From an uncultured Pelagibacteraceae bacterium (GTDB lineage: Bacteria > Pseudomonadota > Alphaproteobacteria > Pelagibacterales > Pelagibacteraceae), in NCBI GenBank assembly GCA_902546795.1, contig CACCLK010000009.1:1-36186 (forward strand): a stretch of 36,186 bases of DNA, written 5' to 3'. The translations under genes were made by a program, and so were the position numbers. Below the pieces are notes generated by a model. The model had not been told where the DNA came from and searched no databases. It saw nothing but the letters and a program-made list of their open reading frames with translations. Positions 1 to 36,186 of this stretch are shown here, piece after piece. Numbering within the stretch: the first letter of the stretch is position 1; each line of letters begins with the position of its first letter.

Positions 1-960
1 TTCATGAACAGAACACTTAATTTTACTTTTAATTCCTTCTACTACAGTTTTGGGTTCAACTATTCCTTTTTCAATGGCTAAAGCAACAGTGAAAGTTTTA
101 AATATTGATCCTAATTCAAAAATATCATGTGTGATTTTGTTGCTTAACTCTTTTTTTGAGAGGTCTTGTCTCACGTTAATATTGTAATCTGGGAGTGATA
201 CTAATGACAGAACTTCCCCACTATTGGCATCCATCAATAACCCTGCAGCTCCAGGTGATTTGAATGTTTCGATTGATTTTTCTAGCTCTGATTTGACTAT
301 AAATTGCAGATTGGTATCTAAACTTAGAGCGAGAGGTGATTTAATTTTTTTTTTATCTCTTAAGTCTTTATCGAAAAATTGTTCAACACCAGAAACACCA
401 AAATTATCGTCATCGATTTGACCTATAATATGGCTGAATAAATCCCCGTTTGGGTAAACTCTAGCTTGATAAGGTTCAAAAATTATTCCCTTTTCTCCTA
501 GCTCCCAAAGTTTTTGTTTCTCATTTTCTGTTAGTCTTTTCTTAATATAGAATTGTCTTTTAGTCTTTAAATTTGTCTCAATTTTTTTTGTATCAATATT
601 AGGAAAAATTAATTTTAGATTTATTATAAGTTTTTTATGATTTTTGATTAATTTACTTCTCACAGCCGCATGGTAAGATTCAATATTTCTTGATATTAAA
701 TTTCCGTTTCTATCGACAATATCTCTTCTTAAAACAAAAGATTTTTCTGCTTTTTTTATTTTATTTACTGAAGTTTCTTTTAAAGAAACTAAAAAGATTT
801 TTGTACTAAAGCTAAAAATTAAAAATATGAAAGAAAAAAAAAGGATTAATATCCTATCTTCTGAAATATTTGAGCTATTACTATGTCTTTGATTTGTTTC
901 TATAAAATCTTCAAAAAAAAAGCTTCTTTGATTTTTATTTATCAGTTTTTTTTTCCGCAT
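1..960 (-). CDS. ftsI: Peptidoglycan D,D-transpeptidase FtsI (PBP3), C-terminal part beyond the window
   Basis: Septal peptidoglycan transpeptidase that cross-links cell wall at the division site; a bitopic inner-membrane protein of the divisome. The ATG at 960 opens 320 codons that run off the left edge. Visible are a basic N-terminus, one membrane segment at about residues 37-55, the dimerisation/pedestal domain, and the first catalytic motif SxxK as SIFK with the nucleophile at Ser285 and Lys288. The SxN and KTG motifs lie outside the window. The start overlaps the end of ftsL by 26 bp in another frame, so the two are translationally coupled. PBP2/MrdA is the main alternative, but position after rsmH-ftsL favours FtsI. 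Confidence 0.9.
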   Translation of the reverse strand, partial: MRKKKLINKNQRSFFFEDFIETNQRHSNSSNISEDRILILFFSFIFLIFSFSTKIFLVSLKETSVNKIKKAEKSFVLRRDIVDRNGNLISRNIESYHAAVRSKLIKNHKKLIINLKLIFPNIDTKKIETNLKTKRQFYIKKRLTENEKQKLWELGEKGIIFEPYQARVYPNGDLFSHIIGQIDDDNFGVSGVEQFFDKDLRDKKKIKSPLALSLDTNLQFIVKSELEKSIETFKSPGAAGLLMDANSGEVLSLVSLPDYNINVRQDLSKKELSNKITHDIFELGSIFKTFTVALAIEKGIVEPKTVVEGIKSKIKCSVHE

Positions 961-1267
961 TTAATGACTCAGTAATTTTTAAATTATTAAGCTTATACTC
1001 ATTTAAACTTGAATAAATATTTGAATGACTTATAGAAAAATACTGTTCGTCACTAAATATTTTAATTTTTTCTGAAATATAGGAGGGTGAAGACAAATAA
1101 TAAAATTCTATCTGACTTTCATGTAGTATTTTTTCTAATTTGTTTGTTTTTTCTGTTAGCTTTGAGATATTCTTCTCAATCAACCTTGTTTGATTTTTTA
1201 CAAAAGAAGTTAATATTAATAATGTAGTAAATATTACTATTGATAATATTGTTTTACTTTTAAACAT
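935..1267 (-). CDS. ftsL: FtsL-like small division protein
   Basis: A 110-residue protein with a short cytoplasmic N-terminus, one membrane segment (about residues 7-24) and a charged, heptad-like stretch (about 30-60) compatible with the periplasmic coiled coil of FtsL. In the divisome FtsL pairs with FtsB and activates FtsWI. Sequence conservation in this family is very weak, so the call rests on size, topology and position between rsmH and ftsI. The start overlaps the rsmH stop by 8 bp and the end overlaps ftsI by 26 bp. Confidence 0.75.
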   Translation of the reverse strand: MFKSKTILSIVIFTTLLILTSFVKNQTRLIEKNISKLTEKTNKLEKILHESQIEFYYLSSPSYISEKIKIFSDEQYFSISHSNIYSSLNEYKLNNLKITESLNAEKKTDK

Positions 1268-2270
1268 TTGTCATTTCCAATTCTATATAACTTTTAAATT
1301 TTTCAATTAGTTCGCTAGAGTTTTTAAAAATTTCATTATTCCTTATGGCAAATCTTAATTTTGCTGATCTTGATGGGGGATTTTTTGATATTTCTAATGA
1401 TTTAGCTTTGATAACTTTATTTTTATAATCTTCAAAATATGTGATGTTTTTTTTTTGGTCTGGAAAGTATCTTGATTTTTTAGATTTTGAGCTAGAAAAG
1501 TTTTTAAAGAAGAATTTAATAATTTTGTCTTCTATTGAATGGAATGAAATTACTATCAATTTTCCACCTGGTTTTAAAATTTGTGTTGCTTGTGTAATTC
1601 CCTGAGTAAGCTCAGAAATTTCTTTGTTTACAAAAATCCGTAAAGCTTGGAATGTTTTTGTACTAACATTAATTTTTTTCTTAAAATTTTTTTTTTTTGA
1701 GAACTCAATTATATTTTTTAGCTCTTCAGCAGTTGAAATTTTTTTTATTTTTCTTTTTTTTATTATATTCCTCGCTATCCTATTTGCCTCCTTTTCTTCT
1801 CCAAAAATTTTAATTATCAATTTAAGTTCGTTCTCATTCAAATTATTTATTGCATCAAATGCTGTTATCTCATTAAGCCCCATAGACATATTTAAATTTT
1901 CTTTTGATTTAAAAGAGAATCCCCGGCTCATATTATTTAATTGATAGGAAGAAACTCCTAAATCAAAAATTATAAAATCAAATTTTTTATCTCCAAAAAT
2001 TTTAATAATATTGCTAAATTTTTCAGTTCGGAAATTAAACCTTTTAGGAAATTTTTTTTTTAAATTTAATGCGAATTTTGATACACTCTCATCCCTATCT
2101 ATAGCTGAGACGTTGGTGTTGGGCATTTTAAGAATTGACTCAGAGTAACCACCTCCTCCAAACGTACAATCTAAAAAATCCTTACCTTTTTGAAACCCAC
2201 AGATTTCAATTACTTCGTTCAATAAAACCGGGAAATGTGAAATCTCCGTTTGATTGATGAAGTTTTTCAT
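1260..2270 (-). CDS. rsmH: 16S rRNA m4C1402 N4-methyltransferase RsmH (MraW)
   Basis: SAM-dependent methyltransferase that modifies C1402 of 16S rRNA in the ribosomal P site. At 336 residues it is close to the family length of about 310-340. Family motifs are clear: the SAM loop DCTFGGGGYSE near residue 35, IDRDE, the DLGVSSYQL motif, SRGFSF, the TFQALRIFVN block and ISFHSIEDKIIK. It starts 18 bp after the ftsZ stop. In most dcw clusters rsmH directly follows mraZ; here ftsZ lies between them. No strong Shine-Dalgarno sequence precedes the ATG. Confidence 0.95.
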   Translation of the reverse strand: MKNFINQTEISHFPVLLNEVIEICGFQKGKDFLDCTFGGGGYSESILKMPNTNVSAIDRDESVSKFALNLKKKFPKRFNFRTEKFSNIIKIFGDKKFDFIIFDLGVSSYQLNNMSRGFSFKSKENLNMSMGLNEITAFDAINNLNENELKLIIKIFGEEKEANRIARNIIKKRKIKKISTAEELKNIIEFSKKKNFKKKINVSTKTFQALRIFVNKEISELTQGITQATQILKPGGKLIVISFHSIEDKIIKFFFKNFSSSKSKKSRYFPDQKKNITYFEDYKNKVIKAKSLEISKNPPSRSAKLRFAIRNNEIFKNSSELIEKFKSYIELEMTNV

Positions 2271-2288
2271 AAAAAAACAAAATTCTCA

Positions 2289-3767
2289 TTAAAATTTTTG
2301 TTTTCTCAAAAAGGCTGGTATCTCAAAATCTTCCTCTTCATCGGAAGCTTCTTGATCAAACAAATTTTGATTTATTGGTTCTTCGCCCAAATCATCTCTT
2401 TGACTCTCATTATCGCTCAATTCTTCAGAAAAAATTTTAGGCACTGCTTCTTCCGTAGATTCATCTTTTATCAGATTTTCATTTGAATTGTCCTCTATGT
2501 AGGATGCATTTTCCATTGAGATACCCGAAATTGAATCGATATCATTTTTTAAATGAAATTGGTTTGCTGGCTCCTCTTTTGACTCAAAATTTTTTAAATT
2601 AAGGGCTTGTTCCTCTTTTTCAATGAAATTTTCACTTTGATTTACATTTTCATTTATTTTCAAGGCAGTCGCACCCTCTATTGAACCTACAGCCGAATTT
2701 TCTGAAAATTTATTTGAAAAGAGATTGTCAGTATAATCATTACCTCTATTTTGGATTCTACTTACCACATTGAAAACTGGTGACTTTTGAAAGTTGCTTT
2801 TGTTGCTATCTAATGAAGTTGCAACAATAGAAACTCTAATTTTACCGTTCATGTTTTCGTCTTTGATCGCACCAAATATTAATTCGGCCTCCGGATCCAC
2901 CTCGGCTCTAATTTTATTAACTGCTTGATCCACCTCGAAAAGAGTAATATCGCTGCCACCAGTTATATTAACTAAAAGACCTTTAGCACCTTTTAAAGAA
3001 TACTCGTCAATCAGCGGATTATTAAGTGCAATCTCTGTTGCAACTGATCCTCTATTTTCACCTTCTGCTTCGCCAGTTCCCATCATAGCTTTACCCATCG
3101 CGCTCATAACTGTTTCAACGTCGGCGAAGTCAAGGTTTATTAATCCTGGCCTCACCATCAAATCAGTAACACTTTGAACTCCATGTTTTAAAACATCATT
3201 TGATAATGAAAATGATTTTTCAAAAGTAGTTGTCTCGTTTGCAATTTTGAAAAGGTTTTGATTAGGAACAACAATTGATGTGTCCAAATATTTTTTTAGT
3301 TGCTCCCAGCCTTGTAAAGCTCTTCTCATTCTTTTTGGGCCCTCATAGGAAAAAGGCAAAGTGATAACACCAACTGTCAAAATATTAAGTTCTTTAGCAG
3401 CTCTTGCGATTACATGAGAAGCACCAGTCCCTGTTCCACCGCCCATACCAGCCGTAATAAAAATCATGTTACTGCCTTGGATATAGTTTACAATTTCATT
3501 TAGAGACTCGTCTGCAGCAGCCTGACCAATATCATTTTTTGCTCCTGCGCCCAAACCTTTTGTTAAATTCATTCCTATTTGAATCTTTGCATCAGCCTTG
3601 TTCATTTTTAAATCTTGAGCGTCAGTGTTGACTGCAACAAATTCAACTCCCTGAAGTCCTGCATCTATCATTGCATTAATAGCATTTCCACCAGCTCCAC
3701 CAACACCTAAAACCAATATTCTTGGTTTTAATTCTTTTAATTCGCCACCACCAATATTTAAACTCAT
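2289..3767 (-). CDS. ftsZ: Cell division GTPase FtsZ
   Basis: Tubulin-like GTPase that forms the Z ring. The N-terminal GTPase domain has GVGGAGGNA and the tubulin signature GGGTGTGAS starting at Gly109. An acidic, low-complexity linker (about residues 330-475) leads to the conserved C-terminal tail peptide EIPAFLRKQ, which binds FtsA and ZipA-type partners. The ATG at 3767 gives a typical alphaproteobacterial N-terminus of about 492 residues; a GTG immediately upstream at 3770 would add one codon. A strong purine tract AGGGGGAG (3771-3778) lies almost against the start. The gene is 9-12 bp downstream of mraZ, an unusual location because ftsZ normally closes the dcw cluster after ftsQA. Confidence 0.97.
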   Translation of the reverse strand: MSLNIGGGELKELKPRILVLGVGGAGGNAINAMIDAGLQGVEFVAVNTDAQDLKMNKADAKIQIGMNLTKGLGAGAKNDIGQAAADESLNEIVNYIQGSNMIFITAGMGGGTGTGASHVIARAAKELNILTVGVITLPFSYEGPKRMRRALQGWEQLKKYLDTSIVVPNQNLFKIANETTTFEKSFSLSNDVLKHGVQSVTDLMVRPGLINLDFADVETVMSAMGKAMMGTGEAEGENRGSVATEIALNNPLIDEYSLKGAKGLLVNITGGSDITLFEVDQAVNKIRAEVDPEAELIFGAIKDENMNGKIRVSIVATSLDSNKSNFQKSPVFNVVSRIQNRGNDYTDNLFSNKFSENSAVGSIEGATALKINENVNQSENFIEKEEQALNLKNFESKEEPANQFHLKNDIDSISGISMENASYIEDNSNENLIKDESTEEAVPKIFSEELSDNESQRDDLGEEPINQNLFDQEASDEEEDFEIPAFLRKQKF

Positions 3768-3779
3768 CACTCCCCCTTT

Positions 3780-4232
3780 TTAGTTATTGTTATTTTGCCA
3801 TTTTAAGCTTGATCTATTCTGAAATGCTTTTTTCCTTGCAGTAGTTTTAAATTTTTCAAAAATTTTTGGATTCCAAATTTGAAAGGTTTTGCCTAGACCC
3901 ACAAATAAAATATTACTTGTTATTTTTGCGTGGTTTAACAAGTTACTTGGTAAAAGAACTCTTCCTTCTGTATCAAATTGAAGACTAGTGCTTTCAGACA
4001 AAATTGAAGTAGCAAAAAAATCTCTTTTTTCTTCAAATGGATTTAAACTGTCGATTGCATTTGAAATCTTTTCAATTCTATCCTGTGAACATGCCTCTAA
4101 AGACTCGCTGCTGAATGATGGATAAGCTATAAACCCGTTATATCCCATAGAGGTAAGATATGACCTAAAGCTTGCTGGCACTGACACTCTTCCTTTCTTG
4201 TCTAATTTGTTTTCGTAACTTGATAAAAACAT
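3780..4232 (-). CDS. mraZ: Transcriptional regulator MraZ
   Basis: First gene of the division/cell-wall cluster. MraZ is a DNA-binding protein made of two swapped-hairpin AbrB/SpoVT half-domains, forms ring oligomers, and represses its own operon in E. coli. Both DxxxR signatures are present: Asp11-Arg15 in DKKGR and Asp87-Arg91 in DTEGR. The length of 150 residues matches the family (about 150). A GGAGC sequence about 12 nt upstream of the ATG may serve as ribosome binding site. The upstream region carries three TGGGN repeats, the operator expected for this protein, so autoregulation of mraZ-ftsZ is likely. Confidence 0.95.
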   Translation of the reverse strand: MFLSSYENKLDKKGRVSVPASFRSYLTSMGYNGFIAYPSFSSESLEACSQDRIEKISNAIDSLNPFEEKRDFFATSILSESTSLQFDTEGRVLLPSNLLNHAKITSNILFVGLGKTFQIWNPKIFEKFKTTARKKAFQNRSSLKWQNNNN

Positions 4233-4280
4233 AATTTAAAAAATGCTCCATAATCTTAATAATTTATTAATCCTCCATAT

Positions 4281-4305
4281 TGGGATTATTTGGGATCTTA
4301 TGGGT
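4281..4305. promoter_or_regulatory. MraZ box: three TGGGN repeats with 10-bp period
   Basis: On the plus strand TGGGA, TGGGA and TGGGT begin at 4281, 4291 and 4301, each separated by exactly 5 bp. E. coli MraZ is reported to bind TGGGN direct repeats with 5-nt spacers upstream of the mra promoter, and this array matches that description. The boxes surround the candidate -10 element and start site, which suits repression. They read on the strand opposite to mraZ; I do not know whether this orientation is usual. Confidence 0.7.
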
Positions 4306-4322
4306 TTTGATAGAATAGTCAA
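4295..4322 (-). promoter_or_regulatory. Candidate promoter of mraZ-ftsZ operon
   Basis: Read on the minus strand, TTGACT (4317-4322) and TAAGAT (4295-4300) are separated by 16 bp, fitting a sigma-70 promoter. The predicted start near 4288 leaves a leader of about 55 nt before the mraZ ATG. The -10 element lies between two of the TGGG repeats. Assigned by eye only. Confidence 0.5.
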
Positions 4323-4369
4323 TATAATTGTTTCTTGTGAAAAAGCACAAAATAAGAACATTAGATTTT

Positions 4370-4730
4370 GCCAGATAATCTATAAGCCGGGTTCTGTCAT
4401 TGAAGATATCATTTATCTAGGCTCAAACTCGCGTTTAAGCTCAAGCGGCTAACCCAGGTAACTAATTAAAGACTATTTTTAGCTAATTTCATAGAAATTT
4501 AGCAATGTCACCTCTATTTAGCCTTGCTCCCAGTGGGGTTTGCCGTGCGATTTTTGTTACCAAAAACCCGGTGTGCTCTTACCACACCGTTTCACCCTTG
4601 CCTTGATAAGGCGGTTTATTTTCTGTGGCACTGTCCCTGAGGTCACCCTCGCCAGTAGTTGACTGGCACTGTGTCTCTAAGGAGCCCGGACTTTCCTCTA
4701 GCAATGCTAGCGAGTATCCGATTATCTGGC
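4370..4730 (-). ncRNA. rnpB: RNase P RNA, bacterial class A
   Basis: Catalytic RNA of RNase P, which removes 5' leaders from tRNA precursors. On the minus strand the 5' end GCCAGATAAT (4721-4730) pairs with the 3' end ATTATCTGGC (4370-4379) to make helix P1. The hallmark 5' sequence GAGGAAAGTCCGGGCTCC is at 4681-4698 and the 3' sequence ACAGAACCCGGCTTAT at 4382-4397; together they form the P4 core. Length is about 361 nt. The RNA lies between the amidase gene (40 bp upstream) and mraZ; no clean promoter hexamers were seen. End positions are inferred from P1 and may be off by a few bases. Confidence 0.95.
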
Positions 4731-4769
4731 AATTCGCTTTTAACTATATAGATAGAAAAATCAAGTGAT

Positions 4770-5492
4770 TTAAGGTTTTTTGGCTAAAAAACTACTAATT
4801 TTAAAGGTTTTTAGGGTAATTTTGTCGTTTACACTTTTGGGCTCAAATCTCCTTTTAAAAGCTTTAATGACCAGTCCTTTAACTTTTTTAGAACTACTTG
4901 GCGTGAAGTATCTGTATCCAATTTTTTTTAGATTTGTAAAAAAAGCTCTTTCTCTGTCTTTCTTCTCATCAGGCTCTTCAATCCCTTTTAAATCTTTTTC
5001 TGAGTACCACTCACCAAAACCTTTTTTGCTTAATTTTTTCCAAGGAAATTTTTCACCGGGGTCTTTTTTTCTCAGAGGGGCAATGTCTGAGTGTCCTAAA
5101 AAATTTTTACTCTTAATTTTATATTTTTTTTTTAATTTTTTGCAAATTTTCATCAAACCAGCTAACTGCTTTAAGGTAAAATTTTGATAGTTTAAATTGT
5201 GGCCTTTGTTTTGAAGCTCTATCCCTATTGAGTTTTTATTCAAGTTATTAAAACCAAACCACTTGGATTTTCCAGCATGCCAAGCAATTTTCTTTGTTTC
5301 CACTAAATTTATAACTTTGCCGTTTCTATCAATTAAATAATGCGCGCTTACTTTTGAGCTTAAATTTCTCAACCTTTTTAATGATACACGTGTGGATTGC
5401 ATACCAGTATAATGTATTATTACATACTTAATTTGGCTTGATTTTCTTACTTTTTTTGAAGAATTTAAGGACAGAGATTTTATTATTTTCAT
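4770..5492 (-). CDS. N-acetylmuramoyl-L-alanine amidase (AmpD/AmiD type)
   Basis: Zinc amidase that cuts the bond between MurNAc and the stem peptide, as in peptidoglycan recycling. The Amidase_2 fold spans about residues 20-155. Likely zinc ligands are His27 (IIHYT), His134 (GHSD) and Asp144 (DPGEKFPW), with Glu92 in the SIGIEL strand. Residues about 170-235 resemble the C-terminal peptidoglycan-binding domain of AmiD (AFKRRFEP core). The N-terminus shows no signal peptide or lipobox, which suggests a cytoplasmic AmpD role despite the AmiD-like architecture. The gene precedes rnpB on the same strand and diverges from mlaA. Confidence 0.9.
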   Translation of the reverse strand: MKIIKSLSLNSSKKVRKSSQIKYVIIHYTGMQSTRVSLKRLRNLSSKVSAHYLIDRNGKVINLVETKKIAWHAGKSKWFGFNNLNKNSIGIELQNKGHNLNYQNFTLKQLAGLMKICKKLKKKYKIKSKNFLGHSDIAPLRKKDPGEKFPWKKLSKKGFGEWYSEKDLKGIEEPDEKKDRERAFFTNLKKIGYRYFTPSSSKKVKGLVIKAFKRRFEPKSVNDKITLKTFKISSFLAKKP

Positions 5493-5564
5493 ATAATTTT
5501 AGTGTTTTTAATCCTGGTTTTTAGTATTAACAGTATATCACTAAATACGTTAAAAAAATTTTTT

Positions 5565-6302
5565 ATGAAAAAAATATTTACTATAGCCTTTTTGATATGT
5601 GTAATTTATATGAACCACTCGCTCGCTCAAAATGAGAAAGAATGTTTTGAAAAAGTAAGTAGAGGGATTTTTAATTTTAACCAAGGTTTAGATAAAGCTT
5701 TGTTGGGTCCTATTGCTCGGGGCTACAACAAACTTCCAACACCTGTTAAAAATGGAACTTCAAACTTTACATCAAATATTGGAACTTTACTAAGTATCCC
5801 AAATCAACTTTTGCAGGGTAACCTTAAAGGCGCAGGTGACGCTGTGGGAAGTTTCATGATAAATAGCACAGTAGGAGTTTTAGGATTAATGGACGTGGCA
5901 TCTGGATTGGGCGTAAAAGACACTAAAGAGGATGTAAGTCAGACGCTTGGGGTTTACGGGATTAGTCACGGATGCTATTTCGTATTACCAGTTTTAGGTC
6001 CAACTACTTTGAGAGACTCTGCAGCGATGCTTGCTGATACTTTTGTTGACCCTTTTGCTACAATGACATGGAGAAAAAAAGAAGTTTTAAACACTGTGGG
6101 AAAACAAAGAGACTATGTCGGCGTTAAAGCTGCTGGTGTAGTCGATTTTCGAGGAAGAAATGATAAAAATTTCAAAAGTTTAGAAAAAAATTCAATAGAT
6201 TTGTATTCTGCAACAAAAAGTCTTTATTTGCAAAACAAAAAGAAAAAGATAAAAAATTCAAATGAAACACAAGAAGATGATTGGGGAGATTTAGAGCAAT
6301 AA
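5565..6302 (+). CDS. mlaA: MlaA/VacJ family outer-membrane lipid-asymmetry protein
   Basis: MlaA removes mislocalised phospholipids from the outer leaflet of the outer membrane and passes them to periplasmic MlaC. The family core is clear: FNFNQGLDKALLGPIARGY, the NLLSIPNQLLQG-like stretch, the TLGVYG motif, FVLPVLGPTTLRDS and the DTFVDPF block. The ATG at 5565 is preferred over the upstream in-frame codon at 5502 because it starts directly with a signal peptide of about 21 residues (MKKIFTIAFLI..., cleavage probably after SLA). No lipobox cysteine follows, unlike E. coli MlaA, which is a lipoprotein. mlaC follows after 12 bp. Confidence 0.9.
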   Translation: MKKIFTIAFLICVIYMNHSLAQNEKECFEKVSRGIFNFNQGLDKALLGPIARGYNKLPTPVKNGTSNFTSNIGTLLSIPNQLLQGNLKGAGDAVGSFMINSTVGVLGLMDVASGLGVKDTKEDVSQTLGVYGISHGCYFVLPVLGPTTLRDSAAMLADTFVDPFATMTWRKKEVLNTVGKQRDYVGVKAAGVVDFRGRNDKNFKSLEKNSIDLYSATKSLYLQNKKKKIKNSNETQEDDWGDLEQ

Positions 6303-6314
6303 GTTTTTTCAAAT

Positions 6315-6911
6315 ATGAAAAAGATTATATTTCTAGCTTTGTTTTCTCTTATTGTTTCACTAAATACTTCATACTCATATAATTCAGATCCAAAAACTTT
6401 TATTGATGAACTAGTAAATGACGCATTAAAAATTTTAGCAGATAAAAGTATTACTCAAGAGGATAAAAAGAATAGAATAGAAATTATTGCAAAAGACAAC
6501 GTAGATATTAAAGGAATAGGACTATATACGCTTGGAAGTGCAAGAAAAAACTTAAGTCAAGAAACTCTCAATGACTTTAACTCTGTTTTTGAGGTATATT
6601 TTTTGAAAAACTTAACAGCTCGTTTAAGTGATTACTCTTCACAAAAATTTGAAACATTAGAAGCAGAGCAAAAAAGCGCTTTGTACACAATTGTAAAATC
6701 TAGAATTTCCGGGGGCAAAGATATCCCTGAAATAATTATTGATTGGAGGATTTACACTAAAAATCCGGAAAAACCTTTAATTAGAGACTTAATTGTTGAA
6801 GGTCTAAGTCTAGCTAGAACTCAAAGGGAGGAATTCAACTCTATTTTAATTTCAAACAACAACGATATTTATCTTTTAATAGAAAAGTTAAAAGAATTTA
6901 ATACAAATTAA
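6315..6911 (+). CDS. mlaC: MlaC/Ttg2D family periplasmic phospholipid-binding protein
   Basis: Periplasmic shuttle that carries phospholipids between MlaA and the inner-membrane MlaFEDB transporter. A signal peptide of about 20 residues (MKKIIFLALFSLIVSLNTSYS) is followed by the MlaC pattern: DPKTFIDELVNDALKIL near the start, DIKGIGLYTLGSARK, and FNSVFEVYFLKNL with a following Tyr/Phe-rich strand region. The length of 198 residues is normal. The gene is 12 bp after mlaA, so the pair is co-transcribed; the ABC transporter genes are not in this window. Confidence 0.87.
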   Translation: MKKIIFLALFSLIVSLNTSYSYNSDPKTFIDELVNDALKILADKSITQEDKKNRIEIIAKDNVDIKGIGLYTLGSARKNLSQETLNDFNSVFEVYFLKNLTARLSDYSSQKFETLEAEQKSALYTIVKSRISGGKDIPEIIIDWRIYTKNPEKPLIRDLIVEGLSLARTQREEFNSILISNNNDIYLLIEKLKEFNTN

Positions 6912-6928
6912 TTTAAATCTATGGCTAA

Positions 6929-7005
6929 TGGTGGGCCCGCCAGGACTCGAACCTGGGACCAATACATTATGAGTGTACTGCTCTAACCAACTGAGCTACA
7001 GGCCC
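6929..7005 (-). tRNA. tRNA with anticodon CAU, probably tRNA-Ile2 (lysidine-modified)
   Basis: 77 nt including an encoded CCA end (6929-6931). The acceptor stem GGGCCTG/CGGGCCC pairs over 7 bp with discriminator A. The D-arm is GTAGCTCAGTTGGTTAGAGC, the anticodon CAT lies at 6969-6971 in the loop CTCATAA, and the T-loop is GGTTCGAGTCC. CAU is shared by initiator Met, elongator Met and Ile2. The fully paired first acceptor base excludes the initiator. The variable region TTGGTC and the GGGCC acceptor start resemble Ile2 tRNAs more than elongator Met, but this is a judgement by eye. Confidence 0.9.
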
Positions 7006-7108
7006 TAAAGTATATTATTTACAAGGGTTTAATTGATTGATCAAGATAAAGTTTTAGATTTTTTTATTAAAAAAAGTTATAACCAATTTTGATATTTAAA
7101 CAATTAAA

Positions 7109-8278
7109 ATGCTAAGTTATTCAAAAATTCAAAAAAAAATTAGTAGAGTAAAATCAAAATTAAATAAAGATCAAAGAAATTTGCATCAAATTGATATTTC
7201 AAGAAATTTTCTATTAAAGAATTTTGGATTCAAAAAAACAAATAATAAGCTTTCAGAAAATGGTCTCAAAAGAATATTTAATTTTGCTAATTTAATTAAA
7301 AAGGCTACTCATAAAGAGAGAAAAAAGGACATGTGGAATCTAATTACTTCGGATCAAGATCATCTTGATCTGTTTGAAGCATGCGTATCATCAAATAAAA
7401 AAAAGTTTTTGAATTTAATAAGTTCAGCAGGAAAAACAAAACTAGTTTACGGTTATTTAAATAGATTTTCTTACAATGATCTTAATAAAAATGATGACTA
7501 TAAAGTCAAAGAGTCTATGCATGTCATAGACAGCTTAGTTTCATTTTCAGAATTTTCCAAAAAAATCAAAGTTTTTTGCCCGGAACAAGGGGGTTGGGTA
7601 GTTGAAAATACTAATTACTTAAGTTTACTAAAGAAAAATTTTGTTCACCATAAAAAGGAAATTAAACCTTTTATATCTCCTAACTATGCTTATGGACTTC
7701 GAATAAAAAACAGATTTTACGGTGTTAAAGATATTAACGGATTATATAGTGCGTTCAAAATCAACAATATTCTTAAAAATTATAAAATCGATAATGTAAG
7801 CGAAATTGGATCAGGCCTAGGGGTTGTCGCTTATTATGTAAATAAAATTTCTCGAATTAATTATTATATTTACGACTTACCAATTATAAACATTTTACAA
7901 GCTTATTTTTTAATGTTGTCATTAGGAGAAAAAAAAGTTTCTTTATTTGGTGAAAAAAAATTTTTAAAAAATCAAGTAATGATTTTGCCTTACTGGGAAA
8001 TTTTTAAAAGAAAAGAAACATCAAAAACTTTATGGTTTAATCAGGACTCAATCCCAGAAATTGACAAGTCATTATCTGAAAAGTATTTAAAAGTAATAAT
8101 GTCAAATAAAAAATGCCTCTTTTTATCAATTAATCAAGAGTCACGAAATTTTAATGGTGTTGGAACTCATCAACATACGCTTGGGGATCTTATGAAAAAT
8201 AAAAAATATAAATTAATACATCGTTCTCGAGATTTCCTAAGACAAGGTTACGTTGAAGAACTATTTAATTTTAAATAA
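7109..8278 (+). CDS. Putative sugar O-methyltransferase
   Basis: A 389-residue protein resembling the putative sugar O-methyltransferase family found in surface-polysaccharide loci. The C-terminal half has a Rossmann SAM site: EIGSGLGVVAYY with Glu232 and glycines 234, 236 and 238, followed by YIYDLPIINILQAYF as strand beta-2. The N-terminal 200 residues are helical and lysine/asparagine-rich. No glycan-synthesis gene lies beside it. It stands alone between a tRNA gene and rpoD, which suggests an accessory insertion. The substrate is unknown; the methyltransferase fold is much surer than the sugar specificity. Confidence 0.7.
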   Translation: MLSYSKIQKKISRVKSKLNKDQRNLHQIDISRNFLLKNFGFKKTNNKLSENGLKRIFNFANLIKKATHKERKKDMWNLITSDQDHLDLFEACVSSNKKKFLNLISSAGKTKLVYGYLNRFSYNDLNKNDDYKVKESMHVIDSLVSFSEFSKKIKVFCPEQGGWVVENTNYLSLLKKNFVHHKKEIKPFISPNYAYGLRIKNRFYGVKDINGLYSAFKINNILKNYKIDNVSEIGSGLGVVAYYVNKISRINYYIYDLPIINILQAYFLMLSLGEKKVSLFGEKKFLKNQVMILPYWEIFKRKETSKTLWFNQDSIPEIDKSLSEKYLKVIMSNKKCLFLSINQESRNFNGVGTHQHTLGDLMKNKKYKLIHRSRDFLRQGYVEELFNFK

Positions 8279-8283
8279 CTTAA

Positions 8284-10164
8284 TTATTTTTCTAAGAAGC
8301 TTTTTAATTGTTTTGATCTGCTCGGATGCTTCAACTTTCTTAAAGCTTTAGCCTCAATTTGTCTTATTCTCTCTCTTGTGACAGAAAACTGTAGACCTAC
8401 TTCTTCTAAAGTGTGATCAGTATTCATTCCAATTCCAAACCGCATTCTTAATACTCTTTCTTCTCTTGGCGTGAGTGAAGCCAAAATTTTTGTCGTAGAC
8501 TCACTTAAGTTTGATTGAATAGCTGTATCAAGCGGTTGAAGAGCGTTTTTATCTTCAATGAAATCTCCAAGATTGCTGTCCTCCTCGTCACCGACTGGAG
8601 TTTCTAAAGATACAGGTTCTTTTGCTATTTTAAGAACTTTTCTAACTTTCTCTAGAGGCATTGCAAGTTTTTTTGCAAGCTCTTCAGGTGTTGGCTCTCT
8701 ACCAAATTCGCTCATAATTTGCCTTTGCGTTCTGACAATTTTATTTATTGTTTCAATCATATGAACAGGAATTCTTATTGTTCTAGCTTGGTCAGCGATA
8801 GATCGGGTTATAGCCTGCCTTATCCACCAAGTGGCATAGGTTGAAAACTTATATCCTCTTCTATATTCAAATTTATCTACTGCTTTCATCAAGCCTATGT
8901 TTCCCTCTTGTATCAAATCAAGAAATTGTAAACCTCTATTAGTGTATTTCTTGGCGATAGAAATTACCAATCTAAGGTTTGCCTCTACCATTTCTTTTTT
9001 CGCTAATCTAGACTCCCTTTCTCCTTTTTGAATTCTGCTTACTAGTTTTTTAAATTCACCAACAGAAAGACCAATCTTTTTACTAAATTCTATTAATCTT
9101 TCTCTTATTTCGGCAAAATCTTTTTTATATTTCTTAAAAAAATTTTTCCAAACTTGATTTTCATTCAGGAAGCTCTCAAATTTTGGATTAATTTCATTTC
9201 CTATATAATATTTTAAAAATTCTTCTCTAGGTATTTTATTGTCAACAGCTAGTCTCAGCAAAATCCCTTCTAGGGAAACAATTTTCTTATTTTCTTTATA
9301 GTGTGATTGAACAAGTTCTTCTAAAATATTTGGAGCAAGTTGTAAGTTTTTAAAGTTGTCTACTAAGATGCTTTGAATTTTTTTAAAGTTTTTATTTTTT
9401 GAAATTGATAGTTGTTTTGAGTTTAAAATACACTCTAGCTTTTCTGTTTGATATTTTTGAAGTTTAATATAATTTTTTTTCAGAGATTCCAAAATTTTGA
9501 GGATTTTCGGTTTTATTTCCTCCTCCATTTTTGCGAGAGAAACATTAAATTCATCTTCATCGACTGGACTTTCATCAGTTTTTTCGTTTTTTTCATCTCC
9601 ATCTTTTTTTTTATTTTTATCTAAATCTTTTGAACCAGTATCTTTCTTTTTAGATTTTAATTCATTACCGCTTTCATCTGACTCGAAGTCCTCATATGTT
9701 GAGTCAATATCAATGATATCTCTAACAAGTAGTTGTTGACTTTCAATCTGGTCTTTCCACTCAAAGATTTTTTTTCCAATAATTGGGCTTTGTGTCAAAG
9801 CATTTAGCATGACATCTTTCCCAGCTTCAATTCTTTTTGCAATAGCTATCTCGCCCTCTCTAGATAAGAGCTCGACCCCTCCCATCTCCCTAAGATACAT
9901 TCTTATAGGATCATCACTTTTTTCAGTTCCTTTTTCTTCGGTCTGGCTTACCGTTTCTTTCTTTTTATTTGATTGATATTGTGATTTTTTTTCGACTAAG
10001 GTTATTTTGTTATCAGCAATAATTATAAATGCTTTTTCAGTATTTTCTATAGATCCGCCTCTTTTGCCTAGAGATTTGCCAAGTTCCTCGTAAGTAATGA
10101 AGCCTCGATTATTCCCTTTTTCAAGCAATCGTTCGAATGATTTGGTAATAAGTTTTTCTGGCAT
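8284..10164 (-). CDS. rpoD: RNA polymerase primary sigma factor RpoD (sigma-70)
   Basis: Housekeeping sigma factor. Region 1.1 lies at residues 1-75 ([10 protein letters not shown]), region 1.2 at about 85-115 ([17 protein letters not shown]). A non-conserved, highly charged Lys/Asp/Glu stretch follows (about 165-210). Region 2 begins near 390 ([34 protein letters not shown]). Region 3 and region 4 follow, with the -35-binding helix-turn-helix at about 583-609 ([20 protein letters not shown]). The length of 626 residues is normal. It is the last gene of the yqeY-dnaG-rpoD set, 52 bp after dnaG, and converges with the upstream methyltransferase gene with a 5-bp gap. Confidence 0.97.
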
Positions 10165-10216
10165 TTAAATAAGTAAAATATATATAATCTTTAATTAAAA
10201 AAAATCTATCTCTTTT

Positions 10217-11986
10217 TTAATCCCTATTTATTTGATTTTTTAGCTTAATCAATTCAGAAAATGAGCTTTCATCAAAATTTTTAATTAGATTCTTTTCTAG
10301 ATCATCTATTTTTTTTAAGTAATTTATATTGTTAAATTCACTGATAAAGTCTTGAATAAGTTCCTCAATTTCTGAAATATTTTTTTTTTGCACTAAGTTT
10401 TTAACCATATTTTTATTATTGATTTCACTTATCAAAATTTCATTTTTGATAAAGATATCCTTATGTATCTCGCAATCTTTGCTATCAATTATAGAATTGA
10501 TTAATTCATTTTTAAGTTGCTCAGAGGGTTGAGAAAAATTAAGCTTAGATAATTCATCAACTTTCTCCCTTGCTGCGGTAGGAAAATTTAATACTAGATA
10601 TAGTATTGAAAACTCAGTCAATTGTTCTTTTGAAATATTATCTCTTTGTCTATGAATTTTTTTTGTTTCATCAAGTAGTTGGGTTCTCTGATTTTTTTTA
10701 AAACTATAGTTTTTTTTCAGTTGTTGATTAGGGGTGAGTAATTGCATTCGTTTTAAAAAGCTTTCTAAAATATGTTTTTTAAGAGTTTCGTCTTTAATAG
10801 TATATGTTAAATTTCTCATTTCTTTTTCAAAACGTGAAATCATAAATGGATCATTAGAGTCTAAATTTTGAATTTTTTTATTCCAAATAAAGTCCTGAAT
10901 TATTTCTTTCTTTTGCAAAAATTCCTCAAAAGCTTTTTGTCCGTTCTTTTTTACAAAGTCATCAGGATCTACTCCATTATCTAAGACTGAAAAGAATATT
11001 TTATTCTTATCTGAGATTAATGAAATAAGTTTTTCAGCAATTCTCAATGTAGCTTGTTGCCCACTTTCATCTCCGTCTAGACATACAATTGGTTTAGAGA
11101 AAAATTTCCAAAGTAACTGAATTTGATTTTCAGTAATTGCGGTGCCTGAATTTGAAATAACATTTTTAACACCTTTATCATATAAACTTATAACGTCCAT
11201 ATAGCCCTCGACTATCACTACTTCGTCAGTTTTAAATTTTGATGTTCTGGCTTTATCAAGATTAAACAAAATTTTGCCTTTCTTATAAAATTCTGTTTCA
11301 GGTGAGTTAATATATTTTGCTAATTTAGCTGAATTAATTATTCTTCCTCCAAAAGCAATAGTGTCACCAGTCAAATTATTGACAGGAAATATAATTCTTG
11401 AATTAAATCTATCTACATACTTTTTCAATCTTTCATTTTTATAAAAAATTCCTGTTTGATTAATTTCTTCCTCAGAATAATTTTTTAGTAATTTTTCATA
11501 TGAGCTTGTCTTGTCTGGGATAAACCCAATTTTAAACTCCTCTAAAGTTTTTTTCGTAAGATCCCTATTTTCTAAATATTCTAAAGCTGATTTATTTTTA
11601 ATTAAATTTTCAGAGGCAAATTGTTTATAGTCATTTAAAATATTTTTATATAATTGAAATCTTTTTTCTTTTTTCTGATCAAAAGTTGAAAACCTATATT
11701 GCTGCATTCCAGCTTCAGCGGCTAATCTTTTTACAGCTTCTCCAAAGCCAATAGATTGTGTCTTCATTATAAAATCAAAAATATTTCCATGCTCACTTGA
11801 GCTAAAGCAATGGTAAAAGCCTTTTTCATCATTAACTGTAAAAGACGGAGTCTTCTCATTTTTAAAGGGAGAAAGTCCTACAAATTCTTTTCCTCTCTTT
11901 TTTAATTGAACGTATTTTCCTACAACTTGAGAAACTTTTAATCTAGTTTTTATTTCTTCTAAATACTCTTTTGGATATTTCATCAT
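10217..11986 (-). CDS. dnaG: DNA primase DnaG with degenerate zinc site
   Basis: Primase that makes RNA primers at the replication fork. The architecture is an N-terminal CHC2-type domain (1-100), a catalytic core with the TOPRIM domain (VEGYMDV, then DGDESGQQA), and a C-terminal DnaB-interaction region. The 589 residues match E. coli (581). The zinc ligands that are Cys40, His43, Cys61 and Cys64 in E. coli align here with Ser39, Lys42, Cys60 and Ser63, so three of four are missing while the surrounding PSFTV and GFYHCF framework is intact. The start overlaps the yqeY stop as ATGA; an adjacent second ATG makes the first residue uncertain. Confidence 0.95.
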   Translation of the reverse strand: MMKYPKEYLEEIKTRLKVSQVVGKYVQLKKRGKEFVGLSPFKNEKTPSFTVNDEKGFYHCFSSSEHGNIFDFIMKTQSIGFGEAVKRLAAEAGMQQYRFSTFDQKKEKRFQLYKNILNDYKQFASENLIKNKSALEYLENRDLTKKTLEEFKIGFIPDKTSSYEKLLKNYSEEEINQTGIFYKNERLKKYVDRFNSRIIFPVNNLTGDTIAFGGRIINSAKLAKYINSPETEFYKKGKILFNLDKARTSKFKTDEVVIVEGYMDVISLYDKGVKNVISNSGTAITENQIQLLWKFFSKPIVCLDGDESGQQATLRIAEKLISLISDKNKIFFSVLDNGVDPDDFVKKNGQKAFEEFLQKKEIIQDFIWNKKIQNLDSNDPFMISRFEKEMRNLTYTIKDETLKKHILESFLKRMQLLTPNQQLKKNYSFKKNQRTQLLDETKKIHRQRDNISKEQLTEFSILYLVLNFPTAAREKVDELSKLNFSQPSEQLKNELINSIIDSKDCEIHKDIFIKNEILISEINNKNMVKNLVQKKNISEIEELIQDFISEFNNINYLKKIDDLEKNLIKNFDESSFSELIKLKNQINRD

Positions 11987-12438
11987 TTTGTTAGCAGTGT
12001 TTTTAAAATTTGACTTGCCTTTGAGAAGTCTAAAACATCCCCGTGTTTAGCTTTAAGGTTTCCCATGACTTTTCCCATATCTTTCATAGAGCTCGCTTTT
12101 AATGATTTTATAATGTCTTCGCATAATTTCTTTGTTTCATCATCATTTAGCTGTTTGGGCAAAAATTCACTTATGACTGCGATTTCCTTCTTTTCATTAT
12201 TCAATAAATCGTCTCTTCCTGCTTTTTTGTATGCTTCGCATGAGTCGTTTCTTTGTTTAATCATTTTTTTTAAAATATTGATTATTTCCTCATCCTTCAG
12301 CGAGTCTTCTTTCATTTTTTTTGTAATTTTAAGGTCTTTTATTGCAGATAATACTAACCTTAAAGTCGGGAAAACATTTTTGTCTTTGTTTTTGAGCGCT
12401 TCACTCAATTTTGTCTCTATCTTATTTTCTAAACTCAT
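11983..12438 (-). CDS. yqeY: GatB/YqeY domain protein
   Basis: A 151-residue protein of the YqeY family, related to the tRNA-binding C-terminal domain of GatB amidotransferase. The N-terminal helical part has the family pattern LRLVLSAIKD; the C-terminal part has ISEFLPKQL and the end GKVMGNLKAKHG. The biochemical role is not established. Its place directly before dnaG (4-bp overlap) and rpoD is the standard arrangement for the group. It diverges from carA across about 120 bp. Confidence 0.92.
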   Translation of the reverse strand: MSLENKIETKLSEALKNKDKNVFPTLRLVLSAIKDLKITKKMKEDSLKDEEIINILKKMIKQRNDSCEAYKKAGRDDLLNNEKKEIAVISEFLPKQLNDDETKKLCEDIIKSLKASSMKDMGKVMGNLKAKHGDVLDFSKASQILKTLLTK

Positions 12439-12486
12439 AGCAAAATATTTTAATCACAAATTTTAACTTAAATAAAAAGATCTTTC

Positions 12487-12515
12487 TTGACGATTTTTAA
12501 TCTTTTTCATATGTT
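12487..12515 (+). promoter_or_regulatory. Candidate carAB promoter
   Basis: TTGACG (12487-12492) and TATGTT (12510-12515) are separated by 17 bp. The predicted start near 12522 gives a leader of about 35 nt to the TTG start of carA. It lies in the carA/yqeY divergent gap. No PyrR-type attenuator or arginine operator was recognised. Confidence 0.5.
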
Positions 12516-12557
12516 TCGCAAAATCATGTTTATAAGTTTTTTACTTTAACTCATGAG

Positions 12558-13766
12558 TTGTATTTGAAACACATTGAACTAAATATAAACTCAAAATCAA
12601 ATCTTAAAAAGATCAATACCAATGCTATTTTAGTTCTACAAAATGGAAAAATTCTAAGGGGTTTTGGCTTAGGCTATCAAGGTACAGCAACGGGTGAGGT
12701 TTGTTTCAATACCTCAATCACTGGATACCAAGAAATTATTTCAGACCCCTCGTACGCCGAGCAAATTATTAATTTTACTTTTCCACATATTGGAAACGTA
12801 GGTACAAATAAAGAAGATCATGAGTCTGATCAGATCTGGACAAAGGGAGTGATCTTAAATACAGAAATTACAGATCCATCAAATTATAGATCTTTAAATC
12901 ATTTGGATAAATGGCTAATGAAAAATAAAATTGTTGGGATTACAGGTATTGATACCAGAAACTTAACAAATTTTATTAGAGATAAAGGTGCGCCTAAAGG
13001 AACCATTTCATATAATAAAAAGAATGTCTTCAATACAAAAAAACTAATTAAAGCTACCAAAAATTGGAGTGGCCTCAAGAATTTAGACTTAGCTAAAAAA
13101 GTAACAACTAAAAAAAATTATATATGGCAAGATTTTAAAACATGGAAGAAGGGACAAGGATATTTAAAAAATAAAAAAAAACTTTTTCATGTGGTTGCAA
13201 TTGACTATGGTATCAAAAAAAATATTTTAAGATATTTTTCAGATTTTAATTGTAAAGTAACTGTTGTTTCTTGCAAGACTAGCGCAGAAAAAATACTAGG
13301 TTTAAAACCAAATGGCATTTTTTTATCTAACGGTCCTGGAGATCCTGCAGCTACAGGTAGATATGCCATACCAATAGTAAAAGAACTTATAAAAAATAAT
13401 TTACCTATATTTGGTATTTGTCTAGGTCATCAAATACTTGGTTTAGCCCTAGGTGCCAAGACGAAGAAAATGAATTTAGGTCATAGAGGTGCTAATCATC
13501 CAGTAAAAAACTTATCAAAGGGACAGGTTGAGATCACCAGTCAAAATCATGGATTTGAAATAATCCAAAAAAATTTACCAAAGAAAATCAAAGTCACTCA
13601 CAAGTCATTATTTGATGACTCAATTGAGGGAATTAAATTAGATAGTAAACCAGTTTTTTCCGTGCAATATCATCCAGAGGCAAACCCTGGTCCACAAGAT
13701 AGTATTTACCTGTTTGAACAGTTTGTAAGGAGTATGAAATTTAATGCCAAAAAGAAAAGATCTTAA
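12558..13766 (+). CDS. carA: Carbamoyl-phosphate synthase small (glutaminase) subunit CarA
   Basis: Hydrolyses glutamine and channels ammonia to CarB for carbamoyl phosphate, the precursor of arginine and pyrimidines. The N-terminal CPSase small-chain domain shows [22 protein letters not shown]. The C-terminal class I glutamine amidotransferase domain has its nucleophile Cys288 in GICLGHQ and the His/Glu pair in HPEANPGP. No in-frame ATG lies before the conserved [12 protein letters not shown] codons at 12558 and 12564 are the plausible starts, giving about 402 residues. The end overlaps carB by 23 bp. Confidence 0.95.
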
Positions 13767-16700
13767 AAAAATCTTAGTTGTAGGTGCTGGCCCAATAATA
13801 ATTGGTCAAGCCTGTGAATTTGACTATTCTGGAACTCAAGCATGTAAAGCTCTTAAAGATGAGGGATACAAAGTTGTTCTAATAAATTCAAATCCAGCAA
13901 CTATAATGACAGATCCTCATGTTGCAGATAAAACATACATTGAGCCCATAACTTTAAAAGTATTAGAAAAAATTTTATCAAAAGAAAAACCTGACGCAAT
14001 TCTTCCTACTATGGGTGGTCAAACAGCTTTGAACTTAGCAATTGAGGCTGAAAAAAAAGGTATTCTTAAAAAATTTAATATTGAACTTATAGGAGCTAAC
14101 TCAAAAGCAATATCTAACGCAGAGGATAGAAAAAAATTTAGAAAGAATATGATTGAAATTGGCTTAGATTTACCCAAGTCTGAAATTGTAAATAACTTCA
14201 AACAATCTTCAAGAGTGCTTAATAAAATTGGATTGCCCGCAATCATAAGACCTGCTTTCACATTAGGGGGACTAGGTGGAGGGATAGCAAAAAGTAAAAA
14301 AGAATTTTTTAAAATAGTAAAAAATGGTTTGCAAGAATCCCCTGTCAGCCAAGTCCTGGTAGAAGAATGCCTTGAAGGATGGAAGGAGTTTGAGATGGAG
14401 GTTATTAGAGATAGAAAAGATAATTGTATTATTGTTTGCTCCATAGAAAACGTTGATCCAATGGGTATTCATACTGGAGATTCGGTTACTATAGCACCTG
14501 CGCTCACTCTCACAGATAAAGAGTACCAAGTTATGAGAAATGCTTCCATTGCATGCTTGAGAAAAATTGGAGTGGAAACTGGAGGATCAAATGTTCAGTT
14601 CGCAATTAATCCCCAAAATGGAAGAATGGTAATTATAGAAATGAACCCCAGAGTTTCAAGATCATCAGCTTTAGCATCTAAAGCAACTGGTTTTCCGATA
14701 GCTAAGGTCGCAGCAAAACTCGCAATTGGCTACACATTAGATGAATTAAAAAATGAAATTACTAAAGTTACACCAGCGTCTTTTGAACCATCAATTGATT
14801 ATGTGGTTACAAAAATTCCAAGATTTACTTTTGAAAAATTCTCTACTTCGGAAGCAATTTTAGGAACTTCAATGAAATCAGTTGGCGAAGCTATGGCGAT
14901 TGGAAGAAATTTCAAAGAGTCTTTACAAAAGGCCTTGGTATCTCTTGAAACTGGTTTATCTGGTTTAGATAGGATACCAAATTTAGGCACTAAAAAATTA
15001 AGAAAAAAACTTAAAGAAAATGTTCCAAGTAAAATTTTATTTGTGGGAGAAGCAATAAGAAAAAAAATAACTCTTAAAGAAATATGCAAACTAACAAAAA
15101 TCGACTTATGGTTTTTAAAACAAATAAAGGAAATAATCGATGCTGAGTTCCTTATTAAAAAAAATGGCCTTCCAAAAAATTTTGCGGGACTTAATTATGT
15201 AAAATCAATAGGTTTTTCAGATAAAAAGTTATCTGAGCTGACTGATACATCTGAAAAAGATATAAGGAAAAAAAGAAGTATATTGAAAGTTTTTCCTGTT
15301 TTTAAAAAAGTAGATACATGTGCAGCAGAATTTAAATCTTTTACTCCATATATGTACTCGACTTATCAAAGAAGTTTTTCTTTTAACTCGGAATGTGAGG
15401 CAAATCCTTCAAACAAAAGAAAGATAATAATTCTTGGAGGCGGTCCTAATAGAATTGGCCAAGGAATTGAATTTGACTACTGTTGTTGTCAGGCGAGTTT
15501 TGCTCTTAAAGAATCCGGCTATGAGACAATCATGGTTAATTGTAACCCGGAAACAGTTTCAACGGATTATGATACCAGCGACCGTTTGTACTTTGAGCCT
15601 CTTACTGAGGAATTTGTTTCTAATATAATTATAAAAGAAAAGTCAAAAGGAAACCTAATCGGAGTGATAGCTCAATTTGGAGGGCAAACTCCAATAAAAT
15701 TATCTAAGTTTTTACACAAAAATAAGTTTCCAATTCTTGGAACTCAGTACACATCTATCGATTTAGCTGAGGACAGAGATAGATTTAGAAATTTATTAAA
15801 TAGATTAAAATTAAAGCAAGCAAAGAGTGGAATAGCAAAAAGTTTTTCTCAAGCACTTAACATTGCAGAAAAAATTGGCTTACCTTTAATGGTAAGGCCA
15901 TCATATGTTCTTGGAGGAAGGGCAATGGAAATAGTTCATGAAAAAAAACAACTAAAAAATTTTGTTCAGGAGGCGTTTAAGGCTGCGGATGACAATCCAA
16001 TACTTATAGATAAGTTCATAGATAATGCAATGGAAGTAGATGTGGATGCATTATCTGACGGTAAGAATGTTTTTGTTGCTGGTATAATGCAGCATATAGA
16101 AGAAGCTGGAATTCACTCAGGAGATTCTGCTTGTAGCCTACCTCCAGTTTCAATTAAACCATTTCTAATTAAAGAGATTGAGAAACAGACAAAAAAATTG
16201 GCCTTAGCACTGAAGGTAAAGGGCTTTATGAATGTTCAGTTTGCGATTAAAAAAGATGAAATTTTTGTTATTGAAGTAAACCCTAGAGCTAGCAGAACAG
16301 TTCCCTTTGTATCAAAAGCAAAAAATCTACCTCTAGCCAAAATTGCATCAAAGGTGATGGCCGGTAAAAGTTTATCAAGTTTTAATTTGAAAAAACAAAC
16401 TAAACAAATGTTTGCTGTGAAAGAAGCAGTCTTTCCTTTCAACAAATTTCCGAATAGTGATTTATTGCTCGGTCCTGAAATGAAATCAACAGGTGAAGTT
16501 ATGGGTTTCGATAAAAATTTTGGTATGGCTTTTGCTAAAAGTCAAATCGCAGCATCAAATTCTTTACCGACAAAAGGTTTGGCTTTTATATCGCTAAAAA
16601 ATAGTCATAAAGACGAAGGCGTGGCTCTTGCAAAACAGCTCTCAAAATTGAACTTTCAGCTTTGTGCCACTAAAGGGACAGCAGATTATATTTTAAAACA

Positions 16701-16968
16701 CGGCATAAAGTGTAAAAAAGTTAACAAGGTAAACCAAGGTTCTCCTAATATCGTAGATATATTAAATGCTAAGAAAATTGCTTTAGTAATAAATACTGGT
16801 GGTGGCAACAGTGAGAAGCAGCTTAGTGATGCTAAAGCTTTAAGAAGAGCGACTTTAATTAATAAAGTTCCTTATTGCACGAACATGTCCACTGCACAGG
16901 TATGTATAGAAGGTATTAAGTCACTTAAGAAAAGAGATTTAGAAGTAACATCTTTACAAGATCTTTAG
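13744..16968 (+). CDS. carB: Carbamoyl-phosphate synthase large subunit CarB
   Basis: Synthesises carbamoyl phosphate from bicarbonate, ammonia and two ATP. The duplicated structure is complete over 1074 residues: a first half with [17 protein letters not shown] and an ATP-grasp domain (about 130-340), an oligomerisation segment (about 400-550), a second half with [17 protein letters not shown] and its ATP-grasp (about 670-870), and a C-terminal MGS-like allosteric domain (about 930-1074). The C-terminal domain is full length, so UMP/ornithine-type control remains possible. It overlaps carA by 23 bp and converges with a minus-strand gene through a 4-bp shared stop region. Confidence 0.97.
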
Positions 16969-17633
16969 TTTGAATAGACTTTCCAATCAGTTTTAAATGT
17001 AACGTAATTTATTTGAATACATCTTCGTTCTTTCTTAATTTCTTTTTTTTCCATTCCATGCCATGAGTCTGGTCCACTTGTGAAAAAATAACCATAGTTA
17101 TGTTTGTAGGGAACAGTTTTTACTTTTTTTAAATTTTTGTCATAAAAATCAGTCCCTAAGTTTAAAGACTCGTTATGTAGGTTAATAAAAACAATAGATG
17201 ACATTAATTTTTCTTTGATGTCGCAATGTGGCTTTAGCCAAAACCCTTCTCTATCACATATTACCTCTAATCTCACGTATGAGTCGTTTAAATTTTTACC
17301 AATTAATGATCCAATTTTTTTATAAACTTGTGGTGATCTCAGTTCTTCAATAAAACTGCTGAGATTAGGAAAATTTTTTGAGTTTTCTTTAGTAACATAG
17401 CATCTCAATTTTTTTGCCTTTCCTCCATCTTTAATCCCTGACCTAAAAGCTCCATCGCCTCCATCCAATGCTCTCGTACCATCATAATTCAAATTTTCTT
17501 TTTTCGGGTCAGCAACTTCTGCTTCGCTGATTTCTTTTATCGCTTCACTAGTTAAGGGTTGACTTATCTCAAAGTGTTTAAAAGGATCTTCAAATGATTT
17601 TGTTCTTTTTTCCAAAGATTTATACAATTCCAT
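16965..17633 (-). CDS. 2-oxoglutarate/Fe(II)-dependent oxygenase-like protein
   Basis: A 222-residue protein with a double-stranded beta-helix pattern. The HxD...H iron triad fits His136 and Asp138 (PHCDIKEK) and His192 (DSWHGMEKK); an arginine in the following ERRCIQINY strand could bind the 2-oxoglutarate carboxylate. An N-terminal segment of about 100 residues precedes the fold. The substrate cannot be read from the sequence; prolyl-hydroxylase-like small-molecule or protein hydroxylases share this layout. Its start overlaps the end of the upstream ELM1-family gene by 14 bp, so they are co-transcribed and may share a pathway. Confidence 0.72.
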
Positions 17634-18570
17634 ATTCTTTTATTCTTTTTTTTATTTCCGCAGCAATTCTATTAACTTCATTTAATTGATTATAAGACCA
17701 TAATTCAATTTTGTCTTCTAAATCTCTTATAACATTTAATTTTTTAAATTCATTATAAAAATTTTCAAATCTTGTATTGTTACGTTTTGGCTTCATTTGA
17801 GCAACATATATAGGCTTGCCAGTCACGGCTGCCTCTGAAATCATGGAGGTAGAGTCACATGTTACAACAATATAGTCTGAAATTGAAAGTGCAGAAAGAT
17901 AAGCTTTTTTATCAACTTGTTTAAATACAACGTGGCTATGGCTAAATGCGTTAAATGCTTTTTTAATTATATCCTCAGGAGTTCTATAAGATGGTATCAC
18001 AATAATTTTGTATTTATCTGGAGTAAATAAAGTTTTAATTTTGTTGAAAATAATATTAATTTGATCATCTGAAAAGTCGTAATATTTGTTTGGACCGCCT
18101 AATATGAATGAGATAATTTTTTTGTTTTCCTTGTCAATTTTAATATATTTTTTATTTTTTTCTATCTCTTTTAAATTAAGATAATGAATTGCACCTACAG
18201 TCTTTATGACATTTTGCCCAATCAAGTTATCATGGTTCGGACAAATTATTAGATCGAACTTCGAACTATCAACTTTTGGATCTTGTATATGAATAGTAAA
18301 TATTTTTTCTTTATATTTTTGCTTAAGCGCAATCGATGGTTTGACACTTTTTCTGCCGCAAGAAATTACAATTTTCGAATCAAAAATGAATTCGTTGTCT
18401 AAAATACTTAAAGAAGCAGGTGTAAGAAAAGGTGGTATAAATTTCCAAAATTTTTTTAATTTAATGGTTTGATGCTTATAATTCAGATCTAGCGCGTTAG
18501 CCAAACCCTCAACCTGGCTTAGCATTCCGTGCATACCTTGCGTTAAAAGGAGTGCTTTTAATTTTGACAT
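17620..18570 (-). CDS. ELM1 family protein (DUF1022), GT-B-like
   Basis: A 316-residue protein of the family named after plant ELM1, a mitochondrial fission factor; bacterial members occur mainly in alphaproteobacteria and their function is unknown. Recognisable blocks are the N-terminal GMHGMLSQVEGLANAL, the middle FTIHIQDP and FDLIICPNHD, FILGGPN, and the C-terminal CDSTSMISEAAVTGKPIY, which resembles the nucleotide-sugar pocket of GT-B glycosyltransferases. Glycosyltransferase activity is an inference from fold resemblance. The ATG lies 24 bp from the divergent trxB start. Confidence 0.8.
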   Translation of the reverse strand: MSKLKALLLTQGMHGMLSQVEGLANALDLNYKHQTIKLKKFWKFIPPFLTPASLSILDNEFIFDSKIVISCGRKSVKPSIALKQKYKEKIFTIHIQDPKVDSSKFDLIICPNHDNLIGQNVIKTVGAIHYLNLKEIEKNKKYIKIDKENKKIISFILGGPNKYYDFSDDQINIIFNKIKTLFTPDKYKIIVIPSYRTPEDIIKKAFNAFSHSHVVFKQVDKKAYLSALSISDYIVVTCDSTSMISEAAVTGKPIYVAQMKPKRNNTRFENFYNEFKKLNVIRDLEDKIELWSYNQLNEVNRIAAEIKKRIKEYGIV

Positions 18571-18594
18571 TTGTTACTATATACCTTCATTAAA

Positions 18595-19542
18595 ATGAAT
18601 AATAAATCAAGTAAACATACAAAAGTGTTAATTCTTGGGTCAGGGCCTGCCGGATATACGGCGGCAATTTATGCTGCAAGAGCACTTTTAAAGCCTATTC
18701 TGGTTTTTGGCTCGGAACCAGGGGGTCAATTAACGACCACAACAGATGTGGAAAATTTTCCTGGTTTTTCGAAAGTTATACAAGGTCCATGGTTAATGGA
18801 AGAAATGAAAGGCCAAGCAAAGGCTGTTGGTACAGAGATGATACAGGATCACATAAAGAAAGTTGATTTGTCAATGAAGCCTTTCACTGCTCACGGTGAT
18901 AGTGGTCAGATATACACCGCTGACAGTATTATTATTTCGACTGGTGCGCAGGCAAGATGGTTGAATTTAGAGTCTGAGCAGAAATTTAGAGGTTTTGGTG
19001 TATCAGCTTGCGCTACTTGTGACGGATTTTTTTTTAAAGATAAAGAAGTTGCAGTTGTGGGCGGAGGAAATGCTGCAGTTGAAGAAGCAATGTTTCTTAC
19101 GAAATTTGCCTCAAAAGTAAAATTAATTCATAGACGTGACTCTTTACGAGCAGAAAAGATGTTACAGGAAAAGCTTAAAGCGAATAAAAAGATTGAGATA
19201 ATATGGGATAGTGTAGTTCATGAAGTAATGGGAACAAAAGACCCAAAAGGAGTTAATGGACTGAAAATAAAAAATGTTAAAGACAATAAAATTTCAGAGA
19301 TAAAGTTAGACGGACTTTTTGTTGCAATTGGACATGATCCTGCAACATCATTGTTTAAAGAGCAATTAAAGATGGATAAAGAGGGATATTTAATTACAAA
19401 GCCTGACTCAACGGAAACGAATATCCCTGGTGTTTTTGCAGCTGGAGATGTAAAAGACAAAGTTTTTAGGCAAGCTGTAACTGCTGCAGGTATGGGATGT
19501 ATGGCTGCGCTGGAGGCTGAAAAGCATCTATCACATAAATAA
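18595..19542 (+). CDS. trxB: Thioredoxin reductase TrxB
   Basis: FAD enzyme that reduces thioredoxin with NADPH. Present are the FAD-binding GSGPAGYTAAIYAARA near residue 15, the redox pair Cys139-Ala-Thr-Cys142, the NADPH-binding GGGNAAVEEA with HRRDSLRAE, and the C-terminal GVFAAGDVKDKVFRQAVTAAG. The ATG at 18595 gives the normal length (about 315 residues); an upstream in-frame TTG at 18571 would add 8 residues. The next gene starts one base after the stop. TTGACA occurs at 18564-18569, but I could not pair it with a properly spaced -10. Confidence 0.96.
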   Translation: MNNKSSKHTKVLILGSGPAGYTAAIYAARALLKPILVFGSEPGGQLTTTTDVENFPGFSKVIQGPWLMEEMKGQAKAVGTEMIQDHIKKVDLSMKPFTAHGDSGQIYTADSIIISTGAQARWLNLESEQKFRGFGVSACATCDGFFFKDKEVAVVGGGNAAVEEAMFLTKFASKVKLIHRRDSLRAEKMLQEKLKANKKIEIIWDSVVHEVMGTKDPKGVNGLKIKNVKDNKISEIKLDGLFVAIGHDPATSLFKEQLKMDKEGYLITKPDSTETNIPGVFAAGDVKDKVFRQAVTAAGMGCMAALEAEKHLSHK

Positions 19543-19543
19543 A

Positions 19544-20491
19544 GTGAAAAATAATTTACATGTGTTTTTAGGAGCGACAGTGGCTGATGCAGCAGCTAGA
19601 CCTTTGCACTGGGTATATGATCAAAAAAAGCTTTTAACTTATATTAAAGGAAAAAATGATTTCACATTTTTAAAAAAAAATAGAAGTCCATTTTATAACA
19701 TTAAAACAGGTAAAGTGTCGGGATATAACGATGTAGGCCAGGTTATGTTTAAAACATTAATAGAAGGCCATGACAATATAGAACAAAGATTTAAAAAAAA
19801 TATTTTAAAAAATTTTGGTCCAGGAAGCAAATATTGGAAAAACTTAAAATTAAGAAAAAAGTATAAAAAAGTCAGAAATTGGAGAAGCTTAATTCAGGGT
19901 CCTTGGATTCATCAAAATATTATTGAGTCAATAAAAAATATAAGATCAAATAAAAAAATTACTGGCGGAGCTAAAGTAAACGAGTCTGATGGTTATTGTG
20001 CTGCATTGCCATATTTTTTATACGGGCACTCCCACAAAGAAATTGAAAAAATAATTAAGACTGTCACAGTCTCAAAAATAAGCATTAAATATGCATTATC
20101 TAAATATCATATTCTAGACCTTGCATTAAAAGGAGTTAAAAATCCCATTAGTGAATTTGAAAAGAAGTTTAATAAAAGTTCTTATTTTAAAAGTGTGACA
20201 AAAGAAATTCGAAAAGTAAAAAAAATGAGAAGTAGTAGTCATTCAAAAGCAGTAAAAAAACTAGGAATGGCCTGTAGCTATCCAGGAACTTTTAACAGTT
20301 CGATCCACTCTATATTAAATTCAAAAAATTATAAGTCAGCAGTTATTAAAACTATAAAGGCTGGGGGTTGTAATTGTTCAAGGGTAAATTTCATTGGTGC
20401 ATATTTTGCGGCGCTAAAGGGATATAAATCTATTCCTAAGTCATGGATAAAGAAAACAGACGCAGCATATAGAATCTTAAGACAAAACTAA
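19544..20491 (+). CDS. ADP-ribosylglycohydrolase-like protein (J1-crystallin subgroup)
   Basis: A 315-residue protein of the ADP-ribosylglycohydrolase superfamily. The N-terminal GATVADAAARPLHWVYD and the C-terminal IGAYFAALKGYKSIPKSWI match the crystallin-J1-like branch. Classical members bind two Mg ions through Asp residues in a GGDxD/N motif near the C-terminus; here that motif reads GGCNCSR with Cys276 and Cys278, so one or both metal ligands are replaced. Hydrolase activity is therefore uncertain. Translation starts at GTG 19544 (or GTG 19562), one base after the trxB stop. The end shares 4 bp with the aspC stop on the other strand. Confidence 0.72.
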   Translation: MKNNLHVFLGATVADAAARPLHWVYDQKKLLTYIKGKNDFTFLKKNRSPFYNIKTGKVSGYNDVGQVMFKTLIEGHDNIEQRFKKNILKNFGPGSKYWKNLKLRKKYKKVRNWRSLIQGPWIHQNIIESIKNIRSNKKITGGAKVNESDGYCAALPYFLYGHSHKEIEKIIKTVTVSKISIKYALSKYHILDLALKGVKNPISEFEKKFNKSSYFKSVTKEIRKVKKMRSSSHSKAVKKLGMACSYPGTFNSSIHSILNSKNYKSAVIKTIKAGGCNCSRVNFIGAYFAALKGYKSIPKSWIKKTDAAYRILRQN

Positions 20492-21678
20492 TTATTTAGG
20501 CTTTCACAAAAATCTCTAATTCTTGCCATTGCTTTTTTTAAGTTTTCCATCGAGGTTGCATAAGATATTCTAAAATAACCGTTTAATCCAAAAGCTGATC
20601 CTTGAACGACCGCCACCATAGATTTTTCCAATAATTGTTGAACAAATTCTGTATCATTTTTAAGTTTGGTCTTTTTACTTAGCAAACCTTTACAACTAGG
20701 AAAAACATAAAATGCTCCATTCGGCATTAAGCAATTTACTCCTTTTATCTTATTTAAACTTTCTACAACAAAATCTCTTCTCTCTTTAAAAGCCTCGGCT
20801 CTTTCAGTTATAAAATCTTGTTCTCCATTTAATGCCTCTACTGCAGCTGCCTGGCTTATAGATGAAGGATTTGATGTAGACTGAGACTGTATCTTTCTAA
20901 TAGCAGTGATAATCTCTTTTGGTCCTGCAGCATAACCTATTCTCCATCCAGTCATTGCATAAGATTTGCTTACGCCATTCATCGTTAGAGTTCTCTCTTT
21001 AAGTTTTGGAATTTGAGCGATTGTATAAAAATTAAAATTATCGTATCTTATATGTTCGTAAATATCGTCACTTAAGATAAACACGTTTTTATTTTTAAGC
21101 AAAACTTCTCCTAATTCTTCAATTTCTTTTTTTGTGTATCCTGCTCCTGTAGGATTAGAAGGTGAATTTAAAATTAGCCACTTTGTTTTTTTCGATATAA
21201 CTTTTTTTAATTTTTTTGCTGAGATTTTGAAACCATCTTTTTCATCACATTTGACTATCTTCGGAGTTCCGCCTGCCAACATAACCATATCTGGATATGA
21301 GACCCAAAAAGGTGCAGGGATAATTACTTCATCCCCTTTATTTAAAGTTGCCATAAATGTATTATATAAAACTTGTTTGCCTCCTGTGCCCACAGTAATT
21401 TGATCGGTTGTATAGCTTAGATTATTCTCTCTTTGAAATTTTTCCACAATCGCTTTTTTTAAGGCAGGAGTTCCGTCCACTGCAGTATACTTTGTGTCTC
21501 CTTTTTTTATTGCCTCAATAGCAGCTGTTTTAATGTTATCAGGGGTATCAAAATCTGGTTCTCCAGCTCCTAAACCTATTACATCTTTACCAGCAGCCCG
21601 CATTTCTCTGGCTTTTGTGGTAACCGCTATAGTAGGCGACGGTTTTATACGTTTTAAATTGTTGGAAACTATGCTCAT
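20488..21678 (-). CDS. aspC: Aspartate/aromatic aminotransferase, class I fold
   Basis: PLP-dependent transaminase of the AspC/AatA type I-gamma group common in alphaproteobacteria, interconverting aspartate and oxaloacetate with glutamate/2-oxoglutarate. The N-terminal GLGAGEPDFDTP, the NSPSNPTGAGY loop and the PLP-binding Lys238 in GVSKSYAMTGWRIGY are clear; the C-terminal FRISYATS carries the carboxylate-binding arginine. The length of 396 residues is normal. Some family members also act on prephenate, which cannot be excluded. It diverges from uvrB across 41 bp. Confidence 0.92.
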   Translation of the reverse strand: MSIVSNNLKRIKPSPTIAVTTKAREMRAAGKDVIGLGAGEPDFDTPDNIKTAAIEAIKKGDTKYTAVDGTPALKKAIVEKFQRENNLSYTTDQITVGTGGKQVLYNTFMATLNKGDEVIIPAPFWVSYPDMVMLAGGTPKIVKCDEKDGFKISAKKLKKVISKKTKWLILNSPSNPTGAGYTKKEIEELGEVLLKNKNVFILSDDIYEHIRYDNFNFYTIAQIPKLKERTLTMNGVSKSYAMTGWRIGYAAGPKEIITAIRKIQSQSTSNPSSISQAAAVEALNGEQDFITERAEAFKERRDFVVESLNKIKGVNCLMPNGAFYVFPSCKGLLSKKTKLKNDTEFVQQLLEKSMVAVVQGSAFGLNGYFRISYATSMENLKKAMARIRDFCESLNN

Positions 21679-21691
21679 TGAAATTTATAAT
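21662..21691 (+). promoter_or_regulatory. Candidate uvrB promoter
   Basis: TTGGAA (21662-21667) and TATAAT (21686-21691) are spaced by 18 bp, giving a start near 21698 and a leader of about 20 nt. The -35 lies inside the 5' end of aspC on the other strand. No LexA-type box was seen. Confidence 0.45.
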
Positions 21692-21719
21692 ATCTTATTT
21701 AAATTATTAATAACATAAA

Positions 21720-23891
21720 ATGAGTAATTCGTATCAAGAAAAATTTAATGAACTAGAGAGTGGATCTACAGCTATCAAGAAAAAACTTGAGGGCGGTATA
21801 AAATTTAAAATTAAAAGTGATTTTCAACCCAGCGGTGATCAACCTGAAGCAATAAAAAAAATTATTAAAAATTTAAAAGGTGACAAGCAGGAACAAGTTT
21901 TATTAGGTGTCACTGGCTCAGGCAAAACTTTTACAATGGCTAAAGTAATTGAAAGCGTTAATAGACCCGCGCTTGTTTTGGCCCCAAATAAAACATTAGC
22001 TGCCCAACTTTATGGGGAAATGAAAAATTTTTTTCCTAATAATGCTGTTGAGTATTTTGTTTCTTATTATGATTATTATACACCTGAAGCTTATGTGCCA
22101 AGGTCTGATACTTATATAGAAAAAGAGGCCTCAATAAATGAACAAATAGATAGAATGAGACACTCTGCAACAAGATCTTTATTAGAACGAGATGATGTAA
22201 TAATTGTTGCAAGTGTGTCATGCATCTATGGACTTGGCTCTGTAGAAGCTTATTCTAAAATGACAATAACCTTAAAAAAAAATTACGAATATAATCGAGA
22301 TGATTTGATAAGAGCTTTTGTGAATTTACAGTACAAAAGAAACGATCAAAATTTTTTTAGAGGCACATTTAGAGTGAGAGGAGAAAATCTTGAAATTTTT
22401 CCTTCACATTTAGAGGATAGAGCATGGAGAATAAGTTTAAACTTTAACAAATTAGAAAAAATTGAGGAATTTGATCCTCTTACCGGTAACAAAACTAATG
22501 ATTACTCAGTTATAAAGATTTATGCAAATAGCCATTACATCACACCTAAACCTACAATTGATCAAGCGATCAAAGAAATAAAAAAAGAATTAGAGATTAC
22601 TTTGAAAGATCATCAGACAAAAAATAAACTTTTGGAAGCCCAAAGGCTTAGAGAGAGAACTAAATTTGATTTAGAAATGATAGAGGCAACAGGAACTTGT
22701 GCAGGTATTGAAAATTATTCAAGGTTTTTATCTGGTAGAAAACCGGGTGAACCTCCGCCAACCTTATTTGAATACTTTCCTGATAATACAATAATATTTG
22801 TTGATGAAAGTCACGTAACAGTACCTCAGCTGAACGGGATGTACAAAGGTGACCATACAAGAAAAAAAACATTAGCTGAGTACGGTTTTAGGTTGCCTTC
22901 ATGCATGGACAACAGACCTTTAAAATTTGAAGAGTGGGATTTGATGAGAACACAAACAGTATTTGTCTCTGCAACACCTGGACCTTGGGAGCTTAAACAA
23001 ACTAAAAATGAATTTATTGATCAAATTATAAGACCTACTGGATTGATTGATCCACCTGTGGAGATAAGACAGGCAAAAACTCAAGTTGATGATCTCATGC
23101 ACGAGGCCAGAGATATTGTTAAAAAGGGTTACAGAGTTTTAGCGACTACCTTAACAAAAAAAATGGCAGAGGATTTAACTGAATATCTTCATGAGAACGG
23201 ACTTAAGGTAAGATATATGCATTCCGATATAGATACACTTGAAAGAATAGAAATAATAAGAGATTTAAGAATGGGAGTTTTTGACATTTTGGTAGGAATA
23301 AATTTATTAAGAGAGGGACTTGATATTCCTGAATGTGCGTTAGTCGCAATTTTAGATGCAGATAAAGAGGGTTTTCTTAGATCTGAAACCTCACTAATTC
23401 AAACTATAGGTAGAGCTGCAAGAAATGTCGATGGTAAAGTTATTCTATATGCAGACAAAAAAACTAAAAGTATAGATAAAGCGATTAAAGAAACAGATAG
23501 AAGAAGGAATAAACAAGTTGAATACAATAAGAAAAATAAAATAACCGCTGAGTCTATTAAAAAAGAAATAAACGATATTTTAGAGTCAGTATATGAAAAA
23601 GATTATGTTAAAATAAGTGAGGGCTCTAACGTTGGTGGAAACCTAAAAAAACATCTAAAAGCTTTAAATAGAAAAATGAAAGAGTCTGCCTCAAATCTAG
23701 AATTTGAAGAGGCCGCAAAAATAAGGGATGAAATAAGAAAATTGGAAGCCAGCGAGTTAGAAATATCAGTAAACCCGAGCGTTAATCAAACAAAATTAAA
23801 GGGGAAAATCTATCCTAAAGGAAGATCCACAATGGGTATGCCGGGTACTAAACCAAGAAAAGCGATAAAAAAATGGAAGCCAAAAAAATAA
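21720..23891 (+). CDS. uvrB: Excinuclease ABC subunit UvrB
   Basis: Damage-verification helicase of nucleotide excision repair. The Walker A motif GVTGSGKT (63-70) is followed by the beta-hairpin region [19 protein letters not shown], the DESH box VDESHVTV, helicase motifs including [12 protein letters not shown] and QTIGRAARN, and a C-terminal UVR domain ([17 protein letters not shown]) that contacts UvrC. The length of 723 residues is slightly above E. coli (673), with a basic C-terminal tail. The end overlaps the next gene by 19 bp. uvrC lies three genes downstream on the same strand. Confidence 0.97.
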
Positions 23892-24628
23892 TTATTACTG
23901 GAGCGGCTACGAGAATAGGTGCAGCGATTGCGAAAAGCCTTGCTGGATATGGCGTTAGTATATGCATTCATTACAATAGGTCAAAAACGCAAGCATTTAA
24001 AATTAAAAAAGATATAGAGCAATTGGGGGGTGATGCCTTTTTATTAAAGGCAGATTTGAATAATTTCGATCAAACAAAAAACTTAATTCCTCAAGCTTTT
24101 AAAAAAATGAAAGGTATTGATTGTTTAATAAACAACGCATCAGTTTTCGAAAATGATAATCTTGAAAATTTTTCACAAAGTAGTTTTAGTAAACATTTGA
24201 ATGTAAATTTAAAATCTCCAGCGATTTTGACACAACAATTTAAAAAAGTTTTAAAAAATTCACCTGGGACAGTAATAAATATTATAGACCAAAGAATAGA
24301 AAAACTCACACCCTATTTTTTTTCATATACTTTAAGTAAAAGTGCTTTAAGCACATTAACCACGACGTCTGCAATGAAATTAGCACCAAACATAAGAGTT
24401 AATGCAATTTCACCAGGGCCAACGTTAAAAAATAAGAGACAATCAGATAAACATTTTATTAAACAATGGAAATCAATTTTATTAAAAAAAAAGGTGTCAC
24501 TAGAAAATATTTGTGAAGGAGTAAAGTTTTTAATAAATAATGATAATATAACAGGTCAAGTTATAAACATTGATAGTGGACAAAGGCTAGGCTGGATAAC
24601 ACCGGATATAGTAAACATTAAAGAATGA
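23873..24628 (+). CDS. SDR oxidoreductase, FolM/pteridine reductase-like
   Basis: Short-chain dehydrogenase/reductase of 251 residues. The nucleotide-binding [12 protein letters not shown] near residue 10 has the Arg of NADPH-preferring pteridine reductases. NNAS follows at about 87-90, and the catalytic YxxxK is Tyr152-Lys156. The family SPGP loop and the end IDSGQRLGW are present. The sequence resembles FolM and PTR1, which reduce dihydromonapterin or dihydrofolate. The 4-bp ATGA overlap with folB strongly supports a pterin substrate; the exact reaction is inferred. Its start lies inside the end of uvrB (19-bp overlap). Confidence 0.8.
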
Positions 24629-25020
24629 AATTAATAAAATTTAAAATTGATAACAAGTTTAAATATAAAAGAAAAATTATAATAAAGGACTTAATTTTAA
24701 AAATTTCGGTCGGTATACATAAATTTGAAAAAAAGAAAAAACAAAGAGTAAAATTTAGTATTGATATAACTTCTGACCCGAAAGTAAAAGCTAATGAAAA
24801 AAAATCTGCAACTATTATAAATTACGAAACAGTAATAAATAGAATAATTTTGATTACTAAAAATAAACATCACAATTTGTTAGAAGATTTAGCTGAAAAT
24901 ATATTTGATGAAATATTTAAGATGGAAATTGCCAAAAAAATTAAACTAAAAATAGAAAAGATTGATATAATTAAAAATACTTCATCTGTTGGTGTTGAAA
25001 TTGAAAAATCAAAAATTTAA
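24625..25020 (+). CDS. folB: Dihydroneopterin aldolase FolB-like
   Basis: Converts 7,8-dihydroneopterin to 6-hydroxymethyl-dihydropterin in folate synthesis. At 131 residues it has an N-terminal extension of about 20 residues and then the FolB pattern: SVGIHKFEKKKKQRVKF with the catalytic-region Glu, the INYETV block with its Tyr, NLLEDLAENI, and KIEKIDIIKNTSSVGVEIE with the active-site Lys. The sequence is unusually lysine-rich and AT-driven, so similarity is modest. Coupled to the FolM-like gene by ATGA. Confidence 0.83.
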   Translation: MKLIKFKIDNKFKYKRKIIIKDLILKISVGIHKFEKKKKQRVKFSIDITSDPKVKANEKKSATIINYETVINRIILITKNKHHNLLEDLAENIFDEIFKMEIAKKIKLKIEKIDIIKNTSSVGVEIEKSKI

Positions 25021-25036
25021 TAATAAAACTTAAGAC

Positions 25037-26023
25037 ATGAGAAAAATATTTAAGATTTTTTTTATAAATATAGTAATTGTATTTCTTATTTTATTTACTT
25101 TGGAATTTTTGGCAAGATTGTTTGGCCTAGCTGGTTTGATGGGTATAACAGTTGACTTAATTCATGACGAAAAAAAAAGAATTCATTATATAAAACCTAA
25201 TAGTAGTGGAAAAGTTTTTGGGTCTAATGTTTTTTTTGATAAATTTGGTTATCGCGTCCCCAGTTCAAATTATATTTACAAAAAAAAAGATAAAATTATT
25301 TTAATTGGTGATAGTGTAGCGTTTGGAAATGGTGTTATTGAAGAAGAAACTTTTGCAGGTATATTAAGGAAGTCTAATAATAACTTTGAAGTTTTTAATA
25401 CTTCAGTATTTGGGTACCAGGTAAGACATTTTAATTTAAGAAAGGATGAACTGGACAGGTTTAAGCCAATAAAAAAAATATTTTACTTTGTTACTCTGAA
25501 TGATGTTTTCGATAGCTCAAATATAGCTGTTAAAAATAAAAACGAAGGTAATTACGAAAATACGAATTTTAAAAAAATTATAAATTTAGATTATTTGAGA
25601 AATCTAAATATTTATTTTAGGGATAAATCTTATTTTTGGATGTTTTTAAAAGGTAAAATAATAGATCCTCAAAAAGTTTGGTTCAAAAATGTCTTAAATT
25701 ATTACCAACAAAATGATCCTAAAGAGTTATCAGTGTTTTTTGAAAATTTATTAGCCAAGTCAATTGATTTAAAAGCAGAATTGACAGTTTTTATTTTACC
25801 CTATGAATATCAAACAAGAAAATGTGGGGAAGAAGTTTTGTTACCTCAAAAAAAAATAACAAATATATTAAATGGTTTAAAAATTGAAAATTATGATTTA
25901 ACTAGTGTATTTTGCGATCAAAACGAACCGAAAGAGCTTTTTTATAAATTTGATCCAATGCACCTATCAGAGAATGGACACAAAATAGTTTATAAAGAGA
26001 TAAAAAAAAGAAAATTGAAATGA
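25037..26023 (+). CDS. SGNH/GDSL hydrolase-like membrane-anchored protein
   Basis: A 328-residue protein with an N-terminal membrane segment (about 5-25), then an SGNH-hydrolase domain. The nucleophile motif is [11 protein letters not shown] with Ser93; an asparagine in the VTLND block could be the oxyanion residue; the catalytic dyad [10 protein letters not shown] gives Asp306 and His309. Such proteins often add or remove acyl groups on surface glycans or lipids, but nothing here fixes the substrate. It lies 16 bp after folB, and its stop overlaps the uvrC start (ATGA), so it is carried in the repair/folate transcript. Confidence 0.75.
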
Positions 26024-27855
26024 AAAGTATTGATATAGGAAAGAAAATTATAAAGGAGAAAATTCCTTTATTGCCAAAAAATCCAGGTGTTTACAAAATG
26101 ATCGGAGAAAAAGGGGAAATTCTTTACATAGGTAAAGCAAAAATTATTCCTAATAGACTTAAAAGTTACGTCACGGACTCAAATCTTGCAATAAGAACTG
26201 AAAGAATGCTTTCGCTTACAAAAAATCTTGAAATAACTACAACCAGCAACGAAAGCGAAGCTTTATTACTAGAGGCAAATTTGATCAAAAAACATAAACC
26301 TAGATACAATATTTTATTAAGAGATGATAAATCATTTCCGTACATTTACATCGGACATAAAGACAAGTGGGCACAATTAACAAAACTTAGAGGAAAAAAA
26401 AATAGAGATGGATATTATTTTGGCCCTTTTGCATCAATTGGTTCAGCTAATTGGACAATAAAAATACTACAAAAAATTTTCCATTTAAGAGTTTGTGACG
26501 ATACTGTTTTTAAAAATAGAGAGCGACCCTGTATCCTATATCAAATAAAAAGGTGCTCTGCTCCATGTGTGGGAAAAATTTCCGAGAGTAACTATAAAAA
26601 TTCAGTTGTAGATGCAATTGATTTTATTTCTGGTAAATCAAGAAGGATACAAAAAAACTTATCTAATGAAATGGAGAAAGCTAGTAAAAATCAAGATTAC
26701 GAAAAAGCTGCTGTGGCAAGAGATAGGATTAAAGCATTAACTCAAATTCAAACTTCTCAAAAAATTAATCAAACAAACTTGAATGAGGCAGATGTTGTAA
26801 GTATATATAAAGAGTCGGGTAAAACATGTATTCAAGTATTTTTTTTTCGATCAAAACAAAATTGGGGCAATCAGGCTTTTTATCCCAGACACGATAGTGA
26901 TGATGATAAAAAAGATATTTTATCATCCTTTTTACCTCAATTTTACGAAAATAAGACGATTCCGGAATTAATAATTTTAAACTCAGATATAAAAGATAAG
27001 ACACTTCTTGAAAAAACTTTTTCATCTAAAGAAAACAAAAAAATTTTTATAAAAAAAGCTAGCTCAAAAGATGAGGTCAATATATCTAAGCTAGCTGAAA
27101 ATAATGCAAAGCAAGCTCTTACTCAAAAACTCTATCAAACCGATAACAACAATAATTTATTAGAAAATCTATCTAAAAAGTTTGGTTTAAATAATAATAT
27201 TAATTTAATTGAAGTATATGATAACAGCCATACACAAGGAAACGACTCGGTTGGCTCTTTAATTTGTTTTAGCAATGAGGGTTTTGTAAAACGTAGATAT
27301 AGAAAATTTAATATTAAAAATGAAAAAATTAAAAATGATGATTACGGAATGATGAAGGAAGTTTTATTTAGAAGATTTTCAAAAGCAATTAAAGAAAAAT
27401 CTGGATCTTTATCATTACCGGAACTAGTAATCATTGACGGCGGAAAGGGTCAATATTCTGTGAGTCGAGAAACTTTAAATGAACTAGGTTTGCATGATTT
27501 ACCGATACTAGCAGTAGCAAAAGGGAAAAATAGAAATGCTGGTGAGGAAAAAATTTATCATAAAACTAAAGAATACAAATTGGAAAAAAATGACCCTCTT
27601 TTATTTTTTATTCAAAGATTAAGGGATGAGGCTCATAGATTTGCTATAAGCACTCATAGATTAAAAAGAAAGAAAAATTTAAGCAGGTCCTTGCTTGATC
27701 AAATTAATGGGATTGGAAAACAAAGAAAGAGAGCACTATTAAATCATTTTGGGTCTGCAAGAGCTGTCGAGTCCGCAAGTTTAGATGATCTAAAATCTGT
27801 AGAAGGAATAGAGGACAATATAGCAAAAAAAATATATGATTATTTTCACGAGTAA
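26020..27855 (+). CDS. uvrC: Excinuclease ABC subunit UvrC
   Basis: Dual-incision nuclease of nucleotide excision repair. The N-terminal GIY-YIG domain ([16 protein letters not shown]) makes the 3' cut. A Cys cluster ([15 protein letters not shown]) and a UVR domain follow ([14 protein letters not shown]). The C-terminal RNase H-like endonuclease shows [10 protein letters not shown] and VIDGGKGQ with HRFAISTHR, and tandem helix-hairpin-helix motifs close the protein. The length of 611 residues is normal. It is linked to uvrB on the same strand through three unrelated genes. Confidence 0.97.
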
Positions 27856-27858
27856 AAT

Positions 27859-28440
27859 ATGAAATTTAAAATTCCCAACATTTTGACGATTGGAAGAATA
27901 ATCATTGTACCAATTTTTGTTGCCACATTCTTTCTTCCTGGTTTCTTTGGAGATTTGATTCCTTTTTTCTTATTTATTTTAGCAAGTTTTACTGATTATC
28001 TTGATGGATTACTTGCCCGATTATTTAAGGAAGAGTCAAAACTAGGAGAGTTGTTAGACCCGATTGCAGATAAAATTCTTGTATCAACTGCCTTAGTTTT
28101 ATTAGTCATGAACGGAACAATCAAAAATTTTGAGGTTATAGCTGCGATTATAATTATAACTAGAGAAATAATAATTTCTGGATTACGAGAGTTTTTAGCA
28201 AAAGTAAGTATATCAATGCCAGTGTCAGGTCTTGCTAAGGTAAAGTCATTTATTCAAATGTTTTCAATTGCGATATTATTAACTGGTGACTTTGGAAATA
28301 AATTAATAAATTTTCAAGATTATAACGCTCAAACCATTGGTATTATTTTGCTTTGGCTATCTGCAGGCCTCACTCTATATACTGGTTACGATTATATGGC
28401 AAAAGGCATAGATCATGCTTTAAATGAAGACGACAAGTAA
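27859..28440 (+). CDS. pgsA: CDP-diacylglycerol-glycerol-3-phosphate 3-phosphatidyltransferase PgsA
   Basis: Makes phosphatidylglycerol phosphate, the committed step to phosphatidylglycerol and cardiolipin. A 193-residue membrane protein with about five to six hydrophobic segments. The CDP-alcohol phosphotransferase motif is complete, from DGLLAR through G (ESKLGELLDP) to the final Asp pair (DPIADK), at about residues 48-72. The gap to uvrC is 3 bp; uvrC-pgsA adjacency is common in proteobacteria. The following methyltransferase starts 2 bp after the stop. Confidence 0.94.
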   Translation: MKFKIPNILTIGRIIIVPIFVATFFLPGFFGDLIPFFLFILASFTDYLDGLLARLFKEESKLGELLDPIADKILVSTALVLLVMNGTIKNFEVIAAIIIITREIIISGLREFLAKVSISMPVSGLAKVKSFIQMFSIAILLTGDFGNKLINFQDYNAQTIGIILLWLSAGLTLYTGYDYMAKGIDHALNEDDK

Positions 28441-28442
28441 CG

Positions 28443-29183
28443 ATGGGGCTTTCAGATAAAAATATCAGAGAAAAAAACTTTCATGATAAATTACAAAGTG
28501 GAAAGCAAAGGTTTGAAAATAACTTTTATAAGGCACTTTTTAATCTTTCAGAGGATTTTTTTTCATTATTAAAAAATAAGTGCAAAGATAAGGTTGTTTT
28601 GGATTTTGGTTGCGGAATAGGCAGCTCGGCAAGCCGAGTGATAAAAAATGACCCCAAACGATTAAATGGAATAGATATTTCAAGTGTATCAATAGAAAAA
28701 GCAAAAAAAAATGTGATTGATGAGAAAAGTGTGTGTACTTTTAGAGTAGACAACTGCGAAAAAACAAGTTTTCAAGATAATGAGTTTGATTTAATTTATG
28801 GGACTGGAGTTCTACATCATCTGGAATTGGAAAAATGTCTTAATGAAATAAAAAGGATTTTAAAGAAAGATGGTGAAATAATTTTTATAGAACCGATGGG
28901 CACTAATCCTTTTATAAACCTGTACAGATTACTTACACCAAAATCTAGATCCGAAGATGAACATCCTTTTAAAAAAAAAGATCTCAACCTTATTAGAAAT
29001 ACTTTTGAAGATATAAGTGTGAAATATTACGGTTTTTTTACAATTCTTTTTTTACCATTTTACAAAAACCCGGACAGCTCCACTCTTTATAATGTTTTGG
29101 CCTCCATTGATAATTTCATTTTCAAAATGAATTTTTTAAGGTTTTTAGCTTGGTCAGTTTTAATCACTGCTAAAAAAAATTAA
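28443..29183 (+). CDS. Class I SAM-dependent methyltransferase
   Basis: A 246-residue methyltransferase_11-type protein. Motif I is VVLDFGCGIGSS with Asp54-Phe-Gly56-Cys-Gly58; motif II is NGIDIS; FDLIYGTGVLHHLE is post-motif II. A distinct EPMGTNPFINLYRLLTP...DEHPF block follows, and the C-terminus has hydrophobic segments (FFTILFLPF; FLRFLAWSVLI) that could lie against a membrane. The substrate is unknown; a lipid or quinone-like target is only suggested by these segments and by pgsA 2 bp upstream. The stop shares 4 bp with the ilvE stop. Confidence 0.8.
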   Translation: MGLSDKNIREKNFHDKLQSGKQRFENNFYKALFNLSEDFFSLLKNKCKDKVVLDFGCGIGSSASRVIKNDPKRLNGIDISSVSIEKAKKNVIDEKSVCTFRVDNCEKTSFQDNEFDLIYGTGVLHHLELEKCLNEIKRILKKDGEIIFIEPMGTNPFINLYRLLTPKSRSEDEHPFKKKDLNLIRNTFEDISVKYYGFFTILFLPFYKNPDSSTLYNVLASIDNFIFKMNFLRFLAWSVLITAKKN

Positions 29184-30067
29184 GCCGCACTTTTTTTTCT
29201 TACTAAGTTTTGATAACTTTTACTTAAATCCTTAATCGTCTCGCACACTTTAAAGTTATACTCTGATATCTGGGAAACTGGTGTGATCTCTGCTGCGGTT
29301 CCTGTTAAAAAGCATCCGACAAAATTTGTCATTTCTTCAGGTTTAATCTTTCTTTCTATAACTTTTATTTTTTTCATTTTAGCTATTTCAATTACCGATC
29401 TCCTAGTAATCCCATCTAAAAAAGAGTCTGGGATAGGTGTGTGCAGCTCATTATCTTTTGTTTTAAAAAAAATATTTGCTCCAGTTGCTTCAGCTACATT
29501 TCCCTCATAGTCTAACATCATTGAATCTGTAAATCCCTGAGCCTCTGCCTCGTGTTTTGACAATGTGCAAATCATATATAAACCTGCAGCTTTTGTATCC
29601 CAAGGAATTGTGTTAGGGGCTGGCCTTCTCCATTTTGAAATATTTAATTTTATACCGTCAATTTTAAGTTTAGGATCAAAATAAGAACCCCACTCCCATG
29701 ATGCAATGGCAACGTTTACTTTATTTTTTTGAGCTGAAATTGCCATCATTTCACTGCCTCTCCAAATAACTGGCCTAACATAACCATTTTTAACTTTTTG
29801 TATTAAGATTATTTTTTTACAAGCTTCATTAATTTCATTTTTTGTGAAAGGAACTTTAATTCCTAAACGATCTGCGGAATAAAAAAGTCTATCTGTGTGT
29901 TCCTCAAGTTTAAAAATCTCCCCATCATAGACCCTCTCGCCTTCAAAAACACAGCTGGCGTAATGTAATCCATGATTTAAAACATGAATTTTAGCGTCTT
30001 GCCAATTCACTGTTTCGCCATTGAACCAAATTTTTCCTGTCCTTTTATCGTAAGGAACCATTTCCAT
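29180..30067 (-). CDS. ilvE: Branched-chain amino acid aminotransferase IlvE
   Basis: PLP class IV transaminase for the last step of valine, leucine and isoleucine synthesis. The ATG at 30067 gives 295 residues beginning MEMVPYDKRTGKIWFNG, a typical start; an upstream ATG at 30127 would add 20 lysine-rich residues read from the promoter region. Lys159 in DTKAAGLY is the PLP lysine, matching the family position. HGLHYASCVFEGERVY and the GNVAEATGANIFF block are also present. It diverges from the marR-ompR-envZ group. Confidence 0.93.
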   Translation of the reverse strand: MEMVPYDKRTGKIWFNGETVNWQDAKIHVLNHGLHYASCVFEGERVYDGEIFKLEEHTDRLFYSADRLGIKVPFTKNEINEACKKIILIQKVKNGYVRPVIWRGSEMMAISAQKNKVNVAIASWEWGSYFDPKLKIDGIKLNISKWRRPAPNTIPWDTKAAGLYMICTLSKHEAEAQGFTDSMMLDYEGNVAEATGANIFFKTKDNELHTPIPDSFLDGITRRSVIEIAKMKKIKVIERKIKPEEMTNFVGCFLTGTAAEITPVSQISEYNFKVCETIKDLSKSYQNLVRKKSAA

Positions 30068-30091
30068 AAAATTAATATATCTATTTTTTTG

Positions 30092-30120
30092 TTTCAAAAA
30101 AGTATATTTCTTAATAAGAT
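30092..30120 (+). promoter_or_regulatory. Candidate marR promoter
   Basis: TTTCAA (30092-30097) and TAAGAT (30115-30120) are separated by 17 bp. The predicted start near 30127 falls inside the inverted repeat, with a leader of about 16 nt. The -35 is weak. Confidence 0.35.
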
Positions 30121-30127
30121 AAGTCAA
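30101..30127 (-). promoter_or_regulatory. Candidate ilvE promoter
   Basis: On the minus strand TTGACT (30122-30127) and TATACT (30101-30106) are 15 bp apart, slightly short of optimal. The -35 lies inside the 17-bp inverted repeat, so a protein bound there would block ilvE transcription. Leader about 28 nt. Confidence 0.4.
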
Positions 30128-30136
30128 TAAGACTTA
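30120..30136. promoter_or_regulatory. Perfect 17-bp inverted repeat, candidate MarR operator
   Basis: TAAGTC-AATAA-GACTTA has perfect 6-bp arms and a 5-bp spacer. Its size and symmetry fit a MarR-family dimer site. It lies 6 bp upstream of the marR ATG and overlaps the candidate ilvE -35 and the candidate marR start site. Confidence 0.55.
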
Positions 30137-30142
30137 CCATTT

Positions 30143-30583
30143 ATGAGAGATCTACTTTATTTAAAAGATGAGCAAATCAAAGATTTTATTCAATTACTTT
30201 TTTACGCTTATAGAGAAACTTTTGCTGATCCAAAAGATTTATTATCAAAAAAATATTTTGGACCAGCGCATCTAAGAGCTCTAAATCTAATAGAGAGAAA
30301 CCCCGGTATCAGCTTAACTGACCTGATATTTAAATTAAAAGTAACTAAACAAAGCTTAAACAGAGTGTTAAGAGATTTATTAAAAAACAAAATGATTAAG
30401 CAAATTAAAAACCGTGAGGATACCAGAAAGAAAAATCTATTCCTAGACAGAGAGGGAAAGCAGTTTTTTGAGACAGTTTATAATGCTCAAAAAAAAAGGA
30501 TTTTTAACGCTCTTAGAAATTCTGAACCAGAGTCGGTAATTAAATTTAAAGAGGTATTAAAAAAAATTATAGATGGTAAATGA
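30143..30583 (+). CDS. MarR family transcriptional regulator (PetP-like)
   Basis: A 146-residue winged-helix regulator. The winged-helix core is at about residues 40-110 with GISLTDLIFKLKVTKQSLNRVLRDL as the helix-turn-helix region and DTRKKNLFLDREG as the wing; helices at both ends would form the dimer interface. A MarR-type gene directly before an OmpR-type regulator recalls petP-petR of Rhodobacter, so PetP-like is a reasonable context call. The end overlaps the response regulator by 11 bp. A perfect inverted repeat just upstream suggests autoregulation. Confidence 0.87.
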   Translation: MRDLLYLKDEQIKDFIQLLFYAYRETFADPKDLLSKKYFGPAHLRALNLIERNPGISLTDLIFKLKVTKQSLNRVLRDLLKNKMIKQIKNREDTRKKNLFLDREGKQFFETVYNAQKKRIFNALRNSEPESVIKFKEVLKKIIDGK

Positions 30584-31250
30584 CCCTGTACACATATTAG
30601 TTGTTGATGACGACGATAGAATAAGAACCTTATTAAAGGAATTTCTTAATGAGAGTAAATATATAATTTCAACAGCAAACGATGCGTTACAAGCTTCTGA
30701 GAAAATCAAGATATTTAAATTTGATCTAATTGTTTTGGATGTAATGATGCCTGGGAAAAGTGGTTATGATTTAACAAAAGAAATTAAAAAAGAATTTAAT
30801 ATTCCAATCATACTTCTTACTGCGAAAGGTGAAGTAGAAAATAGAATCAAAGGTCTGGAACTTGGAGCAGATGATTATATTGGTAAACCATTCGAACCAA
30901 AGGAATTGTTATTAAGAATAAAAAATATAATTTCGAAAAAAAATACAATTAATCTTAATCAGATCCAAAAAATTGGAGAAGCAACTATCAACTTAAATAA
31001 GATGGAAATAAATTTGATTGAAAAAAAATATAAAATAAATTCTAGAGAAAGAAAAGTTTTAATAGAGATGTTATCAAATCCTGGCAAAACATTTTCTAGA
31101 ACCGATATTGGAAAAATATCAGGCATATCTCAAGAAAGATCAATTGATGTGATGATCACAAGGTTAAGACAAAAAATAGAAAAGAGTCCAAAAAAACCAA
31201 AATATTTACAAACTATAAGAGGGTCAGGTTATGTTCTCTGGACTGAGTAA
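30573..31250 (+). CDS. OmpR-family response regulator (PetR/OmpR-like)
   Basis: A 225-residue two-component regulator. The receiver domain (about 5-122) has the acidic cluster Asp12-Asp15, phosphoacceptor Asp56 (VLDVMMP), Thr83 and Lys105 (GKPFEP). The winged-helix output domain (about 130-225) contains INSRERKVLIEML and ends with the family signature IRGSGYVL. It overlaps the MarR gene by 11 bp and the kinase by 20 bp, so the three products are likely made together. OmpR or PetR is the best guess from context; the regulon is not visible here. Confidence 0.92.
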   Translation: MVNDPVHILVVDDDDRIRTLLKEFLNESKYIISTANDALQASEKIKIFKFDLIVLDVMMPGKSGYDLTKEIKKEFNIPIILLTAKGEVENRIKGLELGADDYIGKPFEPKELLLRIKNIISKKNTINLNQIQKIGEATINLNKMEINLIEKKYKINSRERKVLIEMLSNPGKTFSRTDIGKISGISQERSIDVMITRLRQKIEKSPKKPKYLQTIRGSGYVLWTE

Positions 31251-32550
31251 ATTTTTAAAAATAATATTACCAAAGGGACTTTTTTACAGGTCTTTAATAA
31301 TAGTAGCAGCCCCGATTATAATCTTACAATTAATTATCACTATAGTATTTTTCGATAGTATTTGGATAAAAGCAAATAAAGGAATGACGCGCTCACTAGT
31401 TGGAGAAATAAAAACTTTAGTAGATGTTAATAATAGTTTGAATAAAAATCAAATTCAATTACTTAAAAATTCTTATAAAGAAAATTTTGACTTTGAAATT
31501 AATGTTTTAAAAAAATCATTACCTCAACAAAATTTCGAGAGAAAGTTTAGCCCAATGGATAGGTCGCTCAGGAGAGAATTAAAATCAGCATTTGGAAACG
31601 AGAATTATTGGTTCGACACAACAAGCTATCTAGAAACTGTTGAGATTCAAATAAAATCTGAAAATAAAACAATACAATTTTTCTTCCCGAAAGAAAAAAT
31701 CGCGACATCATCGGTGAGATTGTTTTTATTATGGATTACCTTGCCCTCTATAATTTTGATTTTAATCGCAATACTTTTTTTAAAAAATCAAACTAGACCG
31801 ATAGTAAGGTTAGCTAAAACAGCTGAGCGATTTGGTAAAGGAGATTATGTAAATGAATTTAGAACTTCTGGTGCACTTGAGATAAGAAAAGCTTCTTATG
31901 AGTTTGATAAAATGGCTAAAAGAATAAATAGGCATTTGAACCAAAGATCGGAAATGTTGTCTGGCATTAGCCATGATTTAAGAACTCCGCTTACTAGACT
32001 TAAGCTTCAACTTGCTATGATTAACCAAAAAGAGATTTCAAAAAAAATGTCAGATGACATTAATGAAATGGAAAAAATGCTTAATGACTACTTGGAATTT
32101 GCTAAATCTCAATCCGAAGAAGAAACTTCAGAAATAAATTTATCCGAATTGATTAATAGTCTGGCAAAAGATTTTAACCCAGGTAAAATAAAACTAGATG
32201 TTAGAGAGAACATCTATTTTAAAGCAAGGGCCGGATCTTTAAAAAGGTGTTTTTCAAACATAATACAAAATAGTTTAATTTACGGCGAAATCTCTCATAT
32301 TAAGCTTTATAAAACAAATAATAGAGTAAATATTATATTTGAAGATGACGGACCTGGAATACCAGAGGAACAACACAAAAATGTTTTTAAGCCTTTTTAC
32401 AGACTGGATAAAAGTAGAAGTTTAAACAAATCAGGTGTGGGTTTAGGTTTAGCAATTGTGGAAGATATTGTTAATTCACATGGTGGTAACATCAGACTTT
32501 CTAAAAGTGAAATGGGAGGTTTAATGATTAGGATTTCTTTACCTTTTTAA
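31231..32550 (+). CDS. envZ: EnvZ-type sensor histidine kinase
   Basis: Inner-membrane sensor kinase of 439 residues, cognate to the preceding regulator. Two membrane segments (about 16-40 and 162-186) flank a periplasmic loop of about 120 residues, followed by HAMP (NQTRPIVRLAKTAERFGKG), the dimerisation H-box SGISHDLRTPLTRLK with phosphoacceptor His248, the N-box (IIQNSLIYGE), DDGPGIP as G1 and GVGLGLAIV as G2. The order and sizes match EnvZ. The end overlaps ubiK tail-to-tail by 12 bp. EnvZ specificity is inferred. Confidence 0.9.
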   Translation: MFSGLSKFLKIILPKGLFYRSLIIVAAPIIILQLIITIVFFDSIWIKANKGMTRSLVGEIKTLVDVNNSLNKNQIQLLKNSYKENFDFEINVLKKSLPQQNFERKFSPMDRSLRRELKSAFGNENYWFDTTSYLETVEIQIKSENKTIQFFFPKEKIATSSVRLFLLWITLPSIILILIAILFLKNQTRPIVRLAKTAERFGKGDYVNEFRTSGALEIRKASYEFDKMAKRINRHLNQRSEMLSGISHDLRTPLTRLKLQLAMINQKEISKKMSDDINEMEKMLNDYLEFAKSQSEEETSEINLSELINSLAKDFNPGKIKLDVRENIYFKARAGSLKRCFSNIIQNSLIYGEISHIKLYKTNNRVNIIFEDDGPGIPEEQHKNVFKPFYRLDKSRSLNKSGVGLGLAIVEDIVNSHGGNIRLSKSEMGGLMIRISLPF

Positions 32551-32769
32551 TTTTTTTTTCTTTAATTTATCTATCTCTTCAGCTTGTTTTTGTACTAATT
32601 TTTTAAGCATATTAAATTCATCTCTCGAGACTAATTCAAGTTTATCAATTAAATTATCCCTTTTAAATTTAATATCTGTCATTATTTCCTTTTTTATATC
32701 TTGAGATGACAAAACTCCTTGCTCTAACAGGTCTGATAAAACTTTTATTATTTTTTCTGAATTGCTCAT
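32539..32769 (-). CDS. ubiK: UbiK family (BMFP domain) ubiquinone accessory factor
   Basis: A 76-residue amphipathic/coiled-coil protein. The C-terminal half has the family signature KLELVSRDEFNMLKKLVQKQAEEIDKLK. UbiK (YqiC) assists aerobic ubiquinone synthesis and membrane association of the Ubi complex. The N-terminal helix is variable, as usual. It faces lgt across about 54 bp, an arrangement often seen in alphaproteobacteria. Confidence 0.82.
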   Translation of the reverse strand: MSNSEKIIKVLSDLLEQGVLSSQDIKKEIMTDIKFKRDNLIDKLELVSRDEFNMLKKLVQKQAEEIDKLKKKKLKR

Positions 32770-32781
32770 AACTAATCTTAT

Positions 32782-32810
32782 TTGATAAGAAAATTTTTAT
32801 CAATTATGTT
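32782..32810 (+). promoter_or_regulatory. Candidate lgt promoter
   Basis: TTGATA (32782-32787) and TATGTT (32805-32810) have the optimal 17-bp spacing. The predicted start near 32817 leaves only about 7 nt before the lgt ATG, a very short leader with no room for a Shine-Dalgarno sequence. Confidence 0.45.
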
Positions 32811-32823
32811 ATAGTAATTTTTA

Positions 32824-33618
32824 ATGTATATTCATAATTTAGATCCAGTTTTATTTGATTTTGGTCTTATTTCAATAAGGTGGTACTCTTTGTCGTACAT
32901 CCTCGGAATATTAATTGGCTGGTGGTATGGAAAAAAGATTATTTCAAAAGTCATTAATAAAAATGAGAATAATTTAAGTATTTCTGAGTTTGATGATCTT
33001 ATAACTTATATTGTTTTATCCATCATTCTGGGAGGTAGATTAGGATACGTATTATTTTATAATTATAATTATTACTTAGAAAATCCCTTTGAAATATTAA
33101 TGATTTGGAAAGGAGGTATGTCTTTTCATGGAGCCTTGCTTGGAATTATTCTGGGATGTTACATATTTTCAATAAAGAGAGGTGTAAAAACGTTTGTTAT
33201 ATTAGATGTCATAGCATGTGTAAGTCCAATAGGAATTTTTTTAGGAAGATTAGCTAATTTTATCAACGGAGAGCTTTACGGTAAAGTAACAACTTTACCT
33301 TTTGGAATAATATTTCCAAAAGTAGACAACCTTACGCGACACCCTTCTCAACTATATGAAGCTTTTTTAGAAGGTTTTCTTCTATTCATAATATTAAATT
33401 TTATTTTATTTAGTAGAGATTATATTAAAGGTCTTAGCTCTTCATTGTTTTTAATTTTATACGGAGTTTTTAGAATAATTTCAGAAATTTTTAGAGAACC
33501 AGATACTCAAGTGGGTTATATAATGGGTCAACTTACTATCGGAAGTATTTTAAGTTTCCTTATGGTGCTTGCTGGTGCTACCATGTTAACAAAAATAAAA
33601 TGGGCCAATCAAAAATAG
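32824..33618 (+). CDS. lgt: Prolipoprotein diacylglyceryl transferase Lgt
   Basis: Transfers diacylglycerol from phosphatidylglycerol to the lipobox cysteine of prolipoproteins. A 264-residue protein with about seven hydrophobic segments. The Lgt signature GRLANFINGELYG begins at Gly141 with Arg142; the upstream GGMSFHGALLG with its His, RHPSQLYEA and the C-terminal REPD are also conserved. It overlaps midA by 19 bp and heads a lgt-midA-pgeF set that is conserved in alphaproteobacteria. Confidence 0.95.
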   Translation: MYIHNLDPVLFDFGLISIRWYSLSYILGILIGWWYGKKIISKVINKNENNLSISEFDDLITYIVLSIILGGRLGYVLFYNYNYYLENPFEILMIWKGGMSFHGALLGIILGCYIFSIKRGVKTFVILDVIACVSPIGIFLGRLANFINGELYGKVTTLPFGIIFPKVDNLTRHPSQLYEAFLEGFLLFIILNFILFSRDYIKGLSSSLFLILYGVFRIISEIFREPDTQVGYIMGQLTIGSILSFLMVLAGATMLTKIKWANQK

Positions 33619-34646
33619 TTTCCTTAGATAGATTCGTAGAAAAATCTCTTTATGATAAAGAATTTGGTTATTATTCAACTCGAAATCCATTTGGAGTCTC
33701 TGGAGATTTCATAACTTCTCCACTTGTATCAATTTTATTTGGTGAAATGATTGCTATTTGGACAGTTGCTTTTTGGGAAAGCCAACAAAAACCGAAAAAT
33801 TTTAATTTTATAGAGCTAGGTCCAGGTGATGGTAGTTTGTGTAAAACTTTGCTTAACACTTTCAAAAAATTTCCTGAATTCTACAATTCATTAAATGTTT
33901 ATTTATATGAAAAAAGTGAACACCTTATCAAAATCCAAAAAAAAGAAATTAAAAACGATAAAGTTTTGTGGATAAGAAAAATGGATAAAATTAAAAATGG
34001 TACTAGTTTATTTTTTGGGAATGAATTTTTTGATGCGATACCAATTAAACAGTTTGAAAAAAAAAACAAAACTTTTTATGAAAAATTTATAAGGTATAAA
34101 AAAAAAGATCATCTAGAATTTTTTTTAAAAAAGGCATCTAAAAATGATTTAAAAGAGTTAAAAAAATTTAATCTTTTAAAAAAAGGGGGTGTCATTGAAT
34201 ACCCTAAAATGGGTATCGCTGAATTAAATAAGATAATAAGTGTTATTAAAAGATATCAAGGAGGAATTTTATTGATAGATTATGGTTATAAAAAATCGCA
34301 AAAAATTAGCACCATACAATCGATTAAAGCTCATAAAAAAAATAGCTTATTTAAAAATATAGGAAATTCCGATATAACGTCATTGGTTAATTTCTCGTTA
34401 TTAAAAAATTTATTTATAAAGAATAAACTTAAAATTAATAAAATCGTTTCACAAAGCTTTTTTCTACAAAAAATCGGTATCCTAAAGAGAGCTAGTATTT
34501 TAGCATCAAAAATGACTTTTAGGGAAAAATCAAACATATACTTTAGAATGCAAAGATTATTGAGCAATAAACAGATGGGAGCATTATTTAAAGTTGCATT
34601 TGCGTATAAAGGTAAAAAAAAATTTACTTTAGGATTTGAAAAATGA
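33600..34646 (+). CDS. MidA/NDUFAF7 family SAM-dependent methyltransferase
   Basis: A 348-residue protein of the DUF185 family. The mitochondrial homologue NDUFAF7 (MidA) dimethylates an arginine of the complex I subunit NDUFS2. Family features are GYYSTRNPFGVSGDFITSP at the N-terminus, the SAM motif FIELGPGDGSL near residue 70, and GNEFFDAIPIKQF. The C-terminal part is very AT-driven and lysine-rich but retains the GGILLIDYGY block. A role in complex I maturation is inferred from the homologue. Coupled to lgt (19-bp overlap) and pgeF (ATGA). Confidence 0.87.
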   Translation: MGQSKIVSLDRFVEKSLYDKEFGYYSTRNPFGVSGDFITSPLVSILFGEMIAIWTVAFWESQQKPKNFNFIELGPGDGSLCKTLLNTFKKFPEFYNSLNVYLYEKSEHLIKIQKKEIKNDKVLWIRKMDKIKNGTSLFFGNEFFDAIPIKQFEKKNKTFYEKFIRYKKKDHLEFFLKKASKNDLKELKKFNLLKKGGVIEYPKMGIAELNKIISVIKRYQGGILLIDYGYKKSQKISTIQSIKAHKKNSLFKNIGNSDITSLVNFSLLKNLFIKNKLKINKIVSQSFFLQKIGILKRASILASKMTFREKSNIYFRMQRLLSNKQMGALFKVAFAYKGKKKFTLGFEK

Positions 34647-35395
34647 TATTTTCAAAAAAATTTAAAAAGATTAAATCAATAAAACATTGTTTTTTTACAA
34701 GAAAAAACGGTTACTCATCAGGCGTTTATAAAAGTTTAAATTGTGGGATTGGATCAAAAGACATAAAAAAAAATGTGTTAAAAAATTTAAATTTCGTAGC
34801 CAAAAAAATGGGGGTGAAAAGCAATAGATTAATTTTGATGAATCAAACACACAGTAATAAAGTAATTTTTTTAAGGAGAAAGAATTTAAAAAAAAATAGG
34901 TGTGATGCTTTAATCACAAGGGAAAAAAAATTGGCTATAGGTGTTTTAACTGCTGATTGCGTTCCGATATTAATCTTTGATAAAAAAAATAAATTAATTA
35001 GCTGTATTCACTCTGGTTGGAAAGGAGCTTTTTCGGGTATTATTGAAAACACTATAAAAAAAATTAAAGAATTAACTAAAGGTGGTGAAATATCTGCGTG
35101 TATCGGGCCTTGTATAGGAACGAAAAATTATGAGGTAGATAAATTATTTTATAGGAAATTTCTAAGAAAAAAAAGAAGCAATAGAATTTTTTTTGTGAAA
35201 AAAAATAGTACGAAATATTTTTTTGATATTAGAAATTATGTCAAATCAAAACTTCTAAAATTAGGTGTAAATGATATTGACCAGATTAAAATGGACACAT
35301 TTCAAAAAAAAGATCAGTTCTTCAGCTACAGAAGGTCAAAAAAAATGGGGGAAGAGGACTATGGAAGGTGTATTTCAGTTATTTCTTTGTTATAG
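34643..35395 (+). CDS. pgeF: Peptidoglycan editing factor PgeF (YfiH, laccase-domain)
   Basis: A 250-residue protein of the YfiH/multicopper polyphenol oxidase family. E. coli PgeF removes mis-incorporated L-Ser from the UDP-MurNAc precursor; other members act on purine nucleosides. Conserved blocks are FFTRKNGYSSGVY, NQTHSN, TADCVPILIFD with the catalytic-site Cys, HSGWKG with its His, and IGPCIG, which together form the metal/active-site cluster. It starts with an ATGA overlap after midA. Confidence 0.92.
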   Translation: MIFSKKFKKIKSIKHCFFTRKNGYSSGVYKSLNCGIGSKDIKKNVLKNLNFVAKKMGVKSNRLILMNQTHSNKVIFLRRKNLKKNRCDALITREKKLAIGVLTADCVPILIFDKKNKLISCIHSGWKGAFSGIIENTIKKIKELTKGGEISACIGPCIGTKNYEVDKLFYRKFLRKKRSNRIFFVKKNSTKYFFDIRNYVKSKLLKLGVNDIDQIKMDTFQKKDQFFSYRRSKKMGEEDYGRCISVISLL

Positions 35396-35406
35396 AATAA
35401 ATTTAA

Positions 35407-35435
35407 TTGAAAACTTAAAAAAATAATTGTATATA
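35407..35435 (+). promoter_or_regulatory. Candidate prs promoter
   Basis: TTGAAA (35407-35412) and TATATA (35430-35435) are spaced by 17 bp in the 51-bp gap between pgeF and prs. The predicted start near 35442 leaves a leader of only about 5 nt, so prs may be nearly leaderless from this promoter. Confidence 0.5.
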
Positions 35436-35446
35436 TTTACTTTCTG

Positions 35447-36186
35447 ATGAAAATTCTATCTGGTACTAGCAACCCAAAGCTCAGTAAGGACATCTGTAGA
35501 CAGCTTAAGCTTAAACTTATTAATTCTAATATAAAAAGTTTTGCTGATGGCGAAATATATGTTGAAATTAATGAAAATATAAGAGGCAATAGTGTATTTG
35601 TAATCCAATCTACTAGTACCCCTGCTAACGATAATCTAATGGAACTACTACTTTGTATAGATGCTCTAAGAAGATCCTCTGCTAAAAATATTACAGCTGT
35701 AATTCCTTACTTTGGTTATGCTAGACAGGATAGAAAAGTTGCACCACGAACATCAATTTCTGCAAAAGTTGTTTCAAATCTTATCACTAACGCTGGAGCT
35801 AATAGAGTCGTCACTGTTGATTTGCATGCAGGTCAAATTCAAGGTTTTTTTGATATTCCCGTGGATAATTTATTCACAACCCCTTTGTTTGCAAGATATA
35901 TTAAAAAAAAATTAAAAAATAAAAAATTAATTTGTGTTTCACCAGATGTTGGGGGTGTGCAAAGGACAAGAGGTCTGGCACAAAAAATTAAAGCAGATTT
36001 AGCAATTATAGATAAAAGAAGACCTGCGCCTGGCAAATCCGAGGTTATGAATATAATTGGAGATGTAAAAGGTAGAACTTGTATCATAGTTGATGACATA
36101 ATTGATAGTGGTGGAACAATTGTTAATGCTGCTAAGGCTTTAAAATCTAGCGGAGCTAACGAAGTTTATGTTTTTATTACTCACGC
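35447..36186 (+). CDS. prs: Ribose-phosphate pyrophosphokinase Prs, 3' end beyond the window
   Basis: Makes PRPP from ribose-5-phosphate and ATP for nucleotide, histidine and tryptophan synthesis. The ATG at 35447 begins [16 protein letters not shown], and 246 codons are visible before the right edge. Conserved elements are [10 protein letters not shown], the ATP-binding [35 protein letters not shown] with the catalytic loop KRRPAPG, and the PRPP-binding motif [12 protein letters not shown]. About 65-70 residues are missing if the family length of about 310-315 holds. Confidence 0.96.

Follow-up and report, generated by a model that had tools for sequence, protein, structure and literature searches.

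ftsZ in second place of the division cluster of Pelagibacterales, behind a promoter with a putative MraZ box

In the canonical dcw cluster, as found in E. coli and in most sampled Alphaproteobacteria, mraZ comes first behind a box of G-rich repeats, and ftsZ lies between ftsA and lpxC. Autoregulation by MraZ is known in E. coli, whose mraZ promoter region (L286) carries three GTGGG repeats with a 10-bp period. In the reduced clusters of Mollicutes, ftsZ stands close behind mraZ under one promoter, the intervening mur genes having been lost. SAR11 bacteria are among the most abundant marine cell types. In Burkholderia cenocepacia, the MraZ site consists of four 7-nt repeats separated by 3-nt spacers (PMC7761207, in part).

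We analysed a 36,186-nt contig of an uncultured Pelagibacteraceae bacterium (hereafter the window). Its lineage retains the canonical genes on one strand, with mraZ first behind a G-rich repeat box and the order ftsI-mur-ftsW-ddl-ftsQ-ftsA-lpxC, but ftsZ lies between mraZ and rsmH. As in Mollicutes, ftsZ thus follows soon after mraZ under one promoter, although here the cluster was kept and ftsZ moved. As far as the literature could be searched, neither this relocation nor the +1 open frame in mraZ described below has been reported.

ftsZ follows mraZ throughout the order

Profile searches of the open reading frames confirmed the minus-strand order mraZ-ftsZ-rsmH-ftsL-ftsI that the initial annotation had read from the window (contig C9; table 1). 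The predicted FtsZ carries both the tubulin/FtsZ GTPase domain (PF00091) and the C-terminal domain (PF12327) above their curated cut-offs. ftsZ is listed with a GTG start at 3770; the ATG at 3767, which follows GGGGGAG, is likelier.

Table 1. Features of the mraZ-ftsZ region, with positions in the window.
Feature	Position	Strand	Evidence or remark
ftsI, interrupted by contig edge	1-960	-	PBP dimer PF03717 and transpeptidase PF00905
ftsL-like ORF	935-1267	-	no family match; named from position only
rsmH (mraW), third gene	1260-2270	-	TIGR00006, 259.3 bits (cut-off 154.3)
ftsZ, second gene	2289-3770 as listed, 2289-3767 likelier	-	TIGR00065, 377 bits (cut-off 295.2)
ftsZ ribosome-binding site GGGGGAG	3770-3776	-	sequence
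mraZ, first gene of the cluster	3780-4232	-	NCBIfam NF001477, 164.3 bits (cut-off 162); PF02381
Overlapping short ORF, +1 frame of mraZ, 28 codons, MEHFLNYVFIKLRKQIRQERKSVSASKL	4165-4251	-	sequence comparison
GGAGG, SD-like	4272-4276	-	in most loci of the genus, the SD for the TTG that starts the overlapping ORF
MraZ-type box CCCA-N6-CCCA-N6-CCCA	4281-4304	-	TGGG three times on the other strand, 10-bp period
-10 element TAAGAT, within the MraZ-type box	4295-4300	-	promoter scan and conservation
-35 element TTGACT	4317-4322	-	promoter scan and conservation
rnpB (class A RNase P RNA), immediately upstream of the promoter	4367-4729	-	RF00010, 302 bits

The genome, 703 kb in 27 contigs and 60.6% complete, gave a single ftsZ match. 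Its dcw genes are spread over two contigs, a single strand being kept on each. The second, C13 (locus L171), starts within ftsI according to BLAST, and so holds a further part of the gene truncated in the window. It continues with murE/murF (one ORF)-mraY-murD-ftsW-murG-murC-murB-ddl-ftsQ-ftsA-lpxC, names which family searches support; ftsQ was identified through its POTRA domain only, and the ftsA matches are weak (TIGR01174, 116.7 bits against a cut-off of 175.85; PF02491, 24 bits against 25.4). On this contig lpxC directly follows ftsA, leaving the usual place of ftsZ at the end of the cluster empty. In relatives, loci L172, L174, L175, L176, L177, L178 and L180 carry mraZ, rsmH, ftsL, ftsI, the mur genes, ftsW, ddl, ftsQ and ftsA in a single stretch on one strand. 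Among the matches listed, 51 genomes had both ftsZ and ftsA on one contig, and in each of them ftsA comes 14.2-15.3 kb after ftsZ. The ftsQ and ftsA that the initial annotation had sought beyond the left edge are thus on C13 and, for ftsA, some 15 kb onward in relatives, with lpxC next. The second ftsZ that it had proposed looking for did not turn up in this genome or in the order, where each of the 94 genomes with any match, this one included, had exactly one, and 27 of 121 had none. ftsZ is relocated, not duplicated.

The two genes are adjacent in 94/94 genomes of the order in which both were scored, the window's own included; a weak mraZ match in G100, among 97 genomes, was left out of this count, and in G075 and G039 mraZ lies near a contig end and ftsZ had no match. 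In the order of family f9, 21/21 scored genomes show the same adjacency (11 of 32 had no mraZ match and were unscored), and the f9-order clusters that were read have the gene order of the window's lineage. A class-wide sample comprised 143 genomes, 20 without an mraZ match, 3 without an ftsZ match and 121 with both; 24 of these 121 had the genes on different contigs and were left unscored. Among the remaining 97, the genes were adjacent in 4, all of f1 (the window's family) or f9, and not adjacent in 93. Second place for ftsZ is therefore a trait of the window's order and of the f9 order. Since it is universal among the scored genomes of the window's order, the arrangement that had been annotated as unusual is no peculiarity of this genome.

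Given the fragmentary assembly and the contig edge that interrupts the cluster, one could ask whether the order is an artefact, an oddity of this genome, or the trace of a second ftsZ copy. We consider this highly improbable: 94/94 adjacent genomes exclude chance or assembly error, the same order recurs in 80/80 loci of other assemblies, the best-scoring ones, all named Pelagibacteraceae (which partly overlap with the 94 genomes), a relative assembled as a single 1.21-Mb contig (G208) has it with one ftsZ match, and C13 displays the emptied place.

Promoter, MraZ-type box and ribosome-binding sites

Upstream of mraZ, a lax promoter pattern (TTGAC-N15-18-TANNNT) was found in 98/102 f1 loci and the three-repeat box in 97/102; of the 97 loci having both, 95 have a -10 element whose first base lies 4 nt inside the box. 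In the window, the promoter scan returned 12 sites compared with 8.5 (s.d. 2.5) in shuffled sequence, so that the promoter call rests on conservation and not on the scan. The scan gave no minus-strand promoter-like site within mraZ, from 4230 to 3770. By exact pattern search, which degenerate boxes would escape and which covered mostly incomplete genomes, the box occurs once in the window's genome, at the mraZ promoter. It likewise occurs once per genome, at mraZ, in 21/25 f1 genomes, the 4 misses being genomes without a detected mraZ, and at mraZ only in 16/16 f2 genomes; the reversed pattern occurred in 0/41.

G-rich repeats with a 10-bp period at the mraZ promoter, the mark of the MraZ regulon, are thus present in the window's lineage, and resemble the sites of MraZ autoregulation in E. 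coli and Burkholderia cenocepacia. They differ from those of E. coli in lying on the opposite strand and over the -10 element, and we regard them as a putative MraZ site. The initial annotation had proposed that second place couples Z-ring dosage to the first promoter and to MraZ; ftsZ does stand directly under that promoter and MraZ, and the promoter carries the sole exact three-repeat box detected in the genome, while the coupling of dosage we can only infer. Any change in ftsZ control would be one of degree, since distal upstream transcripts already feed ftsZ in E. coli (work cited in PMC5089854, itself used in part).

Ribosome-binding sites differ sharply between the two genes. The median Shine-Dalgarno (SD) energy is -8.4 kcal/mol for ftsZ, whose start was found in 75 of the 102 f1 loci, compared with -2.75 for mraZ (102 loci). 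In 54 of the 75, the mraZ stop and the ftsZ start overlap.

An open frame overlapping the start of mraZ

Over the first 20-22 codons of mraZ in Pelagibacteraceae, the +1 frame is open. We compared the 102 f1 sequences left once duplicated loci, those with a short upstream part and those lacking the start motif had been dropped. In this stretch, codons able to form +1 stops end in C in 303/328 cases (92%), compared with 22% further downstream, while the remaining pyrimidine-ending codons there do so in 7%. The preference is absent past codon 22, and absent from 21-codon control stretches of ftsZ (36 loci), rsmH (85), ampD (43) and mraY (20), which gave 6-16%; the rsmH and ampD controls start at an inner motif instead of the start codon, and the mraY control is set on a short motif. 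In mraZ of f9 (28% C) and f2 (48%, 14/29 codons) the preference is weak at most; the f2 value comes from few sequences and is above background. The f9 and HIMB59-order sequences were too few for use in one test.

An upstream start opening into the +1 frame was found in 99/102 loci, compared with 5 and 11 for the other two frames, and one with an SD in 87 loci compared with 3 and 0. The SD energy of the overlapping ORF is -9.8, a value favoured by taking the best upstream start per locus. The start codon varies among lineages: in the window it is an ATG without a strong SD, and the TTG usual in relatives, which has an SD, is absent. At the other end, a +1 stop falls at mraZ codons 22-23 in 99/102 loci, as codon usage alone would produce in about three-quarters of cases (elsewhere TTT makes up 1007/1164 Phe and AGR 544/634 Arg codons), so that the keeping of this last stop is largely expected. 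In 23 of the 102 loci a +1 stop stands two codons before the place it has in the others, and single loci have a +1 stop at +1 position 8 and at position 11. The GTG at Val18 of mraZ is invariant and unrelated to +1 stops. An RF2-like +1 frameshift was considered at the closing NTT-TAG of the overlapping ORF and set aside: the conserved N-terminus of MraZ would be replaced, and by eye no SD-like stimulator was seen.

Like bacterial regulatory uORFs, the ORF is short, has a good start site and begins before a gene. It differs in overlapping 20-22 codons of a regulator out of frame, where both frames look constrained. The topAI uORF of E. coli is an example of a regulatory uORF (PMC12121999, in part). 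If translated, the ORF would amount to a novel way of controlling a regulator of the division cluster.

Origin of the arrangement and the position of HIMB59

The membership of HIMB59 (subclade V) in SAR11 has long been disputed, with trees affected by AT bias (PMC3815206 and PMC6447387, each in part). The name Pelagibacteraceae, carried by the window's best 80 loci (NCBI lineage looked up for one), cannot by itself separate the two, because NCBI files HIMB59 in the same family. HIMB59-type genomes (SAR11 subclade V/AEGEAN-169) resemble the window's lineage in being small and AT-rich and in having ampD before mraZ. In the order of G148, a putative HIMB59-type genome sharing only its class with the window, rsmH instead of ftsZ follows mraZ in 30/30 loci (27 of family f30 and 3 of f127), these being the best-scoring 30 of 53 genomes with mraZ. 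G148 itself has its cluster split after ftsW, with ftsZ between ftsA and lpxC in the second block. That the window might be HIMB59-type was not borne out, given the separate order and mraZ-rsmH junction of G148, and the same identity was rejected for f9, of which the sample of G148's order holds no member. The ftsZ move is a rare, discrete character, of a kind that base composition cannot imitate; it would link the f9 order to SAR11 and sides with placing HIMB59, as represented by G148, outside it.

In the tree of all taxa, by contrast, G148 groups with f2 within the trait clade, with support of 0.797 (LG) and 0.973 (SR4). This position, if true, would require a reversal of the ftsZ move. G148 has the second longest branch of this tree, and we infer long-branch attraction. 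Without G148, a clade of f1, f2 and f9 was recovered in 6/6 trees, with support of 0.994 (LG) and 0.99 (SR4) when the other taxa were kept and 0.783 at the lowest when further taxa were dropped too. This points to a single origin of the move. Two independent moves, made separately by Pelagibacterales and by the f9 order under the same streamlining pressure, would suit the placement of f9 in another order and the support of just 0.038 for the node at which f9 meets the other taxa in the recoded all-taxa tree. We think this improbable, as the insertion point, the emptied place and the remaining order are all identical and the clade appears in all six trees without G148. Somewhat less improbable, but still unlikely in our view, is a neutral relic, a chance move kept without regulatory meaning in a cluster that rarely changes. 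Other alphaproteobacterial genomes have indeed broken the cluster differently (G141, G239 and G148; in G141, ftsQ-ftsA-ftsZ-lpxC is inverted and placed before mraZ). Retention in every scored genome of both orders, an mraZ stop that often overlaps the start of ftsZ, and a MraZ-type box detected only before mraZ-ftsZ argue against it.

The explanation that we prefer, and hold to be probable as a whole, is a single ancestral move that brought ftsZ under a MraZ-boxed promoter, together with the overlapping ORF. In the ancestor of Pelagibacterales and the f9 order, ftsZ would have passed from the ftsA/lpxC gap to the mraZ/rsmH gap and stayed there. It would be transcribed as second gene of an operon from one promoter overlaid by the only box detected in the genome. 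MraZ most likely represses this promoter, which would hold the ftsZ message steady, and the strong ribosome-binding site of ftsZ, with nearly none at mraZ, would yield little MraZ and much FtsZ from one transcript. In Pelagibacteraceae, the overlapping ORF most likely lowers mraZ translation or yields a small basic peptide. This role for the ORF competes with the idea that the open frame is a by-product of an RNA constraint near the start codon, in structure or codon choice. The start of the ORF varies by lineage and is weak in the window, and the invariant GTG might act at the RNA level or as an internal start. We nevertheless judge such a by-product rather unlikely, as the C preference is confined to codons that could make +1 stops, ends after codon 22, exceeds that of the controls and of f9 and f2 mraZ, and is matched by upstream starts concentrated in the +1 frame. 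What the sequences themselves show is the gene order, the single ftsZ match, the promoter and box architecture with the box detected at this place only, the ribosome-binding sites and the +1-stop avoidance; the rest of the scheme is proposed. A bolder version might hold, though we would not quite put it at even odds: one self-limiting division switch, in which a single MraZ-boxed promoter serves mraZ and ftsZ, the dual-coded ORF, initiated at the stronger ribosome-binding site, keeps MraZ low and yields a small basic peptide, and FtsZ supply is thereby fixed at a single point. In this version the ftsZ move would be one event that marks SAR11 and the f9 order to the exclusion of HIMB59.

Measured against RNase P RNA, ftsZ transcripts have served as an index of growth in marine groups, Pelagibacterales among them (PMC13349992, in part). 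In the SAR11 lineage, this index would read a MraZ-boxed operon. Its two terms may not be independent, because rnpB is the immediate upstream neighbour of that operon on the same strand.

We also looked at the split rRNA operon, with 5S not following 23S, that is described for SAR11 (PMC7318151, in part). Adjacency of 16S and 23S was uninformative, all eight loci being alike, and 23S-5S was used instead. Among seven genomes, the split was absent from f2 (G074), f9 (G291) and the HIMB59-type order (G148, G301 and G302), and present in both genomes of the window's family (G208 and G006).

Placement of ftsZ in the window's genome and its relatives

The genome to which the window belongs comprises 703 kb in 27 contigs and is 60.6% complete; the window is its contig C9, at the edge of which ftsI is truncated. 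Further cluster genes lie on contig C13 (locus L171), with names backed by family searches. There, ftsQ was named from its POTRA domain and position, and ftsA from a weak match under curated cut-offs. FtsA of the window's genus is highly divergent and scores below the curated cut-offs of both TIGR01174 and PF02491. On C13, lpxC follows ftsA and the usual place of ftsZ is vacant; a single ftsZ match was found in the 60.6% complete genome. As this genome is incomplete, its relatives matter for the count and order of ftsZ. G208, a member of the same family (f1) assembled as a single contig of 1,211,322 bp and rated 100% complete, gave one ftsZ match and the same cluster order, with ftsL and murG unrecognized.

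Features of the window, of contig C13 and of a related locus
Feature	Location	Strand	Description
Division cluster, window		minus	rnpB, promoter, mraZ, ftsZ, rsmH, ftsL-like ORF, ftsI
Overlapping ORF	window 4165-4251	minus	28 codons; ATG without strong Shine-Dalgarno element
ORF between tRNA and sigma-70 gene	window 7109-8278	plus	389 aa; no Pfam match at E 0.001
Cluster continuation, C13			starts within ftsI, then murE/murF (one ORF)-mraY-murD-ftsW-murG-murC-murB-ddl-ftsQ-ftsA-lpxC
murE/murF, C13	L171:507-3305		932 aa; above cut-off for NCBIfam murE as well as murF
Divergent ftsA, C13	L171:11752-12948
mraZ with in-frame upstream TTG, family f2	L175:1378-1866		predicted short hydrophobic N-terminal extension of MraZ (LLIILITNFFLK)

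The single murE/murF ORF also occurs in the other genomes of the window's genus with clusters read (G016, G034 and G063) and in loci L147, L152, L164 and L169. The two genes are separate in G208, in f2 (another family of the window's order) and in f9 (a family of a neighbouring order), while G184 carries a different fusion.

Gene order was scored across f1 and f2 in a set of 121 genomes, 120 of them relatives and one that of the window. ftsZ was detected in 94 and mraZ in 97, and in all 94 genomes with both scored (57 f1, 37 f2) the two genes were adjacent on one strand. Among the matches listed, ftsA shared the ftsZ contig in 51 of those 94 genomes and lay 14.2-15.3 kb behind ftsZ in every one. 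The same adjacency was found in 80/80 best-scoring loci of named genome contigs, all titled Pelagibacteraceae, a set that overlaps the 121-genome sample in some assemblies. A class-wide draw of 143 genomes contained 121 with both genes, 24 of which had them on different contigs and were left unscored. Adjacency was seen in four, two from f1 and two from f9. Elsewhere ftsZ lay 14-24 kb away (82 genomes), 10-14 kb away (3) or more than 24 kb away (3), on the opposite strand from mraZ (4) or upstream of it (1). Among 32 genomes from the order of f9, ftsZ was detected in 23 and mraZ in 21, and ftsZ adjoined mraZ in all 21. Gene order is unchanged in those f9 clusters that were read, and they terminate in ftsA-lpxC where the stretch extends far enough; ftsQ was recognized in G263 and G268.

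Other arrangements were also observed. A divergent ftsQ-ftsA-ftsZ lies upstream of mraZ in G141 (L301; directly, with lpxC) and in G239 (L304; several kb off). G182 (0.9 Mb, rated 100% complete) has mraZ and no ftsZ match, and no further cluster gene was recognized within the 20 kb read around its mraZ (L311).

Promoter, box and translation signals

Upstream of mraZ we found the repeat CCCA-N6-CCCA-N6-CCCA, that is, TGGG three times with a 10-bp period on the opposite strand. E. coli K-12 carries GTGGG three times before mraZ with the same period, which we take to be the E. coli MraZ site; there the repeats are on the sense strand, whereas in the window they face the opposite one. Of 102 distinct f1 sequences, 98 carry a loosely defined promoter pattern (TTGAC-N15-18-TANNNT) and 97 the box; in 95 of the 97 having both, the -10 element starts 4 nt inside the box. 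An exact whole-genome scan found the box in 37/41 genomes, against 0/41 for the reversed pattern. It occurred once per genome, each time at mraZ, in 21/25 f1 genomes, the other four being those where mraZ was undetected; in f2, every match lay at mraZ (16/16 genomes). Because exact matches lie only at mraZ, its operon would be the sole one with such a box as far as this pattern tells in mostly incomplete genomes. No promoter-like site was found on the coding strand between 4230 and 3770, in a scan that yields few more sites than shuffled sequences.

In 54/75 loci the mraZ stop overlaps the ftsZ start, by either 4 or 1 nt; in the window a 12-nt gap separates the genes. Median Shine-Dalgarno energy was -8.4 kcal/mol before ftsZ (75 loci), -2.75 kcal/mol before mraZ (102 loci) and -9.8 kcal/mol for the overlapping ORF, taken at the best of its upstream starts (99 loci).

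The overlapping frame at the start of mraZ

An upstream start codon opens into the +1 frame of mraZ in 99/102 f1 sequences, compared with 5 and 11 for the other frames. When a Shine-Dalgarno-like element was required, the counts were 87 versus 3 and 0; the mraZ start codon itself has such an element in 2/102. The upstream start varies between lineages: it is mostly a TTG 37 nt before mraZ in the window's genus, and an ATG 7 nt before it in 16/25 sequences of the group L146-L170. Inside mraZ the +1 frame stays open for a mean of 20.4 codons, versus 6.1 in synonymous shuffles (maximum of 200: 7.5).

To assess stop avoidance, we took pyrimidine-ending codons preceding AA, AG or GA, where T creates a +1 stop. 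Within f1 mraZ codons 1-21 these end in C in 303/328 cases versus 350/1624 further on, and the other pyrimidine-ending codons of the same stretch in 36/511. Control 21-codon stretches gave 14/29 (f2 mraZ), 17/61 (f9 mraZ), 7/53 (ftsZ), 27/168 (rsmH), 16/119 (ampD) and 3/52 (mraY). A +1 TAG stands at codons 22-23 in 99/102 sequences (codon usage alone predicts about three quarters), and 23/102 have a +1 stop two codons earlier. Val18 is GTG in all 102 f1 sequences, versus 38/456 among other Val codons and 1/9 at this position in f2. This choice is unrelated to stops and points to a kept +1-frame residue or an RNA feature. Taken together, the upstream starts, the long open +1 frame, the stop avoidance and the Val18 codon are the sequence signature of dual-frame reading. 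This signature was seen in f1; it was not seen in f9, and in f2 it is not clear. At other f2 loci besides the one tabulated, the upstream TTG is likewise in frame with mraZ and would extend MraZ by a short hydrophobic N-terminus.

We propose that one promoter and one box would serve both MraZ, a sparingly made regulator, and the adjoining ftsZ. In the likeliest scheme MraZ dampens the promoter of its own gene, and ftsZ along with it; the overlapping ORF most likely holds mraZ translation low. Gene order, the box found only at mraZ, the signals and the +1-stop avoidance are read in the sequence; co-transcription, MraZ binding, repression, an effect on dosage and translation of the overlapping ORF are what we infer. 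Neither the ftsZ relocation nor the overlapping ORF was reported in the literature searched, which took in few subscription papers.

HIMB59-type genomes and the origin of the move

G148, a single contig of 1,410,127 bp placed in a different order from the window, is called HIMB59-sized solely on the 1410 kb given for HIMB59 in Table 1 of PMC3815206. Its cluster is split: one block reads mraZ-rsmH-ftsI-murE-murF-mraY-murD-ftsW, the other murG-murC-murB-ddl-(ORF lacking a family match, in the ftsQ place)-ftsA-ftsZ-lpxC. In its order, mraZ was present in 53/60 sampled genomes, and the 30 best-scoring of these 53 loci (27 from family f30, 3 from f127) all read mraZ-rsmH. As G148 and all 30 loci show this junction, the HIMB59-type order, so far as read, is without the ftsZ move. 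PMC3815206 compares gene order genome-wide between HIMB59 and SAR11, and ftsZ is nowhere mentioned in its text. Membership of subclades IV and V in Pelagibacterales is questioned in PMC7318151; the ftsZ junction offers a test of it.

We built trees from 15 concatenated cluster proteins (77 taxa, 5492 columns) under LG and four-state recoding. With all taxa, G148 fell inside the trait clade as the partner of f2, and its branch was very long (1.59 under LG). According to PMC6447387, composition pulls these taxa together. Without G148, a clade of f1, f2 and f9 had a support of 0.994 (LG) and 0.99 (recoded). After further taxa were dropped it had 1.0 and 0.783, and next 1.0 and 1.0. The simplest account would be a single move of ftsZ, with HIMB59 outside. 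In an independent character, a 5S gene behind 23S is missing in both f1 genomes examined (G208 and G006; L421, L424) and present in f2 (G074), f9 (G291) and the HIMB59-type order (G148, G301 and G302), these five genomes being represented by loci L419, L420, L422, L423 and L425. Because 5S follows 23S in f2 and f9 but not in the f1 genomes examined, the ftsZ move appears older than the rRNA split.
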